Positions 1 to 48,964 of a DNA stretch of 48,964 bases are shown here, piece after piece; the stretch's first letter is position 1, and each line of letters opens with the position of its first letter. Under the pieces are notes generated by a model, which saw only the letters and a program-made list of their open reading frames with translations, was not told the origin of the DNA and made no database searches. Source of the DNA: Deltaproteobacteria bacterium (GTDB lineage Bacteria > Desulfobacterota > DSM-4660 > Desulfatiglandales > HGW-15); contig JAFGGA010000182.1 of NCBI GenBank assembly GCA_016930835.1, positions 1 to 48,964 of the forward strand, in the 5' to 3' direction. The translations under genes and the position numbers were made by a program.

Positions 1-441
1 TTATTTTAACGTCAAAGAAGATCTTCCGGGCTGATTACCGGATCTCAAAAGAGCGACTTGCCCCTCCTTTAAAAAGGCTTCCAGGCTCTCATCCGCAAGC
101 TGATATAGAAGTTTTGGTAATGGGGGCGCCTGCCATCTAGGTCGAATTTCACCCTTAGGATATTTTTTTAACTTGCCGAGTTCCTTGGCCAAAGGAGCAG
201 GGCATGTTCTGTCCGTAAAGCCAACACGCTCTCCGGCGTGATTAAAAATGATGCTATCGATCAGCCATCCCAGATGTCGTCCATTCATGCCATAAACATG
301 CCGATCATCAAACAGATACGCTACCGGATGACCATCCCACAGGTATATGGTATTATCGTAATCATCCGATAGGTAAGCGACATTCAAACCGATTTTATCA
401 AACAATGTCTTATCGATGGGACATACTCCTTCGTGTGGCAA
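1..441 (-). CDS. 4-fold beta-flower domain protein
   Basis: This is a 146-residue protein whose first half repeats short strand-turn units of the type 'nxVAYLxDD', 'TIYLWDGHPVAYLFDD' and 'HVYGMNGRHLGWL'. That pattern matches the small 4-fold beta-flower family, whose function is not established. The C-terminal half (about residues 80-146) is rich in proline and lysine and looks less ordered. The stop codon is the first three bases of the window, so the gene is complete. The start is uncertain: the frame opens with TTG at 441, a GAAGGAG motif lies just inside the gene, and a second in-frame TTG at codon 13 sits right before the conserved domain. It lies 26 bp downstream of rny on the same strand and is probably co-transcribed with it. 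No signal peptide or membrane segment is visible. Confidence 0.7.
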   Translation of the reverse strand: MPHEGVCPIDKTLFDKIGLNVAYLSDDYDNTIYLWDGHPVAYLFDDRHVYGMNGRHLGWLIDSIIFNHAGERVGFTDRTCPAPLAKELGKLKKYPKGEIRPRWQAPPLPKLLYQLADESLEAFLKEGQVALLRSGNQPGRSSLTLK

Positions 442-467
442 CAGCGCTCTGGCGGCATAAAAAAATA

Positions 468-2030
468 TTATTTAGCATATTCCACCGCCCTTGTTTCTCG
501 AATAACTGTTACCTTAATCTGACCGGGGTATGTAAGTTCCTTTTCAATCTTGTTGGCTATATCTTTACAAAGAACAAAGGCATGATCGTCATCGATCTTT
601 TCACCTTCAACCATAATTCTAATCTCTCGACCGGCTTGAATGGCATATGACTGACTTACGCCATTGAAAGACAAGGCAATCTTTTCCAGCTCATCCAGTC
701 GTTTGATATAGGACTCCAACATTTCCTGCCTGGCCCCGGGCCGTGCACCGGAAAGGGTATCAGCAGCCTGAACAAGAATAGCGAGAACGGAATCAGGATG
801 AATGTCTTCATGATGAGCGGCGATCGCATGGACGACCGCATCGGATTCTCCATACTTTTTTGCCAGATCCGCCCCGATAATCGCATGGGGGCCTTCCACT
901 TCATGATCCACTGCTTTCCCGATATCATGAAGTAATCCAGCCCGCTTCGCCTTTTTGACGTTTAAACCCAGCTCCGATGCCATAATACCACAAATAAAAG
1001 CCACCTCTCTTGAATGCTGCAATACATTCTGGGCATAGCTGGATCGGTATTTCAAACGACCGATCAACTTGATAAGCTCTGGATTGATCCCATGAACACC
1101 CACATCAAAAGTGGCCTGCTCACCCGCTTCTTTAATGGCGGCCTCAATCTCTTTATTAACTTTCTTAACCATCTCTTCAATTCGAGCCGGATGTATTCTG
1201 CCATCATCAATCAGCCTTTCAAGGACAACTTTTGCCACTTCCCGTCGTACAGGATTGAAACCGGATAAGATAACGGCCTCTGGAGTATCATCAATAATGA
1301 GATCGATACCGGTTGCGGCCTCGATAGCTCGGATGTTTCTTCCCTCTCGGCCAATAATTCGCCCTTTCATCTCTTCATTGGGAAGACTGACAACCGATAC
1401 GGTTTTTTCCGCCACAAAATCACCCGCATATCTCTTGATGGCCAAAGCGATAATCTCTTGTGATTTATGTTGTGCGACCTCTCTGGCCTCATTTTCAATC
1501 TTTCGTATCAATTTTGCTGCATCATGCCTTGCTTCTGATTCCATGGATAGGATAAGTAATTTTTTTGCCTCTTCAATGGATATACCGGCTATCCTCTCAA
1601 GTTGCTCCCGCTGTTTAACAACCAATTCATCATACTGTTTTTTTCTTTCATTTAATTCATTTTCTATTTGGCTGATTTGATTTTCCCTCTTATCAAGAGC
1701 TTTTTCTTTTATTTCATACTGTTCAATCTTTTTATCCAGATTTTCTTCTTTATGAAATAGTCTTCTTTCCTGTGTTTGTAATTGACCTTTTTTTTCCTTT
1801 GTCTCTTTCTCAAAATCAAGTTTCATCTGATAGATGGTGTCTTTCGCCCTCAGCATAGCCTCTTTTTTTACGGTTTTGGCCTTTCTGTGTGCCTCATTGA
1901 TAATCTTTCTTGAATAGTTCTTTATCGACTCATATTGCCTCTCTATAATTCGTTTTCTTATCCAGAAGCCAATCAAAGCCCCAAGGATTATTCCCGCAAC
2001 AATAAAAATAATAATTTTGAAAGTTATCAT
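468..2030 (-). CDS. rny: Ribonuclease Y
   Basis: RNase Y is a membrane-anchored endoribonuclease that starts mRNA decay. The 520-residue product has the full family layout: an N-terminal membrane helix (about 5-24), a long charged coiled coil (about 30-200), a KH RNA-binding domain with the [11 protein letters not shown] loop, and an HD phosphohydrolase domain with LLHDIGKA and the [12 protein letters not shown] stretch that supplies metal ligands. The length is normal for the family. The ATG is preceded by GGGAGGG (2041-2047) at a spacing of ten bases. That ribosome-binding site lies at the 3' end of a structured stretch in the upstream gap (see the RNA entry). Upstream on the same strand are zapA and a ZapB-like gene; downstream is a beta-flower gene. 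Confidence 0.97.
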
Positions 2031-2040
2031 AATAACATAT

Positions 2041-2200
2041 CCCTCCCAGGCAAATATGTTAAGCCAACCGCATCATTAGATGCAGGGCTAAAGCCTTTGC
2101 CCATAATGATATCTAATATCAGCCCGTTGCCAATCATTTCAAGGATTCGCTCTCCACCTTGTGATGCCTATTGACCGTAGGCTGGGAACCATAATGGTAT
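2041..2200 (-). ncRNA. Candidate structured RNA (6S-like or rny leader)
   Basis: The 470-bp gap between zapA and rny holds no open frame but is rich in potential pairing on the minus strand. TTCCCAG (2182-2188) can pair with CTGGGA (2044-2049). GGGCT (2121-2125) pairs with AGCCC (2085-2089) around a perfect TGATAT-TAG-ATATCA hairpin (2107-2121). GCATC-TAAT-GATGC (2070-2083) forms a separate small hairpin. A closing stem, an inner bubble with a side hairpin and a terminal arm resemble 6S RNA topology, and 6S RNA genes often lie just downstream of zapA. The outer 3' arm overlaps the rny ribosome-binding site, so a cis-acting leader is an equal alternative. Boundaries are approximate. The rest of the gap (2201-2500) is AT-rich, with TATAAT-like boxes near 2480 and 2445 but nothing else recognised. 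Confidence 0.4.
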
Positions 2201-2500
2201 GGGAAAAAATACCGGAGAAAAGGATTGTTGAAGGATGATAAAGCTCTAGAGTGGATCTATGATACGAAAAGGCTGTTGATTACCAAACACCCAATAAAAT
2301 AGCTTAAGTCGTATTTCTTTATCTTTAATTGAACAATAAACATAATGATTTCAAATAAAATTTTAAGCTATATAAAAAACAGGTCGTTACTTGGCGTATT
2401 TGTCCCCTCTTGTTCCTCAATTCAATCTTTCTCTTCCATTTTAATTATAGCCTGAACTGAATGATTATCATACCATTAAACATTATAAAGCGGGAACCCT

Positions 2501-2782
2501 CTATTCAAACAATGCATCAATATGGTAAATAAGCCTCTTTGATCGTTGATGGATTTGAGCTATCAAGTCATCATGCTCTTTTAATAGCTGAAAATAATCG
2601 CTCGCTATATGAAGTGCCGCTAGAATGACTGCCTTTTTATCAGAAAGACCGGTATTTTCATTATTTGCTTCTTTTATCTTTCCATTCAAATATTCTGCTA
2701 TCTTCGTGACGCTTTGTGCGTCTTCATTACTTCTAATGAGGTATTCATGGTCAATTATTTGTATCTTTACTGGCTTATCCAA
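2501..2782 (-). CDS. zapA: Cell division protein ZapA
   Basis: ZapA binds FtsZ and promotes bundling of the Z-ring filaments. The 93-residue product has the family pattern: a short N-terminal strand region 'KIQIIDHEYLIRSNED', then 'VTKIAEYLNGKIKEA', then the helical 'KKAVILAALHIASDYFQLLKEHDDL' that forms the dimer and tetramer coiled coil. The length is usual for the short form. It starts 17 bp after a small coiled-coil gene on the same strand, and the two are probably one transcription unit. The zapA-rny order is common in this bacterial group. Confidence 0.9.
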   Translation of the reverse strand: MDKPVKIQIIDHEYLIRSNEDAQSVTKIAEYLNGKIKEANNENTGLSDKKAVILAALHIASDYFQLLKEHDDLIAQIHQRSKRLIYHIDALFE

Positions 2783-2799
2783 AGCCGTATCCCCTAAAA

Positions 2800-3015
2800 T
2801 TAGATATCCAGGTGGTCTATCTTTTCAAGCAGCGAGGCCATCCTGCTCTTGGCCTGATTGTTTGTCTCTTTTAGTTGATCCAATTCCTCTGTAAGTGCCT
2901 TAAGTTTATCTAAAAGAATTTTTTTTTCTTCTTTCAAAGATTGTAGGAATTTTATTAATTTTTCAATCTTTTCTTCAAGCAATTCAAAATAGTCTTTATT
3001 TTCTTGGGATTCCAT
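2800..3015 (-). CDS. zapB: ZapB-like coiled-coil protein
   Basis: The 71-residue product is almost entirely heptad coiled coil ('LEEKIEKLIKFLQSLKEEKK', 'LTEELDQLKETNNQAKSRM'), with no cysteine and no membrane segment. Its size, its coiled coil and its place directly before zapA fit the ZapB / DUF904-like cell division group, which links the Z-ring to other division parts. Coiled coils are low in information, so the family name rests mostly on the neighbour. The start ATG is followed by a charged N terminus (MESQENKDYFELLEEK), as expected for a cytosolic protein. Confidence 0.7.
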   Translation of the reverse strand: MESQENKDYFELLEEKIEKLIKFLQSLKEEKKILLDKLKALTEELDQLKETNNQAKSRMASLLEKIDHLDI

Positions 3016-3138
3016 TCTCGACTTTTAACTCCTCTTTACGAATGATTGAGTTTATACTCGAATTGTTTTCGATCCAACCCACCTATGAACTAAAAATTTT
3101 GTAACAATTTGGATCTTTTCAAAACCCGAATATTGACA

Positions 3139-3263
3139 GTCTCGTAAAAAGTCGGAAAAAACCTGTTTTGGTCATTCCGGTGAAAACCGGAATCCAGTCT
3201 TTTCAAATAGTTATAGGAACTCTGGACCCCGGCCTTCGCCGGGGTGACGACATTTTACGAGAC
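3139..3263. repeat. Inner inverted-repeat unit (GTCTCGTAAAA ends)
   Basis: GTCTCGTAAAA at 3139-3149 is the exact reverse complement of TTTTACGAGAC at 3253-3263. The unit encloses two strong palindromes (3174-3193 and 3227-3244), each a GC-rich stem followed or preceded by 'GTCATTCC' or 'GGGGTGACGA' type flanks. This looks like a smaller repeat nested in the larger element. Confidence 0.6.
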
Positions 3264-3276
3264 CATCAAACATTGG

Positions 3277-3379
3277 ATTCCGCGATCAAGTCGCGGAATG
3301 ACGGGCAAAAAACAGAAATGACCAGTTACTGTTCCGTAACCGAGAACGATATTGGTCATTCCGCGACTTGATCGCGGAA
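3277..3379. repeat. Inverted pair of TTCCGCGATCAAG palindromes
   Basis: ATTCCGCGA-TCAAG-TCGCGGAAT (3277-3299) is a palindrome in itself. A second copy, TTCCGCGA-CTTGA-TCGCGGAA (3359-3379), is its reverse complement. The shared block, including GAATGAC, is about 25 bp, so the two can fold locally or with each other around a loop of about 50 bases. Related sequence returns at 21076-21134. Confidence 0.75.
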
Positions 3380-3582
3380 CCCATGAATTTGGCCATAGTT
3401 TTTCAAAAATCTAAGATCATACAAAATTTTTAAGTAATGTCATATGAGATGATAACTTGATTATAATTTGCAAATCCTGAAAATGTAAATATGAAAAAGC
3501 TAAAAGAACTAGTCATTTCAACAAGTTTACCGGGATAAAATGATCCCATTCGCACATATTATCTTTTGGAGTGAAAAAGTCA

Positions 3583-3611
3583 ATAAAAAAGGCAAGCATT
3601 AAGCTTGCCTT
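3583..3611 (-). terminator. Rho-independent terminator of the ATP synthase operon
   Basis: Read on the minus strand, AAGGCAAGC, a five-base loop and GCTTGCCTT form a perfect nine-base-pair stem (3589-3611), followed at once by a run of T residues (complement of 3583-3590). It lies 30 bp past the atpC stop and is the natural end of the operon transcript. Confidence 0.92.
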
Positions 3612-3640
3612 GAGCATATATTTTAAATATTATTATTATT

Positions 3641-4051
3641 TTATATAGATTTTTTGTTAACTTTAATCCTTACAATAGCTTTTTTTAAAGCTAATTCAGT
3701 CCTTAAAAAATCAATATCGTTATCATATTTTCCTTTTTCAAGTCTTTTTTGTGCTCTTTCTAATGCTTTTTGAGCCCTTTCAATGTCTATTTCTCCTGCT
3801 TTCTCTGCGGTATCCGATAATATGGAAACCCTATCATTTGAGACTTCAGCGAACCCATTGGAAACAGCCAAATACTCACGTTTATCACCATAAGTGAACC
3901 GCAGCTCCCCGGGTATAAGATTTGTTAGAAAGTTTATATGACCAGGGAGCACACCGAACTCACCTTCGGCGCCTGGAGCCACAACCATATCCACTTCCTG
4001 GCTCACAAGTACTTTATCAGGGGTAACGACTTCAAGAAATAATGTTCCCAT
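3641..4051 (-). CDS. atpC: ATP synthase F1 epsilon subunit
   Basis: Epsilon is part of the central rotor stalk and tempers ATP hydrolysis. The 136-residue product has the N-terminal beta-sandwich domain, with 'LEVVTPDKVLVSQEVDMVV', 'GAEGEFGVLPGHINFLTNL' and 'FAEVSNDRVSILSDTAE', and a C-terminal two-helix hairpin (about 88-136) rich in lysine and glutamate. The length is normal. It is the last gene of the operon, 11 bp after atpD, and is followed by a strong terminator. Confidence 0.97.
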   Translation of the reverse strand: MGTLFLEVVTPDKVLVSQEVDMVVAPGAEGEFGVLPGHINFLTNLIPGELRFTYGDKREYLAVSNGFAEVSNDRVSILSDTAEKAGEIDIERAQKALERAQKRLEKGKYDNDIDFLRTELALKKAIVRIKVNKKSI

Positions 4052-4062
4052 TAGATATCACC

Positions 4063-5481
<1,419 letters not shown>

Positions 5482-5512
5482 CTAAACAAGACCTCCTTTA
5501 TATTAGAGACAT

Positions 5513-6391
5513 TTAGGCTTTTTTAATTGCCTCGGCACCACCGACAATATCCATCAACTCGGCAGTAATGGATGCCTGACGTGCCTTATTATAAACCAGC
5601 GTGAGATCTCCTACCATTTCCTTACAATTCTTGGTCGCATTATCCATCGCCGCCATCCTGGCTGCATGCTCACTGACTTCATTTTGGATAAAAGCGTTGA
5701 ATATCTGAACACTGATATGTTTCGGTAAAAGTTCTATCAAAAGCTCTTCGGCACTGGGTTCGCATAAATATTCCGAGGACGCCTCTTTATCCGTCGATTC
5801 ACTCTGCGGGGGTTCAATCGGAATGAGTTTCACGAGAGTGGGTTCTTGCTTTGCCATGCCGACAAAGCGGGAATAAAGCATGTATAGCTCATCAATATCA
5901 TTGGTCAAAAATCTATTGATAAAATCAGTTGTCATGTGGTTAATAAATGATATATCCACCTCACCATAGATCTGAACATGACTGGCGGTTATATTAAAAG
6001 CTCGTTTTCGGAAATAATCTCTTCCTTTTTTCCCCACAATCGTGAGCCCGTGTTCCCTGCCGTTATTTCTCTGTTCATCCACCCATACCTCAGCTCTATT
6101 AATATTATTAAGATTAAAACTGCCACAAAGGCCCCTATCCGTCGTGAAAAGAAGAAGTTCAACCTTAGACACTTCCTCCTTATTGACCAATAACGGATGG
6201 ATGTCAGGATCAATACGACTGGCCAGATTGCCCAACACCTCGGCGAATTTACGAGCATATGGGTCAAATCTCTCCATCCTGCCTTGAGTATTGCGCAGTT
6301 TTGCAGCAGCCACCATATTCATGGCCCGGGTGATTTGCTGAGTCTTTTTAACAGCGCTTATCTTGCGAAGAATATCTTTTAATGTCGCCAT
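5513..6391 (-). CDS. atpG: ATP synthase F1 gamma subunit
   Basis: Gamma is the rotating shaft inside the alpha-beta ring. The 292-residue product has the conserved N-terminal helix 'LRKISAVKKTQQITRAMNMVAAAKL', the central 'LLLFTTDRGLCGSFN' region and the C-terminal helix 'AARMAAMDNATKNCKEMVGDL...NKARQASITAEL.DIVGGAEA'. The terminal helices are the parts that form the coiled shaft. An insert of about 15 residues around 200-215 ('PPQSESTDKEASSEYL') is acidic and variable, as usual in this family. It sits between atpA and atpD. Confidence 0.98.
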   Translation of the reverse strand: MATLKDILRKISAVKKTQQITRAMNMVAAAKLRNTQGRMERFDPYARKFAEVLGNLASRIDPDIHPLLVNKEEVSKVELLLFTTDRGLCGSFNLNNINRAEVWVDEQRNNGREHGLTIVGKKGRDYFRKRAFNITASHVQIYGEVDISFINHMTTDFINRFLTNDIDELYMLYSRFVGMAKQEPTLVKLIPIEPPQSESTDKEASSEYLCEPSAEELLIELLPKHISVQIFNAFIQNEVSEHAARMAAMDNATKNCKEMVGDLTLVYNKARQASITAELMDIVGGAEAIKKA

Positions 6392-6435
6392 TTATCATTC
6401 TCTATTTTTTTATATCTAATCGTTTACGTTCTATT

Positions 6436-7950
6436 TTACTCAGTAGGCTGAAAAGTCGTCTGAAATTCATCCAACGCTTTTTTTAATTTTTCTCCGAGAC
6501 TATCACTGATCTCTCCCTTCTCCTTTAGCTCCTTTAAAAAATCAGGGTTTTTATTACCCATATAATCCAGCATCTGGGTTTCAAAATCCGAAATTGACTT
6601 TTCAGGCCATTTATCTAAGTATCCGTTTGCTGCCGCAAAGAGGATCATCACTTCCTTTTCCGCGGGCATGGGTTTATACTGGGGTTGTTTAAGGACTTCA
6701 ACCAAGCGCCTTCCCCGATTGAGTTGTTGTTGGGTGGCTTTATCTAGATCGCTTCCAAATTGTGCAAATGCCTCCAGCTCTCTATATTGCGCCATTTCCA
6801 CACGTAAAGTTCCGGCTACTTTTCTCATGGCCTTGGTTTGCGCGGAACCACCTACCCTGGAAACCGACAGACCGACATTGATCGCGGGCCGAATACCTGA
6901 AAAGAAAAGATTCGGTTCAAGATAGACCTGACCATCCGTAATCGAGATCACATTGGTGGGAATGTATGCGGACACATCTCCAGCCTGGGTTTCAATAATC
7001 GGTAATGCTGTTAGGGACCCAGCCCCCAATTCATCATTTACTTTCGCGGCCCTTTCCAACAACCTGGAGTGATTATAAAAAATATCACCAGGAAAAGCTT
7101 CCCGACCGGGCGGCCTTCTCAGAAGTAATGATACTTGTCGATAGGCAACGGCTTGCTTTGAAAGGTCATCATAAATGATAAGGGCGTGTTTTCCATTATC
7201 CCGATAATATTCACCAATGGAACATCCAGAATAGGGAGCGATAAATTGTTGGGTCGCCGGATCACTCGCACAAGCCGCAACCACCGTGGTGTATTCCATT
7301 GCTCCTTCCCGTTGCAGAATATCCACTACCTGAGCCACAGTTGATTTTTTCTGACCGATGGCAACATAAATGCAATATATATCCGTATCTTTCTGATTGA
7401 GGATGGCGTCAACGGCAATGGCTGTTTTACCAATCTGTCTATCTCCAATAATCAATTCACGTTGGCCTCTACCCACCGGTGTCATGGCATCAATGGCTTT
7501 AATACCTGTGTACATGGGCTCCTTAACCGGTTGACGAGCGATCACGCCAGGAGCGACCATCTCGATCCGTCTAAATTCCGAGGTATCGATGGGACCTTTT
7601 CCATCCAAAGGATTGCCGACTGCATCGATAACCCTACCCAAAACGGCCTCCCCGACCGGAATCTCAGCAATTCTGCCGGTTCGCTTAACAATATCACCCT
7701 CCTTTATTTTGGTGTCATCACCCATAATGGCAACACCCACATTATCCTCTTCCAGGTTAAGACAAAGACCATAGATTCCACCTGGAAATTCCAACATCTC
7801 CATGGCCATGGCTTTTTCCACTCCATGAACCCTTGCGACACCGTCACCGACGGATAAAACCGTACCGGTCTCGCTCACTTCCATCTTCTTTTCATAATGT
7901 TTAATCTGGTCCCTTATTACCTGACTTATCTCTTCTGCTCTGATCTCCAT
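6436..7950 (-). CDS. atpA: ATP synthase F1 alpha subunit
   Basis: Alpha forms the non-catalytic nucleotide sites of F1. The 504-residue product begins with the [10 protein letters not shown] terminus typical of alpha. It has the Walker A GDRQIGKT (169-176), the '[30 protein letters not shown]' region with the Walker B aspartate pair, and '[21 protein letters not shown]' near the interface. Length is normal. It starts 18 bp after the atpH stop on the minus strand and is followed by atpG. Confidence 0.99.
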
Positions 7951-7968
7951 TAGTCTTATCCACCCCTC

Positions 7969-8502
7969 TTATAAAGATTCTTTGAGCCCCTCTAGTTGGG
8001 CCTTTACGCTACCATCCAAAACCAAATCGCCGATCCTTACCAAAACACCACCGATAAGGTTATCATCCTCTTTTACGCTCGCCCTGATTTTCTTTGATGT
8101 GAGTTTTTCAAGTGATTCGATAATCTTTCTTAATGCCTCATCTTTCAATGGCTTTGCTGTAATGATCTCGGCCCCGGAGATATTGGATGCTTCATCGGTT
8201 AGCTTGGAATAAAAGTCGGATATGGCCCCAATCGCGCCTATCCTATTTTTTTCTAAAAGAAGGTTTAAAAAATTTTTTGTCATAATGGAAAATTGGCTCT
8301 TTAATAAGACATATTCCAAGACCTTCTTCCTATCATCCGCGGCGAATACAGGATTGGCGATAGCATTCCCAAAATCCGAATTTTCTCGACAGAAATCCGC
8401 AAACTCTTTTAATTCCTTTCCATACTGACTATAGGACCCATCCTCCTGTCCTAAACTGAATAGCGCTTTGGCATATCGTTTGGCAAGTCGCGATGAACTC
8501 AA
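7969..8502 (-). CDS. atpH: ATP synthase F1 delta subunit
   Basis: Delta (OSCP) ties the peripheral stalk to the top of F1. The 177-residue product has the family start 'LAKRYAKALFSLGQEDG', the helical 'NFLNLLLEKNRIGAIGAISDFYSKL' and the C-terminal signature 'ASVKEDDNLIGGVLVRIGDLVLDGSVKAQLEGL'. The length is normal. Its start overlaps the end of atpF by four bases, and atpA follows, so the order b'-b-delta-alpha-gamma-beta-epsilon is complete for the stalk and catalytic head. Confidence 0.97.
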   Translation of the reverse strand: MSSSRLAKRYAKALFSLGQEDGSYSQYGKELKEFADFCRENSDFGNAIANPVFAADDRKKVLEYVLLKSQFSIMTKNFLNLLLEKNRIGAIGAISDFYSKLTDEASNISGAEIITAKPLKDEALRKIIESLEKLTSKKIRASVKEDDNLIGGVLVRIGDLVLDGSVKAQLEGLKESL

Positions 8503-9155
8503 TGTATCTTACCCACCCTTTCTAAAAAATCATCAATCAATTGATCTTGATCCTTTTCATTGATTTCTTTTGCTAGAATTTCTTGGGCCTTTATGGCAGC
8601 CAAATCGACCACTTCCTTTTTTAATCTATCCCGGGCCGATTGTATTTCCTGTTGGATCGTTATCTCGGATTGAGCAATGATCTGCTTGACCCGATCTTGG
8701 GCATCGGAAATAATCTTCTCCTTCTCAATCAACCCCTCTTTTCTCCACTGCTCAATAAGATCTTTTCTTCTATCTTCAAAATCATGCAGTTGTGCTTCTA
8801 TATCACGATATTTGCTTTCCGCCTCTTCCTTTTCCCGCCTTAGATCTTCGAGTTTTTGTCGTATCTCCTCACTCCGGGTTGATAAAAAATCCTTGGCTGG
8901 GGTCTTTTTCAAGACCATAAACAGTATGATGACCAGTAGTGCAAAATTGATAAAACGATACAGCAGATCAAGGAGGTCCCCGCTTTTGTCCCCCTCATCA
9001 TGTCCAGTTCCTCCTTCGCTAACGGTATGTGTTGCCTCCCCGCTCGAAGCATAAGCTATTTCTACAGTAAAAGACATGGCATAAACGGAATAAGATACCA
9101 AAATAAGGATTAAAAAAGATATCAAAGGAGTATGTGGCTTTTTTAATCTCAACAT
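8499..9155 (-). CDS. atpF: ATP synthase F0 b subunit, long N terminus
   Basis: This is the membrane-anchored b stator. The 218-residue product is longer than the usual 150-170 because of an N-terminal extension. Residues about 10-27 form a hydrophobic helix ending in VYAMS, which looks like a signal peptide or extra membrane helix. A glycine-, histidine- and acid-rich linker follows. The usual b-type membrane helix is 'LLYRFINFALLVIILFMVL' (about 66-84). The rest is a long charged coiled coil ending in 'FLERVGKIH'. The start overlaps the atpF' stop. Such extended b subunits paired with a short b' are known in this bacterial group. Confidence 0.93.
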   Translation of the reverse strand: MLRLKKPHTPLISFLILILVSYSVYAMSFTVEIAYASSGEATHTVSEGGTGHDEGDKSGDLLDLLYRFINFALLVIILFMVLKKTPAKDFLSTRSEEIRQKLEDLRREKEEAESKYRDIEAQLHDFEDRRKDLIEQWRKEGLIEKEKIISDAQDRVKQIIAQSEITIQQEIQSARDRLKKEVVDLAAIKAQEILAKEINEKDQDQLIDDFLERVGKIH

Positions 9156-9583
9156 TCAATCGCCCTTCCTAATATTTTTGCCGCCAATTCTCGCGAAAAT
9201 CCATCTACTTCCGCTTGAAGTGACTGTCGTACATTATTTAAGAGCACCTGGATGTTTTTCCGCGCCATCTCAATCTCTTCTTCCGTTGATACATGGGCTT
9301 CTTGCAACATCCTTTTTTCCTCATCGATCCCTTGATTTTTATGATCCTCTTTTTCCTTTAAGCCTTCTTTTCGAGTCATGATCTCATTTTTATTAAGCTG
9401 TTCAGCAAACGTTTCAGCCTTTTTATTCCATTCTTCAGCCATATTCGACATCAATGCTATCTCTTCTTTTCTTTGATGAATCATGCGTCTGATGGGCCGA
9501 TAGGCAATGATATTTAGGACAAAAAGGAGGATCAAAAAATTCGCTATCTGGATAAATACAGTATAATCTGGTAGTAATGTCAT
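9149..9583 (-). CDS. atpF': ATP synthase F0 b' subunit
   Basis: This is the second, shorter stator subunit. The 144-residue product has one N-terminal membrane helix ('VFIQIANFLILLFVLNIIAY', about 9-28), then 'RPIRRMIHQRKEEIALM' and a long coiled coil. A tandem b'/b pair forms a heterodimeric peripheral stalk. It is the first gene of the operon on the minus strand. The a, c and i genes (atpB, atpE, atpI) are not next to it, so they must lie elsewhere. The 150-bp upstream gap (9584-9733) contains TTGACA on the minus strand, but the nearest -10-like box is only 12 bases away, so no promoter is called. Confidence 0.93.
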   Translation of the reverse strand: MTLLPDYTVFIQIANFLILLFVLNIIAYRPIRRMIHQRKEEIALMSNMAEEWNKKAETFAEQLNKNEIMTRKEGLKEKEDHKNQGIDEEKRMLQEAHVSTEEEIEMARKNIQVLLNNVRQSLQAEVDGFSRELAAKILGRAIEC

Positions 9584-9733
9584 GATTAACAGACCCTATT
9601 TTATATCGAATTCCCGTTATTTTTTTGGAATGTTGAATAAGACTTGCGATGGGAACCCAAAGGATATTCAAACAGAAAGGGCCTACTATAAAAGCGGCTT
9701 ATTGTCAAAAGTTTTTTTATTCCAATATTGACT

Positions 9734-10102
9734 TTAATTAATCACAGCCAGCTTTTTCCCCTCTCCTTTTTCAATCCCCTGCATCTTACAGTTGCCCTCG
9801 AAAATAACACCTTCATCAATGACCACGGCAGGGGCTTGAATATTGCCGAACACCTTTCCTGGTGCATGAATTTCTATTCTGCTATCCGCAATAATATTGC
9901 CCCGAATCTCACCACTGACGATAATATGGGAGACATGAATATCGGACTTGATAACCGCTGATTCACCGACGATGAGCGTCCCTTCGGTAAAGATTTCACC
10001 GGTGAAATGACCGTCAATGCGCACAGCCCCTTTGAAGGATAACTTTCCCTCAAATTCCGTCTCCATCCCTAAAAACGCATTAATCTCATCCTTATTTTTC
10101 AT
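9734..10102 (-). CDS. Bactofilin
   Basis: Bactofilins are beta-helical cytoskeletal proteins that self-assemble without nucleotides and help direct cell-wall synthesis or polar structures. The 122-residue product shows the core 'FLGMETEFEGKLSFKGAVRIDGHFTGEI' and then regular beta-helix rungs ('GTLIVGESAVIKSDIHVSHIIVSGEIRGNIIADSRIEI', 'GKVFGNIQAPAVVIDEGVIFEGNCKM'). I chose the ATG at 10102 because it has an AGGGG ribosome-binding site and gives the normal MKNKDEIN-type start. A longer reading to 10156 would add 18 unrelated residues. It lies between rodA and the ATP synthase genes, next to the rod-shape operon. Confidence 0.93.
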   Translation of the reverse strand: MKNKDEINAFLGMETEFEGKLSFKGAVRIDGHFTGEIFTEGTLIVGESAVIKSDIHVSHIIVSGEIRGNIIADSRIEIHAPGKVFGNIQAPAVVIDEGVIFEGNCKMQGIEKGEGKKLAVIN

Positions 10103-10253
10103 GATCCATCCCCTAATTTTTGAAAGATGATTAACATACCAAATGACCCATTGCAAGAAAAATAAACAAACAATGGTTTACTGGTGATCTCATCCTGGTA
10201 AAGTGATTCTGATTGACAAACAGCGAGGTGAACCGGTTAAAAAACCGCCTGCT

Positions 10254-11357
10254 TCATTGAAACATGAACCTTCGCATACTGATATTCATCAACAAACCCA
10301 TCCCCAACATGGTTGAGATGATGGATGAACCACCAGAGCTAAACAATACCAATGGTATTCCCACAACGGGTAATAAACCGATGGTCATACTTACATTAAT
10401 AACCAGTTGCCAAAAAACAATGGCCACGATGCCGATCGCCGTGATCGTGCCTAATTTATCCTTGGAACTTTTAGCAATATTAATCCCCCACAAAATCAGT
10501 AATAGATATACCATAAGAAGGGAAAACGAGCCGACAAAGCCCCACTCTTCAGCCAACACCGAAAAAGCGAAATCACTGTGCTGTTCAGGTAAAAAATGGA
10601 GTCGTGTCTGAGTTCCTTTTAAAAAACCTTTACCCCACAATAACCCGGACCCAACAGCGATTTTTGATTGAATAATATGATATCCGGCCCCTAATGGATC
10701 GGTTTCAGGTCTTAAAAAGGATAAAATTCGTTTCTGCTGATATTCTTGAAGGGTATACCATATGAACGGTGCGGCGGACATGGTCGTAATCATCAAGATG
10801 AACAATGAACGCCATTTAATCTTCACAAATAGAATAATGGAAAACGCGATGATTGCCAGAGCGAGTGAACTCCCCAAATCCGGTTGTTTTGCGATAAGCA
10901 AGCATGGCACAAGGACTAATAAAAAAGGCCACCATAGATCTCTTAATCGATATTCGTCATATTCTCCATGACCACTGAAATATTTAGCGAGGACAATGAT
11001 GGTGGTAATTTTTGTGAATTCGGAAGGTTGAAAAACAATACCTCCGAAGCTTAACCACCTTTGTGAACCGGAATATATTTTGCCGATGATGAGCACCATC
11101 ATCAAAAGGATCAGAGTTGATATGTACAGAGGATAAGCGATTCTATCCAATAAATGATAATCAAACATGGTGACGACCAGCAGCAGTGCAAATCCAAACA
11201 GAAACCAGTAAATTTGCTTGATAAAGATCTGGGACCCGCCTGAATCTCTGATCGGATATGTGGCGGAATAGAGGTTTAAAATGCTCATAAAGGCTAAAAT
11301 AACCAACAATAGCAACAAGATCCAGTCAAAATTTTGCAATAATCGCCTATCAAACAT
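10254..11357 (-). CDS. rodA: Peptidoglycan glycosyltransferase RodA
   Basis: RodA is the SEDS-family polymerase of the elongasome. It makes glycan strands from lipid II together with PBP2. The 367-residue product has about ten membrane helices and the SEDS marks: 'WLSFGGIVFQPSEFTKI', 'KQPDLGSSLALAII', 'QSKIAVGSGLLWGKGFLKGTQTRLHFLPEQHSDFAFSVLAEEWGFVGS' (the acidic and histidine residues of the extracellular loop) and 'VVGIPLVLFSSGGSSIISTMLGMGLLMNI' near the end. Length is normal. It follows mrdA by 6 bp on the minus strand and is the last gene of the mre operon. Confidence 0.97.
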   Translation of the reverse strand: MFDRRLLQNFDWILLLLLVILAFMSILNLYSATYPIRDSGGSQIFIKQIYWFLFGFALLLVVTMFDYHLLDRIAYPLYISTLILLMMVLIIGKIYSGSQRWLSFGGIVFQPSEFTKITTIIVLAKYFSGHGEYDEYRLRDLWWPFLLVLVPCLLIAKQPDLGSSLALAIIAFSIILFVKIKWRSLFILMITTMSAAPFIWYTLQEYQQKRILSFLRPETDPLGAGYHIIQSKIAVGSGLLWGKGFLKGTQTRLHFLPEQHSDFAFSVLAEEWGFVGSFSLLMVYLLLILWGINIAKSSKDKLGTITAIGIVAIVFWQLVINVSMTIGLLPVVGIPLVLFSSGGSSIISTMLGMGLLMNISMRRFMFQ

Positions 11358-11363
11358 GGTTTA

Positions 11364-13184
11364 TTACTTTCCCAAATATTCTTTTATCAACTCTCTCGCT
11401 ATAGGGGCTGCTTTGCTTCCACCATGCCCCGCGTTTTCAATCAATATAGTTATGGCCATCTTCGGTTCTCCCACCGGGGCAAGAGCAATGAACCAGGCAT
11501 GATCACGAAATTTTGTTGGGACCTCTTCCTCGTCTTCAAATACTTTGACCGTCTCCAGTGTAACCACTTGAGCCGTGCCTGTTTTACCGGCCACTGGTAT
11601 TTCCTTAAGACGAGCTCTTGTTCCCGTTCCCCCCGTCTCATTCACAACCCCCAAAAGGGCATCTTTGATCAAATCCAGATTTTCCGGTTTGATTTCAATG
11701 CGCCCCATCTGAGTCGGTGTAAATTCATAGACCTCCTCTCCCCTGTTGCCCACCCACTTAATGATTTTGGGTTGATATATTTTACCACCATTATAGATAG
11801 CGGAGATTACCCTAACCATCTGGATCGGTGTAACCAACAAAAAACTCTGTCCAATAGACATGGAAATAGTCTCACCAGGTTGCCAAGGGATACCTATACT
11901 CTTAAGTTTCCATTCGCTGGTGGGAACAAGTCCATCTTGTTCATTGTCTAGATCGATACCTGTTTTTTTGCCTAGGCCGAACATCCTCGCATAATATGCG
12001 ATCGTATCCACCCCTAGACGTTTTCCGATCTTATAAAAATAGACATCACAGGATTCAACCAGTGCTCTATGCAGTTTCACAACCCCGTGTCCAGACCTCT
12101 GCCAACACCCATAAGAACGGTTTCCCAACGTATAAGTCCCCGGACAGGTAATCTCCTCATCGGGACTAATGGCCCCTTCTTCAAGACCAGCAGCGGCTAC
12201 AATGATTTTAAACAGAGATCCCGGGGGGTATTGCCCTGAAATGGCCCTGTTGGTTAAAGGGAATCCCTTTTCTGAGACCATCTTATCCCATTCAGCCTGG
12301 CCAATCCCCCTTACGAAAAGGTTGGGATCTAAAGCTGGACTGCTGGCAAAAGCAAGGATCTCCCCATTCATTGGATTCATCACCACAATAGCCCCTTTTT
12401 GGTCCTCAATAAGCTTTTCAGCCAACATCTGCAGATCTTTATCAATAGTAAGCGCAAGATTTAACCCGGGAACGGGCGGCATGTTGGATATCACCCTCAG
12501 AGTTCTGCCCGCGGCATCCACTTCCACTTGGCGACCACCCCGTAATCCATTTAAGTATCTTTGCCAATTTCCTTCCACCCCACTCTTCCCGATTAAATCT
12601 CCGGATACGCTGTCGGGATATTGCCCGCTTTTAAGTTGATGATCACTGATCTCTCCGAGATACCCGATTAAATGAGATGCCAATTTACCGTAAATATAAT
12701 TTCGTTGAGGGTCTACTTGAATCATCGTACCCGGCAGGACAAATTGATTCGTTTCGATAATGGCCAATTCATCACGGGAGATATCCTTCTTTATGAGAAT
12801 CGGTTTGAATGGATAATTCCGAGGGGCTTTTTCAAGTTTATCCTTGATCATCGCGGGATCCATGCCTAGGAGTAAATTCAAGCTCCTCAGTAGGGCTTCA
12901 CAATCGCTGATATCCTCGGGGATAATATAAAAATTATAGGAGGGCCGATTATCAACCAACAAATTACCATGCCGGTCAAAAATCATCCCCCGAAATGGCG
13001 ATATTTTTTGAAGATGAATTCGATTGTTTTCAGACTGGGTACGATAAATCGGACCATGTATAAACTGAAGAAACCACAACCTCAACAATAACAATGTAAA
13101 AACAACCAATACGACTATAGTTATGATTTGGAGGCGCCGGTTCAATGTCTCCACGGAGACCGGATCAAATCCAGAGCTTCTCAA
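11364..13184 (-). CDS. mrdA: Penicillin-binding protein 2 (transpeptidase)
   Basis: PBP2 is the elongation-specific class B transpeptidase that crosslinks new peptidoglycan with RodA. The 606-residue product has one N-terminal membrane helix (about 19-42) and a pedestal domain (to about 240). The transpeptidase domain has the catalytic SLFK (Ser323, Lys326), the second motif SCD (378-380) and KTGT (534-537). These positions are normal. The start is TTG at 13184, chosen because a perfect AGGAGG lies eight bases before it. It sits between mreD and rodA. Confidence 0.97.
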   Translation of the reverse strand: MRSSGFDPVSVETLNRRLQIITIVVLVVFTLLLLRLWFLQFIHGPIYRTQSENNRIHLQKISPFRGMIFDRHGNLLVDNRPSYNFYIIPEDISDCEALLRSLNLLLGMDPAMIKDKLEKAPRNYPFKPILIKKDISRDELAIIETNQFVLPGTMIQVDPQRNYIYGKLASHLIGYLGEISDHQLKSGQYPDSVSGDLIGKSGVEGNWQRYLNGLRGGRQVEVDAAGRTLRVISNMPPVPGLNLALTIDKDLQMLAEKLIEDQKGAIVVMNPMNGEILAFASSPALDPNLFVRGIGQAEWDKMVSEKGFPLTNRAISGQYPPGSLFKIIVAAAGLEEGAISPDEEITCPGTYTLGNRSYGCWQRSGHGVVKLHRALVESCDVYFYKIGKRLGVDTIAYYARMFGLGKKTGIDLDNEQDGLVPTSEWKLKSIGIPWQPGETISMSIGQSFLLVTPIQMVRVISAIYNGGKIYQPKIIKWVGNRGEEVYEFTPTQMGRIEIKPENLDLIKDALLGVVNETGGTGTRARLKEIPVAGKTGTAQVVTLETVKVFEDEEEVPTKFRDHAWFIALAPVGEPKMAITILIENAGHGGSKAAPIARELIKEYLGK

Positions 13185-13217
13185 GGGATCAACCTCCTAA
13201 TGGATGGAGAGTCATGG

Positions 13218-13718
13218 TTACATTTCACTCTTTGATTCGATCACAAAACGATTAAACCAAGAGAATGAATAAAACAAAAAAGGTGCTATGATGCCGGAAA
13301 ATAAGATTGAAAAAACGATTAGAAAATAATCGGGCAACAATAAAACAGCCCTAAGTGAAAACAATTTTAGAAGGGTGATCATTAAGATACCTTTCAGTAG
13401 AACCGCCAAAAAAACCGTAATAATCTGCGTTCCTGTAGATGTAAGATCCAAGGGTCGGGAACCAAATAGTATCGCCAAAAAAATGAATAAGTAAATGAAT
13501 GTGTAAAAACCGAACATAACCCCTGAGAAAAGGTCCATGAGTATCCCCATTCCGAATGCAAATATACCTGTCCTCTTTTCCCCCAAGAAGACAAACACGT
13601 AGATCATGATGATAATGATCAAATCTATATCAAAGTATCTTAGTAAAATATGTCCGACCAAGCTTCCTTTTATGAGGAGAAAAAAAACGGCCGTGACCCA
13701 TAAAAACAGGTACAGCAT
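13218..13718 (-). CDS. mreD: Rod shape-determining protein MreD
   Basis: MreD is the small polytopic membrane member of the MreBCD elongasome and binds MreC. The 166-residue product is very hydrophobic, with about five membrane helices, and carries the family-typical 'FVFLGEKRTGIFAFGMGILMDLFSGVMFGFYTFIYLF', where the G-x-x-x-D-x-x-x-G core is usual. Its start overlaps the last base of mreC, and mrdA follows after 33 bp. Function is called from the fold pattern and from position; overall MreD sequence conservation is low. Confidence 0.92.
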   Translation of the reverse strand: MLYLFLWVTAVFFLLIKGSLVGHILLRYFDIDLIIIIMIYVFVFLGEKRTGIFAFGMGILMDLFSGVMFGFYTFIYLFIFLAILFGSRPLDLTSTGTQIITVFLAVLLKGILMITLLKLFSLRAVLLLPDYFLIVFSILFSGIIAPFLFYSFSWFNRFVIESKSEM

Positions 13719-14572
13719 TACCCCTTTTCTTTCAGTTGATTGGATAATGGGTCCTCCTTTAAAATGACCAAAAGCTCTTCTAGCTTTGAAAAATCAACCA
13801 TGGGTCTTATTTTGACATCTTTGAATAACTCTCCAGGTTGATTTTCAACCCCTATTACTTCACCAACCGGAATCCCCTTTGGAAACATCCGTCCCATACC
13901 GGAACTAACCACCATATCCCCGATAATGACATCACTGGTCTTCAAAACATAATCCAGCTTGCATTCCTTTGAGGATATCCCTTTCACGATTCCTTTATCT
14001 CGAGAGCGCTGGATAATGCAATCGACTGCGCTATTTTGATCAATAATGAGAAGCACTTTTGAATAATCGGAGGATACCGAAACCAGTCTGCCCACAACCC
14101 CTTCTGCGTTGACAACCGGCATATTGATGGCAAGCCCTGAATTTTTGCCCTTATCAATGATAACGGACTGAAACCACCCCGAAGGATCTTTCCCGATAAC
14201 CTGTGCGGCGATGACCGGGTAATCAATCGTTTCTTTGAATTGTAAGAGTGCCTGAAGTCGTTGATGGGTCGCCAATGCTTCTCTCAATTGCGCATTTTCC
14301 ATCTTAAGCACATCTATTTCATGCTGTAACCCACTGTTATCATTGTGCACATTGATCAGATGAAAATATTTCGACCACACTTCCTGCGTGGTATTGACTG
14401 TTCTTTGAATAAACTTCTGAAAGGGTGCAATGGTTTCGATAACCATTCGTTCCAACGGATTCCATGATTTTCGATTTCCCGAATTCAATGTAATGGAAAA
14501 AAAAACCACAACAAGGATGAAAATCCAAATCCAACCGGCTTTTATCATTTTTTGACGGGGCAATGACGACAC
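13718..14572 (-). CDS. mreC: Rod shape-determining protein MreC
   Basis: MreC is a bitopic membrane protein whose periplasmic beta domain activates PBP2/RodA. The 284-residue product has one N-terminal membrane helix ('AGWIWIFILVVVFFSITL', about 12-29), a coiled coil (about 68-100, 'HEIDVLKMENAQLREAL') and two beta-barrel subdomains with 'IDKGKNSGLAINMPVVNAEGVVGRL', 'VLLIIDQNSAVDCII' and 'GDMVVSSGMGRMFPKGIPVG', which is the strongest family mark. The start codon is GTG with a GGAAGTAG motif before it. It lies 23 bp after mreB. Confidence 0.97.
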   Translation of the reverse strand: MSSLPRQKMIKAGWIWIFILVVVFFSITLNSGNRKSWNPLERMVIETIAPFQKFIQRTVNTTQEVWSKYFHLINVHNDNSGLQHEIDVLKMENAQLREALATHQRLQALLQFKETIDYPVIAAQVIGKDPSGWFQSVIIDKGKNSGLAINMPVVNAEGVVGRLVSVSSDYSKVLLIIDQNSAVDCIIQRSRDKGIVKGISSKECKLDYVLKTSDVIIGDMVVSSGMGRMFPKGIPVGEVIGVENQPGELFKDVKIRPMVDFSKLEELLVILKEDPLSNQLKEKG

Positions 14573-14595
14573 CTACTTCCATTTAAGGATAGACA

Positions 14596-15660
<1,065 letters not shown>

Positions 15661-15712
15661 TCAATTTATTACAGCAAGAAACCATACAAGTCTGACCTTT
15701 TATTTTATTGGC

Positions 15713-15741
15713 TTGACAAATATGGCTTGTTTCGTTTTAAT
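15713..15741 (+). promoter_or_regulatory. Sigma-70 type promoter for rpmH
   Basis: A perfect -35 box TTGACA (15713-15718) is followed after 17 bases by TTTAAT (15736-15741), five of six matches to the -10 consensus. The start point would fall near 15748, giving a leader of about 40 bases before rpmH. The ribosome-binding site AAGGTGGA lies at 15774-15781. A strong promoter fits the high demand for this ribosomal protein. Confidence 0.75.
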
Positions 15742-15788
15742 AACAAATTCACATTTTAACAATAACCCACAAAAGGTGGAATGATTAA

Positions 15789-15923
15789 ATGAAAAGAACA
15801 TATCAACCCAGTAATTTAAAAAGGGCCCGCACACATGGTTTTAGGACCAGAATGAGTTCCGCGGGTGGAAAAAAAGTTTTAAAACGCAGAAGGGCCAAGG
15901 GACGAAAACGGTTATCAGTATAA
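15789..15923 (+). CDS. rpmH: Ribosomal protein bL34
   Basis: The 44-residue product reads [20 protein letters not shown] at its start and continues with the usual '[24 protein letters not shown]', a textbook L34 of the large ribosomal subunit. It has an AGGTGGA ribosome-binding site. It opens the plus-strand set rpmH-rnpA-yidD-yidC-jag-mnmE, which is conserved in many bacteria. The chromosome origin gene dnaA, which often precedes it, is not here. Confidence 0.98.
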
Positions 15924-15930
15924 CGTGTGA

Positions 15931-16278
15931 ATGACATCTTTCTCATTTCCAAAATCAAAAAGGTTATTGAATCGTAGGGATTTTGTCAATCTAAATCGGT
16001 CAGGAGAAAGATACCGCACCAGACATTTTACGATCATTGTCAAACAAAACGGGCTCGAAATAACGAGACTGGGGATAACCGTAATCAAAAAGACAGGAAA
16101 CGCCGTCAGAAGAAATAAGGTCAAAAGGCTTGTCAGGGAGTATTTCCGTTTGCATCAAAACCAGTTTCCATCGGGATACGATATGGTTTTTATAGCAAAG
16201 ACAGGTGCCGCCGACCTTAAATATGAAAATCTGGAAGAGGAACTTGGTGAGATTATCGTGGATAAAAAGTTCCGTTAG
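15931..16278 (+). CDS. rnpA: Ribonuclease P protein component
   Basis: RnpA is the protein partner of the RNase P ribozyme that trims the 5' ends of tRNAs. The 115-residue product has the N-terminal '[20 protein letters not shown]', the central strand '[28 protein letters not shown]', where the RNR motif (RRNKVKR) contacts RNA, and '[12 protein letters not shown]'. Length is normal. It starts seven bases after the rpmH stop and its 3' end overlaps yidD. Confidence 0.97.
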
Positions 16279-16492
16279 ATGTTTTAGATATATACCTTTG
16301 GGCTTGATCCATATATATCAAAAAACAATCTCTCCGTTTTTTTACCCATCCTGCCGCTTTTATCCCTCATGTTCCGAATATGCCCGTCTTGCGATCCAAA
16401 AGCACGGTATATTAACGGGTGGACTAAAGGCAGTCATCCGGATCTTAAAATGCCATCCATTTCATCCCGGAGGTTATGACCCCGTTGATTGA
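16244..16492 (+). CDS. yidD: Membrane protein insertion efficiency factor YidD
   Basis: YidD is a small membrane-associated protein thought to help YidC insert proteins. The product contains the family core '[34 protein letters not shown]' with three conserved cysteines, and '[16 protein letters not shown]' at the end. The start is uncertain because the gene overlaps rnpA. I chose TTG at 16244, with GTG at 16247 as an alternative, since GAAGAGGAA precedes it and the product (82 residues) then has a usual length. The frame itself is open back to 16205. Confidence 0.9.
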
Positions 16493-16549
16493 TATCGATA
16501 CAGTCTGCCTCCAACCGGGCATCCTGTGATGTCCCATTGAGATATATAT

Positions 16550-18217
16550 ATGGAAAAAAGAACCTTACTCGCATTTGTACTTTCATTGATCGTTTTGGTA
16601 GGATGGGCCTTATTGGCACAAAAACAGGCCCCCCTGGATACAATCAAAGAAGAGTCACACCAGACGGAAAACACATCCTTACCCCAGCCTGAAACAGGCC
16701 CTTATCAGGAACCATTATCCCCGGATATTAGAGAGAATGGAATTTCCAAACCGGAACCTGCACCCATTCTGGAAAAGGAAATCAAGGTTGAAACACCTCT
16801 TTATATTGCGATATTTTCCAATAGAGGCCCAACCATCAAAAGCTTCAAGTTAAAAGAATACTTCGTCAACCAGGAACCAAACTCACCGTTGATTGAACTG
16901 GCCAATCTCCAGGATAATAGACAGGATTTCATTACTATTCATTTTGATACCCAATCCAATCTAAAGGATACGGATAGCATTTATGACGTGGATGAAGACG
17001 CCATTCTCTTAAATCCCTCTTCCCCAGCCAAAAATCTGACCTTTGCCCGCACTCGATCCGATGGGATATCCATCCGAAAAACCTTTCGTTTCCAACCGGA
17101 TTCCTACCCTATCGAAACCCAAATAACGCTTTCCAATGAATCTCAATATCAAATAAGCGGCAATATTCGAACGTCCATCAAAAACCTGCCCCCTCAAGAC
17201 AAAGACAGTTACTATGCCTTTAATGGCGCAGCTTTATTTTTGGATGATGATCTTGAAGAAATCAAACCCAAAAAGATGGAAGAAGAGAAACGATTGACGG
17301 GGAAAATTGACTGGGTAGCCTATGAAAATGGCTATTTTATATCCGCGGTCCTGCCCAAAGAAAAAAATCAGGGGAGTTTTATAGGCCGCCTCTTGCCCTC
17401 GGGAACGGTCGAGGCATCTTATGTTGAACCCCCAATCAATCTGAGGCCCCTTGAAAATGCTTCATCCCATTTTATGCTCTATATCGGACCTAAGGATGTG
17501 AGTATATTAAAGCAGGCCGGAGGAAAACTCGACCGGGCGATTAATTTCGGATATGTGGATATTATTGCCAGACCATTACATTTCACTCTCTTGTGGTTCA
17601 ATAAATATGTACATAATTATGGTTTATCCATCATAATACTTACCATTCTTATAAAGATCTTGTTCTGGCCTCTGACACACAAAAGTTTTAAATCCATGAA
17701 AGAGATGCAAAAAATTCAACCTTTGATGGCGAAGATAAGAGAAAAGCATAAGAATAATCGCGAACAGATGCAGCGGGAACTAATGGGGCTTTACAAAACC
17801 TATAAAATCAATCCCATGGGCGGATGCCTGCCCATCCTCATTCAACTTCCGGTATTTTTTGCCTTATTTCGGATCTTGGGAAATTCCATCGAACTCAGAC
17901 ATGCCCCGTTTATGCTTTGGATAACGGACCTATCAGCTCCGGATAGGTTGTTCCATTTCGACATTTCCTACATCCCCTTTATGGCAAAACCATACGGGAT
18001 TCCTGTGCTTACTCTGCTTATGGGGGCTTCAATGTTTCTTCAGCAAAAAATGACCCCTACACCGGGAGATCCGGCCCAGGCTAAAGTCATGATGTTGTTG
18101 CCCATTATCTTTACAGTGATGTTTATCAACTTTCCATCCGGCCTTGTTCTATATTGGCTCATCAATAACATCCTTTCCATCGGTCAACAATATCGAATCA
18201 AAAAAAGGTCGGCATAA
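16550..18217 (+). CDS. yidC: Membrane protein insertase YidC
   Basis: YidC inserts membrane proteins, alone or with the Sec translocon. The 555-residue product is the long, Gram-negative form: an N-terminal membrane helix (about 5-23, 'LLAFVLSLIVLVGWALLAQ'), a large periplasmic domain (about 60-340), then the conserved core of five helices. The core has the cytoplasmic hairpin 'SFKSMKEMQKIQPLMAKIREKHKNNREQMQRELMGLYKTYKINPMGGCLPILIQLPVFFALF' and 'FPSGLVLYWLINNILSIGQQY' near the end. Such a periplasmic domain implies a cell with an outer membrane. It follows yidD by 57 bp and is followed by jag. Confidence 0.98.
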   Translation: MEKRTLLAFVLSLIVLVGWALLAQKQAPLDTIKEESHQTENTSLPQPETGPYQEPLSPDIRENGISKPEPAPILEKEIKVETPLYIAIFSNRGPTIKSFKLKEYFVNQEPNSPLIELANLQDNRQDFITIHFDTQSNLKDTDSIYDVDEDAILLNPSSPAKNLTFARTRSDGISIRKTFRFQPDSYPIETQITLSNESQYQISGNIRTSIKNLPPQDKDSYYAFNGAALFLDDDLEEIKPKKMEEEKRLTGKIDWVAYENGYFISAVLPKEKNQGSFIGRLLPSGTVEASYVEPPINLRPLENASSHFMLYIGPKDVSILKQAGGKLDRAINFGYVDIIARPLHFTLLWFNKYVHNYGLSIIILTILIKILFWPLTHKSFKSMKEMQKIQPLMAKIREKHKNNREQMQRELMGLYKTYKINPMGGCLPILIQLPVFFALFRILGNSIELRHAPFMLWITDLSAPDRLFHFDISYIPFMAKPYGIPVLTLLMGASMFLQQKMTPTPGDPAQAKVMMLLPIIFTVMFINFPSGLVLYWLINNILSIGQQYRIKKRSA

Positions 18218-18233
18218 GAGATTGGAGGAAATT

Positions 18234-18875
18234 ATGGAAGTTTATGAATTTGAAGGAAAAACAGCCGAAGAGGCCATTAAAAACGCCTCTCGTCAACTCA
18301 ACCTTCCAGTCGAAGATCTAAAGGTAGATATTATTGAACCTGGATCTGCCGGAATCTTCGGGCTGGTCGGGACAAAAAAAACAAAAATTAGAATTACCGT
18401 GGATACGGACGATTCCATTGACTCATCCGAAGATATGCTCGCAGCCAAAGAAATCCTGGGAACCATCCTTGAACTCATTCCTGTTCAAGCCGTTATCAAT
18501 GAAGAACAAACCGATGGAAGGATCTCATTGAACATAGAAGGGGACGTATCCGGTATCTTGATCGGTAGAAAAGGGAAGACACTGGACGCACTCCAATATA
18601 TCGTGAATAAGATGGTCCAAAAAAGACTCGATAGGAAACCAAGGATCGTCATTGACTCCGAGAATTATCGACAAAGACGCATTGAATCCCTGACCCAACT
18701 GGCGATCAAAATGGGTAATAAGGCAAAAAAATTAAAAAAGCCGGTCTCCACCAATCCCTTGAATCCCCATGACAGGCGTGTCATCCACCTAACCCTAAAG
18801 GATATCCCGGATTTAAATACCAAGAGCAGGGGGGATGGGATCCTTAAAAAAGTGGTTATCATCCCAAAACGATAA
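18234..18875 (+). CDS. jag: RNA-binding protein Jag/KhpB
   Basis: Jag (KhpB) is an RNA-binding protein with an N-terminal Jag domain, a KH domain and an R3H domain. Here the 213-residue product has 'YEFEGKTAEEAIKNASRQLNLPVEDLKVDIIEPGSAGIFGLVGTKK' (Jag-N, residues 3-48), 'GDVSGILIGRKGKTLDALQYIVNK' (KH) and a C-terminal 'PHDRRVIHLTL...TKSRGDGILKKVVIIPKR' (R3H). The start ATG at 18234 was chosen because a TTGGAGGAA ribosome-binding site precedes it. A longer reading into yidC would add 30 residues unlike the family. It sits between yidC and mnmE, its usual place. Confidence 0.96.
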   Translation: MEVYEFEGKTAEEAIKNASRQLNLPVEDLKVDIIEPGSAGIFGLVGTKKTKIRITVDTDDSIDSSEDMLAAKEILGTILELIPVQAVINEEQTDGRISLNIEGDVSGILIGRKGKTLDALQYIVNKMVQKRLDRKPRIVIDSENYRQRRIESLTQLAIKMGNKAKKLKKPVSTNPLNPHDRRVIHLTLKDIPDLNTKSRGDGILKKVVIIPKR

Positions 18876-18901
18876 ATCGACCTTCAGGTTACACATTTTG
18901 C

Positions 18902-20296
18902 ATGCCCAATAGTCTTGATATCAAAGATACCATTACAGCCGTAGCCACTCCGTTCGGGATTGCGGGAATCGGCATCATTCGCATAAGCGGCGATGATGCC
19001 GTCAAGATTGCCCAAAAAATTTTCAAACCTCAAAAACCGGTTCAGCAATTTGAAAGTCATCATCTCTACTTGGGGGAAATACGTGATCCCGTCTCGGGTC
19101 AGATGTTCGACCAGGTTCTTCTCTCCTACATGAAAGCCCCGCACTCCTATACAAAGGAAGATGTGGTGGAAATAAACGCCCACAGCGGGCACCTTCTTCT
19201 CCAAAAAACGGTCCAGATTATCCTCCATGAAGGAGCCCGGCTGGCCAAGCCAGGGGAATTTACTTATCGGGCCTTTATCAACGGCCGAATCGATCTGACC
19301 CAGGCCGAAGCCGTTGTGGATCTGGTCCGTTCAAAGTCCGAGAAAGGATTAACGATAGCATCCAGACAAATCACGGGAGCGTTAAGAGAGCGAATTGAAC
19401 AATTAAGGAAAAAAGTAATCGACATCCTAGCTCATGTTGAAGCGGCCATTGATTTTCCGGAAGAAGAATCCGGGATCCTATCCAAAGAAGGAACCACCTC
19501 TTTGCTGGAAAGGGAAATCATCAAACCCATCGCCCATATCATTGCCTCATATACCGGAAGAAGATTATGGATGGACGGAATTCACACGGTCATTGCAGGT
19601 CGTGTGAACGTAGGAAAATCAAGTCTTCTCAATCGACTCCTAAATGAACAACGGGCCATCGTCACTCCAATCCCGGGTACCACTCGAGATGTGATCGAAT
19701 CCTTTGTAGACCTGGAGGGAATACCGCTCCGGTTGATGGATACGGCCGGCATCAGAAATGTCAAGGGGCAAGTTGAAAAGATGGGTGTCCAGTTAAGCGA
19801 GCAAAAGCTCTCTGAAGCGGACCTCGCCTTGATCGTGTTCGACCAGAGCAGGCCATTAAACCAGGATGATTTTCGAATCCTATCAAAAACAAACAAGGAA
19901 AAAAGTCTGATCATTATTAACAAAATAGATCTCCCCGAAAAACTCGATAAAGAACGCCTAAACGAGATGATAAGAGATTTGCCCCGGGCGAGGATATCCG
20001 CACTTACAGGGGAAGGCATTGAAAACCTTTTTCAAATCATACGCGATGTGATTTTAATAGGAGATGAGGCCATTCTCTCGTCACCTATTGCCCCCAACTT
20101 AAGACAACATGGCGCTCTTATGGAGGCAACTCGATTTTTTCAGAACGCTGCCAATAGCATGAGAGAAGATGCACCTTTGGAAATCATTGCCGTTGATCTG
20201 CACGGTGGACTGGAGGCCCTGGGGACCATTACAGGTGACACAGGAGATGAAGAGATTTATGATAAGATATTCAGCGAGTTCTGCCTGGGAAAATGA
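18902..20296 (+). CDS. mnmE: tRNA modification GTPase MnmE
   Basis: MnmE with MnmG adds the carboxymethylaminomethyl group (or an equivalent) to the wobble uridine of some tRNAs. The 464-residue product has the N-terminal folate-binding domain ('DTITAVATPFGIAGIGIIRISG', 'GEFTYRAFINGRIDLTQAEAVVDL'). It then has a G domain with Walker A GRVNVGKS (233-240), IPGTTRD (257-263), DTAG (280-283) and NKIDL, and a C-terminal helical domain ending in FCLGK, the conserved C(I/L)GK motif with its cysteine. Length is normal. mnmG is not in the window. Confidence 0.98.
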   Translation: MPNSLDIKDTITAVATPFGIAGIGIIRISGDDAVKIAQKIFKPQKPVQQFESHHLYLGEIRDPVSGQMFDQVLLSYMKAPHSYTKEDVVEINAHSGHLLLQKTVQIILHEGARLAKPGEFTYRAFINGRIDLTQAEAVVDLVRSKSEKGLTIASRQITGALRERIEQLRKKVIDILAHVEAAIDFPEEESGILSKEGTTSLLEREIIKPIAHIIASYTGRRLWMDGIHTVIAGRVNVGKSSLLNRLLNEQRAIVTPIPGTTRDVIESFVDLEGIPLRLMDTAGIRNVKGQVEKMGVQLSEQKLSEADLALIVFDQSRPLNQDDFRILSKTNKEKSLIIINKIDLPEKLDKERLNEMIRDLPRARISALTGEGIENLFQIIRDVILIGDEAILSSPIAPNLRQHGALMEATRFFQNAANSMREDAPLEIIAVDLHGGLEALGTITGDTGDEEIYDKIFSEFCLGK

Positions 20297-20389
20297 ATTT
20301 TAACCTTGCTTAATAAACCAAGAGGATGATATAGACACATATCCCGCCTTGAATAAGAATCAAAAAAACAGATCCATGTAGGGGGTGCA

Positions 20390-20971
20390 ATGGGATATTT
20401 GCTTGGGCTTAAAGAGTACCTGGGAGTTAACTATGAAACGACCATTTTTGATCAAGCAGCAGAGTCCGGTCACCCATGGGAATTTCACCTCCACGGATAC
20501 CAAAGGGTTCAGGCCAGTGTGCTAGAGAATCTCACCTATGATGTAAAACTGGATATCAAGGGAGAGGAGAAGAAGGAGATTCCAAAAATTCATATCAAGT
20601 TTTTATATCCTCTTGACACAGCAGAAGCCGCCCGTCCTCTTCTTAAAATAGACAACCGCATCAAAGACCTTGCGCTCGAACCCATCGTATCTCCGAAAGA
20701 CAGATATTTCATCAAGAACAAATCCCTTTTCCCTCTCATGAAAGAAAAACAGGTCGTTTTTTTCTATTCCCTTGAAGGAGATGTTATACGGGGTATCATT
20801 ATGGATTTTAGTCGATACGATATCACGGTCGCCTTAAAAGGGGGCACTCTCATTACCATCTTACGGCATTCCATATATGATCTTCGGGATAAGAAGGGGC
20901 GGTGTTTCCTAAAATCCAACCAAGAAAAAACAAGGGATTGGAGGAAAAGCGATCTCTATGTTAAGGACTGA
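20390..20971 (+). CDS. Protein with two tandem Sm-like (Hfq-like) domains
   Basis: The 193-residue product has no family that I recognise at full length. Residues 120-168 read like an Hfq/Sm fold: 'VVFFYSLEGDVIRGIIMDF', then 'YDITVALKGG', then 'LITILRHSIYDL'. The last piece resembles the Hfq Sm2 motif YKHAIST. Residues 30-75 repeat the same plan: 'WEFHLHGYQRVQASVLENL', 'YDVKLDIKGE', 'IPKIHIKFLYPL'. The two halves align around YD(V/I)x(L/V)x(I/L)KG. Between them lies a charged linker. This suggests an RNA-binding, Hfq-related protein, but that is inference from pattern alone. It begins 93 bp after mnmE with a good AGGGGGTG ribosome-binding site, so it may share that transcript. No signal peptide or membrane helix is seen. 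Confidence 0.6.
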   Translation: MGYLLGLKEYLGVNYETTIFDQAAESGHPWEFHLHGYQRVQASVLENLTYDVKLDIKGEEKKEIPKIHIKFLYPLDTAEAARPLLKIDNRIKDLALEPIVSPKDRYFIKNKSLFPLMKEKQVVFFYSLEGDVIRGIIMDFSRYDITVALKGGTLITILRHSIYDLRDKKGRCFLKSNQEKTRDWRKSDLYVKD

Positions 20972-21028
20972 CTATCCCTGTCTCCCACGAACCATCCTCC
21001 CAGTGTTGAAAGGTCTCCGATAACAAAT

Positions 21029-21187
21029 TCAAAATTTTGTAACACTTTAGCTATTTTCAAAAAAATGAAACAACTGGATTCCGTGATCAAGCCTGCCCCG
21101 CACTTGATGAGGGGCAGGCTTGATCGCGGAATCCAAACCTTGCATCTCATAATTTTCAAAAGGCTAAACGGTTACAAATCTTTTAAG
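21029..21187. mobile_element. MITE-like element, copy 2
   Basis: About 159 bp bounded by imperfect inverted repeats. The left end TCAAAATTTTGTAAC (21029-21043) plus 'TTTAGCTATTTTCAAAA' mirrors the right end, which reads AAAAGATTTGTAAC then 'TTTAGCCTTTTGAAAA' on the other strand. The inner part is one 24-bp inverted repeat (21076-21099 and 21111-21134) with a single mismatch and an 11-base loop. It contains GATTCCG(T/C)GATCAAG, as in the element at 3091-3432. No protein is encoded. It separates the Sm-like gene from a 98-aa orphan frame. Confidence 0.7.
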
Positions 21188-21198
21188 TTTTTTAAAAG

Positions 21199-21495
21199 AT
21201 GGCCGAAGAAGACTATGCCAATTCAAACGACCCTATTATCGTAGGAACCCATTCCACGGCCGGCGGGGTCGACGCAGTCCTGGATGAATCTTTTACCATT
21301 GGTGAAGGTTCTTACGAGATCACCTTATACGTGGATGTGGAAGGTACCATGAACTACAGCGAAGACGGTACCCCTCCTGAGGGAGTAACATTTACGGAAA
21401 GCGTACTTGATCTTGGTCCAGGCTATGGGGAAGACCTCTATGGTGATCAAGGCCTTCACCCGTTCGTTCCGAGATTCAGTGTCGTTGTGGAATAA
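21199..21495 (+). CDS. Hypothetical 98-aa acidic protein
   Basis: I do not recognise this product. It is acidic, rich in glycine, aspartate and tyrosine, and predicted to be mostly beta ('ESFTIGEGSYEITLYVDVEG', 'RFSVVVE'), with no cysteine and no signal peptide in the frame. It starts 12 bp beyond the right end of a MITE-like repeat, with no clear ribosome-binding site. Its stop lies only three bases from the thiC stop on the other strand. It could be a real small protein, or the 3' remnant of a longer secreted beta-rich gene whose 5' part was lost when the repeat arrived. The uninterrupted frame and low-bias composition favour a coding origin. Confidence 0.45.
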   Translation: MAEEDYANSNDPIIVGTHSTAGGVDAVLDESFTIGEGSYEITLYVDVEGTMNYSEDGTPPEGVTFTESVLDLGPGYGEDLYGDQGLHPFVPRFSVVVE

Positions 21496-21498
21496 GCG

Positions 21499-22782
21499 CT
21501 AGGCCTTGAAATATTCTTTTACCTGCTTGATGGCGCAGAACTTGCCACACATGGTACAAACATCATCCTCGCCGGGTGGATTTTCAGCGCGTAATTGTTT
21601 GGCTTTTTGTGGATCAATAACCAAACGCATCTGGGTCTCCCAATCCAGATTTTTCCGGGCCATCGACATTCTTCGATCCCTTTCCCATGCCTGTTTATTC
21701 CCTCGGGCAAGATCCGCAGCATGTGCCGCGATCCGCGTAACGATTACACCTTCCCGGACATCTTCTACATTAGGCAGGCAAAGATGTTCCGCGGGCGTTA
21801 CATAGCATAAGAAATCCGCACCTGCTTCCCCGGCCACGGCCCCTCCGATGGCACATGCCACGTGATCATACCCGGCAGCAATATCCGTCACCAAAGGACC
21901 GAGAACATAAAAAGGAGCATGATGACAAAGTTGTTTCTGTAAAATAATATTAGCCTTGATCTGATTTAAAGGCACGTGGCCGGGACCCTCAATCATCACC
22001 TGGACATCTTTTTCCCAGGCCCACTTGGTGAGTTGGCCCAAGGTCATCAATTCATGGATCTGTGCCCTATCCGTGGCGTCAGCCAAACATCCAGGCCGTA
22101 GTCCATCACCCAGGCTGAGGGTAACATCATATTCCTTGGCTATGGAGAGGAGCCTGTCATAATGCTCAAACAGAGGATTTTCTTTGTCATGGTGCAGCAT
22201 CCATGTAGTTAAAAAGGCCCCCCCACGGCTGACAATATCCGTCACCCGGCCCTGGTTTTTCAGCATCTCCAATGCGGCTCGGGTAAGTCCGCAATGAACT
22301 GTAATAAAGTCCACACCATCCGCCGCCTGGGTTTCGATCACCTCGAAGATCTTATCCACTGTCAGGTGGATCAAGCCTCCTTTTTCATTCACGGCCTCAA
22401 CCACGGCCTGGTATATGGGAACGGTTCCCACCGGTATGGTCGATTCATTTAAAATTTTCCGTCTATATTGTCCGATGTCCCCACCCGTGGAAAGATCCAT
22501 CACCGTATCCGCTCCCGCCTCAATGGAGACCTTCAGCTTTTTCAATTCTTCACCCAAAACAGCCCTATCGGAAGAGGTCCCGATATTGGCATTGACCTTG
22601 ATCCGCAATCCCTCCCCGATACCACAAAAATCAAGCCCTTTATGTTTAAAATTTGCCGGGATCACCACCCTGCCCTCTGCAACCTGATTCCGAAGCCACT
22701 GAAGATCCACTTGTTCTTTTTTGGCCACCATCTCCATCTCAGAGGTGATCATTCCCTTTCTTGCCTTTGCTAATTGTGTCAT
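21499..22782 (-). CDS. thiC: Phosphomethylpyrimidine synthase ThiC
   Basis: ThiC is a radical SAM enzyme that rearranges 5-aminoimidazole ribotide into the HMP-phosphate pyrimidine of thiamine. The 427-residue product is the short form common in clostridia and Desulfobacterota. It carries 'KVNANIGTSSD', 'GADTVMDLSTGGDI', 'VDFITVHCGLT', 'LSLGDGLRPGC', 'MIEGPGHVPLNQIKANI', 'YVLGPLVTDIAAGYDHVACAIGG', 'CYVTPAEHLCLP' and the unusual C-terminal cluster motif CTMCGKFC. It lies 19 bp downstream of thiD on the minus strand. No TPP riboswitch was found ahead of the pair. Confidence 0.98.
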   Translation of the reverse strand: MTQLAKARKGMITSEMEMVAKKEQVDLQWLRNQVAEGRVVIPANFKHKGLDFCGIGEGLRIKVNANIGTSSDRAVLGEELKKLKVSIEAGADTVMDLSTGGDIGQYRRKILNESTIPVGTVPIYQAVVEAVNEKGGLIHLTVDKIFEVIETQAADGVDFITVHCGLTRAALEMLKNQGRVTDIVSRGGAFLTTWMLHHDKENPLFEHYDRLLSIAKEYDVTLSLGDGLRPGCLADATDRAQIHELMTLGQLTKWAWEKDVQVMIEGPGHVPLNQIKANIILQKQLCHHAPFYVLGPLVTDIAAGYDHVACAIGGAVAGEAGADFLCYVTPAEHLCLPNVEDVREGVIVTRIAAHAADLARGNKQAWERDRRMSMARKNLDWETQMRLVIDPQKAKQLRAENPPGEDDVCTMCGKFCAIKQVKEYFKA

Positions 22783-22801
22783 TTTATTCAGAACTCCTTA
22801 T

Positions 22802-23572
22802 TTACGATAAAAGCGAGACTACCCCCGCCCCTTGCCCACATGGATACCCTTTTTCTATGGCTTGTCGAGTAAACACATGAGCTCTTTGGATCGCTTCAAC
22901 GATATGATAACCCATCGCCAAAAAAACGGCCAGTGAAGTGGAAAACACACAGCCGCTCCCATGTGTATGCTCCGTTTCAATCCTCGGGTTCGAAAACAAA
23001 TGTACCTCCTCTCCATCATAGAGCAGATCCGTACATTTGCCTTTTAGATGGCCGCCGGTGATCACCGCATGGGGACCCCATTGTTTCATTTCTCTGGCAG
23101 CCATTTCCATCTCGTCCAAAGTCCTGACCTTTTTTCCGGTCAGGATCTCGGCCTCATCCAGGTTGGGTGTTATCACCTCGGCCAAAGGGAAAAGGTTGTG
23201 TTTAAGGAGAGAACAGGCATCCGACTTCAACAGTATTCGCCCTGTTGATGCCCTGATCACCGGATCGATAACCACATGGGATAGGCTATATTGTTTTAGG
23301 ATTTTACCCACTTCTTTGACAGCGGCCTTGGTCAAGAGCATACCAACCTTAACAGCGTTGGGTAATCCATCATCTAGAACGGCTTGAATCTGTTTTGAGA
23401 TAAAAACAGCAGGCACCTTATGTATATCGGTCACACCGATGGAATTTTGTGCGGTCACTGCCGTGATGGCAGTCAATGCATGGGCCTTAAAATGGGTGAT
23501 GGTTTTGATGTCCGCATGAATGCCGGCTCCGCCGCATGAGTCCGAACCTGCTATTGTTAATACATATATCAT
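22802..23572 (-). CDS. thiD: Hydroxymethylpyrimidine/phosphomethylpyrimidine kinase
   Basis: ThiD phosphorylates HMP and then HMP-P to HMP-PP, the step after ThiC in thiamine synthesis. The 256-residue product has the ribokinase-like family marks: 'LTIAGSDSCGGAGIHADIKTI' at the start, 'VKVGMLLTKAAVKEV', 'VVIDPVIRASTGRILL', 'VITPNLDEAEILTG' and 'TEHTHGSGCVFSTSLAVFLA', which holds the anion-hole glycines and the catalytic residue region (GSGC). I chose the ATG at 23572, which has GGACAAGA before it. A longer reading to 23590 only adds six residues. It heads the thiD-thiC unit, divergent from a cyclase gene. Confidence 0.96.
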   Translation of the reverse strand: MIYVLTIAGSDSCGGAGIHADIKTITHFKAHALTAITAVTAQNSIGVTDIHKVPAVFISKQIQAVLDDGLPNAVKVGMLLTKAAVKEVGKILKQYSLSHVVIDPVIRASTGRILLKSDACSLLKHNLFPLAEVITPNLDEAEILTGKKVRTLDEMEMAAREMKQWGPHAVITGGHLKGKCTDLLYDGEEVHLFSNPRIETEHTHGSGCVFSTSLAVFLAMGYHIVEAIQRAHVFTRQAIEKGYPCGQGAGVVSLLS

Positions 23573-23773
23573 TCTTGTCCAAAAAATCAATTTTAGTCAA
23601 TAAAAAGCTAACAACAAGCCTGCCGGGTGTCAATCAAAATCCCCACGGAAAGCAGTGCAACTTGACTTTATCCCTATATTAACCTATAAATAAACCCGGA
23701 TTCACCTTCGACCGCCGTTCCTTTTCATCACAAACCGAAAGGCCTCGTCGATGAGATTACCCATGGAGCCTTA

Positions 23774-26053
23774 ATGATAAAAAAACATCTAAGACCTTTC
23801 CTTTCCGTCAATCCCATATCCATCACCATAGGTCTCACCATCCTCGTTCTGATCATTTTTGCCATGGGCATCTCCTTGTTTGAATCGATCGAACTGAAGA
23901 CTTATGATCTACGGCTTCTATCAAGGGGTACTGAAAAGCCCTCTCCTCAAATCGTATTGGCGGCCATTGATGAAAAAAGCCTTGATGTGGAGGGACGGTG
24001 GCCTTGGCCGCGATCAAAGATAGCCGCAGTTATTGACCTCCTTTCAGAAGACGGGGCAAAAGTGATCGGTTTTGATATGGGGTTTATCGAGCCGGATGAA
24101 AACAGCAGATTGCAGTTGTTGAATGAACTTGAGAAAAAAATCAGGGCGTTAAAAATCGAGGACGCCAACTTAATGACTTTTCTGGAAAAGAGCAAACTCG
24201 ATGCCGATAATGATCTGGCCTTGGCCAATGCCATAAAAAGATCAAAAGCCGAAATCGTTTTGGGCTATTGGTTTTATATGGAAAAGACCTTTATTAATTT
24301 TGAAATTGATGACGAAAAGCTGAAAAAACAGGCTCAGCTTATCAGCAATTCCAGATATCCCATTACCTATGAAAATGCGGATCTTTATGTGGATCCATTC
24401 CAGACCGCCTATGCGCCCGAACCCAATATCGAGATCCTGAGCATAGCCGCCAAGTCCTCGGGTTATCTGAATCATGTCCCCGATCTGGAAGGTGACAGCC
24501 GGGACGGGATCATCCGATCCTTCACCCTTATCGTAAAATGCGGTCAAGAGATATATTCTCCCCTATCCATCCAGGCCGTCTGGAATTACCTCGACCAACC
24601 CCAATTAATGGTGAGGGCCGCGAGTTACGGCATAGACATCCTCATGGGAGATCGATTGATTCCTCTGGACGAAAACGGCAGGATACTTTTAAATTTCCTG
24701 GGGCCGGAAAAAACATTCCCTTATTACTCCGTGAGCGATATATTGCACAACCAATTCAACGAAGGGACTTTTAAGGATAAAATCGTTATTGTAGGTGCCA
24801 CCGCGCTCGGTCTCGGGGATACTGTCAATACCCCCTTTTCAACCACGGCAGAATATCCAGGTCCTGAAATCCATGCAACCATCATCGATAACATCCTCAA
24901 AAAAGATTTCCTGCATAAACCCCAATGGACCAAAATCTACGACGTCCTGGCTATTTTATTGCTCGGTCTTTTCTCCGGTTTTGTCATACAACGATTGGAC
25001 GCCATTAAAGGCATAATCTTTACATTATCTCTCTTTATTATCCACATCCTCGCAGGCACATGGCTTTTTACTCAATTCGATCTCTGGGTCAATATCGTCT
25101 ACCCATTATTGGCCCTCATCCTTATTTACACCTGCTTAACCCTCTATCGTTATTTCACGGAAGAAGTTGAACGGAAAAAAATCAGAAGTGCTTTTAGCTA
25201 TTATGTCTCTAGCTCCGTGGCTAATGAGATGTTGAAAAGTCCTGAAAAACTCAAACTGGGAGGTGACAAAAAAGATCTTTCCGTTCTTTTTTCAGATATC
25301 CGTGGATTCACCACCATATCGGAGGGTCTGACCCCGGAAGAACTGGTTCATCTACTTAACGAATACCTCACCGTCATGACGGATATCGTCTTTAAATATG
25401 ACGGCACCCTCGATAAATATATGGGCGACGCCATTATGGCCATCTATGGGGCTCCGGTCGACAAACCTGATCATCCATCCAGGGCGTGTAATTCGGCCCT
25501 CGATATGATGGAAAACCTAAAGAAGCTGAACGAAAAATGGATCCGGGAAGGGAAGAAACCCCTGGATATTGGGATCGGGATTAATACGGGGATGATGATG
25601 GTGGGGAATATGGGATCTGCTCAGCGCTTTGACTATACGGTCATGGGAGATGCGGTCAACCTGGGTTCCCGACTGGAAGGAACCAATAAGGTATACAATA
25701 CCCATATCCTAATCAGTGAATCGACCCATGAAAGGGTAAAAAACGAATTTGTCTGCATGGAACTGGATAGTGTGCGTGTTAAGGGTAAAAATTTGCCTGT
25801 GAATATTTTTGAGCTGATCGGCAGGCCTCAAAACGTTACCGCAGAGCAGAGAGAGGCTATCAAGTTCTTTCTAAAGGGCCTTCAACTTTATAAAAAACAA
25901 AAATGGAATGAGGCCATATCGGCATTTGAGATCGTTACGGCCATGGACCGCAATAATTATGCAGCAAAACTCTATATTGCCCGGTCTAACAATCTCAAAT
26001 TAACCCCCCCTGGTCCGGATTGGGATGGGGTGTTTACGATGAAAACCAAATAA
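23774..26053 (+). CDS. CHASE2-domain class III nucleotide cyclase
   Basis: This 759-residue membrane protein should sense an extracytoplasmic signal and make a cyclic nucleotide. It has an N-terminal membrane helix (about 15-37) and a CHASE2 sensor domain (about 40-390, starting 'LKTYDLRLLSRGTEKPSPQIVLAAIDEKSL'). Three more membrane helices follow ('VLAILLLGLFSGFVI', 'IIFTLSLFIIHILAGTWLF', 'IVYPLLALILIYTCLTLY'). The cyclase domain holds the two metal aspartates in LFSDIRGFT and YMGDAIMA, a KYMGD lysine, and 'YTVMGDAVNLGSRLEG'. The lysine and threonine favour ATP as substrate, so adenylate cyclase is likelier than guanylate. The C-terminal 90 residues look like a short TPR-type helix pair. It is transcribed away from thiD. 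Confidence 0.93.
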   Translation: MIKKHLRPFLSVNPISITIGLTILVLIIFAMGISLFESIELKTYDLRLLSRGTEKPSPQIVLAAIDEKSLDVEGRWPWPRSKIAAVIDLLSEDGAKVIGFDMGFIEPDENSRLQLLNELEKKIRALKIEDANLMTFLEKSKLDADNDLALANAIKRSKAEIVLGYWFYMEKTFINFEIDDEKLKKQAQLISNSRYPITYENADLYVDPFQTAYAPEPNIEILSIAAKSSGYLNHVPDLEGDSRDGIIRSFTLIVKCGQEIYSPLSIQAVWNYLDQPQLMVRAASYGIDILMGDRLIPLDENGRILLNFLGPEKTFPYYSVSDILHNQFNEGTFKDKIVIVGATALGLGDTVNTPFSTTAEYPGPEIHATIIDNILKKDFLHKPQWTKIYDVLAILLLGLFSGFVIQRLDAIKGIIFTLSLFIIHILAGTWLFTQFDLWVNIVYPLLALILIYTCLTLYRYFTEEVERKKIRSAFSYYVSSSVANEMLKSPEKLKLGGDKKDLSVLFSDIRGFTTISEGLTPEELVHLLNEYLTVMTDIVFKYDGTLDKYMGDAIMAIYGAPVDKPDHPSRACNSALDMMENLKKLNEKWIREGKKPLDIGIGINTGMMMVGNMGSAQRFDYTVMGDAVNLGSRLEGTNKVYNTHILISESTHERVKNEFVCMELDSVRVKGKNLPVNIFELIGRPQNVTAEQREAIKFFLKGLQLYKKQKWNEAISAFEIVTAMDRNNYAAKLYIARSNNLKLTPPGPDWDGVFTMKTK

Positions 26054-26107
26054 CGACCATCCGGAAATCTTGTGCTTCCGAATGAAGCCACCAGCATTCA
26101 GCGGTCG

Positions 26108-26124
26108 GCATTCAGTATGAATGC
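26108..26124. terminator. Possible bidirectional hairpin between convergent genes
   Basis: GCATTCA-GTA-TGAATGC is a perfect seven-base-pair stem with a three-base loop between the stops of the cyclase gene and the YdcF-family gene. There is no clean T run on either side, so a terminator role is only a guess. Confidence 0.3.
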
Positions 26125-26128
26125 ATAA

Positions 26129-26866
26129 TCATAAAAGGAAATGAAACCAATAATAAATGAGCTTCTGATACTCCAAAACCACCGTCCTCAAATACACCCG
26201 GTTTTTCCACCAGTCTGCGGGATGAAATTCCGAATATCTGGAATAGCGTATTCTGATTTGAACGTTCATCTCATCAAAAACCTTTTTATATGTAAGCCAA
26301 GTACGCCTCGTGTGGTAGGCTGATGTAACCACGATAATAGATCGAAACCCTTCCGTTTCTACGATCTCTCGTACGAGTTCCGCCTCCGCCAAGGTACTGC
26401 TCACAGGCGTTTCATCGGACAGAATCGCTGATGAAGGAACACCCAGATCTTCCAAAAGATACCTCAATAAATCGACATACAGCGGATAACCCACGCCCTT
26501 TTCTTGAATCAGTGCATAGCCGTCCAAGGGTTGCTCTTTTGCAATAAATATCTTAGGCGCCATTCCCATCTGATAGATGTCTGCGGTTTCAAGGCCCCTT
26601 TCAATATTACTACCTGCTAGACAGACTATAAGATCGGCCGGTTGTAGCGGATGGTCAAACATAAGATACCTGCCGAAGGCGGTAAGAATGGCGGCGTGAT
26701 AATGGGTCAAAAGGACATATACGACAAGCAGAAAAAAAACAAGCCATCTTATCCAGGTCAATTTGGTTAATTTGACACCTCCCGGTTCTATAGGCTCTGA
26801 TTCAGGTATGTCTTGATCGCCTTTAAGAAGCCTTCCCTCATCTTTTTCTTTATCCAACATAAGCAC
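26129..26866 (-). CDS. YdcF/SanA-family (DUF218) membrane protein
   Basis: The 245-residue product has one N-terminal membrane helix ('WIRWLVFFLLVVYVLLTHY', about 39-57) and a DUF218 domain facing outward (about 75-235). Family marks are 'DLIVCLAGSNIERGLETADIYQMG', 'ILSDETPVSSTLAEAELVREIV' and 'SIIVVTSAYHTRRTWLTYKKVF'. Relatives include E. coli SanA and YdcF and are linked to envelope integrity, but the reaction is not known. The N-terminal 35 residues are charged and cytosolic. The frame offers two starts two codons apart. It converges with the cyclase gene. Confidence 0.88.
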   Translation of the reverse strand: MLMLDKEKDEGRLLKGDQDIPESEPIEPGGVKLTKLTWIRWLVFFLLVVYVLLTHYHAAILTAFGRYLMFDHPLQPADLIVCLAGSNIERGLETADIYQMGMAPKIFIAKEQPLDGYALIQEKGVGYPLYVDLLRYLLEDLGVPSSAILSDETPVSSTLAEAELVREIVETEGFRSIIVVTSAYHTRRTWLTYKKVFDEMNVQIRIRYSRYSEFHPADWWKNRVYLRTVVLEYQKLIYYWFHFLL

Positions 26867-26991
26867 CGCCTTTTATAAAATCTTTGATACGATCAAAAAA
26901 CAGGAGAATTGTGATATAGACATTTCCTTCAAAATATTATATTTGAAAAAGACGATTACGACAATCAAAGGCTGTAAAAAAGGTAAGATTC

Positions 26992-27138
26992 ATGAAAATA
27001 AATTGCCAAGAGCATCGAATAACCATGGAGCTTCTTGCATTAAAGATAAGACTGGAAAAGGGTATCCCGGACCCGATTGAACGAAAAGAGATTGCAGACA
27101 GGATAAAAACCCTTGAGGAAGCCCTCGACCTGGTCTAG
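26992..27138 (+). CDS. Hypothetical 48-aa helical protein
   Basis: An ATG with AAAAAGGTAAG ahead of it opens a 48-residue frame beginning MKINCQEHRITMELLALKIR and ending 'KTLEEALDLV'. The product is charged and should be helical. The core 'EKGIPDPIERKEIADRIKTLE' looks like a short folded unit. It has no membrane segment. It lies head-on to dtd, with the two stops three bases apart, and divergent from the YdcF-family gene. I do not know its function. The ribosome-binding site and coding look support a real gene. Confidence 0.65.
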   Translation: MKINCQEHRITMELLALKIRLEKGIPDPIERKEIADRIKTLEEALDLV

Positions 27139-27141
27139 AAG

Positions 27142-27591
27142 CTAAAAAATCCTGTCGCTATCAAGGATTAATGTTACGGGCCCGTCATTGATCAAATGCA
27201 CATCCATCATCTCTTGAAATTTTCCTGTCTCCGTCGGGATGTTGGAATCTTTTAGTTTTTTGACGAAATCCTCATAAAGCATTTTAGCATTTTCAGGTCT
27301 TGCAGCCTTGGCAAAAGAAGGCCTTCGCCCCTTTCGGCAATCTCCCCAAAGCGTGAATTGGGAGACCACGAGGGCACTCCCTTCGGTATCAAGTAATGAA
27401 AGATTCATCAAATCTTGGTTATCCGAGAATATCCGTAAATTCATTATCTTATTGGCCATATACTCAACATCTTTTTTTGAGTCTTGCTCCCCGATCCCAA
27501 GGAGGATCAATAAGCCCTGATCGATCTTTCCAACCGTCCGTCCGTTGATTTCCACACTTGCAGTTTTGACTCTTTGCACAACCGCACGCAT
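27142..27591 (-). CDS. dtd: D-aminoacyl-tRNA deacylase
   Basis: Dtd hydrolyses D-amino acids and glycine wrongly attached to tRNA, a proofreading step in translation. The 149-residue product has the family motifs '[21 protein letters not shown]', the active-site '[17 protein letters not shown]' and the Gly-cis-Pro loop in '[13 protein letters not shown]'. Length is normal. I chose the ATG at 27591, preceded by GGAG at six bases; the frame could extend to 27618 but the extra residues are not family-like. Confidence 0.97.
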
Positions 27592-27721
27592 CACATGCTC
27601 CTTTTTTAAACGATACATCTGGCATTATGTTAGAATGTTGGATATAAAGACCGAATGACCCTGCAAGTCAATATAATGAGCTAAAAGTTGATCGCTGAAA
27701 GCCGATAGTTAGAACTTTCTT

Positions 27722-29080
27722 ATGTCACCCGAACTGATTCTCATCAATCCCTGGATCTATGATTTTGCGGCCTATGATCTCTGGTCTAAGCCCCTAGGAC
27801 TTCTTTACATTGCGGGCTACCTGAAAAGATGCGGATATCAAGTCCACTTGATCGACTGTTTGGATGTGTACCATCCGGGGATGAAAAGTCCATCCCAAAA
27901 GCCCTTTCCTACCCGCCGCGTATATGGGACAGGCAAATTTTGGCGGGAAAGGACGGTAAAACCCCTCCCTTTTCAGGCTATTCCCAGAACCTATAGCCGA
28001 TATGGCATCTCAAGACAACTTTTTATCAATGAACTTCAAAAAATCCAAAATCCAGCCGCCATCCTCCTGACTTCCCTTATGACCTATTGGTATCCCGGCC
28101 TAAAGGAGGCCATCTCATTGGCCAAGAAAATTCACCCGGGGGTACCGGTTTTGGCGGGGGGAATATATACGAGGCTTTGCACGGAACATGCCCAGCGCTG
28201 TTTGGGTGCCGACCGTATTGTGACGGATCTGGATCTTAACAACCTTGGGTCTCTTCTGGATATCTTAAAGGAGTATGGTGTTCCGCTTTCGAAGAATGAG
28301 GACGTGAAAAATGACCTCCCCTACCCCGCCTTTGATATGCTATCCCATATCGATTATATTTGTATCGCTACATCCATTGGGTGTCCTTATCATTGCCAAT
28401 ACTGCGCGAGTCGATATTTGAACCCGTCTTTCATCAAACGCGATCCCGTCCATGTCCTTGATGAAATCCTTTACTGGCATAAAGATTTTGGCATCCAAGA
28501 CATAGCCTTTTACGATGATGCCCTGCTGGTGGATTCCCGAAATCATGTAGGTCTTATACTTGAAGAATTGATCAGGGGAAAAGTCAATATTCGATTTCAC
28601 ACCCCAAACGCACTTCATGTGAAAGAAATATCACCGGAAATGGCAACCTTGCTCAAGCGTTCAGGTTTCCGATCGATCCGTCTGGGTTTGGAGACTTCCA
28701 ATATCAAAGAACATGATGATCTGGATCACAAGCTGTCCGAGGGTGATTTTGAAAGGGCCGTAAAAAATCTTCAAAAGGCTGGGTTTATAAAAAAAGATAT
28801 AGGGACTTACATCCTTATGGGCCTTCCGGGACAATCCGTGGAGTCCGTGGCCGAAACCATTTCATTCGTGGGTCGAGTTGGAGCTGTCCCCTACTTGGCG
28901 GAATACTCGCCCATACCCCATACCCCTCTATGGGACAAGGCCTGCGCCTATTCACCTTATGACCTTGAATCAGAACCCCTTTTTCATAACAATACGATTT
29001 TCCCTTGTTGGGATGAGGAAAAAAAGGAAAAGGTACCCGGCTTAAAAAAGTTAGCCATGGAAATACGGCAAAGTGATTAA
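27722..29080 (+). CDS. B12-binding-domain radical SAM protein
   Basis: The 452-residue product has an N-terminal cobalamin-binding type domain ('ELILINPW', 'KPLGLLYIAGYLKRCGYQVHLIDCLD', 'VPVLAGGIYTRL') and a radical SAM domain with the cluster motif CPYHCQYC (CxxxCxxC). It also has 'IAFYDDALLV', 'FHTPNALHV', 'GFRSIRLGLETS' and 'TYILMGLPGQSVESV', which are typical of this class. The fold is clear but the substrate is not. Methylation or a related reaction on a lipid, cofactor or peptide is possible. No partner gene sits beside it, and it begins 130 bp from the dtd start with no obvious operon. Confidence 0.9.
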   Translation: MSPELILINPWIYDFAAYDLWSKPLGLLYIAGYLKRCGYQVHLIDCLDVYHPGMKSPSQKPFPTRRVYGTGKFWRERTVKPLPFQAIPRTYSRYGISRQLFINELQKIQNPAAILLTSLMTYWYPGLKEAISLAKKIHPGVPVLAGGIYTRLCTEHAQRCLGADRIVTDLDLNNLGSLLDILKEYGVPLSKNEDVKNDLPYPAFDMLSHIDYICIATSIGCPYHCQYCASRYLNPSFIKRDPVHVLDEILYWHKDFGIQDIAFYDDALLVDSRNHVGLILEELIRGKVNIRFHTPNALHVKEISPEMATLLKRSGFRSIRLGLETSNIKEHDDLDHKLSEGDFERAVKNLQKAGFIKKDIGTYILMGLPGQSVESVAETISFVGRVGAVPYLAEYSPIPHTPLWDKACAYSPYDLESEPLFHNNTIFPCWDEEKKEKVPGLKKLAMEIRQSD

Positions 29081-29185
29081 CCGTGGATGCATACAGACGA
29101 TCACACACCATTTTGAAAAAGCGAAAAATGGAAGAGGAACAATGATTATTCTAAATCAGTCAAAATGGCCTATCATCGTCCGTGC

Positions 29186-29227
29186 GGGCTTGCCCCCCAT
29201 AGTCTTGGTGAAGACGGGCCTGCCCCC
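29186..29227. repeat. Short GGGC-nn-GCCC repeat pair
   Basis: GGGCTTGCCCCC (29186-29197) and GGGCCTGCCCCC (29216-29227) are near-identical direct copies 30 bases apart in the gap between two convergent genes. Each can also fold on itself. It may help end transcription or be a decayed intergenic repeat. Confidence 0.4.
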
Positions 29228-29257
29228 TCGAACCTCACGCTAAGATGGACCCTTTGC

Positions 29258-30010
29258 CTAATCCCTTTTATTCATCACACTGGCGGCGTATCCCGCTCCA
29301 AAACCATTATCGATATTCACTACAGTAACGCCTGAGGCACAAGAGTTCAACATCCCCAGCAATGCTGCAACCCCGCCGAAACTGGCCCCATATCCCACGC
29401 TGGTCGGCACCGCGATCACGGGTTTGTCCACAAGACCGCCCACTACACTGGGAAGGGCGCCTTCCATACCCGCCACCACGATAATAACCGATGCTTTCTG
29501 TAGACTTTCTTGGCGGCCCAATAACCGGTGAAGTCCGGCTACTCCCACGTCATAGATCGTCTCTACCTCATTTCCCATGAATCGGGCGGTAATGGCGGCC
29601 TCTTCCGCGACAGGGACATCCGACGTCCCTGCACACATGACCAGAATCACACCTCTACCTGTCTGCTTGACCGGCTTATGGCTCAAGGTAAGGATTTTTG
29701 CTTTTTTGTGGTATTCGCTTTCCGGATATTTTTTTAGGATCGCATCCGCCTTTTCTGAAGAAATACGGGTCACTATGATATTATCATCCTGGCTAACCAT
29801 GGATTCCATGATGGATAGGATATCCTCAATCGCTTTTCCCTCCCCGAATATCACCTCGGAAAGGCCTTTTCTAAGACTACGATGATGGTCTACACAGGCA
29901 ACACCAATATCTTCAAATGGGAGATATTTCAACTTTTCAATAACATCATCTATCGATACGGTCCCTTTGGCCAACTGTGCTAAGAGGTCCCGAACATCCT
30001 CTCTATCCAA
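29258..30010 (-). CDS. larB: Nickel-pincer cofactor biosynthesis protein LarB
   Basis: LarB carboxylates and hydrolyses nicotinic acid adenine dinucleotide in the first step of making the nickel-pincer nucleotide used by lactate racemase. The 250-residue product has the family N-terminal 'DREDVRDLLAQLAKGTVSIDDVIEKLKYLPFEDIGVACVDHHRSLRKGLSEVIFGEGK' and a C-terminal PurE-like domain ('VMCAGTSDVPVAEEAAITARFMG', 'AVPTSVGYGASFGGVAALLGMLNSCASGVTVVNIDNGFGAGYAA'). The cysteine in SCASG matches the one known to attach to the substrate ring. The start is TTG with a GGAGAGAAGGA site ahead. larC and larE are not nearby. Confidence 0.95.
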   Translation of the reverse strand: MDREDVRDLLAQLAKGTVSIDDVIEKLKYLPFEDIGVACVDHHRSLRKGLSEVIFGEGKAIEDILSIMESMVSQDDNIIVTRISSEKADAILKKYPESEYHKKAKILTLSHKPVKQTGRGVILVMCAGTSDVPVAEEAAITARFMGNEVETIYDVGVAGLHRLLGRQESLQKASVIIVVAGMEGALPSVVGGLVDKPVIAVPTSVGYGASFGGVAALLGMLNSCASGVTVVNIDNGFGAGYAASVMNKRD

Positions 30011-30023
30011 GATCCTTCTCTCC

Positions 30024-30506
30024 TTAACCGCGGAGCATCTTTGTGATTTCCGCGACCCGTCTCCCGAGTTTCACACCGTTTGCCACCGCTTTTTTATCCG
30101 GTGCTCCGATACATGCCGTACCGTAATGCCCGGTGGCAGACATGGGATCTCCCACAATGATCATTCCATAGATCAAAAAGGCCTGGATAATGGACATCAT
30201 GGTGGTTTCTTTACCGCCGCTTGCATCACCCGATGTGGCAAAAGCCGCCCCGATCTTTCCCTCCATCTGCCTCCGGACACCGATAAAATCATCCATAACC
30301 TTCTTCAGCTCGGCCGCCATGGTTCCGAAATAGACTGGCGAGCCCGCAATAATCCCATCGGAAGCAAGGAAATCATCGGGAGTCACCTCATCCGTCTTCT
30401 TAAGGAGGGCCGTTATGCCCTCCACCTCATTCACCCCCTTGGCAATGGCCTCAGCCAGCCCCCGGGTGTTACCTCCCTTTGAATAATATAAGACCAATAC
30501 CTGCAC
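30024..30506 (-). CDS. Flavodoxin-like / WrbA-type NAD(P)H oxidoreductase
   Basis: The 160-residue product has a flavodoxin fold: the FMN phosphate loop 'VLYYSKGGNTRGLAEAIAKGV', 'DGIIAGSPVYFGTMAAELKKVMDDF', and 'KIGAAFATSGDASGGKETTMMSII', which is typical of WrbA-type proteins. The C-terminal 'ATGHYGTACIGAPDKKAV' resembles that group too. It would bind FMN and pass electrons from NAD(P)H to quinones or other acceptors; the true partner is unknown. It lies 13 bp before larB on the minus strand and 12 bp after a helical hypothetical gene, so the three likely form one unit. Confidence 0.9.
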   Translation of the reverse strand: MQVLVLYYSKGGNTRGLAEAIAKGVNEVEGITALLKKTDEVTPDDFLASDGIIAGSPVYFGTMAAELKKVMDDFIGVRRQMEGKIGAAFATSGDASGGKETTMMSIIQAFLIYGMIIVGDPMSATGHYGTACIGAPDKKAVANGVKLGRRVAEITKMLRG

Positions 30507-30518
30507 GACTCAACTCCT

Positions 30519-30878
30519 TTACAATAGGCCTTTATCCCTTAATAACAACATGGATTGCTGACCGATGTTCGTAACAAAACTCAGGGCCCTGGAGAGGTGA
30601 TTGACGGCCTCCTCTCCAACACCTGAATCGATCATCATGATGGACTTTTCAATTTGAGAGGCTATCCCCTTCCATCTGTCATCACCGGAAACCACCTCTG
30701 CCAATTTAACCTCTTGGATAATCATATTGATTAGGGTGGTGACAATCCTTTCGGCCCCTTTTCTCTCGGCGCCGGGCAACCCGTGTAAAAGGCTCAACGA
30801 CTGGGACGCCCAGATAATGCCTGTTTTTACCTTTTCACTTTGCGAAAAAGCCATAATCGCCTTATCAACTGTTTCCAT
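30519..30878 (-). CDS. Hypothetical all-helical protein
   Basis: The 119-residue product is not a family I recognise. It looks all alpha-helical, with 'VKTGIIWASQSLSLLHGLPGAERKGAERIVTTLINMI' and 'HLSRALSFVTNIGQQSMLLLRDKGLL', and has no membrane helix, cysteine or signal peptide. It is the first gene of a minus-strand trio with a flavodoxin-like gene and larB, so a role near those enzymes is possible but untested. The 251-bp gap upstream (30879-31129) is AT-rich, lies between this gene and the glycan locus, and should hold divergent promoters, though I see no strong consensus. Confidence 0.75.
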   Translation of the reverse strand: METVDKAIMAFSQSEKVKTGIIWASQSLSLLHGLPGAERKGAERIVTTLINMIIQEVKLAEVVSGDDRWKGIASQIEKSIMMIDSGVGEEAVNHLSRALSFVTNIGQQSMLLLRDKGLL

Positions 30879-31129
30879 ATTTATCCCCTATTTCAAGCAA
30901 ATTAAACATTTTTCCGATAATGATGTAATGAGATTTTTTCCCATGATGAACCGCCCATGATTGACAATTTACACATTTTAACCTAAAATACAACAATTTT
31001 AATTCAATATTTCCAAATTTAATGTCTCGAATTTAAAACATTTTTATGCAATCGTCACGGACCCGATATCCTTAAAATCTCTTGCATACATAATAAATAT
31101 TAGACTTTTAGACCCCAGATAAATGGATT

Positions 31130-32632
31130 ATGCCCAAAGATAAAATAAACCAGCCCCAAAACGATGTTAGCCACACGCTAAACAATCATGAATCCATTTC
31201 TAGGAAGGTTATTCGAGGAGGGATTTGGGTCTTTTCATTAAGGATTGTAAATCGGGGCTTAGGTTTCATAAGAACCGTTATTCTTGCCCGCTTGCTTGCA
31301 CCTGAAGATTTCGGTCTATTTGGAATCGCGATGCTTTCTATTTCAACGCTCGAAACTTTTTCTCAGACGGGCTTTCAATTGGCATTAATCCAAAAAAAAG
31401 AAAACGTAAAATCGTATCTGGATACAGCATGGTCGGTTTCAGTGATTCGAGGATTGATTCTATTTCTAATACTTTTTCTTTCCGCCCCACTAATCGCTCT
31501 TTTCTTTGACTCACCCCAAGCCACCTTAATGATAAGATTCATAGCTCTTTCAACGCTCTTCTCGGGATTAAAGAATATTGGAATCCTTTATTTTCAGAAG
31601 GAATTGGAATTCAACAAACAATTTAAATATGAATTCTTCGCCATAATAGTTGATCTAATGGTTTCCATTTCTCTTGCCTTCTTATTAAAAAACGTCTGGG
31701 CCCTTATTTCTGGATGGATTTCTGCAAATATTGTACGGTGTTTTATGTCTTACATGATTCACCCATATAGACCTAAATTTGACCTCAAGTGTAAAGAATT
31801 CCACGAACTATATAATTTTGGCAAATGGATCATTAGCGCAGAGATAATTATCTTTTTAATCACTAAAGGGGATGATATTCTCGTCGGCAAGATGCTCGGC
31901 GTAACAGCATTGGGATTTTATCAAATGGCTTACTTATTCTCCAACCTTCCAGCGACAGAGATAACACATATTATTTCTCGTGTTACGTTCCCTGCTTATT
32001 CAAAGTTCCAAGACGATCTGTTAAAACTAAAAGAAGCTTATCTTAAAGTGATAAAGTTGACTGCTTTTATTTCAATTCCCTTATCTGGATTTATTTTTAT
32101 TTTTTCACAAGATTTTACAAGTCTTTTTCTCGGGTCGAAATGGTTACCGTTCCTCCCTGCCTTAAAAATATTATGCATATTTGGTGCTACGAGAGCGCTT
32201 AACGCTACAACAGGTCCAATTTTTTATGCTATGGGAAAGCCAGAAATTTTGACAAAAATATCGACTGTCCAATTAATTATTTTGATGCTGATCATATATC
32301 CGCTTACTAATATATATAAATTGATTGGTGTTTCTTTTGCTGTAACATTTTCCAATTTAATCTGTTCCTATCTTTCATTTAAAAATATCACTTATATGAC
32401 GAATATAACGATTAGCCGAATCAGTAAAATTGTTTTGATACCTACCTTAATTACTTGCATAATAATGGGAGCGGTTTATAGTCTTAAAACAATTCTGGCG
32501 AGCCATTTTTCTCTTTTTTTTAATTTTTCTTTTTCATTAATTTTTGGCTTAAGTATTTATTTATTTTTTGTGATTTATTTAAGCTCCGGATCGCAAACAT
32601 TTATGGCTTTCAAGGAATTTTTCAGGAAGTAA
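31130..32632 (+). CDS. Wzx-type polysaccharide flippase (MOP family)
   Basis: The 500-residue product should flip undecaprenyl-linked sugar repeat units across the inner membrane. It has about 12-14 membrane helices and the PST/WzxC-type N-terminal region 'SRKVIRGGIWVFSLRIVNRGLGFIRTVILARLLAPEDFGLFGIAMLSI'. Further marks are 'FSQTGFQLALIQKKE', 'KFDLKCKEFHELYNFGKWI', 'GKMLGVTALGFYQMAYLFSNLP' and 'RVTFPAYSKFQDD'. It opens the glycan locus and is clearly AT-rich; one 60-base line inside it (32281-32340) has 17 G or C bases. The ribosome-binding site is weak. Its sugar specificity cannot be read from sequence. Confidence 0.92.
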   Translation: MPKDKINQPQNDVSHTLNNHESISRKVIRGGIWVFSLRIVNRGLGFIRTVILARLLAPEDFGLFGIAMLSISTLETFSQTGFQLALIQKKENVKSYLDTAWSVSVIRGLILFLILFLSAPLIALFFDSPQATLMIRFIALSTLFSGLKNIGILYFQKELEFNKQFKYEFFAIIVDLMVSISLAFLLKNVWALISGWISANIVRCFMSYMIHPYRPKFDLKCKEFHELYNFGKWIISAEIIIFLITKGDDILVGKMLGVTALGFYQMAYLFSNLPATEITHIISRVTFPAYSKFQDDLLKLKEAYLKVIKLTAFISIPLSGFIFIFSQDFTSLFLGSKWLPFLPALKILCIFGATRALNATTGPIFYAMGKPEILTKISTVQLIILMLIIYPLTNIYKLIGVSFAVTFSNLICSYLSFKNITYMTNITISRISKIVLIPTLITCIIMGAVYSLKTILASHFSLFFNFSFSLIFGLSIYLFFVIYLSSGSQTFMAFKEFFRK

Positions 32633-32689
32633 TACATAAAAGATCAACGCGACAATATCTATCTTTTTATTTATTTTATACGGAGAAAT

Positions 32690-33937
32690 ATGAAGATTGC
32701 ATTTATCGTCAATTCATTTCCGGAATTATCAGAGACTTTTATCCTTGACCAAATTACAGCCCTTATGAAACTTGGGCATAAGATAGATGTTTACTCGAAA
32801 ATCAGGCCTAAACCGAAAAAAATCCATCCTGATGTAATTCGCTATAATCTTTTAGATCATACCTATTATCTAAAATCAATGCCGACTAAAAAATTAGTTA
32901 GGCTATTGGGATTCATTTTTCTCTTTTTTATCAATCTTCTTAAAAAACCGATAATCACCTTACGCTCAATAAATTTTATTCAGTTTGGCAATGAAGCTTT
33001 ATCTCTTAATCTTTTTTACATCGCGTTATCGTTTTCGACAAAAAAAAATTATGATATCATACATTGTCATTTTGGACTAAATGGCATTACTGGTGCTCTG
33101 TTAACTAAACTTGGTGTTCTGACCGGTAAATTAGTAACATCGTTTCATGGATATGATGCTAATGCGATATCTCAAGAGGATTTCTATACATTTTTATTCA
33201 AACGCGGAGATGTATTTACCGCAAATAGTAATTTCACAAAGGAAAAATTAATAAAGCTTGGGACAGATTCAAAAAAAATCCACATTCTACCGGAAGGATT
33301 TTATATTAATAAATTTTCATTTCGAGAAAAAAAAATCTATGAAGGGGGGAAAATTGTTATTTTATCAATATGCCGTCTCGTTGAAAAAAAAGGACTTGAG
33401 TATTCTATTCGGGCTATAGCAAATGTAATTCCAATGCATTTAGATTATGAAATAGAATATCGTATTGTTGGTGATGGACCTCTTAGAGAAACACTTCATT
33501 GTTTAATCACCGAATTAAAGATGAATCATTGGATTAAATTGCTGGGATGGTGCGATGAAAAAGAAATTCGAAAGCATTATGAAGATGCCCACATTTTCAT
33601 GCTTTCAAGTGTTACTGCCGAAAATGGCGATCAAGAGGGCCAAGCCCTGGTCCTGCAAGAAGCACAGGCAAGCGGACTTCCTGTGATTTCGACGATACAC
33701 AATGGCATTCCAGAAGGTGTTTTAGATGGAAAATCTGGTTTTTTAGTCCCTGAGAAAGATATCAAGGCTCTCACTGAAAAATTGTCTTTTTTGATCAAAA
33801 ATCACGATTTATGGCCAGTGATGGGAAGAGCTGGTCGGAACTTTGTCGAACAGCGTTATGATATAAATAAACTTTCTTTACAATTAGTCAAAATATATGA
33901 ATATTTATTGACACAGAACGTTTTGGAACAAAAGTAA
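32690..33937 (+). CDS. Glycosyltransferase family 4 (first)
   Basis: The 415-residue product has the two-domain GT-B fold. The N-terminal domain starts 'KIAFIVNSFPELSETFILDQI', the central part has 'IIHCHFGLNGITGALLTKLG' and 'SFHGYDAN', and the C-terminal domain has 'ILSICRLVEKKGLEYSIRAI', 'YRIVGDGPLRETL' and 'EGQALVLQEAQASGLPVIST', which carries the E-x7-E motif of family 4. It would add one sugar from a nucleotide donor. A GGAGA ribosome-binding site is present. It follows the flippase by 57 bp, and the next 223 bp hold no convincing gene. Confidence 0.93.
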   Translation: MKIAFIVNSFPELSETFILDQITALMKLGHKIDVYSKIRPKPKKIHPDVIRYNLLDHTYYLKSMPTKKLVRLLGFIFLFFINLLKKPIITLRSINFIQFGNEALSLNLFYIALSFSTKKNYDIIHCHFGLNGITGALLTKLGVLTGKLVTSFHGYDANAISQEDFYTFLFKRGDVFTANSNFTKEKLIKLGTDSKKIHILPEGFYINKFSFREKKIYEGGKIVILSICRLVEKKGLEYSIRAIANVIPMHLDYEIEYRIVGDGPLRETLHCLITELKMNHWIKLLGWCDEKEIRKHYEDAHIFMLSSVTAENGDQEGQALVLQEAQASGLPVISTIHNGIPEGVLDGKSGFLVPEKDIKALTEKLSFLIKNHDLWPVMGRAGRNFVEQRYDINKLSLQLVKIYEYLLTQNVLEQK

Positions 33938-34160
33938 AGAATATTATTTATCCTGTTTATCTGAAAGCGGTTTTGCGGATACGGGGATCTTAACATATCA
34001 AAAAGACGAACTTTCAATTTTTCCTATTATTGACGTTATGTCAAATCAACAACTTAAACAAATAATAAGATCGTATTTCATGAATTTTCGAAACCAACGA
34101 TTTTTAATATGATTTTAAAATGACGCTACATTAAAATTCATTTTTATATACCATAATCTC

Positions 34161-35174
34161 ATGATAAAAATAGATCAGATATGGCAATGTCCGTTATGCA
34201 ATGGAAAATTAACCGTTGATAACGAAACAAATTTTTGTTGTATTCAATGCAAATCGATATACCCTGCAATTCATAATATTCCTGATTTTCGAACTACTCC
34301 ATGGACTGCGGCGAAAAAGGATCGCTTTAAAGAAATAAATCGAATTCAAACGCTTATCTCTCGTTTTCATTCATGTTCCTATAATGAATTAGTTGAAATC
34401 CACTTGTCTATGATTGATGGAAGGCCTGGAATCCTGGGCGATTTAGATCGCCGGCTCCGTCTATCCGCAATTCAAAGAGGAAAAAACAAATTTGAACAAC
34501 TACAATCCTTATTAACCTCCTGTAATGTTCAAAATCTTCTTAATGGAATTATCCTTGAAATTGGATCTGGTACTGGTGACATGCTTCCCCATATTTCGAA
34601 GAACGCATCTTTTGTTATAGCGATTGACGTATCCATGGATCTTTTAATTTTAGCCCAAAAACTCATTATTTCCCAAGGGCTAACGAATATCGTTCTTGCA
34701 TGTGCAAGTGCTGACAGACTCCCCATTATTTCAGACAAAATTGATTTTCTCTATGCTAGTCATGTTATTGAACATCTTACCGACCAAAAAATGAGTGTGA
34801 AGCAATTTCATCGTGTTCTAAAAAGAGATGGAACGATTTTTTTTGATTCACCAAACCGCTTTTCAATTTCCTATGAACCACATGTCCAGTTGTTAGGAGT
34901 AGGATATTTACCTCGTTTTTTGATGAACTCTTATGTTCGCCTAATGAGAAAGATACCCTATTCCAACAAACGGCTCCTTTCCTATTTTGAACTTCGCCGA
35001 TTGCTTCGTCGAAAAATCTGGCGATACAATATTTATCGTCACGAGGTTCATATAAAATTTAATTATGCATCATTGAAAAATCGGATTTATAGGGTTTTAA
35101 TAAAATGTATTCCAGGAATCATTCAAAAATATATATTTTCTGAAACATTTTTTGTGTTAGCACAAAAAAAATAA
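34161..35174 (+). CDS. SAM-dependent methyltransferase with zinc-ribbon N terminus
   Basis: The 337-residue product begins with a Trm112-like, four-cysteine motif ('CPLCNG' ... 'CCIQCKSIYP', residues 10-35). A class I methyltransferase fold follows, with motif I 'ILEIGSGTGDMLPHI', an acidic 'IAIDVSMDLLILA' and 'IDFLYASHVIEHLTDQKMSVKQFHRVLKRDGTIFFDSPNRF'. The last 90 residues are basic. It probably methylates a sugar or lipid intermediate of the glycan. It lies one base before the next gene's ATG (stop ending 35174, ATG at 35176). Confidence 0.88.
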   Translation: MIKIDQIWQCPLCNGKLTVDNETNFCCIQCKSIYPAIHNIPDFRTTPWTAAKKDRFKEINRIQTLISRFHSCSYNELVEIHLSMIDGRPGILGDLDRRLRLSAIQRGKNKFEQLQSLLTSCNVQNLLNGIILEIGSGTGDMLPHISKNASFVIAIDVSMDLLILAQKLIISQGLTNIVLACASADRLPIISDKIDFLYASHVIEHLTDQKMSVKQFHRVLKRDGTIFFDSPNRFSISYEPHVQLLGVGYLPRFLMNSYVRLMRKIPYSNKRLLSYFELRRLLRRKIWRYNIYRHEVHIKFNYASLKNRIYRVLIKCIPGIIQKYIFSETFFVLAQKK

Positions 35175-35175
35175 T

Positions 35176-36168
35176 ATGATAGCAAAGAATTTTTCAAATA
35201 TCAGCGCTAAAATTTCATACAGCATCATTGTGCCCACGCATAATACAGCAAATACTTTGGATTATTGCCTTAAGGAATTGGTTAAACAAGAGATCCAAAA
35301 TGGTTTATATGAGATTATCGTCGTTGATGACGGCTCTATTGATAATAGTCTGACAATTGCCAAACATTACCCGGTAAAAATTCTAGAAAACGTTACTCAA
35401 CGCGGTGCATATGCCTCAAGAAATATTGGGATCAGAAATGCCAGCGGAGAGATTCTAATATTCATCGATGCGACATGCTATCCTGAACATGATTGGCTTT
35501 CCAAACTGATAAATGGCTTTACTCATGAAGATATAGGGTGCGTTGCGGGTCAAATACTTTCAGCCGTGCCAGCGACAATCGCGCAACATTTTTCTAAAGA
35601 CAAGGATACTCATAATATGAATAGGTTCTTCAAAAAGGAGACACCATTTTTTGCTGGTGGTAATGTGGCCATAAAACGGGACGTTTTTAAAAGAATTGGG
35701 CTTTTTGATGAATCATTAAAATCCGGCGGTGATGGTGATTTTTCACTCCGTATCAACCTCGATAAAAAATATCGTATCGTATACCAACCCAGTGCGTGTG
35801 TCTATTATCATCATCGTGAATATATTTCATCGCTTTTCAAACAAGCATATAAATATGGTACTGGAATAGCCCAATTTAGATTGAATTATCAACACTATTT
35901 CGATTCAAAAAAAAATATTTCTTTATTGCCCAATATAATGAATTTATTAAAACAAATCATGGGATTTTTATTAGTACCCTGGAAAATAGCAGCTGGCTAT
36001 CGAATATTTAAAGATGTATCAAAGGCCTTCATATATCCATTTATTGACAAAGTGCATACGATATTTTTCCACTCTGGAATTATTATCGGTCTTATCAAAT
36101 ATCGTAATTACAAAAGACTTTCAATTCCAAAACTCAATGACTATCATCAAAACAATCAAAATCTATAG
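35176..36168 (+). CDS. Glycosyltransferase family 2 (first)
   Basis: The 330-residue product has the GT-A fold: 'YSIIVPTHNTANTLDYCLKELVKQE', the strand 'YEIIVVDDGSIDNSLTIAKHY' with the DDG donor-binding residues, 'NIGIRNASGEILIFIDATCYPEHDWL' in the place of the usual DxD, and 'FFAGGNVAIKRDVFKRIGLFDESLKSGGDGDFSLRI' with the catalytic ED-like pocket. Two hydrophobic stretches near 260-310 may touch the membrane. It follows the methyltransferase by one base, so the two are co-transcribed. The 154-bp gap to the next gene holds nothing recognised. Confidence 0.92.
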   Translation: MIAKNFSNISAKISYSIIVPTHNTANTLDYCLKELVKQEIQNGLYEIIVVDDGSIDNSLTIAKHYPVKILENVTQRGAYASRNIGIRNASGEILIFIDATCYPEHDWLSKLINGFTHEDIGCVAGQILSAVPATIAQHFSKDKDTHNMNRFFKKETPFFAGGNVAIKRDVFKRIGLFDESLKSGGDGDFSLRINLDKKYRIVYQPSACVYYHHREYISSLFKQAYKYGTGIAQFRLNYQHYFDSKKNISLLPNIMNLLKQIMGFLLVPWKIAAGYRIFKDVSKAFIYPFIDKVHTIFFHSGIIIGLIKYRNYKRLSIPKLNDYHQNNQNL

Positions 36169-36322
36169 GGACAATGTATCTAATTGATCAAAAGGAAATA
36201 ACCAGTTCAATCATTTTTTCAGCTTTTATGAACAGACCGTGTGATAATCATAGAATTCAACGGCTTATTTGATTTAACTGCAAAGCCTTTTACCTTACGA
36301 CCAATACTTAAATGATAAATTC

Positions 36323-36877
36323 ATGAAAAGTATCTTAAAATTTTTACGTTTCATCCGTATTGGAATATACCAATGGCGTTTAAAAATTCATCAGAACAGC
36401 TTACTACATCAAATTCAAGGTGGAATATCTTTACGCCTTGATGGATTCTGTAAAGTGATTCATCCTGAAAATTTACAGTTGGGGTCATATGTCTATATTG
36501 GCGGAAATGCATATATCAATTGTAAGGGCAATGTAAGTATAGGAGACTATACTATTTTAAGCCGGAATGTTACAATCTATTCCTATGATCATCATTTCAA
36601 GAATCCAGATATGTTGCCATATGATAAAAAGCTTATTCTGAAACCTGTTCGAATTGGCAATTATGTGTGGATCGGAATGAATGTGACTGTCGCACCAGGT
36701 ACTGTTATTGGAAATGGAGCTGTGATAGGCGCTGGGGCTGTTGTAAGCGGTAAAATACCGGAAAACGCAATTGTCGTAAGTGCAAAGCCGCGCATTATCG
36801 GATATCGTAATGCTGAAAACATCAATGCTCTTTTAGATGGTGGTAAATTTTTTAATAAATATTATCTTAATCATTGA
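36323..36877 (+). CDS. Hexapeptide-repeat acyltransferase
   Basis: The 184-residue product has left-handed beta-helix rungs of the LbetaH acetyltransferase family: 'LGSYVYIGGNAYINCKGNVSIGDYTILSRNVTIYSYDHHF', then 'VRIGNYVWIGMNVTVAPGTVIGNGAVIGAGAVVSGKIPENAIVVSAKPRIIG'. The 'YDHHF' histidine pair is typical of the WcaF/Maa/NodL active site. It would O-acetylate or N-acylate a sugar of the glycan. The N terminus (about 1-30) is basic and may sit on the membrane. The stop overlaps the next gene's assumed TTG start by three bases. Confidence 0.9.
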   Translation: MKSILKFLRFIRIGIYQWRLKIHQNSLLHQIQGGISLRLDGFCKVIHPENLQLGSYVYIGGNAYINCKGNVSIGDYTILSRNVTIYSYDHHFKNPDMLPYDKKLILKPVRIGNYVWIGMNVTVAPGTVIGNGAVIGAGAVVSGKIPENAIVVSAKPRIIGYRNAENINALLDGGKFFNKYYLNH

Positions 36878-38100
36878 ACTATCAATCAGTTGCAGACAAC
36901 CGAATAGTGACATTTAAGCAGAAGCAAAAATTAAATTTTTTTATATTTGCCTATTGGCATGATGCCCGGTTCAAAGTTAGGGCTGGTGGGCCAATTAAGG
37001 TATATGAATTGACCCAAAATCTGGCCAAGCGCCACCACCAGGTTTATCTATTTATCCCTAAAATCGGCTATCCAGAACAACAGACAATAGCCCATGTCTG
37101 CCCTATTCCTTTTATTGATATACCAATTTTGAGATTTGTCTCTTTTCAATTGGTCGCTTTTTTTTGGGCCATCAGTATCGCCTTGCGTAGAAATTTCCCG
37201 GATATTATCTATGTTCGGATCATGTGGTCATTTCTTCCAATGATTCTTGGTAAACTTCTTTCGGTTCCAGTGATCCTCGAAATCAATGATAGTCCGCATC
37301 GAGCATATGCCTCGATTAATAATTTTTGCAAGAGAACGATTGTGCATCTTATTGATAAAATTAGTTTTACTCTAAGCGATTACTTCCTCCCAGTCACTCA
37401 AAAAATCGCAAAAGACATGAACACACTAGAGGGAATCACTTTTGAAAAGATGGCTGTCTTGCCGAGTGGTGCCAATATTGATTTATTTCATCCGATGGAT
37501 AAGCTTCAGTGTAGTCGGGAACTTGGTTTTAAAGAACCCTTTCTATATATAGGTTTTATAGGCACATTTTTTCATTATCAGGGAATTGACACCTTGATTG
37601 GCGCAGCCCCTCTTATTATTCAAAAGTGCCCGAATGTACGATTTTTGATTCTCGGTGACGGTCCAATGAAAGACACATGGCAAAGGATAATTATTGAAAA
37701 TGAATTAGAATCCTATTTTATCTTACCTGGTTTTATTCCCTATAATTTTGTTCCTTCCTATTGTGCTATTATGGATATCTGTGTAGCCCCTTTTCAAAGA
37801 AGCGCTTGTGATACTTCTGGCGTCAAAATTTTTGATTATCTTGCTTGTGGAAAACCGGTTCTAACAACTGATGTAGGCGAAACAAGCAGCTTTTTTAGGG
37901 AAAGCGGAGCAGTAATAATCGTCCCGCCTGAAGATCCCGCGGCTTTAGCCAATGGGCTTGATAATCTGCTGAAAGACAAAACCTTGCGTGAAGAAATGGG
38001 GAAAAAGGGAAGGGCTTTTGTTACCGGCAATTATAGCCGAACACAAATCGCTGAAATTGTTGAAACAGTTTCGATGAAGCTCTTACGATCACCCGAATGA
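36874..38100 (+). CDS. Glycosyltransferase family 4 (second)
   Basis: The 408-residue product is a GT-B enzyme: 'FFIFAYWHDARFKVRAGGPIKVYELTQNLAKRHHQVYLFIPK' in the donor-free domain, 'DIIYVRIMWSFLPMILGKLL', 'VLPSGANIDLFHPMD', 'YIGFIGTFFHYQGIDTLIGAAPLI', 'VRFLILGDGPMKDTW' and 'CDTSGVKIFDYLACGKPVLTTDVGET'. The usual family 4 E-x7-E is replaced by a 'SGVKIFDYLACGKP' form, as in some relatives. The start is uncertain: the frame opens with TTG at 36874 without a ribosome-binding site, and a GTG at 36907 gives a family-like start as well. It overlaps the acyltransferase gene. Confidence 0.92.
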   Translation: MNYQSVADNRIVTFKQKQKLNFFIFAYWHDARFKVRAGGPIKVYELTQNLAKRHHQVYLFIPKIGYPEQQTIAHVCPIPFIDIPILRFVSFQLVAFFWAISIALRRNFPDIIYVRIMWSFLPMILGKLLSVPVILEINDSPHRAYASINNFCKRTIVHLIDKISFTLSDYFLPVTQKIAKDMNTLEGITFEKMAVLPSGANIDLFHPMDKLQCSRELGFKEPFLYIGFIGTFFHYQGIDTLIGAAPLIIQKCPNVRFLILGDGPMKDTWQRIIIENELESYFILPGFIPYNFVPSYCAIMDICVAPFQRSACDTSGVKIFDYLACGKPVLTTDVGETSSFFRESGAVIIVPPEDPAALANGLDNLLKDKTLREEMGKKGRAFVTGNYSRTQIAEIVETVSMKLLRSPE

Positions 38101-38195
38101 AATAAGACAACTGGAAATTGTGGATATATGTATTCAATTTCCTTTCTTCATCTCATGGTCGATGTCTTTTGGGGATAAATATAGAGAACTATCAT

Positions 38196-39164
38196 ATGAA
38201 TAACCAGTCTATTACTGCTAATCAATTTCCCCATAACAAAAACTTTTTTTCAAGGACAATCCGGTCGATGGCTAGCCTTCTGCCGAGTATGGGACTTTTT
38301 CCGGCAATACAAAAAAGAACTCGGGGTATCAGTATCTATATGCGGGTTAAAAATGAACGGGATTGGATCGTTGCCTCTATACAATCGATAAAAGGCATTG
38401 CGGATGAGATAATTGTTGTCGATAACGGGTCCACTGATGGCACTTATGAAATACTTGAAGAGATGGTTAGTTCAGAAGCGGGCCTAATCAAACTTTGGCA
38501 AAAACCAGAACTTCGACATTCCGATCTCTCTAACTTTGCCCTTGAACAGACATTATTTCAATGGGTCTTTCGCTGGGATGGCGATATGGTTGCCCATACC
38601 GATGGTGAACACCCTATAAACGAATTGCGGAGACGGATCCTTTCCTTGAACCCCAATCGCTATTATATTATTTATCTGAGGCACATCAATCTCTGCGGTG
38701 ACTTATGGCACCAAGACTTAAAGGAAATGGTTCATATCGAAGAATATATCCACACCTTCTCTGATTCCGTCCAGTTTATCCATCCCGGTCGTTTCGAAGC
38801 CGTCAAGTTTCCCTTGTATTATAAACCTTTATTCTGGTATGAGCCTTATGTGTTTCATGTCAATATCAAATCAACCCGGCGCATGCTTCTTCGTTACTTT
38901 TGGGAGGATTGGATGGAAAAAAAGGATTACGTCAGGTATCCTAATCTTGAAGACTATGTAAAAGGCAAAATCAAGAGTGAATTTGGCAGTGGTTCATGGG
39001 ATGATGCGGAAAAAATTTGTCTTGAAAAATCCATGAAGGATTTCATCCCTTTTAATAAAGACATTTTTGGCCCTTATCCCGCCCTATTAAGACCATACCT
39101 TAAAAACCCTAGATTCAGAATGAAATATGAAAACGGCAAAATAATTGAAAGAGAGGAACTATAG
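38196..39164 (+). CDS. Glycosyltransferase family 2 (second)
   Basis: The 322-residue product has 'GISIYMRVKNERDWIVASIQSIKGIADEIIVVDNGSTDGTYEIL', the classic N-terminal GT-A start with its donor-site aspartates, and 'WVFRWDGDMVAHTDGEH' with a DGD motif likely to bind the metal. The remainder is unlike well-known families in detail, with aromatic-rich stretches such as 'FPLYYKPLFWYEPYVFHVNI'. I chose the ATG at 38196 because the frame back to 38118 adds 26 residues that do not look like a family N terminus. It follows a GT4 gene by 95 bp. Confidence 0.88.
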   Translation: MNNQSITANQFPHNKNFFSRTIRSMASLLPSMGLFPAIQKRTRGISIYMRVKNERDWIVASIQSIKGIADEIIVVDNGSTDGTYEILEEMVSSEAGLIKLWQKPELRHSDLSNFALEQTLFQWVFRWDGDMVAHTDGEHPINELRRRILSLNPNRYYIIYLRHINLCGDLWHQDLKEMVHIEEYIHTFSDSVQFIHPGRFEAVKFPLYYKPLFWYEPYVFHVNIKSTRRMLLRYFWEDWMEKKDYVRYPNLEDYVKGKIKSEFGSGSWDDAEKICLEKSMKDFIPFNKDIFGPYPALLRPYLKNPRFRMKYENGKIIEREEL

Positions 39165-39173
39165 AACAGGATT

Positions 39174-40304
39174 ATGGAAGCGGTAAGAATTTTATATCTA
39201 ATAGACAACCTCCAATTTGGAGGGGGTGAAAGGGTATTCTCGCAGATAATCAACGGGCTGGATACTAACAGGTACAAAATCTTACTGGCATCCCTTCCTG
39301 ACGAGCCTTTCAATAAATCCATAACAAATAAACATGTCAAACACCTACCTTTGGATTTTTCAAAAAGAGTCAATCCTCGCCTGAGCTTTCAAATAAAAAA
39401 GATAATACAAACAAATGGAATCCAGATTGTTCACGGACAGGGGACAAGAGCGGAATTTTACGCAAGGATCGCCCATGGATTAGCGGGAAATTCAAAATAT
39501 GTCTCCACTATCGCCATGCCAGTAGAAGGATTTGATATCGGGGGTGCAAGAAAAAAGATATATCGTTTTTTTGATGGGATATCCGAAAAATTTGTTGATC
39601 AATTCATTGTGGTTTCAGATTATTTAAAAAATAAAATGATAAATGAGCGAGGAATCGATCCTGATAAAGTAGTAAGGATATACAATGGAATAGAACTTAA
39701 GCATTATTCTCCGGATAAAGCGAAGGAGTCCCGCTCGATAATAAGAAAAAAATTAAAAATTGATGACAACACTTATATTATAGGTGCTATTGGAAGGCTT
39801 GTCTGGCAAAAGGGATTTGAATATTTAATACGAGGAATCCCTGATGTAGTAAAAATCTCACATCGAGTGAAATTTCTAATTGTAGGAGATGGTCCATTAA
39901 CAAATACGCTTAAGGAGCATGTCGTAAGGCTAAAAGTGGATGATCATCTAATATTCTCATGTTTTAGAAACGATATAAAAGATATACTTGCCGCAATCGA
40001 TATTTTAGCGATCCCATCCCTTCTGGAAGGATTTCCAATGATCACCCTGGAAGGCATGGCAATGGCCAAGCCCATTGTGGCATCAAGGATTCATGGAATC
40101 TCAGAACAAATTGATGATAACATTAACGGCATTTTAATCCCCCCAAAAGATACCAATGCACTAGCTTGTTCAATAATCCAACTCCTGAAAGATAAGAACA
40201 AGCGGGTCAGGCTTGGAGAACAGGCAAGAAAAAAGGTCCAAGAAAAATTTTCGATTGATCAAATGATAACCGAGACGGAAAAGGTCTATCAGTCTCTAAT
40301 ATAA
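39174..40304 (+). CDS. Glycosyltransferase family 4 (third)
   Basis: The 376-residue product has GT-B marks: 'RILYLIDNLQFGGGERVFSQIINGLD', 'IQIVHGQGTRAEFYARIAHGLAG', 'IVVSDYLKNKMI', 'VRIYNGIELKHYSPDK', 'GAIGRLVWQKGFEYLIRGI', 'VKFLIVGDGPLTNTLKEHV' and 'LEGFPMITLEGMAMAKPIVASRI', which holds the E-x7-E motif. It lies nine bases after the preceding GT2 gene. The following 174-bp gap has only a weak 44-codon frame and nothing else recognised. Confidence 0.94.
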   Translation: MEAVRILYLIDNLQFGGGERVFSQIINGLDTNRYKILLASLPDEPFNKSITNKHVKHLPLDFSKRVNPRLSFQIKKIIQTNGIQIVHGQGTRAEFYARIAHGLAGNSKYVSTIAMPVEGFDIGGARKKIYRFFDGISEKFVDQFIVVSDYLKNKMINERGIDPDKVVRIYNGIELKHYSPDKAKESRSIIRKKLKIDDNTYIIGAIGRLVWQKGFEYLIRGIPDVVKISHRVKFLIVGDGPLTNTLKEHVVRLKVDDHLIFSCFRNDIKDILAAIDILAIPSLLEGFPMITLEGMAMAKPIVASRIHGISEQIDDNINGILIPPKDTNALACSIIQLLKDKNKRVRLGEQARKKVQEKFSIDQMITETEKVYQSLI

Positions 40305-40478
40305 GAAATGCTGGCATGAAAACAATGCCAATAAAATACAAGGAATCGAAAAATTCGCAAGCGGTCAATTTATCCCTTACCCCTAGTTGTATCAAAAACC
40401 TTGAACAGCTATTTTATCGAATTAAGGTGATACAATCCTTTTTCTTGTAAAAAATAAGGCAAAGCCTTTTAAAATATT

Positions 40479-41675
40479 ATGAATATCCTGATTCTTACTG
40501 ATGTCCTTTTCCCAGACACCATCGGCGGGGCCGGACGGGTGGCTTATCACCTTAGCCTTGGTTTGAGCCAAAAGGGACATGACGTCCATATAATCACCCG
40601 GAATGCAGGGGGAAAATCCAGATCCGATGAACAGTTGGCCCCCAAGATGTATATCCATCGGTTCGACTGTCCTGAAAAAAAATCCCTTTCCTTTTTTATT
40701 TCGGAGATCCCAAAAAGCTCTGCTTTGGCCAATCGGCTGTTCTCACAAATCGAATTTGATATGGTGTGCGCTCACCAGCCTATGATTGCAACAGGTCCCT
40801 TGAGATCTAAAGCCATCAAGAATCTCCCCTTGATCTATTATTACCACTCTCCTTGGCATGAGGAGTATTTGGTCAAAAGATCCTTCAATGCAAGGCTCGG
40901 AATAAACACAAGACTTATTGCGATTATCATGCGTTGGATAGAAAAAAGGGTTGTCAAGAAAGCCGACAAAATCGTTGTTCTCAGCGATTATATGAAGGAG
41001 AAGGTTTCCTTTCTTCATGATTATCCTGAGGGCAGGATTTCAAAAATCCCAGGTGGCATTGATTTGAACAGATTTCATTTACCGAAACACGGAAAAGAAT
41101 CAGTAAAGGAGACCCTTCACTTTCCCCAGGACAAGATGATCTTTCTGACCGTCCGAAACCTGGTCTCCAGAATGGGACTTGAAAACCTGATTCAAGTATT
41201 TCACGGTAGTGAGACTTTACAAAAAAAAGCGACGCTCTACATCGGTGGTCAGGGCCCTTTGGAAAGACAACTCCGAAGCATGGTTCATGATTTGAAATTA
41301 CAGGATATTGTCCATTTCTTGGGCCATATTCCGGATGATGAACTGCCGAGATTTTATCAGGCCGCTGATTTTTTTGTTTTACCCACCACAAAGCTCGAAG
41401 GGTTCGGACTGGTTATCCTGGAGGCCATGGCATGCGGGACCCCTGTCTTGGGGACACCCGTGGGGGCCATACCCGAAGTAATCGGCGCATTTGACAAAAG
41501 GCTCCTATTTAAAAGTACCGATCAATGGGATATTCAGAGGAAAATGGAGGATTTAATAAATACTGAGGGAAAATATCGCTTTTCTCCTGAGACCTGCCGT
41601 CATTATATCCTTAATCATTTTTCATGGGAAAAAGTTGTTGAAATGTTCGAAAAAGAGATGAAAAACCTTATGTAA
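40479..41675 (+). CDS. Glycosyltransferase family 4 (fourth)
   Basis: The 398-residue product has 'NILILTDVLFPDTIGGAGRVAYHLSLGLSQKGHDVHIITRN', 'LIYYYHSPWHEEY', 'IVVLSDYMKEKV', 'KIPGGIDLNRFHLP', 'LTVRNLVSRMGLENLIQVF', 'ATLYIGGQGPLERQLR' and 'TKLEGFGLVILEAMACGTPVLGTPVG', with the E-x7-E motif. It is less AT-rich than the genes from 31130 to 38100 and closer to the flanks. It is the last plus-strand gene of the glycan locus. The next gene is a tiny minus-strand frame, whose stop lies only seven bases beyond this one's. Confidence 0.95.
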   Translation: MNILILTDVLFPDTIGGAGRVAYHLSLGLSQKGHDVHIITRNAGGKSRSDEQLAPKMYIHRFDCPEKKSLSFFISEIPKSSALANRLFSQIEFDMVCAHQPMIATGPLRSKAIKNLPLIYYYHSPWHEEYLVKRSFNARLGINTRLIAIIMRWIEKRVVKKADKIVVLSDYMKEKVSFLHDYPEGRISKIPGGIDLNRFHLPKHGKESVKETLHFPQDKMIFLTVRNLVSRMGLENLIQVFHGSETLQKKATLYIGGQGPLERQLRSMVHDLKLQDIVHFLGHIPDDELPRFYQAADFFVLPTTKLEGFGLVILEAMACGTPVLGTPVGAIPEVIGAFDKRLLFKSTDQWDIQRKMEDLINTEGKYRFSPETCRHYILNHFSWEKVVEMFEKEMKNLM

Positions 41676-41682
41676 TTTACGC

Positions 41683-41817
41683 CTAATCCTTTTCCGCTAA
41701 TTCCCTTAAAATTTCCGCATTCTTCTGAACACGTTTTAAGTCGGCTTTTTGGTTTGCCTTGTTGGGCTTATCTTTCCATTTTCGAATGGCTTTGGTTTTT
41801 TTTGATTTAGAAGTCAT
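41683..41817 (-). CDS. Small 44-aa basic protein
   Basis: A minus-strand ATG opens a 44-residue frame beginning MTSKSKKTKAIRKWKDKPNK and ending 'RVQKNAEILRELAEKD'. The product is very rich in lysine, should be helical in its second half, and has no cysteine or membrane segment. It is too short for family assignment. It lies just downstream of another tiny basic gene and the znuCB genes, and convergent with a glycosyltransferase gene. A nucleic-acid or ribosome-binding role is possible from its charge, but that is inference. Confidence 0.6.
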   Translation of the reverse strand: MTSKSKKTKAIRKWKDKPNKANQKADLKRVQKNAEILRELAEKD

Positions 41818-41830
41818 TTCTGTTTCCTTT

Positions 41831-41941
41831 TTATGATTTCTTTATTTTTGATTCCTTTTTTCTCTCTTTAAGCCTTTTTTTTCTGCGTCGGCGCCTCCGT
41901 TCTATTTCTCGCTTTCGCTCGATCTTCTTGTGCCGGGCCAT
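41831..41941 (-). CDS. Small 36-aa arginine/lysine-rich protein
   Basis: The 36-residue product starts MARHKKIERKREIERRRRRR and ends 'KERKKESKIKKS', so more than half of its residues are basic. It has a good AGGAG ribosome-binding site eight bases before its ATG, which argues for translation. Its composition resembles tiny ribosome-associated proteins such as the COX24/bTHX-like group, but I see no exact motif. It should bind RNA or acidic surfaces if made. It lies 13 bp before the 44-aa gene. The gap above it to znuB (41942-42149) contains no feature I could recognise. Confidence 0.65.
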   Translation of the reverse strand: MARHKKIERKREIERRRRRRKKRLKERKKESKIKKS

Positions 41942-42149
41942 ATATCATTCTCCTGTATGCATCGCCAATATAGGCGTATAACTTCAAATAGTATTCAATT
42001 TGCTGAAAAAATTTTTATTGATCTTCTCACAACATCTGATACAAACCTTTTGACGTTCGCCTTTAATAGCCAAAGCCTTGACTGAAGTCAATATTAAAAT
42101 GATCGGAGAGTTCCCGGATACATAATCGATTCGGAGACCTCGGAGGCGT

Positions 42150-42971
42150 TTAAATATCCCTTCGTAAATAGCCCTTGAAAAAATCCATCCCAAAGGAAAT
42201 GAAAAAAACACATCCGGCCACCATGATGATGGTCGCGCCGGAGGTCAGATTATAGGTATAAGAAAGCCATAATCCGGTAGTGGTAAACAAAATCCCCAGC
42301 AGGCTCGATAGGATCATCATCTTGGCCAATGACAGGGTGTATTTTTCAGCAATAAAAGGGGGTATGGTGAGTAGGGCAATGACCATAATAAGGCCCACCA
42401 CCTGGATAATCATCACCACGGACAAGGCAATCATTCCCAACAGGGTAAAATAAAGAAATTTTATGGGAATCCCTACGGTAAATGAAAATTCCTCATCATA
42501 GGACATGGCCAATAATTCTTTATAAAAAAACCAGACTAGGAGAAAAATCAAGATATCCAAAAACAACATAAACCAGATGTCCCTATCAGGTACCGATAGG
42601 ATACTGCCAAACAAATAACTCATGAGATCCACATTATAACCGGGCGTCAAATCAATAAGAATAATCCCGATAGCCATTCCGATAGCCCATATAACCCCGA
42701 TAATGGTATCCGCCCTTTCTTTATTCTTTAAGCTGACGACCCCCATTACCATGGAAGAAAAAACCGAAAAGAACGCGGCCCCGAAAGAGGGCGGAACCCC
42801 TAGATAAAAAGCAAGTCCAATACCGCCATAGGCTGCATGGGCAATTCCACCGGATATGAATACGATCCGATTCACCACCACCAGAGTGCCGACAATACCA
42901 CAGGCTACACTGACCAATATCCCGCTTAAAAGAGCGTTTTGCATGAAATCAAACTGAAGGGCTGCCAACAC
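42150..42971 (-). CDS. znuB: Zinc/manganese ABC transporter permease (ZnuB family)
   Basis: This is the membrane channel of a metal ABC importer. The 273-residue product has about eight membrane helices and the family pattern 'FMQNALLSGILVSVACGIVGTLVVVNRIVFISGGIAHAAYGGIGLAFYLG', 'ADTIIGVIWAIGMAIGIILIDLTPGYNVDLMSYLFGSIL' and 'LLTIPPFIAEKYTLSLAKMMILSSLLGILFTTTGLWLSY'. I chose GTG at 42971, one base past the znuC stop, because AAGGGG precedes it and the product then matches the family N terminus. A frame back to 43055 would overlap znuC. The metal is likely zinc, with manganese or iron possible. Confidence 0.9.
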   Translation of the reverse strand: MLAALQFDFMQNALLSGILVSVACGIVGTLVVVNRIVFISGGIAHAAYGGIGLAFYLGVPPSFGAAFFSVFSSMVMGVVSLKNKERADTIIGVIWAIGMAIGIILIDLTPGYNVDLMSYLFGSILSVPDRDIWFMLFLDILIFLLVWFFYKELLAMSYDEEFSFTVGIPIKFLYFTLLGMIALSVVMIIQVVGLIMVIALLTIPPFIAEKYTLSLAKMMILSSLLGILFTTTGLWLSYTYNLTSGATIIMVAGCVFFISFGMDFFKGYLRRDI

Positions 42972-42972
42972 G

Positions 42973-43734
42973 TTAGACCCCTTTATGTGAGTGGAGTACA
43001 CGATGGGGAAGGCCGTGGGCGATAAGATCCACCGGACATGGGTAGGCCATATCAATCATTTTCTGGGTGATTTGGCCTCCTTTATGAAAAATCAATTGCT
43101 TATTCACACAGGCTATGGATTTCATATGACTGGAGACAACTCCGATATCGTGAGTAATCACCACAATGGTGACGGTCTTGTTTAACGCCTTCAGGAAATC
43201 ATATAGATCCGTTTCAAATTCATGATCCACGCTGGCTGTGGGCTCATCAAGAAAAAGGAGCTCCGGATCAGTGACCAAGGCCCGTGCGATAAATACCCGC
43301 TGTCTCTGTCCTCCTGATAATTGACCGATGGGCCTTTGCCGATATTTCCACATACCCACTTTCTTAAGGATCTCTTGTACCTTATCCTTGTCTTCCAAGG
43401 TATATCCTTTTCCTATTCGTGAACGTTTGAGCCTGCCCATTAATGTTACATCCATGACAGAAATGGGAAAGTTACGATTAAAATCCATATTCTGAGGAAC
43501 ATATCCCACTCTATGACCCGCATCATGGGGTTCTTCACCCAAAAGCCTTATGGTTCCTCTGTCGGGTCTTAACACACCCAACATCAGCTTGAGCAAGGTG
43601 GTCTTCCCTCCCCCGTTTGGACCGATAATCCCCAGAAATTCACCCTGTTCTAAGGTGAGATTGACCTCTTTAAGGACAAGGTCTCCATTATATGAAAAAC
43701 AAACGTTTTTCATTTCTATGGCATAAGGTTTCAT
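42973..43734 (-). CDS. znuC: Zinc/manganese ABC transporter ATPase (ZnuC family)
   Basis: The 253-residue product is the ATP-binding part of a metal importer. It carries Walker [10 protein letters not shown], the signature '[15 protein letters not shown]', Walker B '[12 protein letters not shown]' and the switch histidine in '[27 protein letters not shown]', with '[27 protein letters not shown]' as in the ZnuC/MntB group. The start ATG overlaps the nadC stop (ATGA), so the genes are translationally linked. The periplasmic binding protein (ZnuA) is not in view. Confidence 0.93.
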
Positions 43735-44582
43735 GGTATGGTAATCACCTCAAGACTCAGATCCACGGCCCGGGCGGAATGGGTCAGGGCGCCAACCGAA
43801 ATCAAATCCACCCCTGCCTTGGCGATCTCTTGAATATTCTCTAATTTTATTCCACCGGAGGCCTCCAGAAGAACCCTTTTACCGGCTAGATCCACGGCTT
43901 TTTGAATCAGATCTGCAGACATGTTATCCAGAAGGACCATATCCGCTCCCGCCTGAATCGCCTCATCCAGACCGGTCAAATCTTCCACCTCCACCTCCAC
44001 CTTGATCGTATGGGGCGCCTTCTCCTTGGCAAGTAATACGGCCTTTTTAATAGAACCCGCGGCTGCGATATGGTTATCTTTGATCAATATACCGTCAAAA
44101 AGCCCCATACGATGATTATGTCCACCACCCATTACCACGGCATACTTATCCAAAAGCCTCAAACCCGGTGCCGTCTTTCTTGTGTCTATGATTTTTGTTT
44201 TTAAAGAACCGATCTGATCAACATATTGTCTTGTCAAGGTAGCGATCCCGCTCATCCTTTGGGCGAAATTCAAGGCCGTACGTTCCGCCTCTAAGATAGC
44301 CGACAATTTACCGGCCACCACACAGATCCGCCCACCGGCTGGCACTCGCATTCCATCTTGAAAGTCATAATCGAATCTCACATCAGGATCAAGAAGTTCG
44401 AATACCCGACTAAAAACAGGAAGTCCGGCCAAGACAATGGTCTCCCTGGTCATCAGGACAGCTTGACCGTTCATCTCATGCTCAATAATGGCATTAGTGG
44501 TCAAATCTCCTGCTCCAAGGTCCTCTTCAAGGGCGGTTCGAATGACCTTCTCCAACCAGATCCGGTTCTTTATCTCATTCAT
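43731..44582 (-). CDS. nadC: Nicotinate-nucleotide pyrophosphorylase (carboxylating)
   Basis: NadC makes nicotinate mononucleotide from quinolinate and PRPP in de novo NAD synthesis. The 283-residue product has 'ALEEDLGAGDLTTNAII', 'ERTALNFAQRMSGIATLTRQYVD', 'IIDTRKTAPGLRLLDKYAVVMGGGHNHRMGLFDGILIKDNHIAAAG', the 'KVEVEVEDLTGLDEAIQAGADMVLLDNM' strand, and 'LLEASGGIKLENIQEIAKAGVDLISVGALTHS'. Length is normal. I chose ATG at 44582, which overlaps the valS stop; a TTG at 44594 would add four residues. It lies between valS and znuC. Confidence 0.97.
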   Translation of the reverse strand: MNEIKNRIWLEKVIRTALEEDLGAGDLTTNAIIEHEMNGQAVLMTRETIVLAGLPVFSRVFELLDPDVRFDYDFQDGMRVPAGGRICVVAGKLSAILEAERTALNFAQRMSGIATLTRQYVDQIGSLKTKIIDTRKTAPGLRLLDKYAVVMGGGHNHRMGLFDGILIKDNHIAAAGSIKKAVLLAKEKAPHTIKVEVEVEDLTGLDEAIQAGADMVLLDNMSADLIQKAVDLAGKRVLLEASGGIKLENIQEIAKAGVDLISVGALTHSARAVDLSLEVITIP

Positions 44583-47229
44583 TGATTGACTCAAAAAAAT
44601 GGAGATTTTCAGTAATCTTTTCCAACTTGGCCTTCATGATCGAAACCTTTTCCTGGACGCCTTCCACAATATCAGGAGGAGCCTTGTCCAAAAATTCCTT
44701 GTTGGAGAGTTTCTTCTCCGACGAGGCCATCTCTTTTTCAATCTTTTGAATCTCTTTGCGAAGCCGATTCCTCTCTTCCTCAAAATCCAAAAGTCCTTTG
44801 AGAATCACATGCACCTGATTGTTGCCGAACACGGCCGTGGCTGATGCCTTGGGCTTGGCAACCGTTGTTTTGAGTTGCATCGAATCCACTTTCGCCAAAT
44901 TTTGAATGTGGATCAAATTTTGTTTTAATATATCGCTTTCTTTTTCATCAGGCATTTCAATAACCACATCCACCCGTTTTGACGGGGAGATATTCATCTC
45001 CCCACGAATGGTCCGGATCCCCGTGATCAGGTCCATCACTAAATTCATCTCTATTATCGCCGCCTCATCAAAAATAAAATCCGATCGCCTGGGAAAATCG
45101 GCAGTCATAATGCTCCTTCCACTGGCACCCGGGAGCCTTTGCCAGATCTCCTCCGTAATAAACGGCATAAAGGGGTGCAACAACTTCAATGTCGCCATCA
45201 ACACCTGTTGTAGGATATATTGAGAAGATTTTTTCAGGGATTCATCCTCCCCATAGAGACCCTGTTTAACCATCTCCAAATACCAGTCACAGAATTCATG
45301 CCATACAAACTGGTAACAAACACCCGCTGCATCATTGAAGCGATATTCATCGAGGGCCCGGATGATCTCCTCGCTGACTTGTCCCAACCTTGAAAGTATC
45401 CAGCGATCTGGAAGAGAATACACGATATTTTCAGGTTGAATGGGGCCCTCTTCGTCCAGATTCATAAGCACCAAACGTGCCGAGTTCCATATCTTGTTTG
45501 CAAAATTCCGATACCCGACAATCCTTTCCTCTGAAAGCTTGATGTCCCTGCCTTGGGCTGCAAACGCAGCGAGCGTAAAACGAAAAGCATCAGCCCCAAA
45601 GGCATCGATCACCTCCAATGGATCGATCACATTGCCTTTGGATTTGCTCATTTTCTTCCCATCCGCATCTCGAACCAGGGCGTGAATGTAGACATCCTTG
45701 AAAGGAACATCCCCCATAAAATGAAGACCCATCATCATCATCCTGGCCACCCAGAAAAAAAGGATATCAAAGCCGGTGATAAGGACAGAGGTCGGATAAA
45801 AGGTCTTGAGTTCATCCGTCATGTTTGGCCATCCCAATGTGGAAAAAGGCCACAGCGCGGAGCTGAACCAAGTATCCAACACATCGGTTTCCTGGCGGAG
45901 ATGGTTGTTCTTACATCCGGGACACATCAAGGGTGTTTCCTTGGCCACGATCACATCACCGCATTCGTCGCAATACCAGGCCGGTATTCGATGTCCCCAC
46001 CAGATCTGTCTGGAGACACACCAATCCCTAATATTCTTCATCCAGTCATAGTATACATTCTCCCAAGTGGAGGGAACAATCCTCGTCTTTCCCTCTTTAA
46101 CGGCTTGAACGGCCTTTTCCGCTAATGGGCCCACACGAACGAACCACTGTTTGGATAACAACGGTTCGATCATGGTTTTACATCGATAACAGTGGCCCAC
46201 GGCATTGCGATACGGTTCCAATCGCTCCAGTAGTCCTGCTTCCTTCAGGTCTTCAACAATCTGTTCACGGCATTCAAAACGGTCCATTCCCTGATAAGGC
46301 CCCGCCGATTCATTCATTCTGCCGCTCTCATCTATCACCTTGATCCGTTCCAGGTGATGCGCGTTGCCAATCTCGAAATCATTCAGATCATGAGCCGGTG
46401 TAACCTTTAAGACTCCGGTACCGAAGTCCGCATCCACATATTGATCCCTTATAATCGGTATGGGTCTGTCCAAAATAGGCAAGAGGACATGGGTGGTGGA
46501 AATGGACCTGTAACGATCATCTTCGGGATTCACGGCTACGGCCGTATCACCTAAAAGCGTTTCAGGCCTGGTCGTGGCTACAGTCAGATAGCCGTTACCC
46601 GACGCATAACGATATCGGATATAATAAAGGAAGCTGTCTCGATCTTCATGCTCTACTTCAAGATCAGCCAGGGCCGTATGACATCGTGGACACCAATTGA
46701 TAATATAATCCCCCCGATAGATGAGGCCTTCTTCATAAAGGCGTACAAAGACCTCCTTCACGGCCGCGGAGAGACCTTCATCCATGGTGAATCGTTCCCG
46801 GCTCCAATCGCACGAACTCCCCAATCGTTTGAGCTGGTTGATAATCACGCCGCCGTATTTCTCTCTCCAATCCCAAACGCGATCAATAAATTTTTCACGA
46901 CCCAGCTCGTGCCGATTCGTCCCTTTTTCAACAAGATCTCTCTCCACCACATTTTGGGTGGCGATCCCTGCGTGATCGGTACCCGGCTGCCATAAAACAT
47001 TAAAACCCATCATCCGTTTATGTCGACACAATATGTCCTGGAGTGTGTTATTAAGCGCATGACCCATGTGAAGAAAACCAGTCACATTGGGAGGCGGGAT
47101 AACAATGCAAAAGGCCTCTTGGTCCGATTTTGCCTTTGCCTCAAAGAGATGATTTTCTTCCCAATATTGATACCATTTCAATTCCACATCTTTTGGTTCA
47201 TAACCCTTCGGCATGATCTCTTCTTGCAT
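44575..47229 (-). CDS. valS: Valine-tRNA ligase
   Basis: ValS charges tRNA-Val. The product has 'FCIVIPPPNVTGFLHMGHALNNTLQDIL', where HMGH is the class I signature, the editing domain ('YLTVATTRPETLLGDTAVAVNPEDDRY'), 'TWFSSALWPFSTLGWP', the 'KKMSKSKGNVIDPLEVID' motif, and a C-terminal coiled-coil arm. The best start is the ATG at 47229 (884 residues), which has GAGGAG nine bases ahead and gives the usual 'MQEEIMPKGYEPKDVELKWYQYW' N terminus. A TTG at 47268 would lie inside the terminator T run and is unlikely. nadC overlaps its stop. Confidence 0.96.
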   Translation of the reverse strand: MQEEIMPKGYEPKDVELKWYQYWEENHLFEAKAKSDQEAFCIVIPPPNVTGFLHMGHALNNTLQDILCRHKRMMGFNVLWQPGTDHAGIATQNVVERDLVEKGTNRHELGREKFIDRVWDWREKYGGVIINQLKRLGSSCDWSRERFTMDEGLSAAVKEVFVRLYEEGLIYRGDYIINWCPRCHTALADLEVEHEDRDSFLYYIRYRYASGNGYLTVATTRPETLLGDTAVAVNPEDDRYRSISTTHVLLPILDRPIPIIRDQYVDADFGTGVLKVTPAHDLNDFEIGNAHHLERIKVIDESGRMNESAGPYQGMDRFECREQIVEDLKEAGLLERLEPYRNAVGHCYRCKTMIEPLLSKQWFVRVGPLAEKAVQAVKEGKTRIVPSTWENVYYDWMKNIRDWCVSRQIWWGHRIPAWYCDECGDVIVAKETPLMCPGCKNNHLRQETDVLDTWFSSALWPFSTLGWPNMTDELKTFYPTSVLITGFDILFFWVARMMMMGLHFMGDVPFKDVYIHALVRDADGKKMSKSKGNVIDPLEVIDAFGADAFRFTLAAFAAQGRDIKLSEERIVGYRNFANKIWNSARLVLMNLDEEGPIQPENIVYSLPDRWILSRLGQVSEEIIRALDEYRFNDAAGVCYQFVWHEFCDWYLEMVKQGLYGEDESLKKSSQYILQQVLMATLKLLHPFMPFITEEIWQRLPGASGRSIMTADFPRRSDFIFDEAAIIEMNLVMDLITGIRTIRGEMNISPSKRVDVVIEMPDEKESDILKQNLIHIQNLAKVDSMQLKTTVAKPKASATAVFGNNQVHVILKGLLDFEEERNRLRKEIQKIEKEMASSEKKLSNKEFLDKAPPDIVEGVQEKVSIMKAKLEKITENLHFFESINE

Positions 47230-47266
47230 TCTTGAATACTCCTCAATAACGATATCTTTCAAACTC

Positions 47267-47296
47267 AAAAAAAAAGGGTTGTTATGGCAACAACCC
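47267..47296 (-). terminator. Rho-independent terminator before valS
   Basis: On the minus strand GGGTTGTT, a five-base loop and AACAACCC form an eight-base-pair stem (47276-47296), followed by nine T residues (complement of 47267-47275). It ends the transcript of the acidic repeat protein gene, or could attenuate read-through into valS, whose start is only 38 bases away. Confidence 0.88.
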
Positions 47297-47348
47297 CTTA
47301 CATAAACATAAATCGATTGAATTTAAAAGATATTTCTTGAAATCCTTT

Positions 47349-48542
47349 TTAATCCGTGACAATTTCCAGGCTGCGCTTTAATGCCTCTATGGCCTCGGAA
47401 ATAACCTTTCCCGCAACATCGACCATCGTCTCTCTGGCGATTCTTTCCGCAATATTGGACATGCTTTCTCTGGCAACCCTTTCCGTTACATCAGATATGG
47501 TTTCACGAACGGCCCCTTCGATGACATTCGACACCGTCTCCCGAACAGTCCTTTCCACTACATTTTCCAAGGTTTCCCTGACCAGTCTCTCGACGACCTC
47601 GGTAACCGTTTTCTGAACAACTTTTTCTGTGACATCCGTGATGGTTTCCCGAGTAACCCTCCCCACCACATCGGCCACCAGATGCTCAATCCTATCCTCC
47701 GACAACAATGGAGCCGCAACAATGGGAGGTTGACCGGCGGCAGCTTCTTCGGGTGCCTCAATCTCCATTTCTCGTGCTGAAGGCTCTTCCATAGGTTCTT
47801 CTTCGGGGATCTCCGCTTCCATCTTGATGGTGGGTTCTTCAACGAGTTGAACAGGTGTTTCCATCTCAGCAGGGGGTTCAATGGTTTCTCCCGATTCTCC
47901 TTGGGGTTGATCTCCTAGTAATTTTTCGAGATCGCTTTCCGTTATGTCTTCTTCACCCATTTCCACCTTGAGATCAGTGGTATCAATCGTAAAAGATTCT
48001 TCAAGATCCGCGTCTTTCATAAGATCATCAAAGTTCGCATCGGTTTCCATGGTACCGGATAGGTCCTCTTCCAACTCGAGACTGGTATCCTCTTGCAGCA
48101 TCTTCTCCAAATCGCTCTCAGAGACATCTATCTCGCCTGTTTCGGCTGCTAACGAAGGGGTTTCATCCGCAAGGACATCCGATCCCAATTCCAGGCTGGA
48201 AATATCCAGATCCATTTCTGTCGGTTCAGGACTTTTTGTCACATCCGGCGTCTCAACTTCGATTGAAAGGTCGGCAAGATCAATGGGATTGTCTTCAACA
48301 ACCGTATCACCACCGACCAATGGCTGATCACTGCCTTCAATCCCCACATCACCAGCCATACTGTCACTTTCAACCATATCCAACAGATCGATGATTTCAT
48401 CATCATCGGAGTCTTCTTTTGAAAAATCAGGTCCCGTAATATCCTGCGTAGTATCTTCTTCCGAGAGGTCATCCAAATCGAAATTTAATAGGTCTATTTC
48501 ATCATCGATCTTTTCTTCGAAGAAATCATCATCTTTTGCCAT
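47349..48542 (-). CDS. Acidic protein with eight 12-residue C-terminal repeats
   Basis: The 397-residue product is not a family I can name. The first two thirds are strongly acidic and probably disordered, with repeated 'ESDLEK(M/L)L' units and blocks such as 'FEEKIDDEIDLLNFDLDDL'. A proline- and glutamate-rich stretch follows. The last 106 residues contain eight consecutive 12-residue repeats with consensus V-x-E-R-x-V-R-E-T-h-x-(D/N), such as VVERLVRETLEN and VTERVARESMSN (47382-47669). These should form a long amphipathic helix or coiled coil, possibly binding membranes or a partner. I chose ATG at 48542, with GGGAGCC upstream; a frame to 48587 adds 15 residues. A TTGACA box lies at 48624-48629 on the minus strand. 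Confidence 0.75.
   Translation of the reverse strand: MAKDDDFFEEKIDDEIDLLNFDLDDLSEEDTTQDITGPDFSKEDSDDDEIIDLLDMVESDSMAGDVGIEGSDQPLVGGDTVVEDNPIDLADLSIEVETPDVTKSPEPTEMDLDISSLELGSDVLADETPSLAAETGEIDVSESDLEKMLQEDTSLELEEDLSGTMETDANFDDLMKDADLEESFTIDTTDLKVEMGEEDITESDLEKLLGDQPQGESGETIEPPAEMETPVQLVEEPTIKMEAEIPEEEPMEEPSAREMEIEAPEEAAAGQPPIVAAPLLSEDRIEHLVADVVGRVTRETITDVTEKVVQKTVTEVVERLVRETLENVVERTVRETVSNVIEGAVRETISDVTERVARESMSNIAERIARETMVDVAGKVISEAIEALKRSLEIVTD
47382..47669 (-). repeat. Eight 36-base coding repeats
   Basis: The 3' part of the acidic protein gene encodes eight 12-residue units in a row (VVGRVTRETITD, VTEKVVQKTVTE, VVERLVRETLEN, VVERTVRETVSN, VIEGAVRETISD, VTERVARESMSN, IAERIARETMVD, VAGKVISEAIEA). 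At the DNA level the copies are diverged, so this is an old repeat kept by selection on the protein rather than a fresh expansion. Confidence 0.85.
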
Positions 48543-48806
48543 TATGAGGCTCCCATATATAATTGTTGTATCATCTCTTTGAATCAATTTTTGCTAATAT
48601 TAGTTAACATAAATAACGTTGAGTGTCAAGGCGTTTCAATGTGAATCACAAGTGTTGAGATGACATTCACGCGGAAGAACAATATGTTGCGCAAGATTAA
48701 GAAGTAATGAATGCCCAAAAAAAGGAAACATCTCATTCTGGTGGAAAAGGATCAAGGATGAATATTCAGGTAAACATCATAACAAATTCAACAAAAAAGT
48801 TCCATA

Positions 48807-48835
48807 TTGACCAGGTATTAAAATTTTGTTAAAAC
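48807..48835 (+). promoter_or_regulatory. Promoter for the tRNA-Arg gene
   Basis: TTGACC (48807-48812), one change from TTGACA, is followed after 17 bases by TAAAAC (48830-48835), four of six matches to TATAAT. The start would fall near 48842, a few bases before the tRNA. The remaining gap upstream (48588-48806) has no recognised gene. Confidence 0.55.
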
Positions 48836-48847
48836 TTCATTCATCCA

Positions 48848-48924
48848 GGGCGATTAGCTCAGGTGGATAGAGCGTTGGTCTCCGGAACCAAAGGTCGCGC
48901 GTTCGAGTCGCGCATCGCCCACCA
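48848..48924 (+). tRNA. tRNA-Arg (anticodon CCG)
   Basis: A 77-base cloverleaf. The acceptor stem pairs GGGCGAT with ATCGCCC, the D arm reads TAGCTCAGGTGGATAGAGC, and the anticodon stem is TTGGT/ACCAA with a seven-base loop CTCCGGA whose centre is CCG, which reads the Arg codon CGG. The T arm GCGCG-TTCGAGT-CGCGC is perfect. The CCA end is encoded. No downstream terminator is visible before the window ends. Confidence 0.97.
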
Positions 48925-48964
48925 CCCGACTCTATTGGGATAAACGATGCAATTTTTCAAAAAA

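Follow-up and report, generated by a model that had tools for sequence, protein, structure and literature searches.

Hfq is the best-known bacterial RNA chaperone, and many bacteria are listed as being without it. How small RNAs (sRNAs) meet their targets in such organisms is the question to which the locus described here speaks, a gene in a deltaproteobacterial contig of 48,964 nucleotides (GenBank JAFGGA010000182.1; the whole stretch is hereafter called the window). Directly after mnmE, the sequence-only reading of the window had recognised what it took to be two tandem Sm-like (Hfq-like) domains in a single protein. Does the protein indeed have this architecture, and could it act in the place of Hfq?

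The gene and its relatives

In the open reading frame list of the window, the gene spans positions 20390–20971 of the forward strand (193 codons). It is separated from the mnmE stop codon by 93 bases, and a purine-rich AGGGGGTG precedes its ATG. The following features, all on the plus strand, were assigned from an AlphaFold2 (AF2) model, structure searches with VIA-align and Foldseek, profile comparisons and conservation:

20390–20971 (+): gene for the tandem Sm/Hfq-like protein, 193 aa (intact full-length relatives; AF2)
20432–20620 (+): predicted N-terminal Sm-like unit, residues 15–77, with helix 19–26 and strands 29–34, 38–47, 51–56, 62–65 and 69–74 in the AF2 model (AF2; Hfq best match when folded alone; profiles)
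20585–20587 (+): codon of K66, invariant in 64/64 members; in the alignment it pairs with Hfq K56 and with the C-terminal unit's R159
20621–20707 (+): linker, residues 78–106, containing the end of helix 75–84, helix 89–92 and the invariant R105 (AF2, conservation)
20708–20896 (+): predicted C-terminal Sm/Hfq-like unit, residues 107–169, with helix 110–118 and strands 122–127, 131–140, 144–148, 154–158 and 162–167 in the AF2 model (VIA-align, Hfq profile, PDB profile match)
20864–20869 (+): codons of R159-H160, invariant in 64/64 members and aligned with K56-H57 of the Hfq YKHAIS motif
20897–20968 (+): folded C-terminal tail, residues 170–193 (GRCFLKS..RDW.KSDLYV) (AF2, conservation)

This is a real, old gene, because 31 of the 85 genomes from its class carry full-length relatives with open frames, 48–63% identical (a 32nd match, in G034, covers only a short piece interrupted by stops and is not counted), and because a scan of the collection found 51 loci encoding a relative. 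These loci are spread over several phyla and include Delta proteobacterium NaphS2, Desulfoluna, Desulfohalobiaceae, Anaerolineae/Caldilineaceae and Calditrichota. The family tree shows deep branching mostly without resolution, and no argument made here rests on it.

An Rfam scan of window positions 14000–27000 gave no match, and promoter and terminator scans near the gene yielded results at chance level only. On the 3′ side of the gene, positions 21075–21135 form a REP-like palindrome whose 28-nt arms are 93% complementary and enclose a 5-nt loop; about 35 similar copies are dispersed through the same genome.

Predicted fold and relation to Hfq

The motifs that had drawn attention to the protein are present, in the order originally described, in the C unit (LEGDVIRGIIMDF, YDITVALKGG and ILRHSIYDL) and in the N unit (LHGYQRVQASVLENL, YDVKLDIKGE and IHIKFLYPL). 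Based on 30 aligned relatives, AF2 modelled the full-length protein with a mean pLDDT of 94 and a pTM of 0.90, predicting two units of one helix and five strands each (residues 19–74 and 110–167). When the halves of the 193-residue model are superposed, as the sequence-only reading had suggested, both match Hfq crystal structures: the C half fits S. aureus Hfq (1kq2) at 0.8 Å over 59 residues (VIA-align, Z 6.4), and the N half, whose rows in the VIA-align search with the full model are all Hfq, fits mostly at 1.4–2 Å with Z 5.3–5.6 (3qsu, for instance, at 1.4 Å over 59 residues, Z 5.6). Foldseek, queried with the whole two-domain model, returned mixed KOW, Tudor and Hfq rows with E-values of 4e-3 and up. 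Since a single domain can fill the match list of a whole model, the N half was therefore also folded and searched alone. Residues 1–90 then reached a pLDDT of 90; the best 50 Foldseek rows were all Hfq or Hfq-like, as were 49 of the best 50 VIA-align entries, with Z up to 9.2 (Synechocystis Hfq) and a designed small barrel (Z 9.1) as the single exception. Both units have the Sm fold in these models. The proposal of two tandem Sm/Hfq-like domains is thus borne out jointly by AF2, the matches to Hfq structures and the profiles: each half is predicted to form a five-stranded Sm barrel, and no clear match to an unrelated family emerged.

The two helices (175–181 and 183–186) and the strand (190–192) that AF2 places in the C-terminal tail belong to a part of the protein that the main branch of the family conserves and the divergent branch lacks. 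In members of the latter (loci L156–L167), the tandem Sm unit is preceded by a basic N-terminal segment and a pair of short repeats of helical appearance (..MPFQMAMAVAQGRMELNEALERLA.. and ..LSRSLATQVAMGHADLEAYLAKQR..), an extension for which no Pfam match was obtained at the trusted level.

How far does the relation to Hfq extend to the sequence? In profile–profile comparisons against 15 canonical Hfqs from the phylum of the window genome, the C half matched with a probability of 93% (E 3.5e-7), the N half with 18% (E 0.0014) and the two halves each other with 76% (E 2.4e-5); fifteen column-shuffled control profiles all stayed at or below 0.5%. With 12 distant members added (64 members in all), these values rose to 94% for C–Hfq, 61% for N–Hfq and 88% for N–C. 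A 38-row family profile searched against the PDB had Hfq or Hfq-like proteins as its best four matches (E 9e-4 to 1.5e-3), led by B. subtilis Hfq (9e-4), archaeal MJ1435 (0.001) and S. aureus Hfq (0.0015). Using the single window sequence, the C half scored 54 against one Hfq, a value reached by none of 2000 shuffles (mean 22.7, sd 4.4). The N half is at chance against Hfq in such a comparison (p 0.40) and barely above it against the C half (p 0.03), which is why the family profile and the structure are needed for this part of the protein. Judged by these comparisons, the C half is related to Hfq by sequence, too, and the N half is a copy that has diverged further and whose similarity to Hfq is modest. 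A phmmer search of the PDB with the single window protein gave only capsid proteins at E 1–2, which were taken as chance.

Curated models capture this relation at their margins. The window protein does not reach the curated cut-offs for canonical Hfq (PF17209, TIGR02383); among 38 members, Pfam Hfq (PF17209) matches 26 at E ≤ 1 and TIGR02383 matches 23 at E ≤ 0.1, nearly all of them below cut-off, and only the distant member G583 passes the Pfam threshold (29.2 bits versus 27). A few distant members match PF21979 (E 6.2e-6) and NF047718 (E 5.3e-7); the main branch fits PF17209 or TIGR02383 better than either of these.

Six residues are invariant in all 64 members: K66, R105, G130, G135, R159 and H160. 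G130 and G135 align with the two core glycines of Hfq, G29 and G34, and Y143 aligns with Hfq F42 (Y, F or W in 64/64 members); of the Sm2 [YF]KH pore motif, the C unit has R159-H160 in all members and the N unit the lysine K66 only. In Hfq, the counterparts of K66, Y143, R159 and H160 line the proximal pore, which holds uridines, and contact RNA. Going by this alignment, the C unit is the more Hfq-like of the two and keeps the proximal-pore signature (Y143, R159-H160), and the N unit is strongly diverged, with one pore lysine left. In the main branch, the rim position that follows helix 1 of the C unit reads K-E-R/K. At the position of Hfq Y25 on the distal face, 63 of the 64 members have T or S, and this change makes A-rich binding as in E. 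coli Hfq doubtful. The alignment as a whole suggests that the pore face has been kept and the distal face changed.

SH3-like small barrels are common, and the protein might be a pair of SH3/OB-like barrels of the S1, KOW or Tudor type that resembles Hfq by convergence of fold only. Such a view could draw on the weak Pfam S1 matches of 12–14 members, on the NusA S1 domain and KOW/Tudor pairs among the weak matches and on the chance-level score of the single-sequence N half; yet sequence profiles rank Hfq first, the C half stands out both in the profile comparison (93%) and on a single pair (0/2000 shuffles), the N half alone retrieves Hfq or Hfq-like proteins throughout the best 50 Foldseek rows, and the N and C halves, besides being mutually related, are in register at the pore positions. 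Convergence is therefore largely refuted already, and we rate it very improbable; the S1-domain reading in particular was dropped, as the S1 matches are fewer and weaker than those to Hfq. A still more sceptical interpretation, that of a spurious or decaying frame with chance Hfq-like motifs, kept by its position after mnmE, could point to the failure of the window protein to match any Pfam or NCBIfam family and to a genomic place that relatives do not share. Dozens of genomes with full-length open frames, the many invariant residues and the confident AF2 model all speak against it; the conservation data refute this interpretation and leave it hardly any probability at all.

Genomic neighbourhood and the occurrence of ordinary Hfq

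Upstream of the gene, window positions 15931–20296 hold rnpA-yidD-yidC-jag-mnmE in their usual order (named from their translations, jag and mnmE also from Pfam). The sequence-only reading had taken such RNA- and translation-linked neighbours as a cue, and had asked whether orthologues keep their place next to mnmE. Orthologues do exist, in the 31 class genomes and 51 loci described above, but the place is kept in none of the 51, and mnmE, jag, yidC and thiC are all absent within up to 6 kb of these loci. Since it is not conserved, this cue must be regarded as a coincidence that nonetheless accompanied a correct conclusion about the domains.

Instead, 22 of 27 class-level loci have a receiver-domain gene directly upstream on the same strand, mostly at gaps of less than 100 bases. 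The encoded protein, of about 166 aa, contains Pfam Response_reg and no other Pfam domain. Downstream, facing the tandem Sm gene, seven loci have topA (with dprA behind it in six of them) and ten have a gene for an SH3/AMIN-domain protein. No linkage to a response regulator was seen in the relatives from Desulfoluna, Chloroflexota and Calditrichota. The genome of the window offers a possible explanation for its own deviating arrangement: on another contig, C191 (L140, from about 6625 onwards), topA comes directly after the closest relative of the linked regulator (77% identical), and no Sm gene intervenes. Because regulator and topA still adjoin there, the tandem Sm gene has probably moved, leaving the regulator–topA site and landing behind mnmE in this lineage, which makes the C191 junction its apparent former site. 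The same genome encodes about six more receiver paralogues at 40–54% identity, one with an internal stop (C142, C208, C76, C175, C164 and C1; L141–L146), and these make up an expanded set of free-standing receivers that share a conserved C-terminal extension.

Do genomes with the tandem gene also encode an ordinary Hfq? None of the 85 class genomes has a Pfam Hfq match over the cut-off, and several of the weak matches are the tandem Sm gene itself. In a sample of 394 genomes from the phylum, 92 have an ordinary Hfq and none of the 14 holders of the tandem gene does, the two weak matches in these holders again being the tandem gene. A search of 24 further holder genomes with the Hfq HMM likewise detected no ordinary Hfq over cut-off, and 12 of 13 weak matches proved to be the tandem gene when coordinates were checked. 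In a second phylum, the family is present in 42 of 189 genomes, and the sole Hfq match over cut-off in these 189 is the family member G583. This mutual exclusion is suggestive but no proof. The absence of ordinary Hfq is only weakly tied to the presence of the tandem family (Fisher p 0.047, uncorrected for relatedness), and most of the class genomes without ordinary Hfq, 54 of 85, are also without the tandem Sm gene. As no ordinary Hfq was found in the holders, the tandem protein presents itself as a candidate for the RNA-handling protein that these bacteria seemed to lack.

Proposed function and comparison with known systems

We consider it likely that the protein is a divergent tandem Hfq-type RNA-binding protein, i.e. 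a two-domain member of the Hfq/Sm superfamily that stands in for ordinary Hfq. Three chains would assemble into a ring of six Sm units, whose pore face, built from the unlike N and C units, would bind RNA; U-rich 3′ ends or sRNA/mRNA are the likeliest targets. In genomes without ordinary Hfq the protein would do the post-transcriptional work of the latter. That a receiver-domain gene so often lies close by suggests that in most relatives a two-component signal may bear on the synthesis or activity of the protein; in the window genome any such tie would not run through linkage. Going one step further, the family might constitute the working Hfq of several groups regarded as Hfq-less—an asymmetric three-chain ring of alternating unlike units, linked to two-component signalling—which we offer as a tentative idea only. 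Sm/Lsm rings became asymmetric in eukaryotes, and two unlike Sm units in one chain would show a homomeric RNA ring turning asymmetric. For some bacteria listed as lacking Hfq, among them Delta proteobacterium NaphS2 and Desulfoluna (genomes of loci L052, L074, L075 and L079), the family supplies named, testable candidates. In myxobacteria, where no Hfq homologue has been detected, an alternative RNA chaperone has been proposed for the sRNA Pxr (PMC5568312); if the second phylum is Myxococcota, they could be among the groups served by the tandem family.

What computation shows is the predicted fold, the relation to Hfq, the conservation of the pore positions, the fused architecture across phyla and the linkage to a response regulator in relatives; a literature search found no experiment on any member of the family. 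The main rival to the RNA-binding interpretation is that of an Sm/Hfq-derived adaptor which has kept the fold, lost the role of RNA chaperone and now serves, without binding RNA, as the protein- or DNA-binding partner of the linked response regulator, giving a two-component system its output module or scaffold. The close linkage in 22 of 27 class-level loci, a receiver protein without any other Pfam domain, the changed distal-face positions and the folded, conserved tail, unlike the disordered tail of Hfq, would all suit such a partner. What makes us think it unlikely is that, besides R105 and the two glycines, the only invariant residues are K66, R159 and H160 at Hfq pore positions, and that the linkage is lost in the window genome and unseen in the Desulfoluna, Chloroflexota and Calditrichota relatives. 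A warning against assigning RNA binding to the tandem protein may nevertheless be read from BB0268 of Borrelia, which had been classed as an atypical Hfq before it was shown not to bind RNA (PMC11607428), even though the tandem protein, in contrast to BB0268, has a predicted Hfq fold and a sequence relation to Hfq.

With canonical Hfq (PF17209, TIGR02383), the RNA-binding candidate described here shares the Sm fold, the N-terminal helix with its IQDQ/IKNK start, the L-x-x-G...G core, F-x-x-[FY] and, in its C unit, an RH version of the KH pore motif, and each of its halves superposes within 0.8–2 Å. Canonical Hfq, however, is one Sm domain of about 70–100 residues, whereas the tandem protein packs two units into 193, has R-H in place of K-H and T in place of Y25, and differs further in its strongly diverged N unit and folded, conserved tail; except for one distant member, the family also stays below the Pfam and NCBIfam Hfq cut-offs. 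The neighbourhood of canonical hfq is miaA/hflX (PMC11607428); for the tandem gene, the conserved neighbours detected are a receiver-domain gene and topA-dprA. The cyanobacterial or ‘mobile’ Hfq (PF21979 Hfq_1, NF047718), the latter described as a ‘mobile Hfq clade’ (PMC11607428), is a divergent Hfq branch like the tandem family, but has a single domain, and no copies of the tandem family were found in phages, plasmids or viral contigs. Archaeal MJ1435 (2qtx, 4x9c, 5dy9), which provides the second and third PDB profile matches (E 0.001) and superposes on the N half at 1.4–1.6 Å, is likewise a single domain as opposed to two.

The closest precedent in architecture is ZMO0347 of Zymomonas mobilis, which together with proteins of six other Sphingomonadales species represents an Hfq with two Sm-like domains; it was found by BLASTP, shares 60% identity with E. 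coli Hfq, and led its authors to ask whether three proteins form a six-unit ring (PMC2877685). Two Sm-like domains per chain, predicted ones in the tandem protein, are common to both, but the description of ZMO0347 sets the tandem family apart as far more diverged, found in other groups and made of unlike halves; Hfq models come near to recognising the C unit alone. Literature searches turned up no paper describing a tandem Hfq from the groups that carry this family. An Hfq with two Sm domains is thus already known from Zymomonas; what is new is a diverged family of this architecture in other groups.
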